Part shown: in pieces, positions 1 to 64,000 of the stretch
Position numbering within the stretch: position 1 is the stretch's first letter
How the letters are laid out: every line of letters begins with the position of its first letter
From: Gemmatimonadales bacterium
GTDB taxonomy: Bacteria > Gemmatimonadota > Gemmatimonadetes > Gemmatimonadales > GWC2-71-9
Direction: 5' to 3'
DNA length: 64,000 nt
Assembly: GCA_019637315.1 (NCBI GenBank)
Contig: JAHBVU010000009.1
Location: forward strand, 62,001 to 126,000
Translations under genes and position numbers: made by a program
Notes under the pieces: model-generated
Database searches by the model: none
Told to the model about the DNA's origin: nothing
The model's input: the letters and a program-made list of their open reading frames with translations, nothing else

Positions 1-2611
1 CATGACCTGCGCAGCAAGACTTGCCAGCTGAACGCCCGTGGTCTTGGAGACGAAGGGTATCGTCCGCGAGGCCCGCGGGTTGACTTCCAGCACGTAGACG
101 CGGTCGCCCTTGATGGCGTACTGCACGTTCATCAGCCCAACCACCCCCAGCTTGAGGGCAAACTGACGGGAGTACTCGCGCATCTGCTCGACCTGCGCCT
201 CGGTAATCAGATACGGCGGCATCACACATGCCGAGTCGCCGGAGTGGACCCCGGCATCCTCGATGTGCTGCATCACGCCGCCGATGATGCACCGCTGCCC
301 GTCGGACAAGGCATCGACGTCTGCCTCGAAGGCATCTTCCAGGAACTTGTCGATCAGCACCGGATGCCCCGGCGCCACCCGAATCGCCGCCGCAAAGAAC
401 TCCTCGAGCGATTGCGGATCATAGACGACCTGCATGGCCCGCCCACCCAGCACGTACGACGGACGCAGCAGGACCGGATACCCGACCCGCTCCGCTTCGA
501 TCAGCGCCTGGTCGAGCGAGAGAGCCGTCCCGTTCGGGGGCTGCTCCACCCCGAGTTCCCGCGCCAGCGCCTCGAAACGGCCGCGGTCCTCCGCCGCGTC
601 GATCGCCTCCGGAGAGGTCCCCAGAATCGGAACGTTCTCAGCTTCGAGCCCGCGCGCCAGCCTGAGCGGCGTCTGTCCGCCGAACTGAACCACCACACCG
701 AGCGGCTGCTCGAGGTGCACGATCTCGAGCACGTCTTCGAGCGTCAGCGGCTCGAAGTAGAGCGCATCCGACATGTCGAAGTCGGTCGAGACTGTTTCCG
801 GGTTCGAGTTGACCATCACCGTCCGATAGCCCAGCTGCCGCAGCGCCATGACCGCGCGAACGCAGCAATAGTCGAACTCGACCCCCTGCCCGATCCGGTT
901 GGGACCGCTGCCCAGGATGATGATGGTTTTGTCGCCGACGGCGCCCGCCTCGGTCTCCTCGTCATAGCACGAGTAGAGATAGGGCGTGGCCGACGGAAAC
1001 TCACCTGCGCAGGTATCGACCATCTTGTAGACGGGCCTGACCCCCAGCGCCCAGCGGCGGTGGCGCATCTCGGTTTCGGACAGGCCGACCAGATCGGCCA
1101 GCTGACGATCGGAAAAGCCCATCCGTTTCATCCGCCGCACCAGGGCGCGGGCAGCCGGATCGGAGCCGCTCACCCCAGGCCACTCCGCGGCAAAACGCTG
1201 CTCCGCCTCGACCAGCTCACGGAACTGGTTGAGGAACCAGGGATCCATCCGCGAACACTCGGCAATCGTTTCCACCGACTCGCCCGTCAGGAACGCATGC
1301 TTGATCTGGAAGAAGCGCTCGGGCGTCGGCTTGCGCAGACCGGCCAGAATCGACTCACGACTGAGGTCGGCGAGCCGATCATCGGCCAGGGTCTCGCCGA
1401 TGACCCAGCCTGACCGCCCGATCTCGAGGCCGCGGAAACCCTTCTGGAATGCCTCCTTGAAAGTGCGGCCGATCGCCATGACCTCGCCCACCGACTTCAT
1501 CTGCGTCGTGAGCCCGGGGTCCGCCGCCGGGAACTTCTCGAACGCAAACCGCGGAATCTTGACGACCACGTAGTCGAGCACCGGCTCGAAGCTCGCCGGG
1601 GTCGTCTTGGTGATGTCGTTCGGCAGTTCATCGAGGGTATAGCCGACAGCCACCTTCGCACCGATCCGGGCAATCGGAAATCCGGTTGCCTTCGAAGCCA
1701 GCGCCGAGCTCCGGGACACCCGCGGGTTCATCTCGATCACCAGCTGCTCGCCGGTCGCCGGATCGACGGCAAACTGGACGTTGCAGCCGCCCGCCTCGAC
1801 CCCGATTTCCCGGATGATGGCGCAGGCAGCATCGCGCATCACCTGGTACTCGCGATCCGAGAGCGTCATCGCTGGCGCCACCGTCACCGAGTCGCCCGTA
1901 TGCACACCCATCGGATCGATATTCTCGATCGAGCAGACGATCACCACGTTATCGGCGCCGTCACGCATCACTTCGAGCTCGTACTCCTTCCAGCCGATGA
2001 TGCTGCGCTCGACCAGCACCGACCCGACCGGGGAGGCCTCGAGGCCCCGTTTGAGCATGACTTCGAACTCTTCGCGGTTGTAGGCAATTCCGCCGCCGGT
2101 ACCGCCCAGCGTAAATGAGGGACGGAGAATCGCCGGAAAGCCGGTTCGCTCGACCGAGGCAAGGCCGTCTTCAACCGTCTGAACCGTCATGCCCTCAGGC
2201 GTCGCCAGGCCGATCCGACGCATCGCCTTGGCAAACTCATCCCGGTCCTCCGCCACCCGGATCGCGCGCTCGTTGGCGCCGATCAGCTCGACACCGTACT
2301 TGGTGAGCACCCCAGAGCGGTACAGCTCCATTGCCACGTTGAGGCCGGTCTGTCCGCCCATGGTGGGCAGCAGCGCGTCGGGACGCTCCCGCGCGATGAT
2401 CTTCTCGACCCACTCGGGAGTGACCGGTTCGATGTAGGTCCGATCCGCCACCTCCGGATCGGTCATAATCGTCGCGGGGTTCGAGTTGACCAGGATGACC
2501 CGGTATCCCTCTTCCTTGAGCGCGCGCGCCGCCTGCGTGCCGGAGTAGTCGAACTCGGCACCCTGCCCGATCACGATGGGGCCGGAGCCGATCAGGAGCA
2601 CCGATGAGATG

Positions 2612-2628
<17 letters not shown>
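1..2628 (-). CDS. carB: carbamoyl-phosphate synthase large subunit (3' end outside window)
   Basis: CarB makes carbamoyl phosphate from bicarbonate, ammonia (delivered by CarA) and two ATP, for arginine and pyrimidine synthesis. The start is ATG at 2628, giving [20 protein letters not shown], a typical CarB N-terminus with the GSGPI(V)IGQ nucleotide-site motif. 876 codons are visible of the usual 1,060-1,080. The last visible residues ([16 protein letters not shown]) are the conserved end of the second synthetase half, so both ATP-grasp halves are present and the MGS-like allosteric domain lies outside the window. The start overlaps the end of the rmd-like gene by 17 bases, so it is probably co-transcribed with gmd/rmd. 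Confidence 0.95.
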
Positions 2629-4596
<1,968 letters not shown>

Positions 4597-4619
4597 TTAA
4601 CTAGCGGAGAACGATCGCC

Positions 4620-4835
4620 ATGGCACGGATTTGCACTGTCTGCGGCAAGGGACCAGCAACCGGCAATCATGTGAGCCACGCCAATAATCGGCGTAAACGG
4701 CGCTGGATGCCGAACCTTCAGACCGTCCGTGTGCTGGTGGACGGTGAGCCGAAGCGCGTCAAAGTGTGCACCGGCTGCATCCGCAGCAACAAGGTGCACC
4801 GGGCTCCTGTCAAGCAGGCCGCGGCCGTCGCCTGA
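4620..4835 (+). CDS. rpmB: 50S ribosomal protein L28
   Basis: 71 residues starting [20 protein letters not shown], the standard bL28 N-terminus, then the [13 protein letters not shown]-like core (here [17 protein letters not shown]). Two CxxC-type pairs (CTVC near the start and CTGC around residue 52) suggest a zinc-binding form. The GGAG at 4606-4609 supports the ATG at 4620. It stands alone as a monocistronic unit, convergent with the rplQ end of the alpha operon. The hairpin after it probably stops transcription on both strands. Confidence 0.97.
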
Positions 4836-4901
4836 CCCAGGGCTGGCCGGTACGAGGGCGGTTCGCCCGCTCGCACCGGCCTTTGCATTACCAACCGACC
4901 G

Positions 4902-4928
4902 AAAAAAAGGGGACCCGAAGGTCCCCTT
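4902..4928 (-). terminator. intrinsic terminator of the rpmJ-rplQ operon
   Basis: A perfect 9-bp stem (4907-4915 with 4920-4928) closes a four-base loop. On the minus strand the loop is the very stable C(UUCG)G tetraloop, followed by seven U residues (4908-4902). This is a textbook Rho-independent terminator about 30 bases after the rplQ stop. On the plus strand the same hairpin is followed by TTCTTC, so it may also stop rpmB transcription. Confidence 0.85.
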
Positions 4929-4957
4929 CTTCACGTCTACGGCGGACGTCAACGCCG

Positions 4958-5314
4958 TCACTCCGTCACCAACTCGATCCGCGCCGTGTCGGCACCATCA
5001 CCGACCCGATGACCGAGCTTGAGGATCCGAGTGTAACCGCCGGGCCGAGCTGCGAAGCGCGGACCAATCTCGCTGAACAACCGCTTGAGCACGGCGCGGT
5101 CCTGAATCTTCCGCTCGGCCAGCCGAAGCGCATGGAGGTCGCCCCGCCGTGCGAGCGTGATCAGGCGCTCGGCATACGGCCGCAACTCTTTGGCCTTGGC
5201 AACCGTGGTGTCGATCGCATCATGCCGGAAGAGGCTGATGGCCATATTGCGGAGCAAGGCTTTCCGGTGCTCCGAAGTACGGGAGAGCTGTCTCCCCTTA
5301 GAACGATGTCGCAT
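4958..5314 (-). CDS. rplQ: 50S ribosomal protein L17
   Basis: 118 residues beginning MRHRSKGRQLSRTSEHRKAL, the conserved bL17 N-terminus, with the LLRNMAISLFRHDAIDTTVAKAK-like segment next (here after RKALLRN). It builds part of the large subunit near the exit tunnel. It is the last gene of the rpmJ-rpsM-rpsK-rpoA-rplQ unit, three bases downstream of rpoA, and is followed by a strong terminator. Length and sequence are ordinary. Confidence 0.97.
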   Translation of the reverse strand: MRHRSKGRQLSRTSEHRKALLRNMAISLFRHDAIDTTVAKAKELRPYAERLITLARRGDLHALRLAERKIQDRAVLKRLFSEIGPRFAARPGGYTRILKLGHRVGDGADTARIELVTE

Positions 5315-5317
5315 CTA

Positions 5318-6361
5318 TCAACTCCCGTTGGCGGCGCCCATCGTCGGGGCCACCCCACTCTTGACGACCCGGAGGTCGCCGTCGACTTCCTCGAAACTCA
5401 TCCCGAACTTGAGGCCTTCGCGCAGCAGGAGGTCGCCGATCTCTGCCACGGCCTTTTCCCCGACGTTCTTGACGTCGAGCAATTCCTTCTCGGAGTACTC
5501 GACCAGATCCTTGAGGGTCCGGATGTTCGAGTTCTTGAGCGAATTGAGGGTGCGGACCGTCAGGCCGAAATCGTCGATCAGCCGGCCCAGCTGCGCCGCG
5601 AGTCCGCCGAGCACCACAGCCGTCTCGGCCGCATAGCTGCGTGCGGCCGGAACCTTGCCGAACTCGACGAAGTGCCGGAAATGCTCCTGCGCCAAAGCGG
5701 CTGCGTAGGCAATCGCATCTTCCGGCGTGATGGTGCCGTCGGTCTCGACCATGACCGCCAGCCGATCGTAGTCGGTCCGCTGACCGACACGGGTTTCGCT
5801 GACGGTAAAGTTGGCCCGACGGACCGGATTGTAGATCGCGTCGATGCGCACCAAATCCACCGGGAAGGACCGGTCGGACGGATGCAACTCCGATTCGACG
5901 TACCCGCGCCCCTTGTTCACGTAGAGGTCGCAGCTGATCTCGCGATCATCCTGGATGGTAAAGAGCAAGTGGTCGGGATTGAGGATCCGCGTGTTGGCGT
6001 TCGGCTGAATGTCCCGAGCGTACACCGGTCCCTTGCCCTCGCGACGAATCCGGAGAATCGCCTCGTCGGTATCCTCGTCGAGCACCAGCGTCAGCGCCTT
6101 CAAGCGCTGCACGATCTGATGCACGTCTTCCAGAACTCCCTGCACCGTCTGGTGCTCGTGGACGACACCTTCGAGGCGGAAGCCCCAGACGGCCGACCCA
6201 CGCAGCGACGACAGTAACATCCGCCGGAGCGCATTGCCCAGCGTATGGCCGAAACCCCGCTCCAGCGGCTGGAGCCGGAACTCGGCAACATTCGGGTTGT
6301 CCTCCCGGCGGGTCATTTCGACCACATGGGGCCGGACCAAACCGGTCAAATCAATCGACAT
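5318..6361 (-). CDS. rpoA: DNA-directed RNA polymerase subunit alpha
   Basis: 347 residues. The N-terminal domain (about 1-230) holds LERGFGHTLGNALRRMLLSS, the signature used for alpha dimerisation and beta/beta' assembly. The C-terminal domain (about 265-320) has helix-hairpin-helix motifs, including TVRTLNSLKNSNIRTLKDL and NVGEKAVAEIGDLL, that contact UP elements and activators. It lies between rpsK and rplQ. In the Escherichia coli arrangement rpsD sits between rpsK and rpoA; here the gap is only 48 bases and has no rpsD. Confidence 0.98.
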   Translation of the reverse strand: MSIDLTGLVRPHVVEMTRREDNPNVAEFRLQPLERGFGHTLGNALRRMLLSSLRGSAVWGFRLEGVVHEHQTVQGVLEDVHQIVQRLKALTLVLDEDTDEAILRIRREGKGPVYARDIQPNANTRILNPDHLLFTIQDDREISCDLYVNKGRGYVESELHPSDRSFPVDLVRIDAIYNPVRRANFTVSETRVGQRTDYDRLAVMVETDGTITPEDAIAYAAALAQEHFRHFVEFGKVPAARSYAAETAVVLGGLAAQLGRLIDDFGLTVRTLNSLKNSNIRTLKDLVEYSEKELLDVKNVGEKAVAEIGDLLLREGLKFGMSFEEVDGDLRVVKSGVAPTMGAANGS

Positions 6362-6409
6362 ATACCTTACCCCCTACCTTCGAGGAGCAGTGGCAACCAG
6401 GCAGCTGCG

Positions 6410-6874
6410 TTAGACCCGGCGCTTCTTCGGCGGACGGCAGCCGTTGTGCGGAATCGGCGTCACGTCCTTGATCGACACGACCCGGAGGCCAGCCGACGCC
6501 AACGCCTGTACCGCAGACTCACGCCCGCTTCCGGGACCCTGCACCAGCACGTGCACGCGCCGCACCCCAAGGTTCATGGCGTCACGGCCAACCGCCTCGG
6601 CAGCCACCGTGGCGGCAAACGGCGTGGACTTCTTGGAGCCCTTGAACCCCGCCTTGCCCGCAGTACCCCACGCGACCGTGTTGCCGCGCGAGTCGGTGAT
6701 CGTGATGATGGTGTTATTGAACGTGGCAGAGACGTGGGCAACGCCCTCGGCCTCGACCACTTTCTTGCCGCGCTTGCCACCCTTGGCGACAGGCGCAACC
6801 TGCTTCTCGGCCGCCTTCTCGGCAGCGGGCGCCGCGGTCTCTGCCGCAGCCGTCGGAGTCTCGGGAGCTGTCAT
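6410..6874 (-). CDS. rpsK: 30S ribosomal protein S11 with N-terminal Ala/Glu/Pro extension
   Basis: The S11 core ([20 protein letters not shown] onward, ending CRPPKKRRV) is complete, including the GPGSGRE and [15 protein letters not shown] signatures. The protein is 154 residues instead of about 129. The extra residues form a low-complexity segment ([20 protein letters not shown], then a KGGKRGKK basic patch). ATG at 6874 is four bases past the rpsM stop, and no internal ATG precedes the core, so the extension is probably translated. Confidence 0.95.
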
Positions 6875-6877
6875 AGC

Positions 6878-7258
6878 TTACTTCTTCGTCGCCTTCTTCT
6901 TACCTGCGATGGCCCGACGCGGTCCCTTCTTGGTCCGCGCATTGGTATGCGTCCGCTGGCCGCGAAGCGGCAAGCCCCGGCGATGACGAGTGCCACGGTA
7001 GCTGCCCACGTCCATCAACCGCTTGATGTTCATGGCGATTTCGGTCCGCAGCGAACCTTCCACACGGACCGAGCGCTCGATCATCTGGCGAAGGCGGGCC
7101 ACTTCGGCGTCCGAGAGATCACGGACCCGCGTGTCCGGACTGATGCCCGTTTCGCCAATCAGTCGCTGACTGGTGGGAAGCCCGATCCCAAAGATGTAGG
7201 TCAGCGCCGTTTCCACCCGCTTGTCACGCGGCAGGTCGACGCCAGCAATACGTGCCAT
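6878..7258 (-). CDS. rpsM: 30S ribosomal protein S13
   Basis: 126 residues from ATG 7258, reading [20 protein letters not shown], the universal S13 start. An upstream in-frame start at 7300 would add 14 residues but would run through rpmJ, so it is rejected. The helix-two-turn-helix segment and the C-terminal [20 protein letters not shown] signature are present, followed by a lysine-rich tail (KKKATKK). It follows rpmJ by two bases. Confidence 0.97.
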
Positions 7259-7260
7259 GA

Positions 7261-7377
7261 TTATCCCTGCCGCTGCTTGTGCTTGGGGTTGCGCTTGCAC
7301 ATGATCCGGATCACGCCCCGGCGGCGAACCACCTTGCAGTGCTCGCAGATTGGCTTGACACTCGAACGTACCTTCAT
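7261..7377 (-). CDS. rpmJ: 50S ribosomal protein L36
   Basis: A 38-residue protein, [20 protein letters not shown] through [12 protein letters not shown]. It has the four zinc ligands of the C-type L36 (C11, C14, C27 and H32 by my count). ATG at 7377 is preceded by GAGAGGGAAG. It is the first gene of the alpha-type operon and is headed by its own promoter. infA and the spc genes, which precede rpmJ in many genomes, are not adjacent. Confidence 0.95.
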
Positions 7378-7400
7378 CTTCCCTCTCAAAACGCCGGTTT

Positions 7401-7426
7401 CTGGGTAGCTTGTAAAGCTATCCCAG
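7401..7426. promoter_or_regulatory. inverted repeat over the rpmJ promoter -7 element
   Basis: The 26 bases 7401-7426 form an almost perfect palindrome: CTGGGTAGCTT, spacer GTA, then AAGCTATCCCAG. There is one extra base in the right arm. It covers the -7 element and the predicted start. A related palindrome covers the E1alpha promoter near 27755-27780. It could be an operator or an initial-transcript hairpin; function unknown. Confidence 0.4.
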
Positions 7427-7443
7427 GGCATGAGTTATCGCAA
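7413..7443 (-). promoter_or_regulatory. promoter of the rpmJ-rplQ operon (TTG-N20-TAGCTTTA)
   Basis: On the minus strand TTG (7443-7441) is followed after 20 bases by TAGCTTTA (7420-7413), the same architecture as the rpmB, tRNA-Leu and rpmE promoters. The predicted start lies near 7407, leaving a leader of about 30 bases with a good Shine-Dalgarno before rpmJ. Confidence 0.55.
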
Positions 7444-7457
7444 GGTTTAGGGAAACG

Positions 7458-7883
7458 CTACGGAACCGGCGCCAGCGGGGCGATCCAGACCTCGGTAACC
7501 TGCCAGGAATTTTCCTCCCACCGGGCGCTGATCAGGATCCGATGGGTCTGCATTTCCGCCGTGCCGCGGACCCGGAACCGGCGGCGGAGTTCCAGGTAGC
7601 CGTGCCCCTGCTCCACCACCGCGGCACCCACGCCGACGATTTCCACATCATCGGTCCGACGCCCGAGCCCATGCAAGGCCGCCGAGGCAACCGCCCCCCG
7701 CACCAGGCCCCCCGCCGCCCGATCGGGCAGCTTGAGCCTGACCGCCCGGCGACTATTGATCAGCTCGTCGAAATCCCGACGCTCGAAGGCCGCCCGGGCC
7801 GTTTCCATCAGGTGGCCCAGGTCCGAAGGCTGCCCGCCACCACCGCCCAGCAGCCCCAGCAGCACGACAAGTAGCCAGGTCAC
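7458..7883 (-). CDS. small putative exported protein, unknown function
   Basis: About 141 residues from GTG 7883, which overlaps the pyrF stop as GTGA; a longer frame reaching 7910 would sit inside pyrF. The N-terminus (MTWLLVVLLGLLGGGGG) is a hydrophobic signal or membrane anchor without a lipobox Cys. The rest is a small mixed alpha/beta domain with a FERRDFDELINSRRAVRLKL segment and a C-terminal strand pattern ending in WQVTEVWIAPL. I do not recognise the family. It is the last gene of the smpB-amidase-pyrD-pyrF run. Confidence 0.65.
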   Translation of the reverse strand: MTWLLVVLLGLLGGGGGQPSDLGHLMETARAAFERRDFDELINSRRAVRLKLPDRAAGGLVRGAVASAALHGLGRRTDDVEIVGVGAAVVEQGHGYLELRRRFRVRGTAEMQTHRILISARWEENSWQVTEVWIAPLAPVP

Positions 7884-8557
7884 GCCAGTTCCCCTACGAG
7901 ATTCCTCCACGCCGCCCCCGGGTCAGCGGCCCGCAGCACCGGCCGGCCAACGACCAGATGGGTGCTTCCCGCCCGAACGGCCTCACCGACCGTGGCAACC
8001 CGCGCCTGATCGTCCCGCGGATCCGCCGCGCTCCGGATGCCGGGCGTTACCAGGATAGCCCCGGCACCCAGAATCCCTGCAGCACGAGTCACCTCCGCCG
8101 GCGACGACACCACCCCGTCGACCCCGGCCCGCCTGGCGCTCGTCACGAGCCGAGCCACCTCGTCCTCCACCACGATCGGGCGACCCAGCACCTCCCCAAA
8201 CGACGCCCGATCGTGCGACGTCAGCACCGTGACGCCAACCACCGCGAGGCCAGCCCCTGCCTCCTCTTTGGCCGCGGCCATCATGGCCTCACCACCGAGG
8301 GTGTGCACGGTCACCATGTCCACGCCGAGTCGGCGAGCCTGCCGAACCGCGCCACGAACCGTGTTCGGGATGTCATGCCATTTGAGATCGAGAAAGACGC
8401 GATGACCTCGCGCTTTGACAGTCCGGACCAGCGTTGGCCCCTCGCTGGTAAAGAGCACCGAGCCGAGCTTGACCCAGGCGGTTTCGGGCAGCCGCTCGAG
8501 CAGAGCCAGCGCCGCAGCACCCTCATCGAGATCGAGCGCGAGAATCAGTTCCGCCAC
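7880..8557 (-). CDS. pyrF: orotidine 5'-phosphate decarboxylase
   Basis: Catalyses OMP to UMP, the last step of pyrimidine synthesis. The 225 residues start at GTG 8557 (MAELILALDLDEGAAAL). The catalytic DxKxxDI motif is present as LDLKWHDIPNT, and the phosphate-binding loop near the C-terminus is LVTPGIRSA followed by LVVGRPVLRA. It lies 24 bases after pyrD on the same strand, so two consecutive UMP pathway genes are co-transcribed here, and carB is elsewhere in the window. Confidence 0.95.
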   Translation of the reverse strand: MAELILALDLDEGAAALALLERLPETAWVKLGSVLFTSEGPTLVRTVKARGHRVFLDLKWHDIPNTVRGAVRQARRLGVDMVTVHTLGGEAMMAAAKEEAGAGLAVVGVTVLTSHDRASFGEVLGRPIVVEDEVARLVTSARRAGVDGVVSSPAEVTRAAGILGAGAILVTPGIRSAADPRDDQARVATVGEAVRAGSTHLVVGRPVLRAADPGAAWRNLVGELA

Positions 8558-8581
8558 GAGATCCGCCTAGGTGAAGTGAGG

Positions 8582-9466
8582 TTAGGCCGCCCGCGGCCGG
8601 TGCCAGGAGCGGGCCAGTCGCTCCGGTAGTCGGGGGTCGGCGAGCGCCGCAGTGCCCACGCCCACCAGATTGGCTCCTGCTCCAAGATATTGATGAACAT
8701 GCTCGACCGTCCGGACGCCACCCAGGCCGATGATCGGCGTCTCCGGGAGTCGGCGGCGAACCCGGCTCACCGCCAGGAGCCCGATCGGCAGCAGAGCCGG
8801 CCCGCTGACACCGCCGTTGCCGTTGCCGAGCCGCGGATGACCGCCCTCATAGATCAGACCGGGCATGGTATTGACGAGCGTGATTCCGTCGGCGCCGGCG
8901 TCGACCGCGGCCGCCGCCATCCCGGGAATATCAGGCAGCGCTGGCGACAGCTTCGCAAGCAGTGGGCGCCTCGTCACGGCACGGCAGCCGGCAACGATCC
9001 GGCTGACCGCCGCAGGATCAGCCCCGAACTCGATCCCGCCTGCGGAGGTGTTCGGACACGACAAGTTGAGCTCGTAGCCTGCCATCCCGCCAAGCGAATC
9101 GAGTCCAGCCACCACGCGGGCATACTCGTCTTCGGTAAAGCCCACCACGTTGACGAAGAACCGGGCCCGCTCGAGGTTCCGGATCAGCCAGGGCAGCTCC
9201 GCATCCGCCACCTGGGCCAGCCCCGGATTGGCGAGCCCGATCGAATTGATCATCCCGCCGGGAAACTCACCGACCCGGGGAGACCGGTTGCCGGCGCGCG
9301 GGTCGACAGAAACCGCCTTGGAAACGATTCCGCCCAATGACTCGAGATCGATCGTCTCCGCCAGTTCGCGACCGAAACCCGCTGTGCCTGCAGCGAGAAT
9401 GATGGGATTTTGAAAGGTAGTGCCGAAGAGGGCAATCGACTCGACGGCGGCGCCCGCGATCGTCAC
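8582..9466 (-). CDS. pyrD: dihydroorotate dehydrogenase, class 1
   Basis: Oxidises dihydroorotate to orotate with FMN. The 294 residues start at GTG 9466, overlapping the amidase stop (GTGA). The catalytic base is Cys in NLSCPNT, which marks class 1 soluble enzymes, not the Ser of membrane class 2. FMN-binding segments NTMPGLIYEGG and GLGGVRTVEH are present. Class 1B enzymes normally pair with PyrK for NAD+ reduction. No pyrK is adjacent, so the electron acceptor is open. Confidence 0.92.
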   Translation of the reverse strand: MTIAGAAVESIALFGTTFQNPIILAAGTAGFGRELAETIDLESLGGIVSKAVSVDPRAGNRSPRVGEFPGGMINSIGLANPGLAQVADAELPWLIRNLERARFFVNVVGFTEDEYARVVAGLDSLGGMAGYELNLSCPNTSAGGIEFGADPAAVSRIVAGCRAVTRRPLLAKLSPALPDIPGMAAAAVDAGADGITLVNTMPGLIYEGGHPRLGNGNGGVSGPALLPIGLLAVSRVRRRLPETPIIGLGGVRTVEHVHQYLGAGANLVGVGTAALADPRLPERLARSWHRPRAA

Positions 9467-10755
9467 TCCCGTGCGCCCGAGCTGCCGACGGCCACCGAGC
9501 CAACCCGCCGTTGATACTCGAGGAGATACGCCACCACCGCGTCCGCAATCGACTGAGCGAGGTTTCGTTGTCCGACCCTCGTCGTCATCAGTCGGGCGTC
9601 CTCCCGGTTGGTGCTGAACCCGAGTTCGACCAGCACCGCCGGTCGGCGCGCCGTCGTCAGCACCATCAGCCCCGCCTGCTTGACGCCGCGATTCGGCCCG
9701 TCATGCACCTCGGCCAGATGGGATTGCATCAACTCGGCGAGACGGGCGGATTCCCGCAGATGCTCGTTGAGCTGAAGGTCTTTCAGAATAAAGTCGAGCC
9801 CGCCGATCGACGGACCATCGCTGGATGTCTCGAACCGAACCGCCTCGTTTTCCATCCGAGCCACCCGGGCCGCATCTTCGGTCTTGGCATCGGCGAGGTA
9901 GAAGGTTTCGAAGCCGCGGGCGTTCTGGTAGCCCGGACGTCGAGGCAGCGAGTTGACGTGCAAGCTGACGAACAGGTTGCACCGATCAGAGCAGTATGCG
10001 CCCCGATGCCGGAGATCGATCAGCGTATCGGTGGTCCGCGTCATGATGACGCCGACTCCGCGCTTCTGCAGCTCCTCCCGAAGCAGCAGACCGACCTGGA
10101 GGACGACGTCCTTTTCCTTGAGACCGCGCGGGAAAAAGAGGCCCGGGTTGCCCGGATCCACGCCGCCGTGCCCCGGATCGATCGCAACGACCTGACCCCG
10201 CAGCAAACCATTCGGCAGGTAGCGTGCGTCACCGCCGGCAGAAACGGCCGCCGTCGCGGGCGTCGAAGATGGCGTCGGCACCGGCGGGGACGACCCGCGC
10301 ACCGGCGCACTCCGCTGTGCCACCGCTGGCGGAGTCGCAAGGTCTTCGAGGCGCGCGGCCCCGGCGGTGTACCGATAGCGCGTCTTGAGCTCAGCTGGAA
10401 GGACGTGGGTCACGAAGTGTATCGGCAGGAAGAGCGTGTCGCGCCGCACGACGGCGGTTCCGACCAAGGGCTTCACCACCGGCCCGACCGTGTAGTATGG
10501 CGCACCGATGAGCAACCGAAACGGTTGCCTGCCGACTTCGACTTCAGCCCAGGCGCCGGAAACCCGCACCTTGCCGTCGAGCCAGGCAATTAGTGAATTC
10601 GCCGCGACGACCGGACCGGCGGCCGGATCCGACCGGACCGAGATCTTGGCTTCGCCCCGGGCGGTAGCCACGATCAACGCCATCGGCGCTGCCGGCCCCG
10701 ACGGCGCAACGGCAAGCCCGGTGGCGGCCAGCCAAACCAGCGCCCCGAGTGTCAT
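9463..10755 (-). CDS. N-acetylmuramoyl-L-alanine amidase (Amidase_3) with N-terminal accessory domain
   Basis: Cleaves the amide between MurNAc and the peptide stem. The 430 residues start with a short signal peptide (MTLGALVWLAATGLAVA). An N-terminal beta-rich domain (about 35-135) contains LIVATARGEAKISV and FLPIHFV, resembling copper-amine-oxidase-like stalk domains. A Pro/Ser/Ala linker follows, then the zinc amidase domain (about 190-420) with AIDPGHGGVDPG, SLHVNS and a VELGFSTNREDA end. It overlaps smpB by ATGA. It is probably periplasmic and acts in cell separation. Confidence 0.88.
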   Translation of the reverse strand: MTLGALVWLAATGLAVAPSGPAAPMALIVATARGEAKISVRSDPAAGPVVAANSLIAWLDGKVRVSGAWAEVEVGRQPFRLLIGAPYYTVGPVVKPLVGTAVVRRDTLFLPIHFVTHVLPAELKTRYRYTAGAARLEDLATPPAVAQRSAPVRGSSPPVPTPSSTPATAAVSAGGDARYLPNGLLRGQVVAIDPGHGGVDPGNPGLFFPRGLKEKDVVLQVGLLLREELQKRGVGVIMTRTTDTLIDLRHRGAYCSDRCNLFVSLHVNSLPRRPGYQNARGFETFYLADAKTEDAARVARMENEAVRFETSSDGPSIGGLDFILKDLQLNEHLRESARLAELMQSHLAEVHDGPNRGVKQAGLMVLTTARRPAVLVELGFSTNREDARLMTTRVGQRNLAQSIADAVVAYLLEYQRRVGSVAVGSSGARE

Positions 10756-11237
10756 TCCCGCCCTTTGTAGCCGCGCGCCATCTCGCGATCGGCAATGCGG
10801 CGCTTCAGGTCTTCCCGACGATCGTGCACTTTCTTCCCCTTACCTAGCGCTAGCGCCACCTTGGCGCGGCCCCCCGAGAAATACAACTCGAGCGGCACCA
10901 GGGTACAGCCTTTCTGTTCAGTCGCCCCGATCAAACGCTCGATCTCGTGACGGTGCATCAGCAGCTTCCTGGTCCGAACCGGCACGTGGTTGTACCGGTT
11001 GCCCTGCTCGTACGGTGTGATGTGCATGCCCTCAAGCCACACCTCGCCGTTTCGGACCACCCCGAAGGCCTCCTTGATCGAGGCCTTGCCCTGCCGGAGG
11101 CTCTTGACCTCGGTCCCGGACAGCACGATACCCGCCTCGTGCGTTTCCAGGATGTGATAGTCGTGTGTGGCCCGCGGATTCCGTGCCACCGAGAGCCGCC
11201 CCTCCGCCTGCTTTGCTGCCGTGGCACCCTTGGCCAT
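10752..11237 (-). CDS. smpB: SsrA-binding protein (tmRNA-binding)
   Basis: 161 residues. The conserved core is AKGATAAKQAEGRLSVARNP, then DYHILETHEAGIVLSGTEVK, with the C-terminal helix KVHDRREDLKRRIADREMAR required for ribosome rescue. SmpB carries tmRNA to stalled ribosomes. No tmRNA gene was seen in the window. The start ATG 11237 has AGGAGAGAGG upstream. It heads the smpB-amidase-pyrD-pyrF unit and is divergent from tRNA-Leu. Confidence 0.96.
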   Translation of the reverse strand: MAKGATAAKQAEGRLSVARNPRATHDYHILETHEAGIVLSGTEVKSLRQGKASIKEAFGVVRNGEVWLEGMHITPYEQGNRYNHVPVRTRKLLMHRHEIERLIGATEQKGCTLVPLELYFSGGRAKVALALGKGKKVHDRREDLKRRIADREMARGYKGRE

Positions 11238-11253
11238 AAACCTCTCTCCTGTT

Positions 11254-11284
11254 TGAAGATAGGAAGGGTGTCGGGCTGGTGCAA
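11254..11284 (-). promoter_or_regulatory. promoter of smpB operon (TTG-N20-TATCTTCA)
   Basis: Minus strand: TTG at 11284-11282, 20 bases, then TATCTTCA at 11261-11254, giving TTGCAC-N17-TATCTT in sigma-70 terms. The start would fall about 10-15 bases before the Shine-Dalgarno of smpB. It lies back to back with the tRNA-Leu promoter, nine bases away. Confidence 0.5.
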
Positions 11285-11292
11285 CGCATGAC

Positions 11293-11323
11293 TTGCCTTA
11301 ACTGCTTGGCTCCTCTAGGTTTG
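11293..11323 (+). promoter_or_regulatory. promoter of tRNA-Leu (TTG-N20-TAGGTTTG)
   Basis: TTG at 11293-11295, 20 bases, then TAGGTTTG at 11316-11323, a perfect TAnnTTTG. The tRNA begins at 11332, so the predicted start is within a few bases of the mature 5' end. The position of a stable RNA makes this the best anchored example of the shared promoter type. Confidence 0.6.
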
Positions 11324-11331
11324 CGTTCCGC

Positions 11332-11416
<85 letters not shown>

Positions 11417-11460
11417 GGCAGGAATAGGCATGCAGTGGGCCCGCCCACTCCGATCGACCG

Positions 11461-11493
11461 ACGCGCCAGGGCACTCTAGGTTCCCTGGCGCGT
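11461..11493. terminator. convergent hairpin between tRNA-Leu and the HD-GYP gene
   Basis: A perfect 11-bp stem (11461-11471 with 11483-11493, ACGCGCCAGGG/CCCTGGCGCGT) with an 11-base loop lies between the tRNA end and the stop of the minus-strand HD-GYP gene. Neither side has a clean U-run, so it is a probable bidirectional stop or processing hairpin. A smaller stem (AGTGGG/CCCACT) lies just before it at about 11434-11449. Confidence 0.5.
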
Positions 11494-11510
11494 TCGCTTG
11501 GCCCCCCGGA

Positions 11511-13151
11511 TCAGGCGCCGGACTCGGACACCGGCTCCTGACGTCGCGCCGGATCGACCGGCGTGGCGGCGGGCACGGAAGCCTGAAACGCCGCGTACAC
11601 CTCGGGCCGCCACCAGTGACGGCTCTCTGCCATGATGCCGAGCGCCCGGTCGAGGTCCATCGCAGCCCGGTAGCTGCGCGTCGTGGTCAGCGCATCCCAG
11701 ACATCGACGACACAAATGATCTGCGCACTGAGGGGGATGGCATCGCCCGCTAGCTGATCGGGGTATCCCGTTCCATCGAGCTTTTCGTGGTGCCAGCGAA
11801 TCACCGGCTTGAGCTCCCAGGGAAACTCCACCTCGATGAGCAGTTCCTCGCCCCACTCCGGGTGGCGCTTGATCACCGCAAACTCCTCGTCGGTCAGGCG
11901 GCCCGGTTTGCTGAGGATTTCATGCGGAACCCGAACCTTGCCGAGGTCATGCAGGTAGGCCCCGAGCTGAACCGTCCGGGTGGCCATCTCATCCGCACCA
12001 AGCGCAGTTGCCACTAGGACGCCGAACCGGGCCACCCGCTCACAATGACCGAAGGTGTAACTGTCGGCCGACTCGATCGAGCCACCCCAGTCCCGCACCA
12101 CGGCCAGGTAGGTGTCCTCGAGCGTCCGTACCTTCTGGGCAATGTCGACCAGCTCGCGGCGGGCGTCGAGCCGGGTAAAGAGCCGGTGGGCCCGGGTCAG
12201 TCCACGCAGGGCCTCCTGGTTGCGACCCAGGTCGTGATACAGGAGCGAGAGCTCGCGCACCGCCGCGGCCTCCGCCAATGACGATCCGGTTCGTTCGCTC
12301 AGCGCCACCGCATCGACCAGCCGGGCCTGCGCCAGCTGGCGCTGGCCCATCAGACGGTACGCCGCTCCCACCACCCGATACGCGTCGGCCTTGTCGAGCT
12401 CGGACCCAAGCCCGGTAAAGACTTGGAGAGCCGCGTTGGCCTCTCGGAGCGCGACGTCGCCCTGACCCCGGGCAATCTGAACTTCCGCTGCATTGAGCTG
12501 AACCGATGCACCAAGCCGCACGTCGCCAATTCGCTCAGCCAGGGCCCGCGCCTGTCGGTAGTAATCGTCCGCACGGTCCCAGTCGCCATGATCTGCAGTG
12601 ACGATGCCGAGGTTGTGGTACGCGATGGCGCAGCTCGGGTCGTCACCCGCGGCGACGAACTCGTCGAGTGAGCGGCGATAGTGATCGGTGGCAGCCACCC
12701 AGTCGCCTTTGACGTTGGCAATGATGCCGCGATTCTGGGCCACCCGACCGGCCAGGAGTCGATCGGCCGCGCCCAAGGCGCCCGCCTGCCCGTAGAGCGC
12801 CTCCGCCGCATCCAGCTCTCCCCGCTCGAGCGCAAAACCGGCGAGTACGTTGAGCGCCTCGGCGGCGCGAATCGGATCCCCCGCCCCGCTCGCCACGGCG
12901 TGACTATGCTGCGCCAGGGTGTGGGCCTCGTCAGGCTGATTGGCAAAGTGAGCCAATACTGCCAGTCGTCGGAGCGCGATGGCGTGCGATGCTGCATCAC
13001 CCGCAGACTCGGCGGTCCGGATGGTGCGTCGATACAATGCTGCTGCGCCGGGAAAGTCACCGGCGCGTTCTCGCTCCACCGCCTCGCCAAGCAACCGCTC
13101 GGGAGCCGGGGTAGGCATCAGTGGCACGGGGGGCAGAGCAGAACCGGTCAT
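11511..13151 (-). CDS. TPR-repeat HD-GYP phosphodiesterase (cyclic di-GMP)
   Basis: The N-terminal two thirds is a run of TPR helices (for example LNVLAGFALERGELDAAEAL, YHNLGIVTADHGDWDRADDY). The last about 190 residues are an HD-GYP domain with all expected motifs: LHDLGKVRVP (HD), RHPEWGEELL, HHEKLDGTGYP (GYP) and DVWDALTTTRSYR. HD-GYP enzymes hydrolyse cyclic di-GMP or related dinucleotides. The TPR part is clearly paralogous to the next gene. Start is uncertain: ATG 13151 is chosen, but TTG 13184 or ATG 13118 are possible and none has a good Shine-Dalgarno. No signal peptide or membrane segment, so cytoplasmic. Confidence 0.85.
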   Translation of the reverse strand: MTGSALPPVPLMPTPAPERLLGEAVERERAGDFPGAAALYRRTIRTAESAGDAASHAIALRRLAVLAHFANQPDEAHTLAQHSHAVASGAGDPIRAAEALNVLAGFALERGELDAAEALYGQAGALGAADRLLAGRVAQNRGIIANVKGDWVAATDHYRRSLDEFVAAGDDPSCAIAYHNLGIVTADHGDWDRADDYYRQARALAERIGDVRLGASVQLNAAEVQIARGQGDVALREANAALQVFTGLGSELDKADAYRVVGAAYRLMGQRQLAQARLVDAVALSERTGSSLAEAAAVRELSLLYHDLGRNQEALRGLTRAHRLFTRLDARRELVDIAQKVRTLEDTYLAVVRDWGGSIESADSYTFGHCERVARFGVLVATALGADEMATRTVQLGAYLHDLGKVRVPHEILSKPGRLTDEEFAVIKRHPEWGEELLIEVEFPWELKPVIRWHHEKLDGTGYPDQLAGDAIPLSAQIICVVDVWDALTTTRSYRAAMDLDRALGIMAESRHWWRPEVYAAFQASVPAATPVDPARRQEPVSESGA

Positions 13152-13208
13152 AGGCGCGCCGGTGTACAGCAATGGCGGGGCCAAGCCCTCGCCAGGGCGG
13201 CGTAAGGA

Positions 13209-14255
13209 TCAGACCAGGTCGGACAACCGCCGACTGACTTCCGCGACTTCCTGAAGCGCGCCGAGCCGTTCGAACAGCGCGACCGACTCCTCCAGCGCCT
13301 GGTAGGCTTCGTCGACCCGCCCCTGCGCCGCGCGGAGATAGCCGAGTTCACGCCACGCCTCGGCCTCGGTCAGTGGGGTTTCCGCATCGATGGCGAGCTG
13401 AATCGCCGCTGTCAGGTGAACGAGCGCCCGTTCTGGCTGTCCGGTGTGCCCGCAAATGGCGCCCAGCACCCGTCGGCAATCCGCTTCCTCGACCACAGAC
13501 TCCAGGGCAACGAAGATGGTCCGGGCCCCTTCGACATCGTGCTCGGCGTGCGCATAGGACTGGCGCTCGACCAGGATCTCGCCCCGATTGAGCAGGCAGA
13601 GAGCTTCGAGTCGCCGGTCGCGCAGCAAGCGGGCTAGCGCCATCGCTTCCGAGAAGTACTGCTCGGCCCTGGCATAGTCGCGGTGATCCGCGCTGATCAT
13701 GCCGAGGTTGTGGCAGGCCATCGCCTCGCCCCGCCAGTCGCCGAGCCTGCGGTAGATCTCAAGCGCGCGCCGGTAGTGCGATTCGGCCAGACCCCAGTCG
13801 CCCTGCACGTTGGCGACGATGCCCAGGTTCTGCTCGATCTTGGCGCGCAGGTCCTCTCGATGCGCAGCAAGCAGTAGCGCGTCGGCAAACAGCTTCCGCG
13901 CGTCATCCAGCTCGCCCCGTTCGAGGCTCAGTCCCGCCAGAACATTGAGGGTCTGCGCTTCGGTGGCCCGATCCGGCGCCGATCGCGCCGCCGCCAGGCT
14001 CCGCAGCCCCGCCTGCCTGGCCGCTTCCGGCTGTCCCTGGTGGTGCTTGATGACGGCAAACCGGCTCAGGGCTTCGGCTTCGATGTCAGCGACCGCCGCG
14101 GATCGGGCCCACTCAGCGGCGGTCAGGTAACCTTGCTCTGCGTCTCCTGTCCTGCCGCCGCGTTCATCCTCGGCGGCGCGCTCGAGACACCACTTCGCTC
14201 GCGCTGCCGGAGCGGCTGGAAGCCGCTCCGATTCATCCGGTTGTAAGGGTGACAT
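13209..14255 (-). CDS. tetratricopeptide repeat protein, paralogue of the HD-GYP gene's TPR region
   Basis: 348 residues made almost entirely of TPR-like helix pairs, such as LNVLAGLSLERGELDDARKL, IEQNLGIVANVQGDWGLAES and CHNLGMISADHRDYARAEQY. These match, in the same order, the N-terminal region of the neighbouring HD-GYP protein, which points to tandem duplication. It has no enzymatic domain. It lies upstream of the HD-GYP gene on the same strand with a short gap, so the two are probably co-expressed. It may be a scaffold or regulator of its neighbour; function unknown. Confidence 0.8.
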   Translation of the reverse strand: MSPLQPDESERLPAAPAARAKWCLERAAEDERGGRTGDAEQGYLTAAEWARSAAVADIEAEALSRFAVIKHHQGQPEAARQAGLRSLAAARSAPDRATEAQTLNVLAGLSLERGELDDARKLFADALLLAAHREDLRAKIEQNLGIVANVQGDWGLAESHYRRALEIYRRLGDWRGEAMACHNLGMISADHRDYARAEQYFSEAMALARLLRDRRLEALCLLNRGEILVERQSYAHAEHDVEGARTIFVALESVVEEADCRRVLGAICGHTGQPERALVHLTAAIQLAIDAETPLTEAEAWRELGYLRAAQGRVDEAYQALEESVALFERLGALQEVAEVSRRLSDLV

Positions 14256-14269
14256 CGGTCGATTGCCGT

Positions 14270-14857
14270 TTACCAGGCAATCGCGTACCGCGAGAAGTGG
14301 TCGATCTCAGCCGAGACTTTGTTGGTCAGCTGGTTGTCGACCGACGTCGGCGCTTCGAGCTGCTGGAACGTCTCGCTGACGTAGAGGATCCGAACCGGCT
14401 TCGGCGTCTGCAGCGCGAGCAGGCAGTTGGAGTAGCCCATCGTCAGCGTGGCCGACTTCGCAAACTGGAGCCCGTGCGGAGAGAACCGCACCGAGTTGAC
14501 GGTGTCGGACACCTGGTGCATCGTGATCGTCTTGGCCTGCGTCAGGGCGCCGGCCGGAATCGTCAGGGTGTACTGTCCGACGGAAACCGTTCCGCCCTGC
14601 GGACCAATCGTCTTGGTCGTTACCGAGTTCTGCAGCGGGGTGCAGGCGACCAAGCCGGTGAGCAGGTTGTTGACGGTATTGAGCGTGTTGTTTACGGTGT
14701 TGCCGAGGCCGTTGACGACCTTACCCAGGCCGAGCAGGTGGTTCGGAGTGGACTCGACAACCGGTTCCGGCGCGAGCATGTCGTTGGAGCAACCGACCGT
14801 CGCGGCCGTAGCCAAGGCGATCAGGGTCGAGCGGAGCGAACGAAGTGAAGCAGACAT
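14270..14857 (-). CDS. ZU5-domain lipoprotein
   Basis: 195 residues. The signal peptide ends in a lipobox (LATAATVGCSN, Cys 23), so an outer-membrane or periplasmic lipoprotein is expected. A short Asn/Leu/Val repeat follows (LGKVVNGLGNTVNNTLNTV). Then comes a ZU5-type domain with the typical IGPQGGTVSV and LTIPAGAL motifs. Such domains occur in many secreted proteins of FCB bacteria. ATG 14857 has GAGGCG upstream. Role unknown. Confidence 0.8.
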   Translation of the reverse strand: MSASLRSLRSTLIALATAATVGCSNDMLAPEPVVESTPNHLLGLGKVVNGLGNTVNNTLNTVNNLLTGLVACTPLQNSVTTKTIGPQGGTVSVGQYTLTIPAGALTQAKTITMHQVSDTVNSVRFSPHGLQFAKSATLTMGYSNCLLALQTPKPVRILYVSETFQQLEAPTSVDNQLTNKVSAEIDHFSRYAIAW

Positions 14858-14943
14858 CGTGGTGCGCCTCGGATTGTAGGTTATCGACTTGCGACGGTAC
14901 CGCGAGCTGGGTCGCTGCTCGCCACGGCTGCGTCTGGTTCGAC

Positions 14944-14960
14944 CCGATCACTGTGATCGG
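14944..14960. promoter_or_regulatory. perfect 17-bp palindrome in the 405-base gap 14858-15262
   Basis: CCGATCAC-T-GTGATCGG is a perfect inverted repeat, 87-103 bases upstream of the ZU5 lipoprotein start. It is the only structured element I see in the otherwise geneless stretch 14858-15262. A TACAAT at 14873-14878 (minus) could be a -10 element without a convincing -35. The half-site GTGATC is somewhat like a Crp/Fnr half-site, and a Crp/Fnr gene is at 59716. Any link is speculation. Confidence 0.4.
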
Positions 14961-15262
14961 ACGCAGGGGTCGCGTTACCCCCTCGAAAAGCAAGTGGGGT
15001 GCCACTCCGGGTCGGCCGCTCCCGGCCAAAGTGCCGGGATAACTGCAAAGAACAGCACGCTTTCCTGCTGCTCCCTGGAAAACCCGTACTATCCGGCCAC
15101 CCACGCCGACCGGGTGTCCAAAAAGCGAACAGAAAGGTGTCAAAGGCTTGAACTGGAAGTGCAGCAACGATCACGAGGCAACGGACTACAGTGTCGGGGT
15201 ACTGCAGCAGCGAACCAGCCGATAAGCACAGTGCGTGAACCGATTTTCGGCCACCTGGCTGA

Positions 15263-16390
15263 TCAGTATCGAGGCAAGCTGGCGTCGACCTCGGTAGACC
15301 AGGCGTCGACCCCACCCCGGAGGCTCCTGGCCTCAAAGCCGGCACCGGCCAGCAGGGATTGAGCTGCCAACGAGCGCTGACCGCGGTGGCAGACGGTGAC
15401 GTAGAGCCGGCGCGGATCCAAGCCCGCCAAGTGTCCCGGCAGCTGGTTCAATGGAATCAGGCGAGAGCCCGGAATGACGCCGATGGCCGTTTCCCACGGC
15501 TCACGAACGTCCACCAGTTCGAGCGGCACCCCCGAATCGATCCAGGCGGCCAGCTCCGCCGGGGCAACCTCGGCACCGCTGGCGTCTCGGGCAGCGACCC
15601 CGCAGAAGGCCTCGTAATCGATCAGCCTGGTTACGCTCGGCTCGTTGCCGCACACCGCGCACGACGGATCCCGTCGGAGGGCAATCTCCCGAGTGCGGGC
15701 GGCGAGCCCGTCATACAAGAGGAGACGTCCGATCAGCGGCTCGCCGATTCCAAGGACCAGCTTGAGGACCTCAGTGGCCTGAAGCGTCCCGACCACGCCG
15801 GGGAGCACACCAAGCACACCCGCCTCAGCGCAATTGGGAACCAGATCGGGCGGAGGTGGTTCGGAAAACAGACAGCGGTAACAGGGTCCCCCAGGCGCCC
15901 CAAAGACCGAGACCTGCCCCTCGAAGCGCAGGATGCTGCCGTAGACGAACGGCTTTCCCCCCAGGATACAGGCGTCGTTCACGAGGTACCTGGTCGGGAA
16001 GTTGTCGCTCCCGTCCAGCACCACATCGTAGCCGCTGATCAGGTCAGCCGCGTTGCCGGATGACAGTCGAACGGGGTGAAGTTCGAGCCTCGTCGTCGGA
16101 TTGAGATCCGTGAGGCGATCGGCGGCCGATTCGAGCTTGGAGCGGCCAATCGCCCCGGTTCCGTGGATAATCTGGCGCTGCAGGTTGGTGAGATCGACCT
16201 GGTCGGCATCGACCAGGCCCAGCGTTCCGACCCCGGCCGCAGCCAGGTACAACGCCGCCGGTGAACCCAAACCGCCTACGCCGACAACGAGGACTCGAGC
16301 CGCCCGCAGCTTCTCCTGGCCGGCAACACCAACGCCCGGCAAGGTGAGGTGCCGGGCATAGCGGATCAGATCTGCTGCAGGATTCGACAT
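15263..16390 (-). CDS. E1-like adenylyltransferase with C-terminal rhodanese domain (MoeZ/ThiF-MoeB type)
   Basis: 375 residues from ATG 16390 (MSNPAADLIRYARHLTLPGV); a longer frame reaching 16606 lies over the Rrf2 gene and is rejected. Residues 1-260 form a ThiF/MoeB domain with VLVVGVGGLGSP (ATP site), DLTNLQRQI, zinc Cys pairs PCYRC and CAVC, and CAEAGVLGVLPGVVG. Residues about 285-375 form a rhodanese domain with its active Cys in CHRGQRS. Such proteins adenylate and thiocarboxylate small sulfur carriers (MoaD, ThiS, CysO). The substrate is not evident from the neighbours. Confidence 0.9.
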   Translation of the reverse strand: MSNPAADLIRYARHLTLPGVGVAGQEKLRAARVLVVGVGGLGSPAALYLAAAGVGTLGLVDADQVDLTNLQRQIIHGTGAIGRSKLESAADRLTDLNPTTRLELHPVRLSSGNAADLISGYDVVLDGSDNFPTRYLVNDACILGGKPFVYGSILRFEGQVSVFGAPGGPCYRCLFSEPPPPDLVPNCAEAGVLGVLPGVVGTLQATEVLKLVLGIGEPLIGRLLLYDGLAARTREIALRRDPSCAVCGNEPSVTRLIDYEAFCGVAARDASGAEVAPAELAAWIDSGVPLELVDVREPWETAIGVIPGSRLIPLNQLPGHLAGLDPRRLYVTVCHRGQRSLAAQSLLAGAGFEARSLRGGVDAWSTEVDASLPRY

Positions 16391-16421
16391 GGACGAACCC
16401 GATACCACGGGGGTTCGGGAG

Positions 16422-16886
16422 CTACGAGTTGCCGGCGCTCGACGTGAGGGAAACGAACTCCGGCGTCGGCTCGTCGCGGAGGAGGTCCGCCAGGGTGACA
16501 CTGCCGAGAAACTCGTCGATCCGAACCTGGAGCGCCTGCCAGACGGGTCGAATCGAACAGCCGCTCGTCGGCGAACAGCGCTCGGAGTCGACGGGATGGG
16601 TGGCACAATTCATTTCGAACGTCTGGTGCTCAGACGCAGCCATCACGTCACGGACCGTAATGGTCGCGGCCTCACGAGCCAGGAAGTAGCCGCCCCGGGC
16701 GCCTCGAACGCTCTCGACGATTCCCGCTCGGCGGAGCCGCAAGAGGATCTGCTCGACGTAGTCGGCCGGCAGCCGCTCGATCTCCGCCAATTCCCGGGCG
16801 GCAACGGGCGAACTGCCCCGACCACCCCGTTTGGCAAGATGGATCGAGATGATCAGGCTGTATTCCGTCCACGTGGTGATCCGCAT
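16422..16886 (-). CDS. Rrf2-family transcriptional regulator with three-Cys cluster motif
   Basis: 154 residues. The winged helix is at about 1-80 (MRITTWTEYSLIISIHLAKR, AARELAEIERLPADYVEQIL). The segment CATHPVDSERCSPTSGC has three cysteines in the region that binds a Fe-S cluster in IscR, NsrR and RsrR relatives, so it is a probable Fe-S-based sensor. It lies 31 bases upstream of the E1/rhodanese gene on the same strand, suggesting that it regulates sulfur transfer. There is no Shine-Dalgarno; the start may be leaderless. Confidence 0.88.
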   Translation of the reverse strand: MRITTWTEYSLIISIHLAKRGGRGSSPVAARELAEIERLPADYVEQILLRLRRAGIVESVRGARGGYFLAREAATITVRDVMAASEHQTFEMNCATHPVDSERCSPTSGCSIRPVWQALQVRIDEFLGSVTLADLLRDEPTPEFVSLTSSAGNS

Positions 16887-16890
16887 CGTC

Positions 16891-16898
16891 GCAATCTA
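16891..16898 (-). promoter_or_regulatory. possible -10 element for leaderless Rrf2 mRNA (TAGATTGC)
   Basis: Minus-strand TAGATTGC is separated from the Rrf2 ATG (16886) by only four bases, so transcription would begin at or beside the start codon. The -35 triplet at the N20 position is TGG instead of TTG, so support is weak. Confidence 0.3.
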
Positions 16899-17071
16899 GC
16901 CCCGTCCGGAAGGGAGAGCCACCCGCGGGCAAGCGGCCTGCAAACCGCGCCGATCCCGTCCCCGGTTCGAACCAACGCCTTACCGCAAACGCACCCCGAG
17001 CGCCACGATCGGCGGACGCGGCGCCTCAAGCTCGGACTCGTACGCCGCCCTGCCGGTGTTCAGGGTCCGCC

Positions 17072-18490
17072 TCAACCTCCGCCTGGAAGCCCCTTGCCGC
17101 CGGGAACCCCCAGTTCCGTCATCGCGCGGAGATCGAGAGTATCCTCCAGCTCGTGACCGGCCAGAATCCCTTTCTCGGTAACCAGCGCCTTGACCGTCAA
17201 TCCTGTTGCGATGGCCTCCTTGGCCAGCTTGGCAGATTCGGCGTATCCGATCTTCGGAGCAAGCGCCGTGACGAGCGCCGGGCTCCGCTCCAGCCAGTAG
17301 GCGCATTGCGCCTCATCGGCTTCGATGCCGCGAACGCACTCGACATCCAGCTGGCGGGTCGCGTTGGCCAGGATGTTGATGGCAAAGACGGCGTTGTGCG
17401 TAATGACCGGCATCATCACGTTGAGTTCGAGCTGGCCCGCCTCGGCCGCCATGGCAACCGTGGTGTCGAGCCCGATAACCTGGTAGCAGACCTGATTGAC
17501 CATCTCGGCAATCGACGGATTGACCTTGCCCGGCATGATGCTTGAACCTGGCTGCACCGCCGGCAAGAGAATTTCCGCCAGGCCAGTCCGGGGCCCTGAC
17601 GCGAGCAACCGGATATCGTTTGCAATCTTGTTGAGATCGAGCGTGTACGCGCGGATCGCACCGCTCACGGTCGCGATGTCACCCATCGACTGCATCAGTT
17701 GGATCCGGTCCTCCGCGACCTCCAGGTCGAGTCCGGTCAGCGCCCGCAGATGCTCGACCATCAGCCCCGGATACGCCTCCTCGGCATTCAGCCCCGTGCC
17801 GACTGCGGTTCCACCGATATTCATCGGGCGGAGCCAGCGCGCCGCCTCCGCGATTTTCCGATGATGCCGTTCGACAGTCCGACCGTACGCCGCAAACTCC
17901 TGCCCCAACCGAATCGGGGTCGCATCCTGAAGGTGGGTCCGCCCCGACTTCATGACGTGGTCGAACTCGACCCCCTTCTTCATGAACGTCGCGGCCAACC
18001 CAGCCATCGACTCGAGCAGCGCAGGCAGCGATGCCAGCGTGGCAAGGCGCATGGCTGTTGGAATCACGTCGTTGGTGCTCTGCGCCATGTTGACGTGATC
18101 GTTCGGATGCACCGGTTGATAGCTGCCGCGGGCGCCCCCCAAAATCTCATTGGCCCGGTTGGCAAGCACCTCATTACAGTTCATGTTGTGCGAAGTGCCA
18201 GCGCCAGCCTGGTAGACATCGACGACGAACTGATCGCGGTGCTGACCGCCCAGCACTTCATCGGCCGCAGCGACGATTGCGTCGGCAAGCTTGGCGTCGA
18301 GACGACCGGTCTGCTTGTGCGTCACGGCGGCCGAGCGCTTGATACCCACGACGGCATCGACGAAGGCCGGCAGAGGCTTCAAACCCGAGATCGGAAAGTT
18401 CTCGACGGCACGGAGAGTCTGAATACCGTACAAGGCGGAGGCGGGAACCTGCTTCTCACCGAGCGGATCTTTTTCGATGCGGTAGGACAT
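17072..18490 (-). CDS. aspA: aspartate ammonia-lyase
   Basis: 472 residues of the fumarase/aspartase superfamily. YGIQTLRAVENFPISG near the N-terminus is the aspartase version of the signature that reads WGxQTQRSxENF in fumarase C. The catalytic loop GSSIMPGKVNP and the TSHNMNCNEVLANRA segment are intact. It reversibly converts L-aspartate to fumarate and ammonia. It is divergent from the cupin gene. The 185 bases after its stop (16887-17071) hold no gene and no clear terminator. Confidence 0.88.
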   Translation of the reverse strand: MSYRIEKDPLGEKQVPASALYGIQTLRAVENFPISGLKPLPAFVDAVVGIKRSAAVTHKQTGRLDAKLADAIVAAADEVLGGQHRDQFVVDVYQAGAGTSHNMNCNEVLANRANEILGGARGSYQPVHPNDHVNMAQSTNDVIPTAMRLATLASLPALLESMAGLAATFMKKGVEFDHVMKSGRTHLQDATPIRLGQEFAAYGRTVERHHRKIAEAARWLRPMNIGGTAVGTGLNAEEAYPGLMVEHLRALTGLDLEVAEDRIQLMQSMGDIATVSGAIRAYTLDLNKIANDIRLLASGPRTGLAEILLPAVQPGSSIMPGKVNPSIAEMVNQVCYQVIGLDTTVAMAAEAGQLELNVMMPVITHNAVFAINILANATRQLDVECVRGIEADEAQCAYWLERSPALVTALAPKIGYAESAKLAKEAIATGLTVKALVTEKGILAGHELEDTLDLRAMTELGVPGGKGLPGGG

Positions 18491-18527
18491 TGACCTGAAC
18501 CGACGTGAAAGGTGACGGGTACGCGGA

Positions 18528-18860
18528 ATGGTGAACCCTTACTTACTGCTGCCGATGGCGGAAGCGGCCTTCTCGACCGACCAGTACACCAAGACCGACC
18601 TGGTTCGCGGCGGGACGCTCTTTGCCGGACTCAACTGCTTCGAACCGGGACAAGATCAGGCCGTCCACACGCATCGGGGTGCGGACAAATTGTATCTGAT
18701 CCTCTCCGGAAAGGCGAGAATGACCGTGGGCGACCATCAGTTCGAGGCCAGCGCGGGACAGCTGGTCTGGGCCCCGGCCGAGGTGCCCCATGGAGTCGAC
18801 CAAGCGCTGGAGCGCACGGTCATGCTGATCGCCCTGGCGCCGCCACCCCGCAGGAACTAG
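18528..18860 (+). CDS. single-domain cupin protein
   Basis: 110 residues with both cupin motifs: HTHRGADKLYLILSGKARMT (motif 1, metal-binding His residues) and GQLVWAPAEVPHGV (motif 2, third His). It folds as a small beta-barrel. Proteins of this size may be metal-dependent isomerases, dioxygenases or ligand sensors, and the substrate cannot be told. Its last four bases overlap the end of the convergent MBL gene. Start ATG 18528; GTG 18531 is nearly equivalent. Confidence 0.85.
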   Translation: MVNPYLLLPMAEAAFSTDQYTKTDLVRGGTLFAGLNCFEPGQDQAVHTHRGADKLYLILSGKARMTVGDHQFEASAGQLVWAPAEVPHGVDQALERTVMLIALAPPPRRN

Positions 18861-19501
18861 TCGACCAAATCGCGGAGAAACGGATTGTTGCGCTTCTCCG
18901 CACCGATCGTGGTACGCGGCCCGTGACCCGGATGCACCACCGTCTCGTCGGGCAACGGAAACAACTCGTCACGAATGCTGCCGAGCAACTGCTCCCAGTC
19001 GCCGCCGGGAAGGTCGACTCGCCCGACCGACCCCTGAAACAGAACATCGCCGCCGATTACCGTGCCTGGCGCCATGAAGCAAACACTCCCTGGGGAATGC
19101 CCTGGCGTATGCCGGACCGCGAACGAGGTGGTGCCCAGACTCAACGTCTGGCCATGAGCCAGCTCATGGTCGACCGGCGGCGGATCGTCGAGTTCGAGCC
19201 CGAACCAACTCGCTTGCTGCGCCAGGTTGCGGTAGAGCGGAAGATCGGCCGGGTGCATCCAGATCGGTGCACCGGTCGCCGCCTTGACCGCGCCGACACC
19301 GGAGACATGATCGATGTGACCGTGGGTCAGCCAGATCTCACGAATGGTAAGCCCGTGACGCTCCGCCGTTTCCAGAAAGAGCACCGGCGCCTCACCTGGA
19401 TCGACGATGACGGCGTCGGTCGACCCCTCCTCAGCCAGGAGATAGCAGTTCTGCATGAACTGGCCATTGAGGATCGGAATGACACTGAGCCCCGCCGTCA
19501 T
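18857..19501 (-). CDS. MBL-fold hydrolase, glyoxalase II-like
   Basis: 214 residues. The metal-binding THGHIDH motif is at about residue 59. Later ligands are in HTPGHSPGSVCF, GGDVLF and VHPGHGPRTT, the typical order for hydroxyacylglutathione-hydrolase-like enzymes. It probably hydrolyses a thioester such as a glutathione- or bacillithiol-type conjugate; the true substrate is unknown. It overlaps trxB by ATGA, so it is co-translated with thioredoxin reductase, which fits a thiol metabolism context. Confidence 0.85.
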   Translation of the reverse strand: MTAGLSVIPILNGQFMQNCYLLAEEGSTDAVIVDPGEAPVLFLETAERHGLTIREIWLTHGHIDHVSGVGAVKAATGAPIWMHPADLPLYRNLAQQASWFGLELDDPPPVDHELAHGQTLSLGTTSFAVRHTPGHSPGSVCFMAPGTVIGGDVLFQGSVGRVDLPGGDWEQLLGSIRDELFPLPDETVVHPGHGPRTTIGAEKRNNPFLRDLVD

Positions 19502-20436
19502 GCCGGCTGCGACTTCCGCTCCGTGAGGTACTTCTCGACCGCGATGGCTGCCGTGGTCGCATCGCCCACCGCTGTGGTGACCTGACGAACCAACTGGACC
19601 CGCAGGTCGCCAGCCGCGAACAACCCCGGAATCGAAGTCATCATCCGGTCGTCCGTGATCAGATAGCCGTTCGGATCATGAGCAATGTGCTCTTTGACCA
19701 GTCCGCTGTTCGGGGTAAAACCGATGAAGACAAAGGCACCCGTGACCGCCAGGCTCGAGGCTGATCCGTCGACGGTGTCCTGGAGCGTGAGCGACTTGAG
19801 CCCCGACGGCTCGCCGATCATCTCGACCACCTGCTTGTTCCAGAGAAACTCGATCTTCGGGTTCTTGAAGGCCCGCTCCTGAAGGATCTTAGAGGCCCGC
19901 AGCTCATCCCGCCGATGGATCACGTACACTTTGGCAGCGTACCGGGTCAGGTAATCAGCCTCCTCGACCGCAGCGTCGCCACCGCCGATGACCGCGATCG
20001 TTTCGCCCTTGAAGAAGGCCCCGTCACACACAGCGCAGTACGACACCCCGCGACCGGCATACTCCACTTCTCCAGGCACCCCCAGCTTGGTGGGCGTGCC
20101 GCCGGCGGTCAGAATCACCGTGGGAGCCAGGAAGTCCGTCCCCGAATCGGTGCTGACTTTGAAGGTGCCATCCGCGAGGCGGTAGATCCCCTCCACGTTT
20201 TCCTGTCGGATATCCGCCCCGAACTTCTCGGCGTGGCTGGCCATCTTGGCCGCCAGGTCCGGTCCCAGGATCGACTCGAAGCCCGGATAATCCTCGATCT
20301 TTTCGGTGTTGAGGAGTTCGCCACCTGGCAAGCCCCGCTCGAGGATGACCGCGTTCAGCATTCCCCGACCAGCGTACATGCCGGCGCACATGCCGGCCGG
20401 GCCGGCGCCGACGATGATGACGTCGAAACTGTTCAT
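19498..20436 (-). CDS. trxB: thioredoxin-disulfide reductase
   Basis: 312 residues. The FAD-binding GAGPAGMCAGMYAGR is at the N-terminus, the redox-active CAVCDG is near residue 137, the NADPH-binding GGGDAAVEEADYL follows, and the terminal FAD segment is GLFAAGDLR. It transfers electrons from NADPH to thioredoxin in the cytosol. Length and domain order are typical. It is the first gene of a two-gene unit with the downstream MBL hydrolase. Confidence 0.95.
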   Translation of the reverse strand: MNSFDVIIVGAGPAGMCAGMYAGRGMLNAVILERGLPGGELLNTEKIEDYPGFESILGPDLAAKMASHAEKFGADIRQENVEGIYRLADGTFKVSTDSGTDFLAPTVILTAGGTPTKLGVPGEVEYAGRGVSYCAVCDGAFFKGETIAVIGGGDAAVEEADYLTRYAAKVYVIHRRDELRASKILQERAFKNPKIEFLWNKQVVEMIGEPSGLKSLTLQDTVDGSASSLAVTGAFVFIGFTPNSGLVKEHIAHDPNGYLITDDRMMTSIPGLFAAGDLRVQLVRQVTTAVGDATTAAIAVEKYLTERKSQPA

Positions 20437-20561
20437 GATGAAGCCCTGATTCCGTAGACTGTCATGCCCTTGCCAGCTCGCAATATAAGCCGGTTGAACC
20501 CCGGCTCATGGCGGCTCGGCAGGTCCTGCAGGACATCGAATCGAGGACGCCTGAGGATGAA

Positions 20562-21758
20562 TCAGACTCGGATCGGGACCGGAACCGAGGGCGCCAGCGT
20601 CGATGGCGGCAGCGCGCGCGACGGCAGCAAACCGCGGTAGATGGCGTCGAGGCGGTCGAGTTCAACATCCCAGGTGAGGGCAGCGGCGGTTGCCCGAGCA
20701 CCCGCGGCCAGCGACTCTCGGAGGCTCGGCGTGGTCGCGAGCTCGACCATGTGACTGGCCAGATGGTCCACCGCCCCGCCCCCCTTCCAGGCAAGGCCGT
20801 TGACGCCGTGGCGCAGGTGATCGGCCACGCCGCCTGCCGGAACGGCCACAACAGGCAGGCCGCTCGCCATGGCCTCGAGCAAGACGAGGCCGAGCGTTTC
20901 CGTTTCAGACGCAAAGACAAACGCATCCGCGCTGGCATACAGCTCGGCCAGCCTGGTCGCGCGATCGAGGAAGCCGACGAACTGGACCCCCGGCGGAGCA
21001 ATTCGCTCGAGTTCCGGTCGCGACGGTCCTTCGCCGGCGATCACCAGTCGAATATCGTCGCCCAGGACCTCGCGACACCGGGCAAATCCCGCCAGCAGCC
21101 GATCGACGCTCTTTTCCGGTGCCAGGCGTCCGACATGGAGGAAGACGAATCGCCCCGCCCCGCCAAGGGTCCCCCGACATTCAGCCGTCGCCCGGTCGGG
21201 ACGAAAGGTCTCGGCGTCGACACCACAACCCCACACCTGCGCCTGCCGAATGCCCCGCTCGACCAACTCGCGCTGCACCACGCCGGAAGGCGTCAGCGTC
21301 TGGTGCGCACTGCGATGGAATCGGGTCAGATAGCCGTCGACCACGCCAGATAGCACCGGGACGCCATACGACGCGAGGTACCGTCCAAAATCGGTGTGAT
21401 ACGACGTGACGATCGGCAGCCCCGCCGCCCGTGCGGCGCGACGACCGAGCCAGCCGATCACGAACTCGGTGCAGCAATGCACCACATCGGGACGAAACTC
21501 GCGCACCAGGCGACGGACCCGGGCCCATGACGGCGCCGCAAGCCGGAGATCAGGGTATGCCGGACACGGAATGCTGGGCAGCGTCATGACGACCTGATCG
21601 GCGGCCGCACCGAAGACGTCCGCGGTGTCCGGATATTCGGGCGCCACCACGCCGACGTCCCAGCCCCGAGCCATCAGCCCCCGAACGGACAGATGCGTGA
21701 CGACGGACACCCCGTTGACCTGGGGCGGATAGGTGTCGGTGAAGTACAGTGCGCGCAC
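20562..21758 (-). CDS. GT4-family glycosyltransferase (mannosyltransferase-like)
   Basis: 398 residues with GT-B architecture. The N-terminal acceptor domain is MRALYFTDTYPPQVNGVSVV and PIVTSYHTDF. The C-terminal nucleotide-sugar domain has FLHVGRLAPEKSVDRLL and the retaining EX7E motif in ETETLGLVLLE. The overall pattern resembles GDP-mannose-dependent mannosyltransferases of the MgtA type that act on glycolipids. GDP-mannose is also used by Gmd in this window, and inositol lipid genes are nearby, but the acceptor is unknown. GTG start at 21758 without a clear Shine-Dalgarno. Confidence 0.87.
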   Translation of the reverse strand: MRALYFTDTYPPQVNGVSVVTHLSVRGLMARGWDVGVVAPEYPDTADVFGAAADQVVMTLPSIPCPAYPDLRLAAPSWARVRRLVREFRPDVVHCCTEFVIGWLGRRAARAAGLPIVTSYHTDFGRYLASYGVPVLSGVVDGYLTRFHRSAHQTLTPSGVVQRELVERGIRQAQVWGCGVDAETFRPDRATAECRGTLGGAGRFVFLHVGRLAPEKSVDRLLAGFARCREVLGDDIRLVIAGEGPSRPELERIAPPGVQFVGFLDRATRLAELYASADAFVFASETETLGLVLLEAMASGLPVVAVPAGGVADHLRHGVNGLAWKGGGAVDHLASHMVELATTPSLRESLAAGARATAAALTWDVELDRLDAIYRGLLPSRALPPSTLAPSVPVPIRV

Positions 21759-21912
21759 GGATGAAGCTTGGCGAGCCTCGCCAACGCCCGTGTCAGCGAG
21801 GCGTCACGATCCGGTCACCCGCCTCCGTGACACGATCGAGACATGCCCTTCGCGGCACCCTGATGCTGCTGCGCCATCATTGAGCGCGAGCCATATGGAG
21901 GTGTTATTCGAG

Positions 21913-22431
21913 ATGACGACGAACCTGCTGGGTCGACTGGACGCCCATGACCGCCGTCTCTTCCTGCGGTGGTCGCTCGGTCGGGACCACTCTCGCCTGG
22001 CCCGTGGCTGCTGGAAGGGGATCACCGGACTCGGCTCCGCTGCCTTCACGATCGGCGCCGCAATCATCCCTCTCCTGACAGGCTGGCTGCCCCAAGGCAC
22101 AGTCTGGCGTGTCGGCCTGGCACTGGCCATTTCCCACGGCATCGTCCAGATCATCAAGCGACTGGTGGTACGCAACCGCCCCTCGACGTACCGACCGGAA
22201 CATTCGCTCGTCGCCGACCCTGACCGCTTCTCATTCCCGTCAGGACACTCGGCCTCGAGCTTCGCGGTGGCGGCAGCCTACGCCACGATCTTCCCGATGG
22301 CAACCGCTCCCCTGATTGCACTCGGCATGCTGGTCGGCTGGAGTCGGGTAGCGCTTGGTGTGCACTATCCGGGCGACGTGCTCGCCGGGCAGCTCATTGC
22401 GGTGCTGACGGTCCTGGCCCTGACGCTGTAG
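21913..22431 (+). CDS. PAP2-family membrane phosphatase
   Basis: 172 residues from ATG 21913, chosen because GGAGGT at 21897-21902 lies ten bases before it; an upstream ATG at 21895 overlaps that site. All three PAP2 motifs are present: KRLVVRNRP, PSGHS and SRVALGVHYPGDV, with several membrane helices. Likely substrates are undecaprenyl diphosphate or phosphatidic acid/phosphatidylglycerol phosphate; the sequence does not choose. The 3' end overlaps the convergent Rossmann-like gene by 38 bases. Confidence 0.87.
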   Translation: MTTNLLGRLDAHDRRLFLRWSLGRDHSRLARGCWKGITGLGSAAFTIGAAIIPLLTGWLPQGTVWRVGLALAISHGIVQIIKRLVVRNRPSTYRPEHSLVADPDRFSFPSGHSASSFAVAAAYATIFPMATAPLIALGMLVGWSRVALGVHYPGDVLAGQLIAVLTVLALTL

Positions 22432-23218
22432 CAGGCCCCGCCCCGCAACGCACCAGACCGATCGCTCCGTGGCAAGCGGAAATCGTACCCACGACGAGAT
22501 CGACTTCTCCGGCGCTTGCCAGCGCGCGATCCATCCAGCCCCGAGCTTCCCGCACTTCGCCGAGATCGAACATCCCGACCCCGTAGGCGCGGTGGCGAGT
22601 GACGAACAACGCCGGACCGAGCGTCGCCCGAACTCGATTGAGGCGCGCCGTGTAGGCCGCGACCGTCTCGGTCATTTCCCAGGTGCGGGGCGCGCGAATG
22701 ACGGGGCAGATGTGCGGCTCGATGCAGTGCGTCGGGCAGAGCCAGTCGGCAAACGAGACATAGCGGTTGCCGCCCGGACCGATCCGGTCATACGGCGTCC
22801 CGACCGGCTGTTCGGCGACAACAGGCTCGAACGATCGCCCAGGCGCAGCACGACGGCCAACCCGAACCAGCCATTCGGCCATGAGATGCGGCATCAGGGG
22901 CGACGGCACGATCGCATCATCGGGCTGACCCGATGGCGGCGCCGCGCGATCGAGGAAGGCATCGAGAAACCCGCCCCAGTCCGCCTCCGCATACACGACC
23001 GCGCCGGCAATCCGGCCCTCACGAACCGCCTGGCACCCCGGGTCACGATCGACCACGATGACGGACGAGTAGTGGATCTTGCCGCGCGACGCCGCCTCTG
23101 ACAGCTGCGCAGCATAAAACGACCCGTAACAGCCGCCGCCGATCACGACGATGTCACGGAACGCGGGGACAGTCAGCTGCGCCGGCTCGCCGCGAGCGTC
23201 TCGATCGCGTCCACCCAT
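22394..23218 (-). CDS. Rossmann-like nucleotide-binding protein with Cys-rich insert, unknown
   Basis: About 274 residues. RDIVVIGGGCYGSFYAAQL is a GxGxxG-type dinucleotide loop, followed by an acidic strand end (VIVVDRDPG). The middle contains CPTHCIEPHICPV, three Cys and two His in 13 residues, which could bind a metal or cluster. The C-terminal part has GTISACHGAIG. I do not recognise the family. The start is uncertain: ATG 23218 overlaps the PHP gene by 46 bases without a Shine-Dalgarno, while CTG at 23176 overlaps the PHP stop as CTGA and would begin right before the Rossmann strand. Confidence 0.65.
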   Translation of the reverse strand: MGGRDRDARGEPAQLTVPAFRDIVVIGGGCYGSFYAAQLSEAASRGKIHYSSVIVVDRDPGCQAVREGRIAGAVVYAEADWGGFLDAFLDRAAPPSGQPDDAIVPSPLMPHLMAEWLVRVGRRAAPGRSFEPVVAEQPVGTPYDRIGPGGNRYVSFADWLCPTHCIEPHICPVIRAPRTWEMTETVAAYTARLNRVRATLGPALFVTRHRAYGVGMFDLGEVREARGWMDRALASAGEVDLVVGTISACHGAIGLVRCGAGPATASGPGPSAPQ

Positions 23219-24012
23219 TCGATCGGGATCCGTTCCCCGCCAACCAGGTTGTGGGTCGCACTCGGCGAGACCTCGCCGTGGGAGTCGCTCCCCCCCGTCA
23301 TCAGGAGGCCAAGCCCCCGCGCCACCTGTTCCAGTTCGGTGCGAACGCTCGGGCTGTGACTCGGATGTCGGACCTCGACGCCGTCCAGGCCGCGCGCCTG
23401 AAAGCTCTGCAACGTGGCACGCGTGGCCCGATCCCGAGGATGGGCCAGCGACGAAACGCCGCCGACCCGACGGATCAGATCCGTAATCTCCTCCAAGGTG
23501 GGCAATACCTTCCCGACGTAGCCGGGTTTGCCGCGGCCAAGGAAGCGAACGAAGGCCTCGTCGATGGTGCGGACCACACCACGCTTAACCAGCACGCGGG
23601 CCACATGCGGGCGACCGATCGGCGCACCCGCCGCGGCACCCTCGACCTCGGCATAGTCGATCGGGATCCCGCATTTCACAATCGCGGCAACCATTGCCCG
23701 GCCCCGATCATCCCGGTTCGTGCGCATCCGCCGGAACGTCGCCTCCAGCTCGGCATGTCCTTCCGGCATTCCATAGGCAAGAAGGTGCATCTCGCCCCAG
23801 TCACCGAGGACCGAGAACTCGCAGCCCGAGATGACCCGAATCCCCAGTGCCTCCCCCTCGGCGCGGGCCTCCGCAACTCCGTTGACGGTGTCGTGATCGG
23901 TCAGGGCAATCGCGGCGAGCCCTGCCCCGGCAGCAAGACGAACGACCTCCGCGGGCGGATTGATCCCGTCGGAGGCCGTGCTATGCGCGTGAAGATCGGC
24001 GACTTGACTCAA
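23173..24012 (-). CDS. PHP-domain phosphoesterase (RNase AM / TrpH-like)
   Basis: 279 residues. The four PHP motifs are visible: ADLHAHSTASDG, ALTDHDTVNGV, ISGCEFSV and, near the C-terminus, GGSDSHG, with HP in SLAHPRD. Relatives hydrolyse 3',5'-nucleoside bisphosphates or trim 5' RNA ends. It starts one base after the small 24014 gene and is followed by the Rossmann-like gene, so it is probably the fifth gene of the E1alpha-led unit, although its role need not relate to the dehydrogenase. Confidence 0.88.
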   Translation of the reverse strand: MSQVADLHAHSTASDGINPPAEVVRLAAGAGLAAIALTDHDTVNGVAEARAEGEALGIRVISGCEFSVLGDWGEMHLLAYGMPEGHAELEATFRRMRTNRDDRGRAMVAAIVKCGIPIDYAEVEGAAAGAPIGRPHVARVLVKRGVVRTIDEAFVRFLGRGKPGYVGKVLPTLEEITDLIRRVGGVSSLAHPRDRATRATLQSFQARGLDGVEVRHPSHSPSVRTELEQVARGLGLLMTGGSDSHGEVSPSATHNLVGGERIPIEWVDAIETLAASRRS

Positions 24013-24013
24013 T

Positions 24014-24274
24014 TCAGCGCTGATATCCCATCTCGGCCGCCGTCCACGACGGCTGCGACCGGGCCAGCAGGGTGGTCAACCGCGCATCCGACAGCTCGGC
24101 AAGCGACGCCTCGCGCGCCTTGGAGCCGAGCGGCGAGTAGCGGGCCACCCGAACCTCGCTGCCGTCGGCTCGCGCGAAGACAACAGAAAATTCATCCTTG
24201 GCGTACTGGGTCCGCCGCCCACTGGGCGAAACGTTCCACGCGACGCCATTAACCTCGATGCTGCGCTGGGCCAC
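24014..24274 (-). CDS. small conserved-looking hypothetical protein (86 aa)
   Basis: GTG start at 24274 with GGAGGGATTC before it. The sequence MAQRSIEVNGVAWNVSPSGR is beta-rich, then YAKDEFSVVFARADGSEVRV, ending in a helix with LARSQPSWTAAEMGYQR. No known motif is recognised. It is tightly placed between the E2 gene (12 bases) and the PHP gene (1 base), so it is translated as part of the operon. A small DNA- or RNA-binding beta protein is possible, but this is a guess. Confidence 0.7.
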   Translation of the reverse strand: MAQRSIEVNGVAWNVSPSGRRTQYAKDEFSVVFARADGSEVRVARYSPLGSKAREASLAELSDARLTTLLARSQPSWTAAEMGYQR

Positions 24275-24286
24275 GAATCCCTCCGA

Positions 24287-25645
24287 TCAGGCGTTGTCGG
24301 GCACGGTGTGCAGCGACTTCTTCACATCGGCCAGGAACCGATCCGCGTCCGCACCGTCCACGACCCGGTGATCGAACGACAATGCCAGGATGCCCTTGGT
24401 CCGGATCGCGATCGTATCGGTACCGTCGGGCTGGGTAATGACCGCCGGCTGCTTCTCGATCGCTCCGACGGCCAGGATGGCCGATTGGGGCTGGTTGATG
24501 ATCGGCAGGCCAACCACCGTGCCGAACACCCCGGGGTTGGTGACCGTGAAAGTGCCCTTCTGAACTTCGTCCGGCGTGAGCTTCTTGTTCCGGGCCCGGT
24601 CGGCCAGGTCCTGAATGGCGCGTGCCAGACCGAGCAGGTTGAGCTCATCGGCGTGACGCACGACCGGGACGATCAGGCCCCAATCGAGGGCGACCGCAAT
24701 CCCGATGTTGACCTCCCGGCGGAAGATGGTCGACTCGCCCATCACGGCCGAGTTGACGATCGGATGCTGGCGGAGATTCTCGGCTACAGCCTTGATCACG
24801 AACGACAGGAACGTCAAGTTGACGCCACGCTCCGCAAACTCGGCCTTTCGCTTCGCGCGCACCTGTGCGACCCGGGTGTAGTCGATCTCGATCAGACTCG
24901 AGACGTGCGGCGAGACGCGCCGCGACATGATCATGTGATCGGCAGTCAGCTTGCGGATCCGCGACCACTGCTCGACCCGGTCGCCGTCCCAGGGCTCGAC
25001 CACCGGTCCGGGAATCACGGCGACACCACCAGCCGGCGGAGCCGCGGGCGTGGCCGCCGCCACCGGCGCCGCAGCAGGCGCACTCGGCTGCGCAGCCGGC
25101 GCGGTCTTACCGTCTCCACCCGACTCGATGAAGCTGAGAACGTCCTGCTTGGTCACCCGACCCGCCAGCCCGGAACCGGGGATCGTGGCGATGTCGAGTC
25201 CGTGCTCTGCCGCAATCTTCCGCACCACCGGTGTCGACCGACGGCGCAGCCGATCCTCGAGCGACTCATCCGCGGGCGCGACTGCTGGCGCTGCCGGCGC
25301 GGCAGACTTGGCCGGCGCTGCCGGAGCCGCGGCCGCAGGCGCGGTCGCAGCAGCCGGCGCTGCCGGAGCCGGCGCAGACGCCGCTGGAGCCGCGACCGCA
25401 CCGGCCTCGGTCTCGAGACGAGCGACTACCGTCTGAATCGGAACCGTCTGTCCCTCGGTCACCAGGATCTCTGCAAGGACGCCGGCACTCGGTGCTGGAA
25501 TCTCGGCATCGACCTTATCCGTCGAGATCTCAAAGATCGGTTCGTCGCGCTTGACCGTATCACCGACCTTCTTGAGCCACTTGGACAGGGTGCCCTCGGC
25601 AATCGATTCACCCATCTGCGGCATCACTACGTCGATTCGCGCCAT
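24287..25645 (-). CDS. dihydrolipoyl acyltransferase, E2 of a 2-oxoacid dehydrogenase
   Basis: 452 residues. A lipoyl domain (1-80) has the modified Lys in FEISTDKVDAEIP. A long Ala/Pro linker follows (about 85-125), then a peripheral-subunit-binding domain (RRRSTPVVRKIAAEHGLDI, GSGLAGRVTKQDV), a second Ala/Pro linker, and the catalytic domain ending with LSFDHRVVDGADADRFL (catalytic His and Asp). It takes the acyl group from E1 and passes it to CoA. E1 genes are directly upstream; E3 (lipoamide dehydrogenase) is not in the window. Substrate (pyruvate or branched-chain) is not certain. Confidence 0.92.
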   Translation of the reverse strand: MARIDVVMPQMGESIAEGTLSKWLKKVGDTVKRDEPIFEISTDKVDAEIPAPSAGVLAEILVTEGQTVPIQTVVARLETEAGAVAAPAASAPAPAAPAAATAPAAAAPAAPAKSAAPAAPAVAPADESLEDRLRRRSTPVVRKIAAEHGLDIATIPGSGLAGRVTKQDVLSFIESGGDGKTAPAAQPSAPAAAPVAAATPAAPPAGGVAVIPGPVVEPWDGDRVEQWSRIRKLTADHMIMSRRVSPHVSSLIEIDYTRVAQVRAKRKAEFAERGVNLTFLSFVIKAVAENLRQHPIVNSAVMGESTIFRREVNIGIAVALDWGLIVPVVRHADELNLLGLARAIQDLADRARNKKLTPDEVQKGTFTVTNPGVFGTVVGLPIINQPQSAILAVGAIEKQPAVITQPDGTDTIAIRTKGILALSFDHRVVDGADADRFLADVKKSLHTVPDNA

Positions 25646-25693
25646 CGTATACTCCTCGTGGGGGTCACGCGTCCGCCGCGCGCCCCGGTTTGC

Positions 25694-26674
25694 TCAGTAA
25701 GCCAGCATCCACCGCGCTGCCTTGACGATGTCATCCGTCTGCGGCAGCACAAAATCTTCCAGCGTCGGTGCGTAGGGCAGCGGCACGTCGTGCGCGCAGA
25801 CCCGACGAATCGGGGCATCGAGCCACTCGAAGCACTGCTCATTGATGCGCGCCGCGATTTCCCCCGCCATACCGCCGGTCCGGGTGTCCTCGTGCACGAT
25901 CAGGACCCGATTGGTCCGCTTCACGCTCGCCACGATGGCCGCATCGTCGATCGGCAGCAGCGTCCTCAGGTCGAGAACCTCGACCGACGCCCCGTCTTCC
26001 TTGGCAATCCGCTCGGCCGCCTCGAGCGCCTTCCAGACCATCGCCGAGTAGGTGACGATGGTCAGGTCTTTGCCCTCACGGGCCACCCGCGCTTTGCCGA
26101 TCGGGGTGAGAATCTCCTCGCCCTCGGGCAACTCGTCTTTGATGCGACGGTAGAGATACTTGTGCTCGAAGTAGAGCACCGGATCATCATCCCGAACAGC
26201 CGCCTTGATCAGGCCCTTGGCGTCTCGCGCCGTTGCGGGCGCAACGATCTTGAGCCCAGGCGTGTGCAAGTACCCGGCCTCGGGGTTCTGCGAATGAAAC
26301 GGGCCGCCCCGCACGTAGCCGCCGGACGGACCCCGAATCACCATCGGAGTTTTGAGGTCAGCCCGGTACCGCGCCGTCGCCACATAGTTCGTGATGATCG
26401 AGTAGGCGCACGACAGGAAGTCGATGAACTGCATCTCGCAGACCGGCCGCAAGCCCATGTGGGCCGCGCCGGCCGCTGCCCCGACGATGGCCACCTCGGA
26501 AATCGGCGCATCGATAACCCGTTCCCCGCCGAAGCGCTTCTGGAACCCGTCGGTCACCTTGAAGGCGCCGCCGAATGCTCCGATGTCCTCGCCTATCATG
26601 AAGACGTTCTCGTCGCGGGCCATTTCCTCCTCCAGCCCGTCGTGAATCGCCTCGAGATATGTTCGCTCAGCCAT
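25694..26674 (-). CDS. pdhB: 2-oxoacid dehydrogenase E1 component, beta subunit
   Basis: 326 residues. The N-terminus MAERTYLEAIHDGLEEEMAR, GEDIGAFGGAFKVT and the GSVKRTNRVLIVHEDTRTGG-like C-terminal domain (ASVKRTNRVLIVHED) are typical of E1beta of pyruvate or branched-chain dehydrogenases. It forms the alpha2beta2 E1 with the upstream subunit and binds part of the TPP site. It lies three bases downstream of E1alpha. The gene symbol assumes the pyruvate enzyme; bkd is an alternative. Confidence 0.9.
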   Translation of the reverse strand: MAERTYLEAIHDGLEEEMARDENVFMIGEDIGAFGGAFKVTDGFQKRFGGERVIDAPISEVAIVGAAAGAAHMGLRPVCEMQFIDFLSCAYSIITNYVATARYRADLKTPMVIRGPSGGYVRGGPFHSQNPEAGYLHTPGLKIVAPATARDAKGLIKAAVRDDDPVLYFEHKYLYRRIKDELPEGEEILTPIGKARVAREGKDLTIVTYSAMVWKALEAAERIAKEDGASVEVLDLRTLLPIDDAAIVASVKRTNRVLIVHEDTRTGGMAGEIAARINEQCFEWLDAPIRRVCAHDVPLPYAPTLEDFVLPQTDDIVKAARWMLAY

Positions 26675-26677
26675 CGG

Positions 26678-27727
26678 TCACAGCCTCCGGTACCACTCGA
26701 GCTCGGCGCTGTCGGGCGACGCCATCACGCCTCCCAGCGCCGACTCCGGCGCAGGGAACGGCTCATCCTCGCACAGGGCTACGGCAGCGTCGATCTCACC
26801 AATGATGCGTTCATCCATAGCTGAAAGCTCGGCAGCCGTCGCCCACCCGTTCTCGCCCAGCTGACGAACGAAGAGGTCGATCGGGTCGCGCGCTTCCCAC
26901 GCCTTGATCTCCTCGGGCGTCACGTACGACTGGTTGTCGTGCTCGGCGTGACCCTTCCGACGGAACGTGATCAGCTCGATCAGGGTGACCCCTTCACCGG
27001 CCCGAGCCCGATCGACTGCTCGCTTGGTGGTCTCATAGACCGCCAGGACGTCGTTGCCGTCGGCCTGGTCGCCGGCAACCCCATAACCGGCCGCCTTTTC
27101 AACCAGGAACTTGACGGCCGTCTGCTTGTACATCGGGGTCGAGTAGGCGTAACCGTTGTTCTCGCAGATGATCACCAGCGGCAGCTTCTGCACCGCCGCA
27201 AAGTTGATTCCCTCGTGAAAGGCTCCGGTGCTCATGGCACCGTCCCCGATGTAGACCATCCCAACCCGTGGCTCGCGCCGCATCTTGAACGACATCGTGA
27301 CCCCGCACATCACCGGAACCATGTCGCCCAGGTGCGAGATCTGGCCAAGAAAACCGCGCTTGAGATCGTTGAAATGGATGTTGAGCTCACGGCCTCGGGT
27401 CGGACTCTCCGCCTTGGCCATGTACTGACGCAGCACTTCGACCGGCGTGGCACCCTGCACCAGCATCGATCCGAGGTTACGGATCAGCGGCGAGAGGATG
27501 TCGCCCTTGGACCGATCGAGCGCGTAGGCGCTGCCGACGGAATCGGCTTCCTGACCAAGCGAGCGAAACAAGCCGCCCACGACTTTGGTCTGCCGATAAA
27601 GGTTGACCAGTTTCTCTTCAAGTGACCGTGTGAGGCGCATCCAGTAGTACAACTCGTGGAGTTGCGTCCGGGTCAGTCCGGCCGGGATCGGCCGGGTTGA
27701 TGCGGGTGTCGTTGTCGGAGCGGCCAT
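26678..27727 (-). CDS. pdhA: 2-oxoacid dehydrogenase E1 component, alpha subunit
   Basis: 349 residues. The TPP motif is present as GDGAMSTGAFHEGINFAAVQ continuing to ICENN (GDG-X(n)-NN). The phosphorylation-loop-like region YSTPMYKQ and the C-terminal YVTPEEIKAWEARDPI are typical of the family. It decarboxylates the 2-oxoacid and hands the acyl group to E2. It is the first gene of the E1alpha-E1beta-E2 unit and has its own promoter at 27763-27793. The name pdhA is tentative because BCKDH E1alpha looks similar. Confidence 0.9.
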   Translation of the reverse strand: MAAPTTTPASTRPIPAGLTRTQLHELYYWMRLTRSLEEKLVNLYRQTKVVGGLFRSLGQEADSVGSAYALDRSKGDILSPLIRNLGSMLVQGATPVEVLRQYMAKAESPTRGRELNIHFNDLKRGFLGQISHLGDMVPVMCGVTMSFKMRREPRVGMVYIGDGAMSTGAFHEGINFAAVQKLPLVIICENNGYAYSTPMYKQTAVKFLVEKAAGYGVAGDQADGNDVLAVYETTKRAVDRARAGEGVTLIELITFRRKGHAEHDNQSYVTPEEIKAWEARDPIDLFVRQLGENGWATAAELSAMDERIIGEIDAAVALCEDEPFPAPESALGGVMASPDSAELEWYRRL

Positions 27728-27762
27728 TGATCTATCGCTAGAGCGCGTAACCTGAGAATCTG

Positions 27763-27793
27763 TAAAGATTTACCCAGGGACACGAGGAGTCAA
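27763..27793 (-). promoter_or_regulatory. promoter of the E1alpha-E1beta-E2 operon (TTG-N20-AATCTTTA)
   Basis: Minus strand: TTGACT begins at 27793, and 20 bases after TTG lies AATCTTTA (27770-27763), one mismatch from TAnnTTTA. An imperfect palindrome overlaps it (AATCT-GTAA-AGATT flanked by CTGAG and CCCAG), similar to the one over the rpmJ promoter. The leader to the ATG at 27727 is about 30 bases. Confidence 0.4.
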
Positions 27794-27836
27794 GCGACCG
27801 GCCTTCGCGCCCCGCGAAGCCCCGCTTTTCCCGGTC

Positions 27837-28958
27837 TCAACGGCGGGGAGAATCGGCTCGAACGGTCGGTGGTTTCGGTGAGCGCGGTTTACGTCGCATC
27901 TGGCCCGCAGTCGGCCGCCGGGTTCGCCGGAACGGGGCCAGCTGAACAGGCCGCCCGGACTCCGCCGATCGATGGATGGCGTCGATGATTCGGGCATCGG
28001 CCAACCCTTCCTCGCCAGCCGGGCCCGGAATCCGGCCGTTCAGGATGCACTCGGAGAAATGGAGCAATTCCGGCGCGAACTGATCGCTGGCCTCGAACTC
28101 GTGAATCCGGGTCCCGCGCTCGGTCGTCACCGTAAGCCGTGACGGCTTCGAGTAACCATAGGCCTCCTCGAGCACGAGCTTGCCCTTGCTGCCAACCACC
28201 TCGTAGCGCGAGACATCCGCTGCGCCGAAGCTGCTCACAAAGGTCGCGATGCCGTCACCGGGGAAGCGCAGCATTCCACCAGTCATTTCGTCAGCCTTGC
28301 GAAACCGCTTCTGCCCGTTGTTCCCCCGAAACGCGACAACCTCTTCGGGCTCGGCTCGAAAGAGGTAGCGCGCGGCGTTGATACAATAAATCCCGATGTC
28401 GTAGACCGTGCCCCCGCCCTTCCGAATCGGGCCAAGGCGGATATTCCCGGCCCCGACCTGCATCGAGAAGACCGAGTCGAAGATCCGAATCTCGCCAAGC
28501 GCCCCGGCTCGGATGATCTCGATGGCACGCAGGTTGGACGGCGCGAAATGCAGGCGGTACGCCACCATCAATCGCACCTTGCTGCGCTCACACGCGCGAA
28601 TCATGTCGCGGCATTCGCGCGCATCGAGACCGAGGGGCTTTTCGCATAGCACATGAACCCCGGCCTGGGCCGCGCGAACTACGAAGTCCCGATGCAGGTG
28701 GTTGGGAAGGCCGATGTACACGGCGTCGATATCGCCGCTGGCCATCAACGCATCATATCCCTTGTAGTCGATCAGTGTCTTGACGCGATACTTGCGTCCC
28801 AGCCGGCGCAACTTGGTCCTGTCTCCCGACACCAGCGCAGCAAGCTCACTGTTGGCTTTGGCCTTGCCCATCGCAGGCAGCAGCGCGACCTGAGAGATAT
28901 GCCCAAGGCCAACGACAGCGTATCGAATGCGTTTGCCACTGCTCGCTGCTCGCGCCAT
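27837..28958 (-). CDS. Gfo/Idh/MocA-family oxidoreductase
   Basis: 373 residues. The N-terminal Rossmann domain (IRYAVVGLGHISQVALLPAM) and the signature VLCEKPLGLDARECRDMI (EKP) identify the family; the C-terminal domain contains GGGTVYDIGIYCINAARYLF. Members oxidise or reduce sugars and cyclitols with NAD(P). The inositol synthase operon lies just upstream, so a cyclitol substrate is possible but unproven. The last about 35 residues are a basic Arg/Pro tail (RRTRRPTAGQMRRKPRSPKP) that is unusual for the family. ATG 28958 follows GGAGGCGTC. Confidence 0.88.
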   Translation of the reverse strand: MARAASSGKRIRYAVVGLGHISQVALLPAMGKAKANSELAALVSGDRTKLRRLGRKYRVKTLIDYKGYDALMASGDIDAVYIGLPNHLHRDFVVRAAQAGVHVLCEKPLGLDARECRDMIRACERSKVRLMVAYRLHFAPSNLRAIEIIRAGALGEIRIFDSVFSMQVGAGNIRLGPIRKGGGTVYDIGIYCINAARYLFRAEPEEVVAFRGNNGQKRFRKADEMTGGMLRFPGDGIATFVSSFGAADVSRYEVVGSKGKLVLEEAYGYSKPSRLTVTTERGTRIHEFEASDQFAPELLHFSECILNGRIPGPAGEEGLADARIIDAIHRSAESGRPVQLAPFRRTRRPTAGQMRRKPRSPKPPTVRADSPRR

Positions 28959-29053
28959 GACGCCTCCGCGGAAAGGTTAGGCAGGCCGGGCATCTACCGG
29001 CCCTTTCTTTCCTGACGTCCCACGGTCATACGGTTGCACCCTTCAAACGCATA

Positions 29054-29084
29054 AGCGGCCGACCGAGGATCTCGGCCGACCGCT
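29054..29084 (-). terminator. probable terminator of the inositol-lipid operon
   Basis: A 14-bp stem (29054-29067 with 29071-29084, loop GAT) follows the stop of the 29108 gene. On the minus-strand RNA all 14 pairs form if two G-U wobbles are allowed, whereas the plus strand would have two A/C mismatches, so it is built for the minus strand. The downstream bases (CUUAUGCGUUUG) are only moderately U-rich. Confidence 0.5.
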
Positions 29085-29107
29085 CCAGCGGTATCGCGAT
29101 TCGAGCG

Positions 29108-29398
29108 TCAGTAGGCGCCGCGTACCGCGTGATGCTCGTGGACCAACGTGTGCACTATCGCCAGAAACCGCTTGGCGAGCTTGTCGATCTCGCTTTCGCC
29201 GGGCTGATTGGTCTCGACCGTGACGAGCGTATAGTGGCCGCCTTCGGCCAGCACGCTCACGCTGAGCTGGCCGATCGATCCGGCAAACCGCAACCGCCGC
29301 GCCCCTTCCTCCGTTCGCTGCATCCGGGAGCCGAAAAACTCGGCCGCCTTGGCAACCACCTCATCGGGCGTAGCGGAAGTCCGGTGAAAGTATTTCAT
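29108..29398 (-). CDS. small hypothetical protein downstream of inositol-phosphate synthase
   Basis: 96 residues, MKYFHRTSATPDEVVAKAAE at the N-terminus, then a beta-strand region (LRFAGSIGQLSVSVLAEGGH) and a C-terminal helix ending TLVHEHHAVRGAY. The pattern helix-strands-long helix resembles small START/polyketide-cyclase-like folds, but I cannot assign a family. It lies 12 bases after the inositol synthase stop and is probably the third gene of that operon. Confidence 0.7.
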   Translation of the reverse strand: MKYFHRTSATPDEVVAKAAEFFGSRMQRTEEGARRLRFAGSIGQLSVSVLAEGGHYTLVTVETNQPGESEIDKLAKRFLAIVHTLVHEHHAVRGAY

Positions 29399-29410
29399 CG
29401 TCCAGGCACC

Positions 29411-30742
29411 TCACTCCTTGCCGTAGTCGTAGTACTCCACGCCGAGATGGGTAATCGCGGCCTCGCCCATAAGATAACGGAGCGTGTTCTTGAGCTTGGT
29501 CTGCTGAATGAACAAGTCGTGCTCGGGGTACAGTCCCGGCGCCACCTGCGGGCTCTTGAAGTAGAACGAGAGCCACTCCTGCACCCCGGCCATACCAGCA
29601 CGCTGCGCCAGGTCAAAGAACAGTGCCAGGTCGAGCACCAGCGGCGCGGCCAGGATCGAGTCGCGGCAGAGGAAATCGACCTTGATCTGCATCGGATAGC
29701 CCAGCCACCCGAAGATGTCGATGTTGTCCCAGCCCTCCTTGTTGTCGCCACGCGGCGGATAGTAGTTGATCCGCACCTTGTGGTAGAGCTTGGCGTACAG
29801 CTCGGGGTATACCTCGGGCTGCAGCACGTGCTCGAGCACGCCCAGCTTCGACTCTTCCTTGGTCTTGAAGCTCTCAGGATCGTCGAGCACCTCGCCGTCC
29901 CGGTTGCCCAGGATGTTGGTCGAGTACCAGCCCGACACACCGAGCATGCGGGCCTTGAACATCGGCGCCAGCACGGTCTTGAGCATCGTCTGGCCGGTCT
30001 TGAAGTCCTTGCCGCCGATGGCCACCTTCTTCTCCAGCGCCAGCCCCTCGAGCGCCGGGAAGTCACAGCTCAGGTTCGGCGCGCCGTTGGCAAACGGCAC
30101 CCCTTCCATGATCGAGGCGTAGGCGTAGAGCATCGACGGCGCAATCGACGGATCGTTGGCGTCGATGGCCTTCTCGAACGCTTCCAGGGTCTGGTGCGCA
30201 GGTCCCGGCGTGATGAAAATCTCGGTCGAGGCACACCAGACCATCACGAGCCGGTCGCAGCCGTTCTTGGCCTTGAAGTCCCGGATGTCCTTCCGGAGCT
30301 CATCAGCCATCTGCCGCTTGGTGCCCTTCTTGACGTTGGTACCCTGGAGCCGCTTGACGTAGTGCTGGTCGAAGGCGGCCGGCATCGGCTTGACGGTCTT
30401 GAGGAAATCGGCAATCGGCTCAACATGCTCGTGCTTGTCGAGCACGCCGCAATGCAGCGCCGACTGGTAGCAGTCATCCGGCACCGGATCCCAGGCGCCA
30501 AAGACGATGTCATCCAGCTTCGCGAGCGGCACGAAATCTTTGATCAGCGGTGCCCGCTTGTCAGTGCGCTTGCCAAGGCGGATCGTCGCCAGCTGCGTCA
30601 GCGAGCCGGTTGCCTGCGCACGACCGCGGCGGACGTTCTCGACACCCGCGATGAAAGTCGACGCCACGGCGCCGAGCCCGACGCAGAGCACTCCGAGCTT
30701 GCCGGTCGCGGGCTGAATGGGGCGAGGAGTTCCTTGAGGCAC
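29411..30742 (-). CDS. ino1: myo-inositol-1-phosphate synthase
   Basis: Converts glucose-6-phosphate to 1L-myo-inositol-1-phosphate using NAD+. About 443 residues from GTG 30742, chosen because AAAGGA lies six bases before it; TTG at 30760 is an alternative. NAD motif LGVLCVGLGAVASTFIAG, the core VWCASTEIF, the conserved GGKDFKTGQT and LRYLMGEAAITHLG fit the family. It lies 58 bases downstream of the CDP-alcohol phosphatidyltransferase gene, giving a complete route to a phosphoinositol lipid. Confidence 0.92.
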   Translation of the reverse strand: MPQGTPRPIQPATGKLGVLCVGLGAVASTFIAGVENVRRGRAQATGSLTQLATIRLGKRTDKRAPLIKDFVPLAKLDDIVFGAWDPVPDDCYQSALHCGVLDKHEHVEPIADFLKTVKPMPAAFDQHYVKRLQGTNVKKGTKRQMADELRKDIRDFKAKNGCDRLVMVWCASTEIFITPGPAHQTLEAFEKAIDANDPSIAPSMLYAYASIMEGVPFANGAPNLSCDFPALEGLALEKKVAIGGKDFKTGQTMLKTVLAPMFKARMLGVSGWYSTNILGNRDGEVLDDPESFKTKEESKLGVLEHVLQPEVYPELYAKLYHKVRINYYPPRGDNKEGWDNIDIFGWLGYPMQIKVDFLCRDSILAAPLVLDLALFFDLAQRAGMAGVQEWLSFYFKSPQVAPGLYPEHDLFIQQTKLKNTLRYLMGEAAITHLGVEYYDYGKE

Positions 30743-30800
30743 GTTCAATCCTTTCGTCAACGGCCCGATGCCGGGCCAGCATACCGCAAATTGGTTCGTT

Positions 30801-31448
30801 CTAGGATGCGGACGGCGTGTCGCCGTCAGATTGGCCTTCGGTTACCTGATACATGTACACGAAACGCTGGACCACCGTGATCGTCGACGCCAGCGCCAGC
30901 ACGGCGACGATGACTTTGAGGACGATGGCGTTCGACCCTGCGCCGAGGAACAGCGTCGGCACCCCGACCGCCAGCAGCCGCTCGGCTCGCTGCACGATGC
31001 CCACCTTGCAGTCGATGCCCAGTCCCTCGGCGCGAGCCCGGGCGTATGACACGATCAGCGAACTCACGATCGCGACCATACAGACCACCGTCCACTCGAC
31101 CCGCCCGGTCACCCCCGGCGCCTGCAGCAGGTACACGGCAATCCCCATGAATGTGGCACCGTCGCCGACCCGATCCAGCGTCGAGTCATAGAAGGCCCCG
31201 AACTTGGAGACCTGACCGCTCCGCCGGGCCACCGCGCCATCGAAGGTGTCGACAACCCCGGATAGCAGTAGCACCGCCCCGCCGGTCCGGATCCAGCCAA
31301 ACGCAAACGCCACCCCGGACAGCACCACGACGAGCGCGCCGATCGTGGTGAGCGTGTTCGGGCGAACCCGGAGCTTGAGGAGCCATCCCACGATCGGGTC
31401 GGTGACCGCGAAGTAGGCCCGCTCGAGCGGCTTGATGACCAGTTTCAC
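30801..31448 (-). CDS. CDP-alcohol phosphatidyltransferase, probable phosphatidylinositol-phosphate synthase
   Basis: 215 residues, integral membrane. The family motif DGxxAR-x8-GxxxD-x3-D is complete in DTFDGAVARRSGQVSKFGAF continuing to YDSTLDR. About six hydrophobic helices are visible. The enzyme joins a CDP-diacylglycerol lipid to an alcohol phosphate. Because the next gene is inositol-phosphate synthase, inositol phosphate is the likely acceptor, as in the actinobacterial PgsA1/PIPS and in Bacteroides. GTG start at 31448. A GC-rich hairpin (30762-30777) lies between it and ino1. Confidence 0.85.
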   Translation of the reverse strand: MKLVIKPLERAYFAVTDPIVGWLLKLRVRPNTLTTIGALVVVLSGVAFAFGWIRTGGAVLLLSGVVDTFDGAVARRSGQVSKFGAFYDSTLDRVGDGATFMGIAVYLLQAPGVTGRVEWTVVCMVAIVSSLIVSYARARAEGLGIDCKVGIVQRAERLLAVGVPTLFLGAGSNAIVLKVIVAVLALASTITVVQRFVYMYQVTEGQSDGDTPSAS

Positions 31449-31509
31449 AGGCGCCCTGGTGCGGGTTAGATCAAGCGAATCGCAAGTGACACAACAACTT
31501 AGCAGATCT

Positions 31510-31540
31510 AAAGGCTAATGCTTCGGCCCCGGATTGGCAA
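31510..31540 (-). promoter_or_regulatory. possible promoter of the inositol-lipid operon (TTG-N20-TAGCCTTT)
   Basis: Minus strand: TTG at 31540-31538, 20 bases, then TAGCCTTT at 31517-31510, one base shifted from the TAnnTTT consensus. The predicted leader to the GTG at 31448 is about 55 bases. Confidence 0.35.
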
Positions 31541-31649
31541 TTCCACCGCTACCCCATCTGCACCGGGTCGGAAACTGATCCCGGGGCGTTGCCTGGCCGT
31601 GACCCGGGGTCCAAACCCCAGATCGCTAGGCCTGGATGACCTCCCTCCG

Positions 31650-31657
31650 TACTTTTC
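31650..31657 (+). promoter_or_regulatory. possible -10 element for the MATE gene (TACTTTTC)
   Basis: TACTTTTC ends six bases before the ATG at 31664, which lacks a Shine-Dalgarno, so the mRNA would be leaderless or nearly so. The -35 triplet at the N20 position is TAG instead of TTG, so this is a weak call. Confidence 0.3.
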
Positions 31658-31663
31658 CGACCG

Positions 31664-33175
31664 ATGACCAGCGACGCGACCGGCCTCGATCCCGACCGAA
31701 CCGGGCCCCCCGGCCCGACCGCACAGGCAACCCTCCCGGCAGAGCCCGCATCGCAAGCCAGGCCGAGCGCCCGATACGATCGGTCGATCGTCGCTGGCCC
31801 GCTGGTGCCCGCCGTCTGGAAGCTGGCCTGGCCGACCATGCTCACCAACATGGTAGGCGGACTGCAAGGCATCGTCGACCATGTGATGGTCGGCCACATG
31901 ATCGGCTACGCGGCTAACGCGGCGATCGGCGTCTCCTGGCAGATCCTTATCGTCGTCATCGTCTTCATCTCTTCGCTCTATACTGGTGCGAGCGTCCTGG
32001 TGGCCCGTTTCGCGGGCGCCGGAGACGAATCACGGGTAGACCGAGTCGTCTACCAGGCGTTTCTGACCACCGTGGTGCTGACGTTTGGCATTCTCGGTCC
32101 TCTCGGGTATGTGCTGGCCCCCTGGCTCCTGGACCTCGTCAACGCCACGCCGGCGGTTGCCGCAGAAGCCCTCCCCTTTCTGCGCATCATGTTCGCGTTC
32201 AGCGGTGGGATGCTGCTCTTCTTCATGCTGAGCGGCGTGCTGCGGTCCGCCGGCGACGCCCGGACACCGATGGTCCTCGGCGTCATCATGACCGTCCTGA
32301 ATCTGATCTTCAACGTGGTCCTGATCCGCGGCCTCGGACCGATTCCGGCGTTCGGCACGGCCGGCGCGGCAATCGGCACCGTGCTCGCTGCCTGGCTGGT
32401 CAGCGGGTATGGGCTGTGGAAGCTCTGGGCCGGACACTGGGTGGTTCGCTTCCCGCGCGGCCAGGGTTACGGACCGGATTGGAGCATCATCCGCTCGCTC
32501 TTCCGGTTCGGGTTGCCGGCGGGTGTGCAGGGCATTGCGATGAACGTCGGCGGCGTCCTGATGCTGGCGTTCATCGGGTCGCTGGCTCAGAGCGCCGCCG
32601 CGCAAGCAGCCTTCGCGATCGGGTATTCGCAACTCTTTTCGCTGATCACCTGGACCGCTGTTGGCCTGATGGGGGCGGCCGCCACAGTAGCTGGGCAAAA
32701 TCTCGGCGCCGGCCAAGCCGACCGAGCGGATCAAGCCGTTCGCGTCGCGGCCCGCTACGGGCTGTCGGGTGCGGCCGCCATCGGCTTCTTCTTCCTGGTC
32801 TTTCCGAGACAACTCCTCGCGATCTTCGGAATGACAGAACCCGCCGTGGTGGAAATCGGTGTCGAGTTGCTGCGGGTCCTGAGTGTTTCCGGCCTGTTCA
32901 TCGCCGCGGCCCTGACCTATACCGGCGGCCTCCAGGGCACGGGCGACACCAAGAGCCCCCTCTATATCTCGATCGCGTCCCAGGTCATCATCCCGCTCGG
33001 AATTTGCTTTACCGTCCAGCGACTGGGCACGCTCGACCCGATCGATATCTGGCTTGCGATCCTGGCCGGCCACATCGCCAGGTGCGGACTCAGCATCCTC
33101 CGGTTCAACCAGGGGCGCTGGCGCACGATCGAAGTCGACATTGATCGCGCGGCCGCACGCGCAAAGGCCCGCTGA
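31664..33175 (+). CDS. MATE-family multidrug/toxin exporter
   Basis: 503 residues. After a hydrophilic Pro/Ala-rich N-terminal tail of about 45 residues come 12 predicted membrane helices in two similar halves. The first starts at VWKLAWPTMLTNMVGGLQGI with the family motif DHVMVGH, and the second at SLFRFGLPAGVQGIAMNVGG. VAGQNLGAGQADRADQ is the conserved NLGAG loop. MATE proteins export cationic compounds with Na+ or H+. The 215-base gap before it contains two promoter candidates facing outward. It is convergent with the serine hydrolase gene. Confidence 0.92.
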   Translation: MTSDATGLDPDRTGPPGPTAQATLPAEPASQARPSARYDRSIVAGPLVPAVWKLAWPTMLTNMVGGLQGIVDHVMVGHMIGYAANAAIGVSWQILIVVIVFISSLYTGASVLVARFAGAGDESRVDRVVYQAFLTTVVLTFGILGPLGYVLAPWLLDLVNATPAVAAEALPFLRIMFAFSGGMLLFFMLSGVLRSAGDARTPMVLGVIMTVLNLIFNVVLIRGLGPIPAFGTAGAAIGTVLAAWLVSGYGLWKLWAGHWVVRFPRGQGYGPDWSIIRSLFRFGLPAGVQGIAMNVGGVLMLAFIGSLAQSAAAQAAFAIGYSQLFSLITWTAVGLMGAAATVAGQNLGAGQADRADQAVRVAARYGLSGAAAIGFFFLVFPRQLLAIFGMTEPAVVEIGVELLRVLSVSGLFIAAALTYTGGLQGTGDTKSPLYISIASQVIIPLGICFTVQRLGTLDPIDIWLAILAGHIARCGLSILRFNQGRWRTIEVDIDRAAARAKAR

Positions 33176-33193
33176 GTCGCCAGCGGAACGACA

Positions 33194-33227
33194 AGCCCGT
33201 CGGCGGCAGGCACGCCACCGACGGGCT
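33194..33227. terminator. convergent hairpin between MATE and serine hydrolase genes
   Basis: A 13-bp stem (33194-33206 with 33215-33227) with one mismatch or G-U pair and an eight-base loop lies in the 72-base gap between two convergent genes. No long U-run follows on either side. Its position and stability suggest a bidirectional stop. Confidence 0.5.
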
Positions 33228-33247
33228 CACCGATTCGTCCCGTCGGT

Positions 33248-34768
33248 TCAGTTCTTGACCCGCGTAAAGACGATCGGCTTGACGCCAGGCTCGAGCGGCA
33301 GGGCAACCTGCTCGACCTCTCCCTTCAGGTTCAAACCGAAGCTCGCCATCCCACTGAGCGAAGACGTACCGATAGTCGGATCGACTTCGAAAACGTCATA
33401 ATGGAAGTGGCGGAGCGGCGCCTCCAACTTGTCGAGCCCGAGCGCAAGCCGGCCGCCAGCCTCCCGGATCACCAGTCTGCCGTACCCCGGATGCTGGTAG
33501 GTTCCGGCATACGCCGCCAGCGGATGGCTCGGCGAGGTACCCTGTTTCTGGCTGGCCCGGTGTTCGGCCTGCGCCTTGGCCACCTGCGCCTTGCCCTCGG
33601 CGTCGACCTTGCGCTGAATCGCAGCGTAGTCGACCGGCGGCAGGCCGAGCAAGCGGTCGTAGACCGACTCCACAACCAGGGTTGGAATCGGATTCCCCGA
33701 GTTGGTCAGTACGACGACCCCGATGTTTTTCGAGGGAATCCACGACATCTGCGAAATGAACCCGTCGATCCCACCCCCATGGATCACGATTCCATGGCCG
33801 CGATACGAACCAACGCCAAGGCCCAGCCCGTAGCTGACCATCTCGACCCCGGGCCAGACTGCGCCCGCTGCCGCGCCGACGACCATCTGGGGCGACTGCA
33901 TCAGATTCTCCTGGGCTGCCGAGATCTTCACCCTGTGACTACCGGCGCCGCGATCGAGTCGGAACTGGATGTACTTCACCATGTCCTCGACGGTCGAGGT
34001 GATCGAGCCGGCCGGCCCGACTTCATCGATGACCCGGTACGGAATCCGGGTAATCTTGTCGTTCACCAGCTGATAGGGCCACGAGAAATCGCCGGGCCCG
34101 TCGATCCCCGTCGTACCGGGCAAAGACTGCGTCATCCCGAGCGGCCCGAAGATCTCGCCCCTGATCAGGTCTTCCCAACTGCGACCCCAGAGCCGCTCTA
34201 CCAGGATCCCGGCCGTGACGAACATCAGGTTCTGGTACTGCCACTTGCCGCGCAGCGACGTGGTCGGCTCCAGATACTTGAGCCGGCCCAGCAAGTCGTG
34301 GCGACGAACGTCACGCCCGTACCAGACCATATCGTGACGGGGCAAACCCGAGGAGTGGCTCACCAGATCCCGGGGCGTCAGGTTCCGGGTGGCGTAGTCG
34401 TCGTACATCTCGAAGTCCGGCAGGTACTGCTTGACGGGCTTGTCCCAGTCGAGCTTCCCTTGATCGACCAGCATGCCCATTAAGAGCGCGGTGAACGACT
34501 TGCTGTTCGAACCGATGGCCATCCGCGTCTGCGGGGTCACCGGCAGTTGCTGTTCCAGGTCGCGGTACCCGTACCCCTTCAGGTACAGCACCTTGCCATC
34601 CTTGACGATGCCCAGCGCGAGCCCGGGCACCTGCCACTCTTTCATCATCGAAGTGACGACGTTGTCGATGGCCGCGAGTTCGCGGGCATGAGTGGCCGCG
34701 CGCTGAGCCGGCAGCGGTGCCACCACCACGGCCACGGCACAGACCGCGGCCAGAGAAGCGAGACGCAT
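33248..34768 (-). CDS. secreted serine hydrolase, beta-lactamase/DD-peptidase fold
   Basis: About 506 residues from ATG 34768 (MRLASLAAVCAVAVVVAPLP, a signal peptide cut near PAQRAA). Upstream TTG 34795 would extend past the signal. The penicillin-recognising fold motifs are present: SNSK (SxxK) in MAIGSNSKSFTALL, YQN (YxN) in KWQYQNLMF, and HGG in IVIHGGGIDGF. The C-terminal about 130 residues form a separate lipocalin-like beta domain (YAGTYQHPGYGRLVIREAGG). It may be an esterase, peptidase or D-aminopeptidase; substrate unknown. Probably periplasmic. Confidence 0.9.
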   Translation of the reverse strand: MRLASLAAVCAVAVVVAPLPAQRAATHARELAAIDNVVTSMMKEWQVPGLALGIVKDGKVLYLKGYGYRDLEQQLPVTPQTRMAIGSNSKSFTALLMGMLVDQGKLDWDKPVKQYLPDFEMYDDYATRNLTPRDLVSHSSGLPRHDMVWYGRDVRRHDLLGRLKYLEPTTSLRGKWQYQNLMFVTAGILVERLWGRSWEDLIRGEIFGPLGMTQSLPGTTGIDGPGDFSWPYQLVNDKITRIPYRVIDEVGPAGSITSTVEDMVKYIQFRLDRGAGSHRVKISAAQENLMQSPQMVVGAAAGAVWPGVEMVSYGLGLGVGSYRGHGIVIHGGGIDGFISQMSWIPSKNIGVVVLTNSGNPIPTLVVESVYDRLLGLPPVDYAAIQRKVDAEGKAQVAKAQAEHRASQKQGTSPSHPLAAYAGTYQHPGYGRLVIREAGGRLALGLDKLEAPLRHFHYDVFEVDPTIGTSSLSGMASFGLNLKGEVEQVALPLEPGVKPIVFTRVKN

Positions 34769-34844
34769 GGAAGGGTCCTTAAAGATTGTATCCAAAATAG
34801 TATCCCGAAAACGGACCAGCGACCAGATCGCAGACGGCGACCAG

Positions 34845-35465
34845 CTACGCCACGGTCAGCAGCGCCCGCCAGCGGTCGGAGAATGCCGGGCAGCCGGCGA
34901 GTTCAGCTCCGTCGCGCCGATCCGCGATGGTCTGCGCCACCCGGTCGATGGGCCACTGCGGAAAAGGCCGGTCGATCAGCGACACGGCGAGCCCGGGCTC
35001 GAGCCAGGCTTCGTTGTGAACCCTGAAGTACCAACCCCACCGCCCCGTCGCCTCCATCTCTGCGCAGATGCCGCCCCGACGATGCCGAACCTCCAAATCG
35101 GCGCTCGGCCGGCCCGGCCCCGATACCTCGACCCTGAGATCCCCGATCAGGAATAGATCGCCGAGACAGACGGTCCGTTCATCCCAACCGGAAATGGTCA
35201 GATTCTCTCCGAACGCTCCCGGCCCAAGGTCGGGAACCCCCCAGGCCTTCCGCCAAACGGGGTAGTGAGACGCTGCACTGGCCAGCAGGGCTCGATCAGG
35301 ATCGTCCCCCGGGGCATCACCGCTCAGTCCCAGGGCGCCGGCCCAGACCCGACCGACGACCGGCTCTTTCCAGACCGTGCTGGTCCGGGCTTCGCCCTGA
35401 TGACCATCAAGGCCGGCCCGACTGATCGTTCGCGGTTGCCCGGTCTGCAGCGATTCGAGGCGCAT
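34845..35465 (-). CDS. MOSC-domain protein (YiiM-like) lacking the usual conserved Cys
   Basis: 206 residues. KEPVVGRVWAGALGLSGDAP, HYPVWRKAWG and FGENLTISGW match the YiiM/MOSC pattern, and GRWGWYFRVHNEAWLEPG matches its C-terminal part. At the place where YiiM has QPRxPCxKL, this protein reads GPGRPSADL, so the conserved Cys is Ser. A Cys occurs later (GGICAEM). MOSC proteins handle molybdenum-cofactor-bound sulfur and detoxify N-hydroxylated bases; activity here is uncertain. No Shine-Dalgarno precedes the ATG. Confidence 0.82.
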   Translation of the reverse strand: MRLESLQTGQPRTISRAGLDGHQGEARTSTVWKEPVVGRVWAGALGLSGDAPGDDPDRALLASAASHYPVWRKAWGVPDLGPGAFGENLTISGWDERTVCLGDLFLIGDLRVEVSGPGRPSADLEVRHRRGGICAEMEATGRWGWYFRVHNEAWLEPGLAVSLIDRPFPQWPIDRVAQTIADRRDGAELAGCPAFSDRWRALLTVA

Positions 35466-35469
35466 GGCC

Positions 35470-35477
35470 GAAAACTA
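35470..35477 (-). promoter_or_regulatory. possible -10 element for leaderless MOSC mRNA (TAGTTTTC)
   Basis: Minus-strand TAGTTTTC is separated from the MOSC ATG (35465) by four bases, with CTG at the N20-spaced -35 position. No ribosome binding site is present, so a leaderless transcript is suggested. Confidence 0.35.
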
Positions 35478-35561
35478 GCCCGGGACGCCTCTCCGGCCAG
35501 GGACGCTCCGGACCGACGCTCGCCGCTGGCGGGTTGCCCACCGCCCGCCTCGACCGTTCCG

Positions 35562-35592
35562 TTGTTCCGGAGGTGCACTGGGTGTATAATGA
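35562..35592 (+). promoter_or_regulatory. promoter of the rpsF operon (TTGTTC-N17-TATAAT)
   Basis: TTGTTC at 35562-35567, 17 bases, then a perfect TATAAT at 35585-35590. Measured as TTG-N20, it has the same spacing as the other promoters of this window but the canonical sigma-70 -10 box. The leader to the rpsF ATG is about 65-70 bases. Confidence 0.75.
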
Positions 35593-35664
35593 AAGGCTAT
35601 CCAATCATCCTCCCCGGGTTCACGCACCGGCCCCGGGGCGAACACGACCAAAGGAAAGGTGTGC

Positions 35665-36012
35665 ATGGCCCGTCCGTATGAGGTAGTCTACATCTTCGAT
35701 CCATCCCTGGACGAAGAAGCCGTCAACGCCAAGCTCGCAGGCTTTCACGCCCTGATCGGCAACGCCGAATCGGTGCAGTTGAATCACTGGGGCCGCCGTG
35801 CGCTGGCGTATCAGATCAAGAAGAATGACTCCGGCTACTACGTGGTAGCCAATTTCGAAGCCGAATCGAGCTCGCTGCCCGAGTTCGAGCGCGCCATCAA
35901 GCTCGATGACAGTGTGCTGCGTCATCTGGTGGTGCTGAACGACGAGCCGCCGACTCCCCCGAATTACGCGGCGGTCAAGCCGGCTGACTCCGAAGAGGAG
36001 GACGACGAATGA
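35665..36012 (+). CDS. rpsF: 30S ribosomal protein S6
   Basis: 115 residues from ATG 35665 ([20 protein letters not shown]), with AAAGGAAAGG before it; a GTG six bases upstream is in frame but poorly placed. The core contains [20 protein letters not shown] (S18-binding strand region), and the tail is acidic (ADSEEEDDE), common in S6. The stop overlaps rpsR by ATGA. First gene of rpsF-rpsR-DUF2232-rplI. Confidence 0.96.
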
Positions 36013-36230
36013 GCCGCCACAAGAAGGGCGATCCACTTGCCGAGTTGCGGATCCGGATCGTCGACTACAAAGACGAGAAGTTGCTGTCGCGCTTCCTGAC
36101 TGAGCGTGGCAAGATCCTGCCCCGCCGGCTGAGCGGTGTGACGGCTCGGCATCAGCGGCAGCTGGCCGTGGCCATTAAGCGGGCCCGGTACCTGGCGCTC
36201 CTGCCCTACATCAAGGGACATACGGGCTGA
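36009..36230 (+). CDS. rpsR: 30S ribosomal protein S18
   Basis: 73 residues. [20 protein letters not shown] and [20 protein letters not shown] are the S18 signature regions, ending [12 protein letters not shown]. It binds the small-subunit platform as a pair with S6, and the rpsF overlap ensures equal synthesis. It is at the short end of the family, lacking the usual basic N-terminal extension. Confidence 0.96.
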
Positions 36231-37165
36231 TGACTTCGCCCGCGGCACCCCCCGAGGGGTGCCGCCCCGCGTTCGGCACGACGTTCGTGGTGGTGGCATA
36301 CCTTCTGGTTGCCCCACCACTTTTTCTATTGGTGCCTCTCGCGCTGCTCTTGGCCTTCAGCCCGCCCAGAAGTCCGCGCGAGTGGCTCTGGCTCGTGCTC
36401 GCGGCCGGTCTCGGAGGGCTCAAAGTCCTGGGCGATGCGGCACATCCGGCCGTATCGGTCCGCTTGCTCACGGCTGTCGCCATCACCGCCGGGGGGGTCT
36501 TCGTGCTGCTGATCTATCTGCTGCCGCGCGCCACGACGTTGCTGCGCGCCGGCGCCGCCATGATTGCCGGCATGGGCGCAGCAGCGGTCTGGGCTCGCTC
36601 GGCGGGCATTGCCATGGCCACGATTGACGCGGCGCTGATCGAAGATCTCCGGCGGGGGCTGGAGATCGGGCTGCGCGGTGCCGACCCGGCCCAGGCGGCG
36701 ATGATGACCGAGGCGCTTCCCCTGATGGCCCGCTCCTTCCCCGGCATCGTGGTGCTCCTGGGCATGCTGGGTCTGGCCCTGGCGTGGCGCTGGTATCACC
36801 TGATTGCCTCGGCGCCAATCGGGCAGCCGCCGCGCCCGCTGTTCGAGTTCCGCTTCAATGATCACATCATCTGGGGTGCTATCTTTACCCTGGCACTCGC
36901 GCTGTTCAACGTCGGCGGTCCCATCGGCCGCGTCGTCACCTGGGCGGCGATCGTGTGGGGCGGCATCTACGCCATCCGGGGCCTCGCCATCGTGCTGCGC
37001 GCCACCGAGCGGTGGCCACTGCCGGGCAAGCTGCTCGTCCTGATTGCCTCGGTACTGGTGCTACCGATGGCCTTGGCAACGATCGTGATGGTTGGGGTCG
37101 CCGACACCTGGATCGATTTTCGTAACCGCAGCATTCCGACCGCTGGAGGCGGCAATGCATCTTGA
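36230..37165 (+). CDS. multi-pass membrane protein, DUF2232/YybS-like
   Basis: 311 residues with about eight hydrophobic helices (for example FVVVAYLLVAPPLFLLVPLA and HIIWGAIFTLALALFNVGGP). Its place between rpsR and rplI, together with the last-third FEFRFNDHIIW pattern, matches DUF2232 proteins found at this position in several phyla. The function of that family is unknown. It overlaps rpsR by one base and rplI by eleven. Confidence 0.75.
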   Translation: MTSPAAPPEGCRPAFGTTFVVVAYLLVAPPLFLLVPLALLLAFSPPRSPREWLWLVLAAGLGGLKVLGDAAHPAVSVRLLTAVAITAGGVFVLLIYLLPRATTLLRAGAAMIAGMGAAAVWARSAGIAMATIDAALIEDLRRGLEIGLRGADPAQAAMMTEALPLMARSFPGIVVLLGMLGLALAWRWYHLIASAPIGQPPRPLFEFRFNDHIIWGAIFTLALALFNVGGPIGRVVTWAAIVWGGIYAIRGLAIVLRATERWPLPGKLLVLIASVLVLPMALATIVMVGVADTWIDFRNRSIPTAGGGNAS

Positions 37166-37604
37166 AGTGATTCTTCGTGAAGACATAAAGGGATTGGGCA
37201 AAGCTGGCGCGCTGGTCCGGGTCAAGCCCGGCTACGCGCGCAACTTCCTGCTGCCGCGCGGCCTGGCGTTCGAAGCCACCGAGGGCAACAAGCGCCGGAT
37301 CGAATCCGAGCACAAAGCTCGGGCTGCTCGCGCCGCGACCGATCGGGCCGAAGCGCAGGCACTGGCCGCCAAGCTGGGAGCCGTCGCGCTCAAGCTCACG
37401 GCCAAGGCGGGTGAAGGCGACAAGCTCTTCGGTTCGATCACGTCATCAGACGTCGCAGACGCCCTGGCAAAGCAGGGCTTCGAGATCGACCGGCGTCGGA
37501 TCGAGCTGGAACACCCGATCAAACACCTTGGGAGCCACCCCGTCTCGATCCGGATTCATCCGGACGTCACCGCACAGCTCCAGGTCACCATCGCCGCAGA
37601 GTAA
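37155..37604 (+). CDS. rplI: 50S ribosomal protein L9
   Basis: 149 residues from ATG 37155 (MHLEVILREDIKGLGKAGAL), with GGAGGC just before; an earlier in-frame start at 37092 lies inside the membrane protein gene and is rejected. The N-domain signature VKPGYARNFLLPRGLA, the long connecting helix (EHKARAARAATDRAEAQALA) and the C-domain (GDKLFGSITSSDVADAL) are complete. Confidence 0.97.
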   Translation: MHLEVILREDIKGLGKAGALVRVKPGYARNFLLPRGLAFEATEGNKRRIESEHKARAARAATDRAEAQALAAKLGAVALKLTAKAGEGDKLFGSITSSDVADALAKQGFEIDRRRIELEHPIKHLGSHPVSIRIHPDVTAQLQVTIAAE

Positions 37605-37636
37605 CGCCCGAATCGATCGTTCCGAATCGCCCTGTC

Positions 37637-37660
37637 CGGCCTGCCCAAACCGGCAGGCCG
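37637..37660 (+). terminator. hairpin after rplI, probable terminator of the rpsF operon
   Basis: A perfect 9-bp GC-rich stem (CGGCCTGCC 37637-37645 with GGCAGGCCG 37652-37660), six-base loop, 33 bases after the rplI stop. The following ACAACCCTTCCG is not U-rich, so a weak or factor-assisted terminator is likely. Confidence 0.5.
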
Positions 37661-37823
37661 ACAACCCTTCCGTTTCGCGGATCAACCGCCGACCTTCCGA
37701 TACGCCGGCCGTCAGGGTGCGCCGGAAAACCGATTGTCAGACGAGATAGCACGGTCCGCCCCGTCTGACCGTTCCGTTACGTTCTCGAGCGCGGAATCGG
37801 CCCCGCTCGTCGGAGACTCGCTC

Positions 37824-38207
37824 GTGGCAAGTGCCCCCAAAGGTTCGACCATCCCGAAGCCGGTACAGGCGGCCCTCGACGCCGCAGACGATCTCAAGGC
37901 ACGCGATATCATCACTCTCGATCTGCGCGGGCTGTCCGACGCGGCCGACTTCTTCGTGGTCGCCTCGGGCACTTCGGACGCCCATGTCCGCGGTATCGCC
38001 GATTCGGTGATGGACCGGATGGCCAAGCTCGGGATCGACGCCCACCACGTCGAGGGGCTTCAGTCCGGCCGCTGGGCGCTGCTCGATTTCGTCGATTTCG
38101 TCGTTCATATTTTCCATCCGGAAACACGAGCCTTTTATCAGCTCGAGCGTCTCTGGAACGATGCACCCGCCGTTGCGTATGCATCGGCTGCGGAACGAAA
38201 GGTTTGA
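37824..38207 (+). CDS. rsfS: ribosome silencing factor (RsfS/DUF143)
   Basis: About 127 residues from GTG 37824, supported by GGAG at 37812-37815; a TTG at 37734 would add 30 residues unlike the family. The core ALDAADDLKARDIITLDLRG, DFFVVASGTSDAHVRGIAD and GRWALLDFVDFVVHIFHPET is the RsfS pattern. It binds L14 and blocks subunit joining when nutrients are low. It is followed three bases later by the large protease-barrel gene. Confidence 0.92.
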   Translation: MASAPKGSTIPKPVQAALDAADDLKARDIITLDLRGLSDAADFFVVASGTSDAHVRGIADSVMDRMAKLGIDAHHVEGLQSGRWALLDFVDFVVHIFHPETRAFYQLERLWNDAPAVAYASAAERKV

Positions 38208-38210
38208 CCG

Positions 38211-41200
38211 ATGCGCCGCTTCGTCCTGCTCCTTCTCTTACTGGCCGGCCTGCCCGGCGCACTCGCTGCGCAGTACTTCGGGCGGAATCGGGTCCAGTAT
38301 GGACGCTTCGATTTCCGAATCGTCCAGACCGAGCACTTCGACGTCTACTACTATCCGGAGGAACGCGAAGCGGCCATGGACATGGCCCGGATGGCCGAAC
38401 GGGCCTATGCCCGGCTTTCGCGAGTCCTGAACCATCAGTTCGAGGAGCGAAAGGCCATCATCCTTTACGCCTCCCACAGCCACTTCCAGCAGACCAACCT
38501 CGGGGGCGGCGACGTACCTGAAGGCACCCAGGGGTTCACCGACTTTCTCCGGCACCGGAACGTCTTTCCTCTGTCGGGTTTTTACGCCGACGACGAACAC
38601 GTGCTGACCCATGAAATGGTGCACCAGTTTCAGTTCGATATCTGGTCACGCGGCCGTGGCGGGGCCGGCATTCAAGGCATCTTCTCGGCCAATGCGCCGC
38701 TTTGGTTTGCCGAAGGCATGGCCGAGTACTTCTCGCTTGGACCGACTGACACGAAGACGGCGATGTGGCTCCGCGACGGGGCCCTGGAAGGCAAGCTGCC
38801 GACCGCCCGCGAGCTGATGACGGTGTTTCCCTACCAGTTCGGCCACGCGATCATCACCTATATCGGCCAGCGCTGGGGCGATGAAGCCATTGGCGCCATC
38901 ACCAAGAATGCCGTCGGTGGCGGGCTCCAGATGTCGCTGCGCCGCGTCCTTGGCATGTCGTTCGAGCAACTGATCGAGCAGTGGCGCGATGCCGTCACCC
39001 GTCAGTACCTGCCCGAAATCGAAAACCGGGTTCGGGCCCGGTCCATGGCCCAGGGGTTGCTCACCAAGGAAACGTCCAAGGGCGAGTGGCATCTGGCGCC
39101 TGCGCTGTCGCCGGACGGAAGCCGAGTCGCCTTCTTCAGCGAGCAAGACTTCTTCTCGATGGACCTGTGGCTGGCTGACGGCACCAGCGGCAGGCCGATC
39201 CGCCGGCTGCTCAAATCGACCTTCAGCGGCAGCTACGAAACCTTCCGGTTCATGTCGTCGTCCGCCGCCTGGTCGGAGGACGGTCGCTACCTCGCGGTTG
39301 CAGCCAAGCGCGCGGGCCGGGACGACATCGTCATCATCGACCCCGAGCGGAACCGCGAAGTCCGCCGGATCACCGTGCCCCTCGCTGGCGTCACGACCCC
39401 GACGTTCAGTCCGGATGGGAGCCGCATCGTTTTTACGGGCCTGGACGGCGGTTTGTCCGACCTGTTCACGATCAACGTCGACGGCAGCGATCTGCGCCGG
39501 TTGACCAACGACAGGTACGCAGATCTGCACCCGGTCTGGTCGCCGGACGGCAGAACGATTGCGTTTGCGACCGACCGCGGCCCGGGCACCGACCTGGACG
39601 CATTGGTCTGGGGTGGACTGCGCATCGCGCTGTATCACCTCGACGATGGCCGGATCGAACTGCTGCAGAACATGGAGGAGGGTCGCAACTCTAATCCCCA
39701 GTGGGCGCCCGATGGCCAGTCCATTGCTTTCGTGTCGGATCGAGACAATGTCGCCAATATCTTCCTGTACGACATGGCCGATGGCGAGGTGTACCAGCTG
39801 ACCCAGTTCTACACCGGGTCACAGGGCATCACACCGCTGTCTCCGGTGCTGTCATGGGCTCGCGGCGCCGACCGGCTCGCATTCATTTACTTCGAGCAGG
39901 CCAGCTACGACATCTATTCGGTCAACGACCCCCGTTCACTGAAGCAGGAGCCGTGGCGGCCGCGCGCGTCGGGACAGCCAGTACTGGTTGCTGCGCAGCC
40001 GATCTTCGTTCCCCGCCCCGCGCAGCAGGCGGACACCGTCCCGCGACCGGCAGGCGTGCTGCAGTCGCGGTCGATCTATCGCGGCGAAACCGGTTTCCGA
40101 CGCACCGACTCGCTCCCGACCGTACCCGATTCACTCCGCCAGCCGCCTCCGGTCACCATCGCGCGCCTGCGTGATTCGGTGGTCATTCCGGTGCCCGACA
40201 CGACCGAGTTCGTTCATCGGCCCTATCGCGCCCGCTTCGGACCGGAGTACGTGTCCCGACCGACCGTCGGGTACGTCCGAGACAACTTTGGACGCGGCGT
40301 CACCGGCTCTGCCGTCGTCGTCCTCGGCGACATGCTCTCCAACCAGCAGATGATCATCGGGGCCGAGCTCAACGGACGCCTGCCCGAGACACAGTTCGTG
40401 GCTCAGTATGCCAACCTGTCGCGCCGGCTCAATTGGGCGGTCGGGGTCCAGCAGCAACCGTATTTCTTCTACGACTACAGCACCTTCGAAACCGGGCCCA
40501 CCGAACAAGAGGGCACCTACGTCACCAACGTCCGGCGCCTGGTGCTGCGGGACGTCTCCACCCGGGCCTACTATCCCTTGTCGCGTTTCACGCGGATCGA
40601 AAGTTCGGTCAGCTTTGCGAACCTGACGGACGATCTCCTCCAGATCCGCGAGCCCTATTTCCTCGGCTCCGGCATTCCCAGCCGCGAACCATTCCTGGAA
40701 ACGACTCGTGTCCAGAGCATCACCTATCTGGCGCCGTCGCTGGCGTACGTCCACGACAACTCGCTCAGCGCCTACGTCGGGCCATTTCTGGGCCGCCGGT
40801 CCCGCTTCGAGGTCAGCCAGAACCTGGAAGTGATCGGGTCGGGGTGGCAGTTCACGTCGGTCACCGCCGACATGCGGCGCTATGATCGGCTGGTCGGCAA
40901 TATGACGCTGGCAACCCGGGGTCTCTTCTTTGGCCGCATGGGGCGCGACGAAAGCCGGTTTCGGCTCTTCGGCGGCCAGACCGAGTTGATCCGAGGCTAT
41001 ACCCGAGGCTCCCTGAGCCGAAACGAATGTCGGGAAGAGATCGACGAGAACTCGTACTCCGGCTGCCCATCGTTCGATCGGCTGATCGGCTCACGCGTCG
41101 CCGTGTTCAACGCGGAAGTTCGGCTTCCCGTGGTTGCCCCCGGGCTCGGCATCATTTCCCTCGGGAACTTCCCCGCTGCGCTGGAAGCAGCCGTGTTCTT

Positions 41201-41453
41201 CGACGCCGGCGTGTTCTGGGAGCGCGGCATGACGGTCAACCTGAGCCGCGACGCTGCCAACCCAGCGCCGTGCCGATTCGATCCGGCGACCGGCCTCGCC
41301 GTGCCGGGCTGCGTCCGAACGCCGCTCACCAGCTATGGCTTCTCGTTGCGAACAAACCTTCTTAATATCCTGATTCTTCGGCTGGACTACTCGGTTCCGT
41401 TGCAGCGTTCCATTGGAGGAATGTGGACCATCAGCTTGGGGCCGACGTTCTGA
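38211..41453 (+). CDS. secreted metallopeptidase / PD40 beta-propeller / Omp85-type outer-membrane barrel fusion
   Basis: 1,080 residues. A signal peptide (1-20, LLLLLAGLPGALAAQ) is followed by a gluzincin-type peptidase domain (about 25-265) with HEMVH at 134-138 and the likely third ligand in WFAEGMAEYF (Glu168). Residues about 295-610 carry PD40/TolB-like propeller repeats (LSPDGSRVAFF, FSPDGSRIVFT, WSPDGRTIAFA, WAPDGQSIAFV). After a Pro-rich linker, about 670-1080 form a beta-barrel ending in GMWTISLGPTF with the terminal Phe required by the BAM complex. This suggests an outer-membrane-anchored protease with a ligand-binding propeller. Substrate unknown. Confidence 0.85.
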   Translation: MRRFVLLLLLLAGLPGALAAQYFGRNRVQYGRFDFRIVQTEHFDVYYYPEEREAAMDMARMAERAYARLSRVLNHQFEERKAIILYASHSHFQQTNLGGGDVPEGTQGFTDFLRHRNVFPLSGFYADDEHVLTHEMVHQFQFDIWSRGRGGAGIQGIFSANAPLWFAEGMAEYFSLGPTDTKTAMWLRDGALEGKLPTARELMTVFPYQFGHAIITYIGQRWGDEAIGAITKNAVGGGLQMSLRRVLGMSFEQLIEQWRDAVTRQYLPEIENRVRARSMAQGLLTKETSKGEWHLAPALSPDGSRVAFFSEQDFFSMDLWLADGTSGRPIRRLLKSTFSGSYETFRFMSSSAAWSEDGRYLAVAAKRAGRDDIVIIDPERNREVRRITVPLAGVTTPTFSPDGSRIVFTGLDGGLSDLFTINVDGSDLRRLTNDRYADLHPVWSPDGRTIAFATDRGPGTDLDALVWGGLRIALYHLDDGRIELLQNMEEGRNSNPQWAPDGQSIAFVSDRDNVANIFLYDMADGEVYQLTQFYTGSQGITPLSPVLSWARGADRLAFIYFEQASYDIYSVNDPRSLKQEPWRPRASGQPVLVAAQPIFVPRPAQQADTVPRPAGVLQSRSIYRGETGFRRTDSLPTVPDSLRQPPPVTIARLRDSVVIPVPDTTEFVHRPYRARFGPEYVSRPTVGYVRDNFGRGVTGSAVVVLGDMLSNQQMIIGAELNGRLPETQFVAQYANLSRRLNWAVGVQQQPYFFYDYSTFETGPTEQEGTYVTNVRRLVLRDVSTRAYYPLSRFTRIESSVSFANLTDDLLQIREPYFLGSGIPSREPFLETTRVQSITYLAPSLAYVHDNSLSAYVGPFLGRRSRFEVSQNLEVIGSGWQFTSVTADMRRYDRLVGNMTLATRGLFFGRMGRDESRFRLFGGQTELIRGYTRGSLSRNECREEIDENSYSGCPSFDRLIGSRVAVFNAEVRLPVVAPGLGIISLGNFPAALEAAVFFDAGVFWERGMTVNLSRDAANPAPCRFDPATGLAVPGCVRTPLTSYGFSLRTNLLNILILRLDYSVPLQRSIGGMWTISLGPTF

Positions 41454-42880
41454 CGACGACGCAGCACCGCTTTGGGCCCGCGATCCAGACGGCAGCGCTG
41501 GTCGCGGGCCTTCTGTTTGCCGCCGGATGCGGTGGCAACCCTCCGGCGCCGCCACCGGACCTGCCAGCGGTTGGTGGGCAAGTCTCCCTCATCCGAGTGC
41601 CCCGCCGAAGCGGTGTGGTCGAAGCCTACCGCCCCGACTCTCTCCAGCAGCCAATCTGGAGCACGAGGGGGGACGTTCCCAACGTGAGCGGGGTCCTCGG
41701 TGTCAATGTCGAGGCCCGACTCCTCTATCTCGTTGATACGCAAAAAAACCTGCTCGCGGTCGATCTCGAGTCTCGAGCGGTCCGGCCCCGGTCGGCCGGC
41801 GTGGAAACGGCCATCATGGTGGGCGACGGCTCGGTCTACGCCATCAATGCCGGCCGGCGGGTCAGCCGGTACGAGGGTGGGGTGCCGGTCATGTACCGGG
41901 TCCCGCTGCCCGTGGACCCTGTGTTTCAAACTGCGACGTTGAGTGAGCGTTACGTCGCCGTGCTCGGAAGCACGCCCCGCCAACTCACCGTGATGAGTTC
42001 GGACCGATCACTACACAGCGCCGATGTCGGAGACGGAGAGCCGACCGCGAGCTACTGGGCAGACCTGGTGGCCATCCCGGAAGGGCGAGAGGTCAAGCTC
42101 TACGGGACCAGCGATCCGTTCCGGGTCACCAGCATCCGCGCCAGTGCGCCGGCCCGCCACGTTTCGTTCAGCCCATCGGGACACCGGATCTATATCGCCC
42201 ACGACGACAGCTCGATCGAAGTCTTCGACCGGTACGGCCAGGACCGGCTGTCGACCATCTCCCTGCCGGGAACCCCGCGCCGGGTCCGAACCGATGGCTC
42301 GGGACGTTGGCTGCTGGCCCAGGCTGGCTCGGAAGATGAGGCCTGGATCGTCGACCTGACGACCGGTCGCCTGACCGCGACGGTCCGAACCGACTGGGAC
42401 GAGGACCTGCCCACCGTGGCTGGAGGCAGCACCCTTTTGGTCCGGCGTGACGGCGACCTGGTCACCCTGGACTTGAGCCGTCCCGGCCAGCCCGAGACTG
42501 GCCGCATCGACGGCGGTGCCGCCGACTTCTGGCTGGTGACCACTTGGATCCCCCGCGACCGGGCGACCCTGGCGGCTGCCGCTGCTGAGTCGATTCTCGT
42601 GGCCCAGGACCGAGATCTCGTCCGCTCCGACAGCCAGGCCGTCTCGACGGACCGGCTCTACCTCCAGGTCAGCAGTTCCCAGAACGCCGAGTGGTCCCGA
42701 GACTTCGCGAAACAGCTGGTTGCCGCCGGGTACCCCGCCCGAGTCCTGGACCCAACCTCCGACGACGAGGGATATCGGGTGGTGGTCGGCCCGTACAACA
42801 GCCGCCCCATGGCAGAAGAGACGGGTCGCCGGCTCGGCCGCCCGTATTTCATCCTCACGAATCCGCCCTTCAAGCAGTAG
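41423..42880 (+). CDS. lipoprotein with beta-propeller and C-terminal SPOR domain
   Basis: About 485 residues. GLLFAAGC is a lipobox (Cys36 from the GTG at 41423). The GTG start overlaps the upstream gene by 31 bases and has its Shine-Dalgarno only two bases away; CTG 41450, overlapping the upstream stop as CTGA, would give a more usual 26-residue signal. Residues about 50-390 are repeated beta-strand blades (VSFSPSGHRIYIAHDDSSIE). Residues about 410-485 are a SPOR domain (LYLQVSSSQNAEWSRDFAKQ, GYRVVVGPYNS), which binds denuded glycan at division sites. It is next to smc. Confidence 0.82.
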   Translation: MDHQLGADVLTTTQHRFGPAIQTAALVAGLLFAAGCGGNPPAPPPDLPAVGGQVSLIRVPRRSGVVEAYRPDSLQQPIWSTRGDVPNVSGVLGVNVEARLLYLVDTQKNLLAVDLESRAVRPRSAGVETAIMVGDGSVYAINAGRRVSRYEGGVPVMYRVPLPVDPVFQTATLSERYVAVLGSTPRQLTVMSSDRSLHSADVGDGEPTASYWADLVAIPEGREVKLYGTSDPFRVTSIRASAPARHVSFSPSGHRIYIAHDDSSIEVFDRYGQDRLSTISLPGTPRRVRTDGSGRWLLAQAGSEDEAWIVDLTTGRLTATVRTDWDEDLPTVAGGSTLLVRRDGDLVTLDLSRPGQPETGRIDGGAADFWLVTTWIPRDRATLAAAAAESILVAQDRDLVRSDSQAVSTDRLYLQVSSSQNAEWSRDFAKQLVAAGYPARVLDPTSDDEGYRVVVGPYNSRPMAEETGRRLGRPYFILTNPPFKQ

Positions 42881-42963
42881 CCCGAAGCTCCCCCGCCCGG
42901 CTATTTTCTGCGCGTCGCTACGGCTCTGCCCGTACGAACGCGAACGCTCCATCCGGATATCTC

Positions 42964-45900
42964 ATGAAACTGCTCAAGCTGGAACTCTCCGGCTTCAAGT
43001 CCTTCGCCGACCATGTCACGCTCGAATTCGACCATGGTGTCACGGCAATCGTCGGCCCGAACGGCTGCGGAAAATCCAACGTATCAGACGCCGTCCGCTG
43101 GGTCCTCGGCGAGACCTCAGCCCGCTTGCTGCGCGGCGGCAAGATGGAGGACGTCATCTTTCAGGGCTCGGTCAACCGACGCCCCATCAACATCACGGAA
43201 GTGTCCCTCTACCTGGACAACACCGACGGCGCCCTGCCGATAGCCTTCGGCGAAGTCGTCATCACCCGCCGGCTGACCCGATCCGGCCAGAGCGAGTATT
43301 TCGTCAACAAGAGCCCGGTCCGCCTCCGCGACGTCAACGATCTGCTGCGCGGAACCGGCCTCGGCAGCGATGCCGGCGTGGTGATGGAAGCCAAGATGAT
43401 CGACCTGCTGCTGTCGGATCGCGCCGACGAGCGCCGGTCGCTGTTCGAAGAGGCATCCGGGATCGGCCTCTACCGCGATCGGAAGCATTCGACCGAACGC
43501 CGCCTGACCGAGACCGCCACCGACTTGCAGCGCCTGGAGGACCTGATTGCCGAGGTCCAGTCACAGATTCGCAGCCTGGCCCGCCAGAAAGGCAAGGCCG
43601 AGCGTCATGCGAAGCTGACGGAAGAGAAGTTCTCGACGCAGATCACCCTGGCGCACCTGACGCTGGCCGATCTGAGCGAGCGGGTCAGCGGCATGCAGGC
43701 GCGTCACGACGAGCTCAAGGCCGTCCTGCCCGATCTGCGAGAACAGCTGGGCCACGCGACCACGCGCCAGGAAGCCCTCGGGCGCGAGCGGGTCGCGGCC
43801 GAGGAGCATCGCGCCACCGTCTCGCGCGAATTGGCCCAGGTGCAGCTCGCGCTCGGTAAGCTCGACGGTGACCTTGCGGTAGCGTCCGAACGGCTGGCCC
43901 ACGCCCGCGCCCGGCGAGATCGCGACGAAGAAGAGCGGCAGCAGGCGGTCGTTCGTACCGAACAGGCGGCGCTCGAGCGTGAGCAGGCCGAGACCGACAA
44001 GGCCGACGCCCTGGCCGAGCACGAGGCGATCAAGGCCCAGCTGGTCGAACGGGCCAATGCGGAGGAGGAGGTCCGGAAGCGTCTTGGTGCGCATCGCGAC
44101 GAGGTCCGCAAGCTGGAACAGGCCCTTCACACCCGGGCGCAACAGCTCCGCACACTCGAAGGCGAGCGGGCTGCGCTCGAGGGCGAACTGGCCTCCCTGC
44201 GCGACGGCCTGACCCAGCAGCAGGCGCATTGCGCCGGTCTGGACCAGGACCATGCCAACGCCGAAGAGCGCACCCGGATTGCCGAACAGGACGTGACGCA
44301 GCGCGGCCACGAGACCCTGATCGCTACCGCGGCGGCCGACCGGGCTCGGCACCTGGTGGCCGAGACTCGCGAACGCGAGGCGGCCGAGCGGGACGAGCGC
44401 CGGTCGGCCGAAGAACAACTTGCCCAGCTTTCGGCGCGTCGACAGGCCCTGGAAGAGTTGGAGCGCGACCGCGTCGGGCTCGCTCCTGGTGCCCAGGCCC
44501 TGCTTGCCGCCCGCGAGCGCTTCGGCGATGCGGTGCTCGGCCCGCTCAGCGATTTCATCCGGACCGATCGGGATGCCGCCGAACTGGCCGAACGTCTGCT
44601 CGGCGAGTGGATGCATGCCATCCTGCTGCGGGATGACGGCGCCCTCGACGAAATTCGGACTTGGTACGACGAGGCTCAACCGGGAGCACTGGTACTCCTG
44701 CCCGGGGTACCTGGAAGCCACGATGGTCAGGTGCATCCACTGACGGGTCGCCTGTCTGCAGAAGGCCCGGCGGCTCCCTGGATCGACACCCTGCTGGGTG
44801 GTTCCGAGATCCTTCACCCGTCCGGCCGGGTTTTCCGCCGGCGGACCGGCGCCGTGATGCTGGCCGGCTCGGCAGCGCCGTCCGGACCGATCCGCCGTCG
44901 GGCAGAGCTCGAAGCCCTGACGCAGGAAATCGATGCCCAGCAAGCCGGGCTCGACCGCATCCTCGATCGGCTTTCCGCAACCCGGGAGCAGCTGACGGAA
45001 CTGGAGCGACAGGCCGCCGAAGCGCAATCCGTGATGGAGCAGGCCCGCGAGCAGGAGCGCCAGGCCACGGTAGCACGAGACGATGCAACGCGCCTGCTGA
45101 TGACCTTGGAACGGGAACGTCAGGAAGCGCGGACCCGTCTCGAGCGTTTGACCGAACGGATTGCCCGCACCGAGAGCCGTCAGTCCGACGTCGGCGCGGC
45201 ACTCCACGAGGGCGAGCTTGCCAAGGTTCGGGAAGAAGAAGCCATCGGATCTGCCCGTCAGTCGCTGGCCACACTCGAGGGCGAACAGGAATCCGCCCGC
45301 GAAGCCCGGGTCCACTGGCAGGTGGAGGAAGCCCATGTTGCTGCGAAGCTCCGGGCAACCAGCGAGCGCCTGACCCGCGCCAATCAGACGATCGAACTCG
45401 CTCGACAGGCATCGGAAGCGCTGCAGACCGAAATCAGTGCCCTCGAGCTGGAAGCCGTAGCCCTCGAAGCCAAACATGCCGAGTGGAACGATCAGCGGCA
45501 GGATCGGCTGACAGCCCTGGCAGAACTCGAGCAGAGTTCCGCCCACGCCGAGGGCGCGCTGGCCTCGGCCACCGCCGCGCTCCGCGAAGCGGAGCAGACG
45601 GTACATGCCCTTCGGTCGGATCTCGAGGTCTCGAACGAGGAGGCCCATCGACTCGAGCTGGACCTCACCGAAGCTGCCGGACAGCGCCGACGCGTGCTGG
45701 AACGGATCGAAACCGAATGGCGGGCGCCGTTCGATCAACTGCTTCCGAAGGTCGAACTGCTCGACCTGGACCGCGAAACGCTCGAGGCCGAGGTGGGCCG
45801 CGTGGTCCAGGCGCTCGAAGCAATCGGTCCAGTCAATCCGCTCGCCGTCGAGGAGCATGCCGAGGAATCGAAGCGTCTGGAGTTCCTGACCTCACAGCGC

Positions 45901-46443
45901 GACGATCTGGTCGCAGCACGTCAGTCCCTGCTCCAGGCCATTCGGGAAATCGACGGCACCGCACGGACCCTCTTCCTCGAGACGTTCGCGGCAGTGCAGG
46001 CCAATTTTCACAAGGTCTTCCAGACCTTGTTCGGTGGTGGCGAATGCGATCTTCGTCTTGCCAATGCCGACGATCCGCTCGAGAGCGAAATCGAGATCCA
46101 CGCGGCGCCGCGCGGCAAGAAAACGCAGCGGATCCACTTGCTCAGTTCTGGTGAGCGGACGCTGGTGGCCGTCTCGCTGCTCTTCAGCATTTACCTGACC
46201 AAGCCGAGCCCCTTCTGCCTGATGGACGAAGTGGATGCGCCGCTCGACGACTCCAACGTCGGCCGCTTCACCAATCTGCTGCAGGAGTTCAAGGGGGTCA
46301 CCCAGTTCGTGGTGATCACCCACAACCCGCGCACCATGCAGTCGGCCGACGCGGTCTTCGGTGTCACGATGCAGGAGCCGGGTGTCTCCACCATCGTCGG
46401 CGTCCGGCTGGGCGAGCAGGACGCGGGGAAGGCTGCCGCCTAG
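42964..46443 (+). CDS. smc: chromosome segregation protein SMC
   Basis: 1,159 residues from ATG 42964 (MKLLKLELSGFKSFADHVTL); upstream in-frame codons lie over the SPOR gene. The Walker A motif GPNGCGKSN is near residue 33. Long Ala/Glu/Arg-rich coiled coils flank a hinge (about 500-665, LGPLSDFIRTDRDAAELAER). The C-terminal head has the ABC signature LLSSGERTLVAVSL and Walker B FCLMDEVDAPLDDSN. With ScpA/ScpB (not here) it loads and compacts DNA. Full length. Confidence 0.96.
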   Translation: MKLLKLELSGFKSFADHVTLEFDHGVTAIVGPNGCGKSNVSDAVRWVLGETSARLLRGGKMEDVIFQGSVNRRPINITEVSLYLDNTDGALPIAFGEVVITRRLTRSGQSEYFVNKSPVRLRDVNDLLRGTGLGSDAGVVMEAKMIDLLLSDRADERRSLFEEASGIGLYRDRKHSTERRLTETATDLQRLEDLIAEVQSQIRSLARQKGKAERHAKLTEEKFSTQITLAHLTLADLSERVSGMQARHDELKAVLPDLREQLGHATTRQEALGRERVAAEEHRATVSRELAQVQLALGKLDGDLAVASERLAHARARRDRDEEERQQAVVRTEQAALEREQAETDKADALAEHEAIKAQLVERANAEEEVRKRLGAHRDEVRKLEQALHTRAQQLRTLEGERAALEGELASLRDGLTQQQAHCAGLDQDHANAEERTRIAEQDVTQRGHETLIATAAADRARHLVAETREREAAERDERRSAEEQLAQLSARRQALEELERDRVGLAPGAQALLAARERFGDAVLGPLSDFIRTDRDAAELAERLLGEWMHAILLRDDGALDEIRTWYDEAQPGALVLLPGVPGSHDGQVHPLTGRLSAEGPAAPWIDTLLGGSEILHPSGRVFRRRTGAVMLAGSAAPSGPIRRRAELEALTQEIDAQQAGLDRILDRLSATREQLTELERQAAEAQSVMEQAREQERQATVARDDATRLLMTLERERQEARTRLERLTERIARTESRQSDVGAALHEGELAKVREEEAIGSARQSLATLEGEQESAREARVHWQVEEAHVAAKLRATSERLTRANQTIELARQASEALQTEISALELEAVALEAKHAEWNDQRQDRLTALAELEQSSAHAEGALASATAALREAEQTVHALRSDLEVSNEEAHRLELDLTEAAGQRRRVLERIETEWRAPFDQLLPKVELLDLDRETLEAEVGRVVQALEAIGPVNPLAVEEHAEESKRLEFLTSQRDDLVAARQSLLQAIREIDGTARTLFLETFAAVQANFHKVFQTLFGGGECDLRLANADDPLESEIEIHAAPRGKKTQRIHLLSSGERTLVAVSLLFSIYLTKPSPFCLMDEVDAPLDDSNVGRFTNLLQEFKGVTQFVVITHNPRTMQSADAVFGVTMQEPGVSTIVGVRLGEQDAGKAAA

Positions 46444-46446
46444 GCA

Positions 46447-47535
46447 ATGCTGATTCTGTTCAGGGCGGATGCGGCGCCGGCCGATGAAGCCCGCGTCGTA
46501 GCCCTGGTGCGAGAGGCGGGCCTCGAGCCCACCCCCGTCAGCGGGCTGGTCGGTCGTGCCCTTGCCGTGCATGACCACGACGGTCGAATCGACAGTGCGC
46601 GGATCGCGGCCCTGCAGGGCGTCGAGCAGATCGTTCCGCTCAGCAAACCTTATCGGATGGTGGCGCGCAGCTGGCGCAGTGACCCGACCATCATCCGGCT
46701 CCCCGGCGGCGCCTCCATCGGAGGCGACGAGCTTCCGATCATTGCTGGTCCCTGCTCGGTCGAGAATGAGGAACAGATTCTCGCTACGGCGCGAGCGGTC
46801 CGCCAAGCCGGCGCGGTCGGTTTGCGCGCAGGCGCCTACAAGCCGCGCAGTTCCCCCTACGCGTTCCAAGGCCTCGGCGCCGAGGGCCTGCGCCTGCTCG
46901 ATGCTGCCCGCCGCGAAACCGGTCTGTTCGTCGTCACCGAGGCGATGGACGATGCCGGCCTCGATGCGGTGGCCGACGTTGCCGACGTAATCCAGATCGG
47001 CGCGCGGAGCATGCAGAACTTCGGCCTGCTCAAGCGCGCCGGTCGGGCCGGAAAGCCTGTGCTGCTCAAGCGTGGCCCGACCGCCTCCGTGACCGACTGG
47101 CTGCTGTCCGCGGAATACGTAATGTCCGAGGGCAACGCCAACGTGATCTTGTGCGAACGCGGGATTCGCGGCGCCGATGCAACCACGCGCAACGTGTTCG
47201 ACCTGAACGTGATTCCGGCGCTCAAGCAGCTTTCTCACCTGCCGGTAATGGCCGACCCGAGCCATGGCACCGGACGCCGCAACCTGGTGCGCCCCATGTC
47301 CCGTGCTGCCGTTGCCGCCGGGGCCGATGGACTGCTCATCGAAGTCCACGTCCGCCCCGACGAGGCCCTGTCAGACGGAGCGCAAAGCCTCTATCCTGAG
47401 CAGTTCAGTCTGCTCGTCGAAGAGGTTCGTGCGGTAGCCGAGGCGCTTGGCCGCCGACTGGCAGCAACGGGCCGACCTGCTGGGATAGCGGAGGGTAGCA
47501 AGCGGGGTGGGAGTCGCCAAGGCTCCCGCCCCTGA
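46447..47535 (+). CDS. aroF: 3-deoxy-7-phosphoheptulonate synthase (type I beta, with FL regulatory domain)
   Basis: First step of the shikimate pathway, joining PEP and erythrose-4-phosphate. The 362 residues start with a ferredoxin-like regulatory domain (about 1-70, [19 protein letters not shown]), then the TIM barrel with [32 protein letters not shown] and [10 protein letters not shown] (metal and PEP sites). The N-terminal domain is the feedback-sensing module in Thermotoga-type enzymes. A 30-residue Gly/Arg/Ser tail is atypical. Three bases after smc. Confidence 0.94.
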
Positions 47536-47556
47536 GCATCTCAGCCCGCCGTCCGC

Positions 47557-48609
47557 CTACCGCACCGACGCGAGCCGTCGAGCCACCATCCGATCCGCCG
47601 CATGCACCGGCGACTCGCCCCGTTGCCGCGCCTCTTCGAGGATGCCGGTGATCCGCGCAGCCATCTTTCCGATCTCGGCCTCGATGGCGGGGAAATCCGC
47701 GCCCTCATCGACCATCGCGAGCGACACCGCACCGCCCCCGTTGATGACATAGTCTGGCAGATAGGTGATGCCACGTGCCAGGAGACGTTCGCCGTCCTCG
47801 GGCGCACGCAGCTGATTGTTGGCGGCGCCGGCAATCAGCCGGCATTGGAGCGCGGGAATGGTCGTCTCATCGAGCGTGGCACCGACGGAACAGGGCGCAT
47901 AGATATCCATCTTCGCCTCGTAGGTCCGCTCAACCGGGATGATTTCCGCGTCGAGCTCCGCAGCAAGAGTGGCCACCTTCCTCGCGTCGATGTCATTGAG
48001 CAGCACGACTGCGCCGGCCTGCTTGAGCGAACGAGCCAGCGGAGCGCCGGTGTCTCCGACTCCCTGAACCAGAACCCGGACACCGCGCAGGTGCTCGGAT
48101 CCGGTAACGAACCGCCAGCCGGCCTTGAGGCCGACAAAGACGCCGAGCGCGGTGTAGATCCCGGGATCATATGGCTCGTTACGGGTCCAGTCATAGCAGT
48201 GGACGTAGCGCGTCTCGGTGGCGAGGAGCGCCATGTCGGCCGGAGTGGTTCCGATATCCGGACCGGAACCGTAGCGGCCGTTGAGGGACGCAATCATCCG
48301 ACCAAAGCGACGGAGCAACGCGGTACGTTCATTACCCTCGACTGGCCGCGAGAGCGCTATGACTCCCTTGCCGCCCCCATAGTTCACATCGATGGCAGCC
48401 CATTTGTTCGTCATACCCTCCGCAAGGCGCACGGCGTCCCACCAGCCCTCGACCGGATCCGGATATACTTTCATCCGGACACCGCCGACTGATCGGGTTC
48501 CGATGGCGGCGTGAATAGCAATGAACATCCAGGCGTCTGCGGCGTGATCGTATCGGACGACGACCTCGTCCCCCGACCAGTTCCGCATCAGCTCGATCCA
48601 ATCGCGCAT
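47557..48609 (-). CDS. Glu/Leu/Phe/Val dehydrogenase, leucine-dehydrogenase-like
   Basis: About 350 residues from ATG 48609, supported by GGAG upstream; a longer frame to 48759 overlaps the divergent regulator and is rejected. The catalytic region DVNYGGGKGVIAL and the NAD-binding VQGVGDTGAPLAR are clear, and IAIHAAIGTRSVGGVRMKVY resembles the leucine dehydrogenase substrate-binding segment. It should reversibly deaminate branched-chain or aromatic amino acids. It is convergent with aroF. Confidence 0.87.
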   Translation of the reverse strand: MRDWIELMRNWSGDEVVVRYDHAADAWMFIAIHAAIGTRSVGGVRMKVYPDPVEGWWDAVRLAEGMTNKWAAIDVNYGGGKGVIALSRPVEGNERTALLRRFGRMIASLNGRYGSGPDIGTTPADMALLATETRYVHCYDWTRNEPYDPGIYTALGVFVGLKAGWRFVTGSEHLRGVRVLVQGVGDTGAPLARSLKQAGAVVLLNDIDARKVATLAAELDAEIIPVERTYEAKMDIYAPCSVGATLDETTIPALQCRLIAGAANNQLRAPEDGERLLARGITYLPDYVINGGGAVSLAMVDEGADFPAIEAEIGKMAARITGILEEARQRGESPVHAADRMVARRLASVR

Positions 48610-48694
48610 ACGATCTCCACGTGGAAGTAGGCCCTGCAGTCGGTTGCCCGACCCCGACTCTTGCGGTGCTGAAGATTCGTGCGATATTTCAACA

Positions 48695-49351
48695 GTGTCA
48701 AGCTCTGACAAGCGCGCCGCCCGATCGGCGCAACGGACCCGATCTCGCCCGTACATCATCGAGCGTCGAGATCAGATTGCCGCCCTCGAATCGCCGGTCC
48801 GCCAGGAAGTGGTGGACACGATTCAGGCCACCGGTCCCTGCTCTGCGCTCGAAATCGCGGAGCTGATGGGCCGGCCCGCCGACGCCCTATACTATCATAT
48901 CCGCCGACTGGTGGCGGTCGGACTGCTGGTTCCCCTCGAGATCCGCCGCCGGGGTCGACGCGACGAAACCGTCTACGATCTGGCCGGGCATCCGCTGGTG
49001 CTGCGATACCCGACTCACCGAGATCCACTGACCCATCCGCTTACCCGCCTGGTCCGCAGCATGTTGCGAACCGCCGAGCGCGATTTCCGCGCGGCGGTCA
49101 CGAGTGAGGATACCGAACGTCAGGGCCCGCTGCGGAATCTCTGGGCCAGTCGGCGCTACGCCTGGCTCTCGCCGGCCGACCTTCGCCGCGTCAACCGAAC
49201 CATGGACGAGCTGATCGACCTGCTGTCCCAGGCTCGCCACCCCCGCCGAGGCAAGCTCTGCACCCTGACCGTCGTGCTGGCACCACGAGCCGAGCAGGCT
49301 GCCCGCCGCCCCCGACCCGACCGTGCCGCCCCACCGGAGACGGAATCATGA
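48695..49351 (+). CDS. HTH transcriptional regulator (ArsR/winged-helix type)
   Basis: About 218 residues from GTG 48695; TTG at 48644 is another possible start. The winged helix (about 25-95) includes ALESPVRQEVVDTIQATGPC, SALEIAELMGRPADALYYHI and RRLVAVGLLVPL. The C-terminal half is helical and basic without a clear ligand domain. Its stop overlaps the P450 ATG (ATGA), so it probably controls the P450-ferredoxin genes. TTG-N21-TATTTC upstream (48661-48690) would place transcription start close to the GTG. Confidence 0.8.
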   Translation: MSSSDKRAARSAQRTRSRPYIIERRDQIAALESPVRQEVVDTIQATGPCSALEIAELMGRPADALYYHIRRLVAVGLLVPLEIRRRGRRDETVYDLAGHPLVLRYPTHRDPLTHPLTRLVRSMLRTAERDFRAAVTSEDTERQGPLRNLWASRRYAWLSPADLRRVNRTMDELIDLLSQARHPRRGKLCTLTVVLAPRAEQAARRPRPDRAAPPETES

Positions 49352-50577
49352 CGACGCTGGATCACGACCTCGACGACCTGTTCGCGCCCGAGGTGATCGC
49401 AGACCCTTACCCGCTGCTTGGTCACCTCCGCGACAATGCGCCAGTGCATTGGAACGAGCGCTATCAGCTCTGGGTCATCACCCGTTACGACGACTTGGTC
49501 TGGCTGGTCCGTCACAACGAGCTGTTCTCGTCTGCCGTGATCCGAAGCGATCAGCGTCCGCCATACCCGCCAATCGACCCCGAGGACGCTCCGCTTGCAG
49601 CGCATGTCCGGGATTTCCGAGCCGACCAGCTGGTCGAGCAGGATCGACCGGAGCACACCGCCATGCGTGGGGCCGTCCATGCGTACTTTACGCCGACCGC
49701 GATGGAAAAGTGGCGGCCCTTTGTCCGCGCTGCGGTCCATGATCTGCTCGACCAGGTCGTCGATCAGGGCGAGATGGACGTCCTGACCGCGCTGGCCGCG
49801 CCGCTCCCGGTTCGCGTCATTACCCGAATGATGGGTGTGCCGCCCGAGGATCAGGACACCCTGCGCGACCTGGCCGACAAGCTGCTCTACATCAATCGGG
49901 GCGAGTCGTATCGTTTCAAGCCGCTGATGGAGGGAATCCGCGGGATGATCGACTACGTCGCGCCCAGGGTCGATCAGCGACGCGCCGCGCCGGGCGATGA
50001 TTTCATCTCGGTTCTGGCTGAGGCCGAGGGACGCGGTATCTTCACCCGACACCAGGTACTCGTCAACACCGCCCTGCTGCTGTTTGCGGGTCATGAGACA
50101 ACCATGAACCTGATCTGCAACGGGACTCTGGCGCTGCTCCGCCATCCGGACCAGTGGGCGGCGCTCTGTGCCGACCCCGCCGGTCGGGTCCGCGTAGCAA
50201 CCGAGGAATGCCTCCGTTATGACCCGCCCGTCAAGTCGACGCAGCGGATCGCCACCGCCGACGTACCGCTCCGCTCACAGCTCATCAAAGCAGGCGACCG
50301 CCTCCGCTGGTTCATTGCCGCTGCCAACCGGGACCCCGAGGCGTTCGACCAGCCCGACCGATTCGACATTTCCCGGCAACCCAATCCACACGTGTCCTTC
50401 GGTTCAGGCGTGCACTACTGCCTCGGCGCCACCCTGGCGCGCGTGGAAGGCCAGGAGGTGTTTCGTGCGCTGGCCGAGCGCCTGCCTTCGCTCCGGCTCC
50501 GTCCCGGAACGCTGGAGTATCAGCCGAGCATCCAGTTCCGCTCGCTCAAGGCACTTCCGGTGGAGTGGGACCGATGA
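49348..50577 (+). CDS. cytochrome P450
   Basis: 409 residues, soluble class I bacterial P450. The I-helix oxygen-binding motif is LLFAGHETTMNL, ExxR is in ATEECLRYDPP, and the heme Cys loop is FGSGVHYCLGATLAR. It takes electrons from a ferredoxin, and one is encoded immediately after with an ATGA overlap. The substrate is unknown, and the neighbours (HTH regulator, panB) give no clear biosynthetic cluster. Sequence style resembles CYP107/CYP105-like proteins. Confidence 0.95.
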   Translation: MTTLDHDLDDLFAPEVIADPYPLLGHLRDNAPVHWNERYQLWVITRYDDLVWLVRHNELFSSAVIRSDQRPPYPPIDPEDAPLAAHVRDFRADQLVEQDRPEHTAMRGAVHAYFTPTAMEKWRPFVRAAVHDLLDQVVDQGEMDVLTALAAPLPVRVITRMMGVPPEDQDTLRDLADKLLYINRGESYRFKPLMEGIRGMIDYVAPRVDQRRAAPGDDFISVLAEAEGRGIFTRHQVLVNTALLLFAGHETTMNLICNGTLALLRHPDQWAALCADPAGRVRVATEECLRYDPPVKSTQRIATADVPLRSQLIKAGDRLRWFIAAANRDPEAFDQPDRFDISRQPNPHVSFGSGVHYCLGATLARVEGQEVFRALAERLPSLRLRPGTLEYQPSIQFRSLKALPVEWDR

Positions 50578-50816
50578 CGGCACCTGAACCCAAGCTCCGC
50601 ATCCTGATCGATCGCGATCTCTGCGTCGGCAACGCACAGTGTGTTGGCTTGGCGCCCGACGTCTTCCGCCACGATGAGAATGTCCAGTCGACCGTGATCG
50701 ACCCGGCCGGCGCGCCGGCGTCGATCGTGGTCAAGGCCGCGTCCTATTGTCCAACGGGCGCCATTCGAGTCGAGAACGCCGACACCGGCGACGTCCTTTT
50801 TCCTCCTTCGGAGTAA
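50574..50816 (+). CDS. [3Fe-4S]-type ferredoxin, P450 redox partner
   Basis: 80 residues from ATG 50574 (overlapping the P450 stop); an upstream in-frame ATG at 50565 is inside the P450. The three ligands are Cys in DRDLCVGNAQCVGLAP and SYCPTGAI, in the C-x5-C-x(n)-CP pattern of single-cluster [3Fe-4S] ferredoxins that serve actinobacterial P450s. Ferredoxin reductase is not in the window. Confidence 0.9.
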   Translation: MTAPEPKLRILIDRDLCVGNAQCVGLAPDVFRHDENVQSTVIDPAGAPASIVVKAASYCPTGAIRVENADTGDVLFPPSE

Positions 50817-50823
50817 GCAGTCC

Positions 50824-51666
50824 ATGTGCGCCTATCTGCAGGACACGCCGACGACCGGCCCGCGGAAACGAGTCACCACGCTCGAGCTGGCCGCTATGAA
50901 GCGGGCCGGTCAGCGCATCGTGATGATCACTGCCTATGACACACTCTTCGCTACCCTGGTCGATCAGTCCGGCGTCGACGTGGTGCTCGTCGGCGATTCG
51001 GTGGCTCCGCTCCTGACGGGCGAAGAGACGACGCTCACCGCGACGATGGATCAGATGATCTATCACGGGCGCATCGTCCGGCGTGGCTTACAACGAGCAC
51101 TTCTCGTAGTCGACCTTCCCTTCCTCAGCTACCAGGTCTCGCCCGCGCGTGCGGTGGCCAATGCAGGACGTATCCTCAAAGAAACGGGAGCCGCGGCCGT
51201 CAAGCTCGAAGGCGGAGTCGAGTTCGCTCCAACCGTGGCTCGCCTGGTGGCGGCGGGGATTCCGGTCATGGGCCACCTGGGATTCACTCCCCAATCGGTC
51301 CACCAGCTCGGCGGGCATCGGATCCAGGGCAAACAGGCGGGCGCGGCCGACCGGCTGGTCGAGGACGCCCGAGCGCTGGAGTCGGCGGGAGCATTTTCCA
51401 TGGTTCTCGAGCTGATGCCAGGTCCTGTGGCGGAGCGGGTCACCGCTGGCGTATCGATCCCCACGATCGGCATCGGCGCAGGCATCGGATGCGACGGGCA
51501 AGTCCTCGTCCTCCACGACATGCTTGGCCTCAATGAGGGCTTCAAACCGAAGTTCCTGAAGCACTATGCGCAGCTTGGGCCAGCCGTCCGTGATGCGGTT
51601 GGACGCTACGCCACCGAGGTCCGCGCGGGCGAGTATCCTGGCCCTGAACACAGCCATACCGGCTGA
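50824..51666 (+). CDS. panB: 3-methyl-2-oxobutanoate hydroxymethyltransferase
   Basis: 280 residues. PanB adds a hydroxymethyl group from methylene-THF to 2-oxoisovalerate, giving ketopantoate for CoA synthesis. Family motifs are MITAYDTLFATLVDQSGVDV, VLVGDS, AAAVKLEGG, MGHLGFTPQSVH and GIGAGIGCDGQVLVLHDMLG. It lies seven bases after the ferredoxin gene. panC and panE are not adjacent, but a PanE-like DUF2520 protein is at 54235. Confidence 0.95.
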   Translation: MCAYLQDTPTTGPRKRVTTLELAAMKRAGQRIVMITAYDTLFATLVDQSGVDVVLVGDSVAPLLTGEETTLTATMDQMIYHGRIVRRGLQRALLVVDLPFLSYQVSPARAVANAGRILKETGAAAVKLEGGVEFAPTVARLVAAGIPVMGHLGFTPQSVHQLGGHRIQGKQAGAADRLVEDARALESAGAFSMVLELMPGPVAERVTAGVSIPTIGIGAGIGCDGQVLVLHDMLGLNEGFKPKFLKHYAQLGPAVRDAVGRYATEVRAGEYPGPEHSHTG

Positions 51667-51680
51667 TCCGGAGACGTGAC

Positions 51681-53465
51681 ATGCTGCGAACGATGAAAGC
51701 CGGACTCCATCCGCTCCTCACCGCGCTCGTAATCGCAGGTGGCGCCGGTAGCATCGAAACGCTCGAGGCGCAGCAGGCATCCGCTGAGAATCTCGAGATC
51801 ATGTTCGGCGTCAGGATTCCGATGCGCGATGGAGTCCTGCTCAACGCCACAGTCTACTTCCCGCCCGGTCCGCGCACCCCGCGACCGGTCATCTTTGCCA
51901 TGACCCCCTATATGACCGACGGCTATCACCCCCATGTGCTACCCGCCGCGCGGCGCGGCTATGTCATGGCGGTGGTCGACACCCGCGGTCGGGGCGGCTC
52001 AGGGGGAGTGTTCGAACCGTTCGCGGTCGACGCAAACGATGGCTACGACGCGATTGCGTGGCTGGCCAAGCAGCCCTGGTCCGACGGTAGGATCGGAATG
52101 ATGGGCGGGTCATATGGTGGTTTCAATCAGTGGTCGATTGCCAAAGAGTTTCCGCCCAATCTCGTGACGATCGCGCCAACGGCATCAGCCTACCTGGGCG
52201 TCGACGTGCCTCACCTGGGAGGCATGAGTCGTCCATACTGGGCCCAGTGGATCACCTTTGTGTCGGGGGGAGTGACGCATCCCAACCTCTTCGGTGATCA
52301 GGCGTTCTGGCAGTCACGTTTCCGCGCTCACTACCTCAGTCACGCCCCGTTTGCTGCGCTCGATTCGGTTGCCGGGAACCCGTCACCCGCGTTTCAACGC
52401 TGGATCGATCACCCGACCCTCGATCAGTATTGGGCCTCCATGGCACCATCGCCCGAGCAGCTGGCCCGACTCGAGATTCCCATCTTCACGCGCACCGGCA
52501 TCTATGACGGTAACCAGATTGGCGCGCTCGAACACTACCGTCGCCATATGCGGTACGGGTCTCCGACAGCCAGGACCAAGCACGTCCTGATGATCGGCCC
52601 GTGGGACCATGCCGGCACCCGAACGCCGCAAGCCAGCATTGGCGGTTTGACCTTCGACAGCAGCTCCGTCTTCAGCATGGGTGACCTGGAGGCCGACTGG
52701 TATGACTGGACCATCAAAGGTGGGCCCCGCCCCGCCCGCTTGCCCAAACGAGTGGCCTACTATGTCACCGGCGCCGAGGAGTGGAAGCACGCCGACAGCC
52801 TGGAAGAGATCGGAGCGAATCCGACGCCCTTCTACCTGACGTCGTCCGGCAACGCCGCCGGTTCCGTAGCCCAGGCAGGGACCTTGAGCCGGCGGCAACC
52901 GGCGCCATCCGCCCCAGACCGGTGGCGCTACGATCCACTCGACACCGCGCCAGGCCAGGCAGAGAAGGCCGCCCCGAACCTGACCGACCCGCGGTATGCC
53001 AACGAGCTCGGCGGACGCGGCGCGATCTACCACACACCGGTGTTCGACAGCGCAACCGAGATCTCTGGATTTGCCAAGCTGACGCTTTGGCTGACGGCCT
53101 CGGTTCGCGATACGGACCTGCACGTGGTTCTCTACGAGATTACAGCGGACGGCCGATCGATCCTGCTCACTGTAGGCCAACTCCGAACCCGGTTCCGCGA
53201 TGGGCTCGATCGAGAGCGCCTCCTCACGCCCGGCACACCGGCCAGGATCGTGATCGACAACTTTCGGTTTACCAGCCGGCGTCTCGCCCCCGGCAGCCGG
53301 GTACGACTGCTGGTGCAGTCGCCGAATTCGATCCACTTTCAGCGGAACTACAACGGCGGGGGCGACGTCTCCCGCGAAACCCGGTCCGACGCCAGAGTCG
53401 CTGAGCTTCAGATTCACCACGAGCCGGGGCGGTGGAGTCTGCTCGAACTGCCGATCGCTCGATAA
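51681..53465 (+). CDS. secreted CocE/NonD-family hydrolase
   Basis: 594 residues with an N-terminal signal (MLRTMKAGLHPLLTALVIAG, cleaved near LEAQQASA). The alpha/beta-hydrolase nucleophile is in MMGGSYGGFNQ, an Asp region is FTRTGIYDG, and the catalytic His is in IGPWDHAGTRTP. The C-terminal jelly-roll domain is typical of X-Pro dipeptidyl-peptidase/CocE proteins. Likely an acyl-ester or peptide hydrolase outside the cytoplasm; substrate unknown. It follows panB by 14 bases. Confidence 0.9.
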   Translation: MLRTMKAGLHPLLTALVIAGGAGSIETLEAQQASAENLEIMFGVRIPMRDGVLLNATVYFPPGPRTPRPVIFAMTPYMTDGYHPHVLPAARRGYVMAVVDTRGRGGSGGVFEPFAVDANDGYDAIAWLAKQPWSDGRIGMMGGSYGGFNQWSIAKEFPPNLVTIAPTASAYLGVDVPHLGGMSRPYWAQWITFVSGGVTHPNLFGDQAFWQSRFRAHYLSHAPFAALDSVAGNPSPAFQRWIDHPTLDQYWASMAPSPEQLARLEIPIFTRTGIYDGNQIGALEHYRRHMRYGSPTARTKHVLMIGPWDHAGTRTPQASIGGLTFDSSSVFSMGDLEADWYDWTIKGGPRPARLPKRVAYYVTGAEEWKHADSLEEIGANPTPFYLTSSGNAAGSVAQAGTLSRRQPAPSAPDRWRYDPLDTAPGQAEKAAPNLTDPRYANELGGRGAIYHTPVFDSATEISGFAKLTLWLTASVRDTDLHVVLYEITADGRSILLTVGQLRTRFRDGLDRERLLTPGTPARIVIDNFRFTSRRLAPGSRVRLLVQSPNSIHFQRNYNGGGDVSRETRSDARVAELQIHHEPGRWSLLELPIAR

Positions 53466-53544
53466 TCGGTGTTGACCGAGGGGCCCTCTGTCGTCATCCT
53501 CCTAGCCGAAGCGATGTTTCGAAATCGGTCAGGAGGCTCGAAGC

Positions 53545-54228
53545 GTGGGAATCAGGCACAATCGCTCCAAGATCCAGATACTGGCCGCCGTCGGCCTGCT
53601 GACCGCGCTTGCGGCTCAACAGGCATCGGCCCAGGACGCGGCCGATATCGTTGGTCGGGCCGGCCGCATCTATCGCGGACTGAATTCGCTCCAAGCCAAT
53701 TTCGTCCAGACCATCGAGGATCGCTCGCAGGGTGATACGCTGACGAGCCGAGGGGTCGTGATTCAGGCGGGAGCCAACCGGTTTGCGATGCGCTTCACGG
53801 ATCCGGCCGGCGAAGCCATCATCGTCGACGGCAACCACGTCTGGACCTATACCCCAAGCACCGCTCCAAACGTGGTCTACCGGTCACCGGTCCCTAACGA
53901 CCCGGTGTATGGCGCCAACTTTCTTTCCCTGTTGCTGGATCGTCCGCGGGAGCGTTACACCGCAACCTATGTCGGACAGGATACTGCCGATGGCCGGCGC
54001 GTCGATGTGATCGACCTGGTTCCGCGCACGGCAACCATGCCATTCAGCAGGGCCAGGATCTGGCTCGGGGTGGAGGATGCACTACCGCGTCGGATCGAGC
54101 TGGTTGAGGGTGCGGGCCAGAGGCGGGTGCTCGAACTGAGTCGGCTCAGGCCCAACGCACCAACCCCGGCCGGTACGTTTACCTTTGCGATTCCCTCGGG
54201 CGTTCGGGTGGTTGCTCCGCCGGCCTGA
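53545..54228 (+). CDS. lolA: outer-membrane lipoprotein carrier protein LolA
   Basis: 227 residues from GTG 53545, with GGAGG shortly before. Signal peptide (LAAVGLLTALAAQQASAQ), then the LolA fold: YRGLNSLQANFVQTIEDRSQ, NRFAMRFTDPAGEAIIVDGN and WTYTPSTAPNVVY. LolA ferries lipoproteins across the periplasm, showing a Lol-type pathway and a true outer membrane. It is convergent with the DUF2520 gene, six bases away. Confidence 0.9.
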   Translation: MGIRHNRSKIQILAAVGLLTALAAQQASAQDAADIVGRAGRIYRGLNSLQANFVQTIEDRSQGDTLTSRGVVIQAGANRFAMRFTDPAGEAIIVDGNHVWTYTPSTAPNVVYRSPVPNDPVYGANFLSLLLDRPRERYTATYVGQDTADGRRVDVIDLVPRTATMPFSRARIWLGVEDALPRRIELVEGAGQRRVLELSRLRPNAPTPAGTFTFAIPSGVRVVAPPA

Positions 54229-54234
54229 CGGCAG

Positions 54235-55101
54235 CTACCGGCGTCCGCGAGGCTTCCCGCTCAGGGTTCGCACAATCGCGTCCAGGCGGGGCGACGCATC
54301 AGGCAGGGTTCGGGCCAGCGCAGCCGCTGCACGACCCATCGCTGCGTAGACCTCGCGGTGCTCGCCGTGCAGCGCAGCCAGGTGCGCTTCGACGGTTGCC
54401 AGATCGCCCCGCGGCACCGCGCCCGTCATGGCACGCGCCGGCGGCAACAAGCCCAGATTCGCCACAGTTCCCTCGAGCAACGGACGAAACATGCGGCGGG
54501 CGGCCCGGGCCTCGACTCCGGCCTCGACCGCAATCTCCACGGCCGTTCCGTACAAGGCGGTCACGTAGCCTGAAACGAAGGTGGCCGCAGCGTGGTACGC
54601 GGCCCGTCCGCGTTCCGGAATGGCCACGGGTGTCATGTCGAGAAATCGCGCCAGCCGTCGTGCCGCCCGGACCGCTCGCGGATCGCCCTCGATACCGACG
54701 AAGGAACCAGGCAGGCGTTCGACAGCCGTCGCCGGGACAGCCAGACTCTGAAGTGGGTGGAACGACCCGAGTGCGGCACCCGTCAGCCGCAGGGGCTTGA
54801 GCACGTCTGCAGTGCCACGCGCACCGGACAGATGGAAGATCACGCTGGTCCGAGCGATGACGCCGAGCGCACCGATGTCCGCAGCGGTTGGCCGAATCGC
54901 GTCGTCGGGCGTGGCCAGGATGATCCACCTCCCACCCCGATACGTGGCGGCATCGGTGCGCAACCCGAAGGGCGCCGGCAGTCCGCTTCGGGGCGCCCGA
55001 ACGGCAAAGCGAACCGAAGCCCCTCGATCGACGAGGAGTTGGCCCAGGCCCCGGCCCATCCGGCCGGCGCCGACGATAATGGTCATCGGAATGGGCGGCA
55101 C
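54235..55101 (-). CDS. Rossmann-fold/DUF2520 protein (PanE-like)
   Basis: 288 residues. The N-terminus TIIVGAGRMGRGLGQLLVDR is an NAD(P)-binding loop, SFHPLQSLA is the family's conserved segment, and the C-terminal helical DUF2520 domain follows (YHAAATFVSGYVTALYGTAV). The fold resembles ketopantoate reductase and prephenate dehydrogenase. DUF2520 genes are often near pantothenate genes, and panB is 2.6 kb away on the other strand, so ketopantoate reduction is a reasonable guess. Start GTG 55101 or ATG 55086. Last gene of the rpmE operon. Confidence 0.82.
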   Translation of the reverse strand: MPPIPMTIIVGAGRMGRGLGQLLVDRGASVRFAVRAPRSGLPAPFGLRTDAATYRGGRWIILATPDDAIRPTAADIGALGVIARTSVIFHLSGARGTADVLKPLRLTGAALGSFHPLQSLAVPATAVERLPGSFVGIEGDPRAVRAARRLARFLDMTPVAIPERGRAAYHAAATFVSGYVTALYGTAVEIAVEAGVEARAARRMFRPLLEGTVANLGLLPPARAMTGAVPRGDLATVEAHLAALHGEHREVYAAMGRAAAALARTLPDASPRLDAIVRTLSGKPRGRR

Positions 55102-55103
55102 GA

Positions 55104-56405
55104 TCAGTTGCTGGTCAGGGCGGCGATCAGTGATTTCCGGTCCGGCGCCCCGGCCAGCAGTTGGCGCGCCACCGCCATGGCCGGATCAGCCTGCGTGCTG
55201 ACTTCTCCCGTGCTGGTAATCTCGCGGTCGGGGACCACGCCGCCGCCGCCCAGCACGACCCTCCCTCCCCCGGTTCGGAATTCGGGTCGAACCTCAACGG
55301 TGTCAACCGAGGCATCCGACTGCTGAAGCGGCGAGGTGCGCTGGATTACTCGCCCGCTGGGCGTGACCCACAGCTCGGTGGTGAGGCGCAGGGACAGGCC
55401 GCCACCAAGCGGAAAGAAGGACGCTCGACCGGCCCGACCAAAAGTCGTCTCGCCGACGATTACGGCGCGGTCATGATCCTGCAGCGCGCCAGCCACGACC
55501 TCGGCGGCGCCGGCGGTGCCACGATCGACCAGGACCACGACCGGCGTGTCGACGTGCCTGGTCTCGGCGTCACCGGCAGCCGCCGTCGAATCATCGGCCG
55601 GCCTCCGCCTGACGATGACGACGGACTGACCACGGTCGAGCAGCCTGGTGGCAAAGGTCACGGCATCGCCGAGGGTGCCCTCGACGGCACCGCGAAGATC
55701 GATCACCAGGCCGGGACGCCCGGGCCCGCCGGCGCGCAGGGCTTCCTCGAGGGCAGCAATCGCAGCCCGATCGATTCGATAGGCACGCAGATGGGTGGTG
55801 CCATCCTCCAGCGTTTGCAGGGTGGCGTCCGGAAATGCCGGCACACTTCCTCGCGTCAGCTCGAGCCGCAGGGCGCTCGTTGCACCCTCGCGACCGAGCC
55901 GCAGGGACACTGTCGTACCAGGCCTGCCGTCGATCAGCGCGGCGACCTCATCGGCAGACTGTGACCGGATGTTCGTCTCGCCGACCCGAAGGATCGCGTC
56001 GCCCGACCGGATCCCGGCCGCGGCCGCAGGCGATCCCGGCACTACTGAGACCGCAGCGACGAACCCATCAGCGAGATCGAGGTAGAGGCCCTGCACCGGT
56101 GCGGGACCGATCCGTCCCCTCGCCGCTGCCGTATCACGATCGGACACCAGTCCTGCATAGGGATCGCCCAGCTCACCCAGCACGCCGGACGCGGCCAGGC
56201 GATAGACCCCCGATTCGTCGAGCGAGTCGACCGCGTACGCCCGAACCGTCTGCAGCACCGAGTTGAACAAGCGGGTGCCCCCGACCGAGGCCACCGGAGC
56301 GGGCGCGGGCGCGACCGGGGTCAGGCCCTTGCGGAGCAACCAGCCGCCCAGGAAGAACGCGCCGACAGCAACCAGCCCGACCAGGAATGTTTTGAACCGC
56401 GTCAC
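55104..56405 (-). CDS. S41 (CtpA-like) peptidase homologue with both catalytic-dyad residues replaced
   Basis: 433 residues from GTG 56405, overlapping the tmk stop (GTGA) with GGAG upstream. A membrane anchor (FLVGLVAVGAFFLGGWLL), a PDZ domain (about 95-170, VPGSPAAAAGIRSGDAILRV) and the S41 core are present. Active CtpA/Tsp proteins read G-(T/S)-A-S-A-S-E here; this one reads GTAGAAEVVAGALQD. Exactly 25 residues on, as between Ser430 and Lys455 of Tsp, the Lys of TFGKG is Arg (TFGRA). It is therefore probably a non-catalytic peptide-binding protein. Confidence 0.88.
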   Translation of the reverse strand: MTRFKTFLVGLVAVGAFFLGGWLLRKGLTPVAPAPAPVASVGGTRLFNSVLQTVRAYAVDSLDESGVYRLAASGVLGELGDPYAGLVSDRDTAAARGRIGPAPVQGLYLDLADGFVAAVSVVPGSPAAAAGIRSGDAILRVGETNIRSQSADEVAALIDGRPGTTVSLRLGREGATSALRLELTRGSVPAFPDATLQTLEDGTTHLRAYRIDRAAIAALEEALRAGGPGRPGLVIDLRGAVEGTLGDAVTFATRLLDRGQSVVIVRRRPADDSTAAAGDAETRHVDTPVVVLVDRGTAGAAEVVAGALQDHDRAVIVGETTFGRAGRASFFPLGGGLSLRLTTELWVTPSGRVIQRTSPLQQSDASVDTVEVRPEFRTGGGRVVLGGGGVVPDREITSTGEVSTQADPAMAVARQLLAGAPDRKSLIAALTSN

Positions 56406-57034
56406 ACCGTCGCTCCGACAAGGTCCGGACAGGCCCGCACCACGGCCTGCCATGCTGCGTCACCCAGCTGGTCCGGTCGCTGAGTAGCATCCAGGTGAAC
56501 GATGCCCGGACCGGTTGCCGCACGGTACGCCTGGGCCACCCGCTCGTGAAAGGCCTCACCCTCACGGTCGAGTCGATCCTGCGCTTTTCCGCTGCCCAGC
56601 TGTCGCTCCCGGCCGACCGCAGGCGGCACGTCGAGCACCAGGGTCAGCCGCGGCGTCAGGCCTCCGGTCGCCGCCCGGTTGACCCAGGCGACCTGTGGCT
56701 CCGGCAAGCCTCGACCAGCAACCTGGTAGGCATGGGTCGATAGATCATAGCGATCCGAGAGCACCATGCGACCGGATGTCAGGGCCGGACGGATGACCTT
56801 GGCCACCAGGTCCGCACGCGCGGCGGCGATGTAGAGCAGCTCCGCTTCCGGCGTCCACTCCCGCTCGTCGTGCAACAGCTCGGCCCGCAAGGCTTCGGCC
56901 GCCGTGGTGCCTCCGGGCTCACGCACCAGAACCGGCTCGATCCCCGCCGCGCGAAGTCGCTCGGCCAGATAGCGCGCCAGGGTGGTTTTCCCGGCACCTT
57001 CCGGACCTTCCAGCACGACGAACACGCCGGTCAT
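56402..57034 (-). CDS. tmk: thymidylate kinase
   Basis: 210 residues. P-loop FVVLEGPEGAGKTT, the REPGGT motif (LVREPGGTTAAEA), the DRYDLSTHAYQ region and a LID segment. It phosphorylates dTMP to dTDP. It starts within the ylbF stop (TGATG) and overlaps the S41 gene, so it is tightly coupled in the rpmE-prfA-prmC-ylbF-tmk operon. Confidence 0.95.
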   Translation of the reverse strand: MTGVFVVLEGPEGAGKTTLARYLAERLRAAGIEPVLVREPGGTTAAEALRAELLHDEREWTPEAELLYIAAARADLVAKVIRPALTSGRMVLSDRYDLSTHAYQVAGRGLPEPQVAWVNRAATGGLTPRLTLVLDVPPAVGRERQLGSGKAQDRLDREGEAFHERVAQAYRAATGPGIVHLDATQRPDQLGDAAWQAVVRACPDLVGATV

Positions 57035-57387
57035 CAGCCCAGCGTAATGATGTTGCTGGTGGCGCCGCGCTCGATCCCGGCGGACATCTGCTGATTGACT
57101 CGGTTCATCAGCTTGTCGAAGTTGGCGCGGGCCACGACATAGGCCTGCCCGACCACCGACAGCTCGAGCGCCTTGACCGCTTCCTCGTACGACTGGGTCA
57201 TTGCCTCGTCGGGCATCTGCCCCTGGGAAACGAGCCCGTCGATCTGCCGAGCCAGCGTCTGAATCTGGTCGAGCTTGGCCACCGTCTCGGAATCGTCCTT
57301 GAGGGCCTGCTCCGACCGACGAAGGGCCTGATACTCGGTCGACTGGCCGATCAGGCGGCCCAGGTCGAGCGCACGTTCCTCAATCAT
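57034..57387 (-). CDS. ylbF: YlbF/YmcA-family protein
   Basis: About 117 residues from ATG 57387, overlapping the prmC stop as ATGA and preceded by GGAGG; an ATG 12 bases upstream is inside prmC. The all-helical YlbF pattern is visible in ALDLGRLIGQSTEYQALRRS and ALKDDSETVAKLDQIQTLAR. In Bacillus the YlbF/YmcA/YaaT complex controls RNase Y and competence. No partner gene is in the window. Confidence 0.83.
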   Translation of the reverse strand: MIEERALDLGRLIGQSTEYQALRRSEQALKDDSETVAKLDQIQTLARQIDGLVSQGQMPDEAMTQSYEEAVKALELSVVGQAYVVARANFDKLMNRVNQQMSAGIERGATSNIITLG

Positions 57388-58235
57388 GACTTCCTCCATC
57401 GCGCCATCAGATACCGAGGGCGCCCAAAAAGGTCCGCTTCGATCCGAATCTCGGACCAGCCAGCCTCCGCTACTTGCGCAGCCGATTCCGACGGGCGGTC
57501 AGCGGCAATTTCGATCATCAGCCAGCCCCCCGGTACCACGACCCGCCCCGCATCCTGCGCAAGCAACCGGGTCGCATCCAGCCCGTTCGGGCCGCTACTC
57601 AAGGCCAGAACCGGCTCGTAATCCCGCACCGAACCCGCCACTGCAAGATACTCGGCCTGAGAGAGATACGGCGGGTTCGATACCACCACGTCGACCCGCC
57701 GCGAACCGATCGCCCCGACAAGGTCACCCCGCAGCAGTTGGATCCCGATTCCGGTTCGGCGACGGTTCACCGCCGCAAGCGCCAGCGCATCCGCCGACCG
57801 ATCGATCCCGGCCACACGGTCGAAGCGTCCCTCGCTGGCCAGCGCCAGCGCGATGCAGCCGGTGCCGGTGCCGACGTCCACCACGGTCCCGCCGCTGCCC
57901 ACGGCAAGGACCCGGTCGACCAGGCCTTCCGTCTCGGGGCGAGGAATCAGCGCCCGCCGGTCACTCCGCAGCACCAGGTTGCGAAAGCCTGCCAAACCGG
58001 TGACATATGCCAGCGGCTCGCCGGCCGCCCGCCGACGCACCAGCCGGTCGAGGCGCGCAGCCAGGTCAGGATCGAGATCACGACCGCGATCGGACAACAC
58101 CCCCGCCACCGGCTGCTCGAGCACGTCACTGAACAGACGCAACGCCTCGCGACGCGGCTCGGGCATACCGACGCCCGCCAGCACCGCAGTCGCCGCTGCG
58201 AGCGCTCGCTCGACGGTTGGCGGCGCCGTCACCAT
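57384..58235 (-). CDS. prmC: peptide chain release factor N5-glutamine methyltransferase
   Basis: 283 residues. N-terminal helical domain, then a SAM-binding domain with VDVGTGTGCIALALA and the catalytic VVSNPPYLS. PrmC methylates the GGQ glutamine of release factors, and its substrate RF1 is encoded immediately upstream, three bases away, in the usual prfA-prmC arrangement. Length is typical. Confidence 0.94.
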   Translation of the reverse strand: MVTAPPTVERALAAATAVLAGVGMPEPRREALRLFSDVLEQPVAGVLSDRGRDLDPDLAARLDRLVRRRAAGEPLAYVTGLAGFRNLVLRSDRRALIPRPETEGLVDRVLAVGSGGTVVDVGTGTGCIALALASEGRFDRVAGIDRSADALALAAVNRRRTGIGIQLLRGDLVGAIGSRRVDVVVSNPPYLSQAEYLAVAGSVRDYEPVLALSSGPNGLDATRLLAQDAGRVVVPGGWLMIEIAADRPSESAAQVAEAGWSEIRIEADLFGRPRYLMARWRKS

Positions 58236-58238
58236 GGC

Positions 58239-59297
58239 TCAGCCCTCATCGGCTTCCCGGCGGCCGGCCAGGCGCAGTGCCTTGACCAGATCGTCGAGGT
58301 AGCCGTCCATAACGTCGCCAAGGTTGTGCACCGACAGATTGATCCGGTGATCGGTGACCCGACTCTGCGGATAGTTGTACGTCCGGATCTTGGCCGAGCG
58401 GTCGCCGGTGCCGACCATGGCTTTGCGCTCGCGAGCGCGAGCACCCTCCTGCTCCGCAATCATCCGATCGAGCAACCGGGCTCGCAGGACCTCCATGGCT
58501 TTGATCTTGTTCTGCAACTGCGACTTCTGATCCTGTTGCGAAACCACGATGCCGGTGGGCAAGTGGGTAATCCGGACCGCGCTGTCGGTGGTATTGACGC
58601 TCTGCCCTCCCGGTCCGCTCGAACGGAAGACGTCGATGCGAAGATCCTGGGGGTCGATCCGGATATCGACTTCCTCGGCCTCGGGCAAGACCGCGACCGT
58701 TGCGGCCGAGGTATGAATCCGCCCTTGCGTCTCGGTGGCGGGCACCCGTTGAACCCGATGCACGCCGGATTCCCAGCGCAGCAAGCCGTACGCTTCGGCT
58801 CCCTTGACGGCAAGCACGGCCTCCCGGACTCCGCCCAACGCCGCCTCACTCAGCGACAGCGTCTCCACTTTGAGTCCGTGCCGCTCGGCAAAGCGGGTAT
58901 ACATTCGGAGCAGGTCGCCGGCAAAGAGGGCGGCTTCATCGCCGCCAGTCCCAGCCCGGATTTCGACGATGGTGTTGCGATCTTCGAGGGGGTCCCGCGG
59001 AACGAGGAGGTCGCCCAGCACGGGCTCGATCTGCCCCAGTTCGGCCTCGACCCGTTCGATGTCCAGGCGGGCCAGTTCGGCCAGCTCTGAGTCCTCAGCC
59101 TGCTCGAGTTCCCGGGCCTGACGGAGGTCTTCCCGGAGGCGCAGATACTGCTCACCCAAACGCACGATGGGCGCGAGCCGAGCGTGCTCGCGCCCAAGGG
59201 CGGAAATGCGGGTCGGATCTTTGGCGAGGTCCGGGTCGGTGAGCTCGCGAGAGACCACCTCCGCCCGCACCAGCGCCTGGCGGAGCTTGGCCTCCAC
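58239..59297 (-). CDS. prfA: peptide chain release factor 1
   Basis: 352 residues. The codon-recognition PAT tripeptide ([12 protein letters not shown]) marks RF1, which reads UAA and UAG. The catalytic GGQ loop is in [20 protein letters not shown]. Translation of one typical length with no frameshift site, as expected for RF1. Four bases after rpmE. Confidence 0.97.
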
Positions 59298-59300
59298 GGC

Positions 59301-59525
59301 TTACTCCTTGGGCGCCGCTGCAGCCTCCCCACCACCGTACTTCCGGCGGAACCGATCGACCCGGCCTGCGGTATCGACCAGGCGCTGCTTGCCCGTATAG
59401 TACGGATGGCAGACCGAGCAGACCTCGACGCTGATCGCCGCCACCGTCGAACGGGTCTCGAACGCGTTCCCGCAGGCGCACTTGCCGACGAGCTTGTTGT
59501 AGAGGGGATGAAGATTCGGCTTCAC
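59301..59525 (-). CDS. rpmE: 50S ribosomal protein L31 (zinc-binding type)
   Basis: 74 residues from GTG 59525 ([20 protein letters not shown]), with GGGAG upstream; a longer frame to 59564 covers the leader and is rejected. Cys in CAC and CSVC pairs make it the C+ form. The [20 protein letters not shown] end is canonical, with a short Ala/Glu tail. First gene of the seven-gene operon. Confidence 0.95.
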
Positions 59526-59549
59526 AAGCAACTCCCACTGGACTAAACC

Positions 59550-59562
59550 GTTACCCGGTAAC
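59550..59562. promoter_or_regulatory. 13-bp palindrome in the rpmE leader
   Basis: GTTACC-C-GGTAAC is a perfect inverted repeat 25-37 bases upstream of the rpmE GTG and downstream of its promoter. It could be an operator (some Zur boxes have GTTAyn...rTAAC arms) or an RNA hairpin used for L31 autoregulation. No direct support for either. Confidence 0.4.
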
Positions 59563-59589
59563 AACTTCTACTGGCCCCGGGAAAGCCTC

Positions 59590-59620
59590 TAAAGTTAGCC
59601 GCGGGTTCCGGTTGAGGCAA
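59590..59620 (-). promoter_or_regulatory. promoter of the rpmE-prfA operon (TTG-N20-TAACTTTA)
   Basis: Minus strand: TTG at 59620-59618, 20 bases, then TAACTTTA at 59597-59590. Same architecture as rpmJ (TAGCTTTA). The predicted leader is about 60 bases and contains the 13-bp palindrome. Confidence 0.55.
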
Positions 59621-59678
59621 GCCGACCCGGAATACCTCCGCGATCGGGGCAGCCGACCCGCTCCCGATCGCAATTCGC

Positions 59679-59709
59679 TTGCTTCGGCCCCCGCTTCGCC
59701 CTATGCTGA
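59679..59709 (+). promoter_or_regulatory. promoter of the Crp/Fnr gene (TTG-N20-TATGCTGA), probably leaderless
   Basis: TTG at 59679-59681, 20 bases, then TATGCTGA at 59702-59709. The ATG at 59716 is eight bases after TATGCT, about where transcription should begin, and no Shine-Dalgarno is present. Confidence 0.5.
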
Positions 59710-59715
59710 ACAGCC

Positions 59716-60393
59716 ATGACCACCGCACCGATCGACGTGCTACGCACCGTGCCGCTGTTTCGGCACCTGAGCGATCAGGAAGCCCAGGCACTGTCCGGCC
59801 TCCTCCGGGAACGGCACTTCCATCGCGGGGCCGTCATCGTGACCCAGGGTGAGCCGGGTGACGCGATGTTCCTGATCGCCCAGGGTCAGGTGAAGGTCGC
59901 GGTCTTTGCCGAGGACGGCCGCGAGGTCATCCTCTCGGTCCTTGCCAGCAGCGGTTTTTTCGGTGAGATGGCATTGCTCGACGACGAACCGCGCTCGGCC
60001 CACGTCATCGCGATGACGGATGCCAAGCTGCTGCAGCTGCGGCGCGAGGACTTCCAGGCCCGGCTCAGGGCCTCACCCGAGCTCGGGGCCGCGCTGCTGA
60101 AAGAGATGACCCGCCGCCTTCGTCGTGCCGACGAGACTATCGCCAGCATGGCCCTTCTCGACGTCAACGGCCGGATTGCCCATCTGCTGCTGGAACTGGC
60201 ACGAGAAGAGGGTGGGCAGCGGATCACCCGCAAGATGACGCATGCCACGATTGCGCAAATGGTTGGATCGAGCCGGGAAACCGTCTCCCGAACCATGCGC
60301 AGCCTCGCCGTTCAGAAAGTCATCGCGGTCAATCGACGAGAAATCGTCCTGCTCGCACCTGACCAGCTGCGCATTGCCGCGCAGCGTGCCTGA
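59716..60393 (+). CDS. Crp/Fnr-family transcriptional regulator
   Basis: 225 residues. The cyclic-nucleotide-binding fold (about 10-125, AVIVTQGEPGDAMFLIAQGQ, FFGEMALLDDEPRSA) has the GE..LLDDEPRSA segment that contacts cyclic nucleotide in Crp-like proteins. The HTH is AQMVGSSRETVSRTM. There is no N-terminal Fnr-type Cys cluster, so a nucleotide or other small ligand is more likely than an Fe-S sensor. It is followed two bases later by an MBL-fold gene. It may be leaderless. Confidence 0.92.
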   Translation: MTTAPIDVLRTVPLFRHLSDQEAQALSGLLRERHFHRGAVIVTQGEPGDAMFLIAQGQVKVAVFAEDGREVILSVLASSGFFGEMALLDDEPRSAHVIAMTDAKLLQLRREDFQARLRASPELGAALLKEMTRRLRRADETIASMALLDVNGRIAHLLLELAREEGGQRITRKMTHATIAQMVGSSRETVSRTMRSLAVQKVIAVNRREIVLLAPDQLRIAAQRA

Positions 60394-60395
60394 CC

Positions 60396-61241
60396 ATGCC
60401 GCTGACCGCCCGGTGCTGGGGTGCGCGCGGATCGATCCCCGCAACGGGGGGCGGCACCGTTCGGGTCGGCGGCAATACCCCCTGCCTTTCGCTCGAGGAT
60501 GGTCTGGGTCATCGATTGATACTCGATGCCGGAAGCGGCATTCGGCTGCTGGGACAGACGCTCGATCCGGCCCTGCAATCCCTGACGCTGCTGTTGTCGC
60601 ACACTCACTGGGATCATATCCAGGGGCTGCCGTTCTTCGCGCCGCTCCATCACCCGGGTTTCCACCTCACGATTCTCGGACCCGAACGCGCCGCGCCGTC
60701 CCTCGACGAGGTGATCGACCGCCTGCTCGACCCGGCCGTCTTTCCGGTTCCGCGCTCTGCCCTGGCCGGCTCGATTTCCGCCAGCCCGTTCGGGAACGAG
60801 CCACGCGCCCTCGACGGCTTTCTGGTCGAAGCGACACCCTTGTGCCACCCGGGAGCTACACTCGGCTACTCAATCCGACTCGGGACCGGTCACCGCGGGC
60901 TGACCTATATGACCGACAACGAGTTAGCCGTTGCTCGAAGGACTGGCGACTGGACCCGGTTCGTACGATTTTTGCAAGACACTCACACGCTGGTTCACGA
61001 TGCCATGTATTTCGACCGGCAGCGTGCCAGCCGAGCCGGATGGGGCCATTCAACCGCCTGCGAGGTGGTCGAGCTGGCACTCGAGGCAGGCGTGGATCGG
61101 GTGGTGCTGTTCCATCACGACCCGAGTCATTCGGACGACGACCTGGCACGGCTGCTCGACGAGGCGGAGACGCGTCGAATCGAGCTTGGAGGCCGTTTCG
61201 ACGTCGCCCTGGCAATCGAAGGCTCGACCTGGTCCTGCTAG
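60396..61241 (+). CDS. MBL-fold metallohydrolase, phosphodiesterase-like
   Basis: 281 residues. N-terminus MPLTARCWGARGSIPATGGG, metal-binding LLSHTHWDHIQGLPFF, later His/Asp ligands in THTLVHDAMYF, WGHSTACEVVELA and LFHHDPSHSDDDL. This pattern occurs in PhnP-like and class II cyclic-nucleotide phosphodiesterase-like proteins. Its pairing with a Crp-type regulator two bases upstream suggests turnover of a signalling nucleotide, but this is inference. Confidence 0.82.
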   Translation: MPLTARCWGARGSIPATGGGTVRVGGNTPCLSLEDGLGHRLILDAGSGIRLLGQTLDPALQSLTLLLSHTHWDHIQGLPFFAPLHHPGFHLTILGPERAAPSLDEVIDRLLDPAVFPVPRSALAGSISASPFGNEPRALDGFLVEATPLCHPGATLGYSIRLGTGHRGLTYMTDNELAVARRTGDWTRFVRFLQDTHTLVHDAMYFDRQRASRAGWGHSTACEVVELALEAGVDRVVLFHHDPSHSDDDLARLLDEAETRRIELGGRFDVALAIEGSTWSC

Positions 61242-61255
61242 ATGAGGAGACCACC

Positions 61256-61954
61256 ATGTTCCGTGTAATGCTGACCCTGTGTGCTGCGCTGCTGCTTGGC
61301 ACCGCCGTCCTCTCGGCGCAAGACAACCGCCCCGGCGTTGCGGTCCTCCCGTTCGAGAATGGCGGCAGCTACGGTCGCGACAAGGAAGACTTCGACGCGC
61401 TGCGCCGAGGCATTGCGGCGATGGTGCTGTCGGAACTGGCCCGGAATCCCTCGATGCGGCTGGTCGAGCGCGAGCAGGTTCAGAAGCTTCTCGACGAGCA
61501 GGGCCTGGCCGCCGCGGAGCGGGTCGATGCCCGAACGGCGGCGCGGATCGGCAAGCTGGTCGGTGCCCGCTATATGGTGGCGGGGACGTTCATCGACCTG
61601 TATGGCGATTTCCGGGTCGACGCCCGGATCATCGACGTCGAGACGGGTGAGATTCTCAAGGTCGTGCGCAGCGACCCGAAGCTCTCCGACCGGAAACAGA
61701 TGTTCCGGATCATTCAATCTGTTGCCGACCGAATTACGGAGGGCACGGCACTGCCCGCGCTGCCAGCGGCAGCCGCGCAAGCGTCCCGCGCCCGTGACGT
61801 GCCGACCGAGGCGCTTGGTCTGTACAGCCGCGCCCTGCTCTACCAAGACCGCGGCGACACCAAGAAAGCGGCAGAATTCTACAGCGCCGCCATCAAGGCC
61901 TTTCCGCAGTACACCGAGGCCCAGGAGGGCCTCAAGCGCCTCAATGCGGGGTGA
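61256..61954 (+). CDS. CsgG/FlgO-like periplasmic protein with TPR tail
   Basis: 232 residues from ATG 61256 with GAGGAG upstream; the long in-frame opening upstream is a shadow of the Crp and MBL genes. The signal peptide is MFRVMLTLCAALLLGTAVLS (cut before QDN). The core RPGVAVLPFENGGSYGRDKE, VEREQVQKLLDEQGLAAAER and GARYMVAGTFIDLYGDFRVD fits the CsgG/penicillin-binding-protein-activator (LpoB) family fold. The C-terminus holds a TPR-like pair (ALLYQDRGDTKKAAEFYSAA). No lipobox. Role unknown, possibly envelope assembly. Confidence 0.8.
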   Translation: MFRVMLTLCAALLLGTAVLSAQDNRPGVAVLPFENGGSYGRDKEDFDALRRGIAAMVLSELARNPSMRLVEREQVQKLLDEQGLAAAERVDARTAARIGKLVGARYMVAGTFIDLYGDFRVDARIIDVETGEILKVVRSDPKLSDRKQMFRIIQSVADRITEGTALPALPAAAAQASRARDVPTEALGLYSRALLYQDRGDTKKAAEFYSAAIKAFPQYTEAQEGLKRLNAG

Positions 61955-61986
61955 TCGCCCGCCCACGGCTCGCGAGCGGCGGCGCT

Positions 61987-63240
61987 CTAGGTCGCCGGCC
62001 GTGGACCCACAGCAGCCAGACCCGCCAGCAAGCCAAGATGCAGCGGCAGGGTCAACCCGATCAGGTCGAGATTGTCCTGGTGGAACGCCGGCAGGATCTT
62101 GAGCACCACGCCCGCAATGCTGAGCAGCACCACGACGGCCGCAAGCCGCAGCGCCGCCCGATGCCGAGCTTCGTTCCGCCAAACTGCCGCCGGCAGCATC
62201 ACGGCCAGGGCCATCGACAGCAAGCTGAGCTGCAACACGTTCTCGTTCCGGTAGCTGACGGCATGGGCAGTAAACGCCCAGAGACCCGCCAGCAGAATGC
62301 CCCCGACACCAGCCAGGTAGCTCCACAACGTGGCCAGCGCGCCGAAACCGTTCCTTGCCCAGCTGCGCCGCCGACCGATCAACCCCAGGCCGACCAGCGC
62401 CGTCAGGCCGACCAGACCCGCCAGCAGATATCCCTCCCGCCAGGATGACGGCACCGCCGCGATCGAGTACGGGCTCGTCGTCACCAGATGCAACTCTTCC
62501 CTGACCAGCGGGCGACTCCCCCCTGCAGCGTCGTGAATGACCAGCTGATTGAGATAGGGCCGCATCATGATCGGCAGGAACATCTCCCCCCACGCGGTCA
62601 ACGGCTGATCGACGGGCTGGCCAAGCCCGAACATGAGCGCGGTGTACGTCGTGACCGAGTTCTCGGTGGTTCGCCGGGTATGATAGCGGTAGGTCTGATC
62701 GGTCCGCAGACTGTCGGCCCAGGCCTTGAGCTGCCCGCCGACCGCACGATCGATCACATCACGCAATCGGGTCGAACAGTTATCGAGGTAGTAATCGTAG
62801 TCGTAGTAGCGATTCTCGTCCCGGATGTTCCAGCGAAGGAAATCGTACATTGCCAGCTTCGCATCAGGGTCGAGATCGAGTTCCTGCGACCAGATCGAAC
62901 GTCCCAACCGCTGGTACGCTGCCAGGGTGCGGGCGCCGTCGGCCTCCCCCATCGAATAGCGAAGATCCTTCCGGGCAAACCGGGCCACGAACCCGACCTG
63001 CTCACGCCAGGTGCGCCCGAAGTCGAAGCGACCATAGTCGTAGGCGACGTCTGTACCGGCGCGATGATCGACGATGCGAATGGCATTGTGCCCGAAGCGC
63101 TCCCATACGAGATCGCCCGGGTCGAAGGTGAGCAAATAGACGGACAACTCACTGCCTGGAACGGAATCGGCCGGACCTGCCTGCGGGGGCAACGACGCGG
63201 CCAGGCCGGCCGCCAGGACAATCGACGCCAGCCAGCTCAC
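61987..63240 (-). CDS. DUF4105 membrane protein
   Basis: 417 residues from GTG 63240, overlapping the upstream Gfo/Idh stop (GTGA). A signal sequence, then a periplasmic domain with VWERFGHNAIRIVD and YDYYLDNCSTRLRDVID, the conserved His and Cys motifs of DUF4105, then about six C-terminal membrane helices. As I recall, DUF4105 includes a Bacteroides lipoprotein N-acyltransferase (Lnb); if so, Cys in DNCST would be catalytic, and the lipoproteins seen in this window could be substrates. This link is inference. Confidence 0.82.
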   Translation of the reverse strand: MSWLASIVLAAGLAASLPPQAGPADSVPGSELSVYLLTFDPGDLVWERFGHNAIRIVDHRAGTDVAYDYGRFDFGRTWREQVGFVARFARKDLRYSMGEADGARTLAAYQRLGRSIWSQELDLDPDAKLAMYDFLRWNIRDENRYYDYDYYLDNCSTRLRDVIDRAVGGQLKAWADSLRTDQTYRYHTRRTTENSVTTYTALMFGLGQPVDQPLTAWGEMFLPIMMRPYLNQLVIHDAAGGSRPLVREELHLVTTSPYSIAAVPSSWREGYLLAGLVGLTALVGLGLIGRRRSWARNGFGALATLWSYLAGVGGILLAGLWAFTAHAVSYRNENVLQLSLLSMALAVMLPAAVWRNEARHRAALRLAAVVVLLSIAGVVLKILPAFHQDNLDLIGLTLPLHLGLLAGLAAVGPRPAT

Positions 63241-64000
63241 AGCGCGATATCTCGCCCCTCGGCGTCCGATTCGTAGATCGCTTCGAGAACCCGCAGGACC
63301 AGAACCTGCTCATCGAGCGACGGCGCCGGCACCCGACGACCGACCGCCGCAAGGAAGTGGGCCCACTGCGCCCGGAACGAAGCGATGAAGGCGTTTTCCC
63401 GACTGAACGACCCCGTCGGTGAGACATCGTGGGCCACACCGTGCAGCTCTTTCCAGACCTGCAGCGGGTTGATCCCGGCGGTGCCCTTCGAGCCCCGAAT
63501 TCCGGCCCCGAATCGCTCACCTTCCCCGATGTGTCGCCAGGTAACGTCGACGAAGATCGCCGCGCCGTTCTCGCAAACGAGGAAGGCGCTGCCCGACTGT
63601 TCCACATTCCGATCGCCGCCGGGACGGCTCAAGCTGGCGCTGACGCGCGCCGGAACCGGGTTGTTGCCCAGCCAGAGACCCAGATCGAGCAGCGTCAGCC
63701 CAAGGTCGAGCATCGCGCCGCCCCCGGCCTGGGTCAGCTTCTGGCGCCAGCCGAGCTGTGCCCGCGCCGGGCGCGCCAGGTGCCAGCTGGCTCGAACGCT
63801 GGTGATCTCTCCCAGCTCACCGGCTTGCACGAAACTCCGGACGGCCTGCACGTCGGGGCGATACCGGTGGGTCATCCCGGTCATTACGACACGCTGGCGC
63901 TTGTCGGCCGCTCGTGCGACACGCTCCGCACTGGCCGAGGACAGCGCGAGGGGCTTCTCGACCAGGACGTCGAGGTCAGCCGACAGCGCCGCGAGAATGT
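63237..64000 (-). CDS. Gfo/Idh/MocA-family oxidoreductase (5' end outside window)
   Basis: About 254 C-terminal residues are visible. The frame is open to the window edge and includes VLVEKPLALSSASAER, the EKP signature of the family, upstream of the internal ATG at 63884, so the real start lies beyond 64000. The C-terminal domain contains GGGAMLDLGLTLLDLGLWL. NAD(P)-dependent sugar or cyclitol oxidoreductase; substrate unknown. It is co-transcribed with the DUF4105 gene. Confidence 0.88.
   Translation of the reverse strand, partial: ILAALSADLDVLVEKPLALSSASAERVARAADKRQRVVMTGMTHRYRPDVQAVRSFVQAGELGEITSVRASWHLARPARAQLGWRQKLTQAGGGAMLDLGLTLLDLGLWLGNNPVPARVSASLSRPGGDRNVEQSGSAFLVCENGAAIFVDVTWRHIGEGERFGAGIRGSKGTAGINPLQVWKELHGVAHDVSPTGSFSRENAFIASFRAQWAHFLAAVGRRVPAPSLDEQVLVLRVLEAIYESDAEGRDIAL

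What the first reader, a model, noticed from the sequence alone, without database searches (positions are those of the whole stretch)
55104..56405. S41/CtpA-like protein with both catalytic residues replaced
In Tsp/CtpA proteases the nucleophile is the Ser of (S/T)-A-S-A-S-E and the general base is the Lys of TFGKG, 25 residues apart (Ser430/Lys455 in E. coli Tsp). Here the aligned residues read GTAGAAE and TFGRA, again 25 apart: Ser to Gly and Lys to Arg. PDZ, fold motifs and the GALQD segment remain, and the gene sits in a highly compact operon with tmk, so it looks maintained, not decayed. A pseudo-protease that binds C-terminal peptides in the periplasm would be a new variation.
Basis: partly seen in the sequence, partly recalled or inferred. 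Interest (0 to 1): 0.65.

Follow-up and report, generated by a model that had tools for sequence, protein, structure and literature searches.

The report
Conserved inactive CtpA-type protease
In a small group of uncultured Gemmatimonadota, an envelope protease of the CtpA/Prc family has lost its catalytic Ser and Lys but is still kept under strong selection, and an apparently independent version of the same Gly-Arg replacement is spread across a whole class of Acidobacteriota, so it is a maintained pseudoprotease rather than a dying gene.

Summary
The gene at 56405-55104 (-) encodes a CtpA-type S41 protein whose Ser-Lys-Gln triad reads Gly299-Arg324-Ala328, in ungapped register with P. aeruginosa CtpA Ser302-Lys327-Gln331. 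It is not a local accident. All six genomes held of the genus have Gly-Arg, another genus has it too, and a third has Asp-Arg, always at the same ylbF-tmk-S41 locus. Every other Gemmatimonadota CTP read (125 sequences) keeps Ser-Lys. Of 31 columns at least 99% conserved in those, only the catalytic Ser and Lys are lost in all seven full-length pseudo-forms. The closest pair has dN/dS of about 0.06, like its neighbours. All eight genomes keep a second, Ser-Lys-Gln CTP. AlphaFold gives a confident CtpA fold that fits resting CTPs better than active ones; its active orthologue does the reverse. A DNA-pattern scan plus an orthologue survey also found an apparently independent Gly-Arg S41 family across Vicinamibacteria (Acidobacteriota), often next to an M23/EnvC-like gene, and Asp-Arg forms in Planctomycetota. 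Best reading: a membrane-anchored pseudoprotease with a binding or regulatory role in envelope proteolysis. Loss of catalysis is strongly supported; the partner and ligand are inferred. New variant of a known kind.

The parts
55104..56405 (-). S41/CtpA-type pseudoprotease gene, 433 aa, GTG start overlapping the tmk stop
   Evidence: (PF03572 100.9 bits, PDZ_6 43.5 bits)
56325..56402 (-). N-terminal hydrophobic helix, residues 2-27 (membrane anchor or signal anchor)
   Evidence: one helix in the AF2 model; hydrophobic sequence FLVGLVAVGAFFLGGWLL
56121..56279 (-). N-terminal dimerisation-type helices (NDR), residues 43-95
   Evidence: aligned with P. aeruginosa CtpA; relatively well kept inside the genus, mean identity 0.65 against 0.56 overall
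55836..56096 (-). PDZ domain, residues 104-190; GLG loop changed to VQG
   Evidence: Pfam, VIA-align Z 13.7 to the Vibrio CTP PDZ 6bxg, alignment A2
55680..55688 (-). degraded Asn-Pro-Gly part of DLRGNPGG: A240, V241, E242
   Evidence: N240 98% and G242 98% in active forms, N lost in 7/7 and G in 4/7 pseudo-forms
55509..55511 (-). Gly299 at the nucleophile Ser position (GGC codon)
55434..55436 (-). Arg324 at the general-base Lys position (CGG codon)
55422..55424 (-). Ala328 at the third triad position (Gln)
   Evidence: A/L/L/Y/Q/Q in the six species of the genus
55107..55286 (-). C-terminal strand and final helices (residues 374-433); a helical bundle of about 96 residues present in active orthologues is missing between them
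   Evidence: alignment A2; AF2 model of the active orthologue L013 has helices 413-509
56402..57034 (-). tmk (dTMP kinase), directly upstream
   Evidence: TIGR00041 138 bits, over its cut-off
57034..57399 (-). YlbF/Com_YlbF family gene, upstream of tmk
   Evidence: PF06133 57.7 bits
54235..55101 (-). DUF2520 protein, directly downstream
   Evidence: PF10728 109.5 bits
53545..54228 (+). LolA-type gene, convergent, conserved neighbour
   Evidence: PF03548 64.4 bits; conserved position

Best explanation
This is a membrane-anchored, periplasm-facing pseudoprotease derived in place from the CTP gene of the ylbF-tmk-S41-DUF2520 cluster. In a lineage that also has a second, complete CTP (called CtpA2 here), the tmk-linked copy lost its Ser-Lys(-Gln) machinery and, in two of the three genera, a C-terminal helical bundle, but kept the CtpA fold, the PDZ domain and the dimerisation helices. 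It most likely works without catalysis: it binds proteins or peptides, probably as a substrate-holding adaptor or a regulatory/decoy subunit for envelope proteolysis. Shown here: loss of the catalytic residues, its age, purifying selection, predicted fold, and presence of an active-type paralogue. Inferred: loss of all proteolytic activity, ligand binding, and the partner (CtpA2 is the first candidate).
For: Catalytic positions: G299/R324/A328 against S302/K327/Q331. Clade-wide: Gly-Arg in 6/6 genus genomes and G007, Asp-Arg in G033, at the same locus, with the upstream ylbF-tmk cluster seen wherever the contig reaches; only these 8 of 395 phylum genomes match the Gly/Asp-Arg pattern. One clade on the protein tree (SH-aLRT 92; 87). 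Selection: G001/G004 dN 0.065, dS 1.04, against DUF2520 0.056/0.74 and LolA 0.073/0.93. Selective loss: of 31 columns at least 99% conserved in 125 active forms, 25 are kept in all 7 full-length pseudo-forms and only S299 and K324 are lost in all 7. No new Ser/Lys is fixed in the pseudo-forms. Arg324 is invariant while Gln328 drifts. AF2 model pLDDT 88.5, pTM 0.84, H. pylori CtpA Z 34.5; resting CtpB Z 30.5 against active CtpB Z 22.4, reversed for the active orthologue (31.1 active, 23.6 resting). Below the curated CTP cut-off (165 against 218.6 bits), where tested active forms score 274-314, apart from L015. All 8 genomes keep a second Ser-Lys-Gln CTP.
Against: No partner or ligand is shown. 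The PDZ loop (GLG to VQG) and cap region (27% mean identity in the genus) have changed, so classical C-terminal peptide capture may also be lost. The gene evolves about twice as fast relative to tmk as active copies, so part of it is under relaxed constraint. The dN/dS rests on one pair, 185 codons, with dS near saturation. AF2 conformers depend on the alignment and are weak evidence.
Confidence: 0.55

Rival explanations
1. A free-standing peptide or protein binding scaffold or chaperone: it acts as a homo-oligomer and has nothing to do with the active paralogue.
For: Dimerisation helices and terminal helices are kept; no protease partner lies in the operon; the tmk/ylbF/DUF2520/LolA neighbours are the same as beside active copies.
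Against: No specific evidence for self-assembly; the active paralogue is present in every genome, which fits a functional link just as well.
Confidence: 0.25
2. Slow decay: after a second CTP took over, this copy became redundant and is simply not yet lost.
For: Faster evolution than active copies (branches about 0.3-1.2 against 0.1-0.3), loss of a helical bundle, redundancy with CtpA2.
Against: dN/dS of about 0.06 in the closest pair, no stops in 8 species, 25 of 31 near-invariant columns kept, Arg324 invariant.
Confidence: 0.08
3. Still an enzyme: a different residue acts as nucleophile or base, or the Gly-Arg site does other chemistry.
For: The region around the dead site is the best conserved part together with the strand after it (0.75 mean identity); Thr297 and Glu302 remain.
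Against: No new conserved Ser, Thr, Cys, Lys or His in the pseudo-forms; the residue after the nucleophile, an oxyanion NH donor in Prc, is Pro in two of the species.
Confidence: 0.05
4. Gene replacement: the pseudo-form came in by horizontal transfer from an Acidobacteriota-like Gly-Arg family rather than by loss at the locus.
For: The same Gly-Arg replacement exists in Vicinamibacteria; the AU test does not reject one joint clade (p 0.16).
Against: All Gemmatimonadota CTPs including the pseudo-forms form one group (SH-aLRT 100); same tmk locus; nearest relative is the tmk-linked Ser-Lys-Gln protein L015.
Confidence: 0.05

Closest known systems
CtpA of Pseudomonas aeruginosa and Helicobacter pylori (S41 carboxyl-terminal processing proteases)
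   Same: Fold, PDZ, N-terminal dimerisation helices and similar length; Z 32.5 and 34.5, 24-32% identity
   Different: Ser-Lys-Gln replaced by Gly-Arg-Ala; Asn of the DLRxNPGG motif lost; PDZ GLG loop changed
tmk-linked active CTP of the same phylum (L013, L051, L015)
   Same: Same gene order ylbF-tmk-S41-DUF2520, 36-37% identity
   Different: Active forms keep Ser-Lys-Gln and an extra C-terminal helical bundle; L013 and L051 pass the TIGR00225 cut-off, L015 does not (196 bits)
Vicinamibacteria (Acidobacteriota) Gly-Arg S41 family found here (L160, L176-L206)
   Same: Same Ser-to-Gly and Lys-to-Arg replacement, PDZ plus S41 fold, degraded DLRxNPGG, below the same curated cut-off
   Different: Class-wide, different locus (M23/EnvC-like gene, S41, thrS-infC), mostly keeps the Gln, separate branch
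RBP3/IRBP (vertebrate retinoid-binding S41 homologue)
   Same: S41-type fold used in a retinoid-binding rather than proteolytic protein (Z 16-19 for IRBP modules; PMC11750400)
   Different: Eukaryotic, repeated modules, binds retinoids; much weaker similarity
YqgP rhomboid acting as pseudoprotease adaptor of FtsH (PMC7231995)
   Same: Bacterial precedent for a protease fold acting as substrate adaptor of another protease without catalysis
   Different: Unrelated fold; YqgP itself still has protease activity

Membership tests
S41 carboxyl-terminal processing protease (CtpA/Prc) | PDZ plus peptidase S41 domain, CTP fold | tested here: met
   PF03572 100.9 bits, PDZ_6 43.5 bits; CtpA Z 34.5, rmsd 3.1, 337 aligned
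S41 carboxyl-terminal processing protease (CtpA/Prc) | catalytic Ser | tested here: not met
   Gly299; 125/125 active-type sequences have Ser, 0/8 in the clade
S41 carboxyl-terminal processing protease (CtpA/Prc) | catalytic Lys | tested here: not met
   Arg324
S41 carboxyl-terminal processing protease (CtpA/Prc) | third triad residue Gln | tested here: not met
   Ala328 in the window; Gln kept in some relatives
S41 carboxyl-terminal processing protease (CtpA/Prc) | oxyanion elements (Gly of NPGG, residue after Ser) | tested here: inconclusive
   Second Gly (G243) and A300 kept in the window protein; Asn and first Gly lost; Pro after the nucleophile position in two relatives
S41 carboxyl-terminal processing protease (CtpA/Prc) | curated TIGR00225 score | tested here: not met
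   165.2 bits against a cut-off of 218.6; L013 314, L051 296, L001 274
S41 carboxyl-terminal processing protease (CtpA/Prc) | proteolytic activity | not testable with these tools
   needs purified protein
non-catalytic S41 homologue (pseudoprotease) | S41 fold kept, catalytic residues lost, gene maintained by selection | tested here: met
pseudoprotease adaptor (as YqgP for FtsH) | physical interaction with an active protease and substrate delivery | not testable with these tools
   active-type paralogue present in all 8 genomes; interaction not tested

The most novel reading that the evidence does not exclude
Gly-Arg (or Asp-Arg) is not just a dead site but a repeatedly evolved binding site: Arg in place of the general base, with the nucleophile side chain removed, could hold the carboxylate of a protein C-terminus in the former tunnel. 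A class of 'C-terminus readers' derived from CTPs would then exist in at least Gemmatimonadota, Acidobacteriota and Planctomycetota.
Probability: 0.13. Interest if true: 0.75.

Novelty: new variant of a known kind. Interest (0 to 1): 0.52.

Why it matters
Six full-text searches of the held open-access library found no paper describing a natural bacterial CTP pseudoprotease; that library is incomplete. CTPs control peptidoglycan hydrolases and signalling proteases through adaptors such as LbcA and NlpI. A conserved dead copy kept beside a live one offers a route to ask whether CTPs can act as adaptors or decoys, and the larger Acidobacteriota family shows that this may be a recurrent solution. 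Automatic annotation will call most of these proteins 'S41 peptidase', which is probably wrong.

Tried and rejected
1) Local loss or assembly error: rejected, 8 separate genomes. 2) Relocated Ser/Lys: no new conserved candidates. 3) Decay: dN/dS and the pattern of kept columns argue against it. 4) A common origin with the Acidobacteriota family: disfavoured by locus and tree, but the AU test (p 0.16) does not exclude it. 5) A new operon partner that arrived with the loss: none; neighbours are the same as beside active copies. 6) The second CTP (CtpA2) lies elsewhere, beside HEAT-like repeat genes and not beside an EnvC-like gene (names by eye). 7) Pattern hits in Pseudomonas, Methylotenera, Gordonia, Rhodococcus, Nitrincola and an archaeon are chance matches, not S41. 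8) In one search two rows (L068, L076) are marked PSEUDO only because of a default label in my script; they are duplicates of active L028 and L034. 9) Literature searches for S41 pseudoproteases gave no bacterial CTP case.

Full report
What was checked. The gene lies at 56405-55104 on the minus strand (GTG start, 433 aa). The start GTG overlaps the stop of tmk (GTGA) and the next gene begins 2 bases after its stop. Pfam gives Peptidase_S41 (100.9 bits) and PDZ (43.5 bits). Without any gap in this stretch, Gly299, Arg324 and Ala328 align with Ser302, Lys327 and Gln331 of P. aeruginosa CtpA, the triad reported in PMC8764530.

How widespread. In the window's own genome there are six S41 domains by Pfam. 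In all six genomes held of the genus the tmk-linked S41 protein reads Gly-Arg. So does G007 in another genus, while G033 in a third reads Asp-Arg. G004 is a partial gene at a contig end, so its tmk side cannot be seen. I fetched and aligned the S41 proteins of the family: apart from these eight, every Gemmatimonadota CTP sequence read (125) keeps Ser and Lys, with no intermediates. A degenerate DNA pattern for Gly/Asp...Arg found only the same eight genomes among 395 of the phylum. The gene order ylbF-tmk-S41-DUF2520, with lolA convergent, is shared by active and inactive forms, so by position this is the same gene.

Phylogeny. The eight proteins form one clade (SH-aLRT 92, seven full-length rows). 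A tmk+YlbF tree places these genomes in a fully supported group with L015 (Ser-Lys-Gln) and genus g56 (Ser-Lys-Gln). The loss is therefore derived and was probably a single event, with the Asp-Arg form on the outermost, long branch. L015 keeps the dyad but already falls under the TIGR00225 cut-off (196 against 218.6 bits) and has Met at the G242 position, which makes it look like a sister on the same path.

Maintained, not decayed. The only close pair (G001/G004, 185 codons, including the dead site) has dN 0.065 and dS 1.04, about the ratio of DUF2520 (0.056/0.74) and LolA (0.073/0.93) of the same pair (Nei-Gojobori, dS near saturation). Of 31 columns at least 99% conserved in 125 active forms, 25 are unchanged in all seven full-length pseudo-forms and only S299 and K324 are lost in all seven; at 97% the list of frequent losses adds N240, G242, I303 and G229. 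Arg324 is invariant while Gln328 has become A, L, L or Y in four of six species. The reverse signal is that the gene evolves faster than active copies, and mean identity in the cap region is 0.27 inside the genus.

Structure. AlphaFold2 with 86 sequences gives pLDDT 88.5 and pTM 0.84. The best solved matches are CtpA of H. pylori (Z 34.5) and P. aeruginosa (Z 32.5); resting CtpB (4c2e) fits with Z 30.5 and rmsd 2.9, active CtpB (4c2c) with Z 22.4 and rmsd 5.9. For the active orthologue L013 (pLDDT 89.6) this is reversed: active 31.1, resting 23.6. That is only a prediction, but the contrast is clear. L013 also has a helical bundle (413-509) that the two Gly-Arg genera lack; the helices that end the protein are kept.

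Genomic background. A second CTP clade (CtpA2, L001 in the window's genome) stands out by score from all tmk-linked copies and occurs in 24 of 102 family genomes (a 25th is partial), including all eight with the pseudo-form; the copies read are Ser-Lys-Gln. Inside the genus it is 75-83% identical between species (one closer pair at 96%), against 49-60% for the pseudo-form (the same closer pair at 89%). The simplest history is that CtpA2 carried on the proteolytic work and the tmk-linked copy changed its role.

Recurrence. The one scan of 84,980 species genomes with the same pattern found true S41 matches in Acidobacteriota and Planctomycetota as well. A follow-up in the class of G416 (Vicinamibacteria by the record title) found orthologues at E <= 1e-60 in 94 of 119 genomes. 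Of the 30 best, read with three earlier loci (two of them duplicates), almost all are Gly-Arg-Gln, with two Gly-Leu, one Gly-Ser, one Gly-Arg-Met and one Ser-Arg; G450 has Gln-Arg-Gln. In the 13 wider loci that could be read the gene often lies between an M23 coiled-coil (EnvC-like) gene and thrS-infC-rplT-pheS. Gemmatimonadota CTPs including the pseudo-forms fall apart from this family (SH-aLRT 100), although an AU test does not reject a joint clade (p 0.16). The Planctomycetota cases were found by a pattern that demands Arg, so they do not by themselves show a preference for Arg; conservation of Arg inside the Gemmatimonadota and Vicinamibacteria families is much less open to that objection.

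Mechanism. Shown: catalytic residues lost, old, shared by a clade, under purifying selection, fold predicted intact, active-type paralogue present. Inferred: no proteolysis; a membrane anchor by the N-terminal helix; a binding role through PDZ, tunnel or dimerisation helices; a link to CtpA2. Bacterial precedent for a protease fold acting as an adaptor without catalysis is YqgP with FtsH (PMC7231995). In Prc the oxyanion donors are Gly398 and Ala453 (PMC6686036); the second of these positions is Pro in two species here, which argues against residual activity there.

Limits. Most genomes are metagenome-assembled; species counts are those of the held collection; no complex prediction was available; the literature library holds open-access papers only. 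That S41 contains other non-peptidase members in curated databases is my own knowledge and was not tested.

Noticed in passing
L160:2066-3232 (-), L176-L206: Class-wide S41 pseudoprotease family (Gly-Arg, one Gln-Arg) in Vicinamibacteria, in many loci beside an M23/EnvC-like gene and upstream of thrS-infC-rplT-pheS.
   Followed up: partly
L155, L167, L168: Planctomycetota S41 proteins with Asp-Arg at the Ser-Lys positions (GTADAAE...TFGRA).
   Followed up: no
L123, L128, L138, L140, L146: A branch of Gemmatimonadota S41 proteins not beside tmk keeps Ser-Lys but has Tyr in place of the triad Gln (TFGKGVAY).
   Followed up: no
L072 (G018), L067 (G098), L135 (G008): Some family genomes have a second S41 gene after DUF2520 at the same locus, a local duplication with Ser-Lys-Gln intact.
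   Followed up: no
L015 (G006): tmk-linked S41 with intact Ser-Lys-Gln but fast evolution, score under the curated CTP cut-off and Met at the G242 position; a possible intermediate.
   Followed up: partly
L004, L005, L006: Three further S41 domains in very long open frames (1100-1149 aa) in the window's genome.
   Followed up: no
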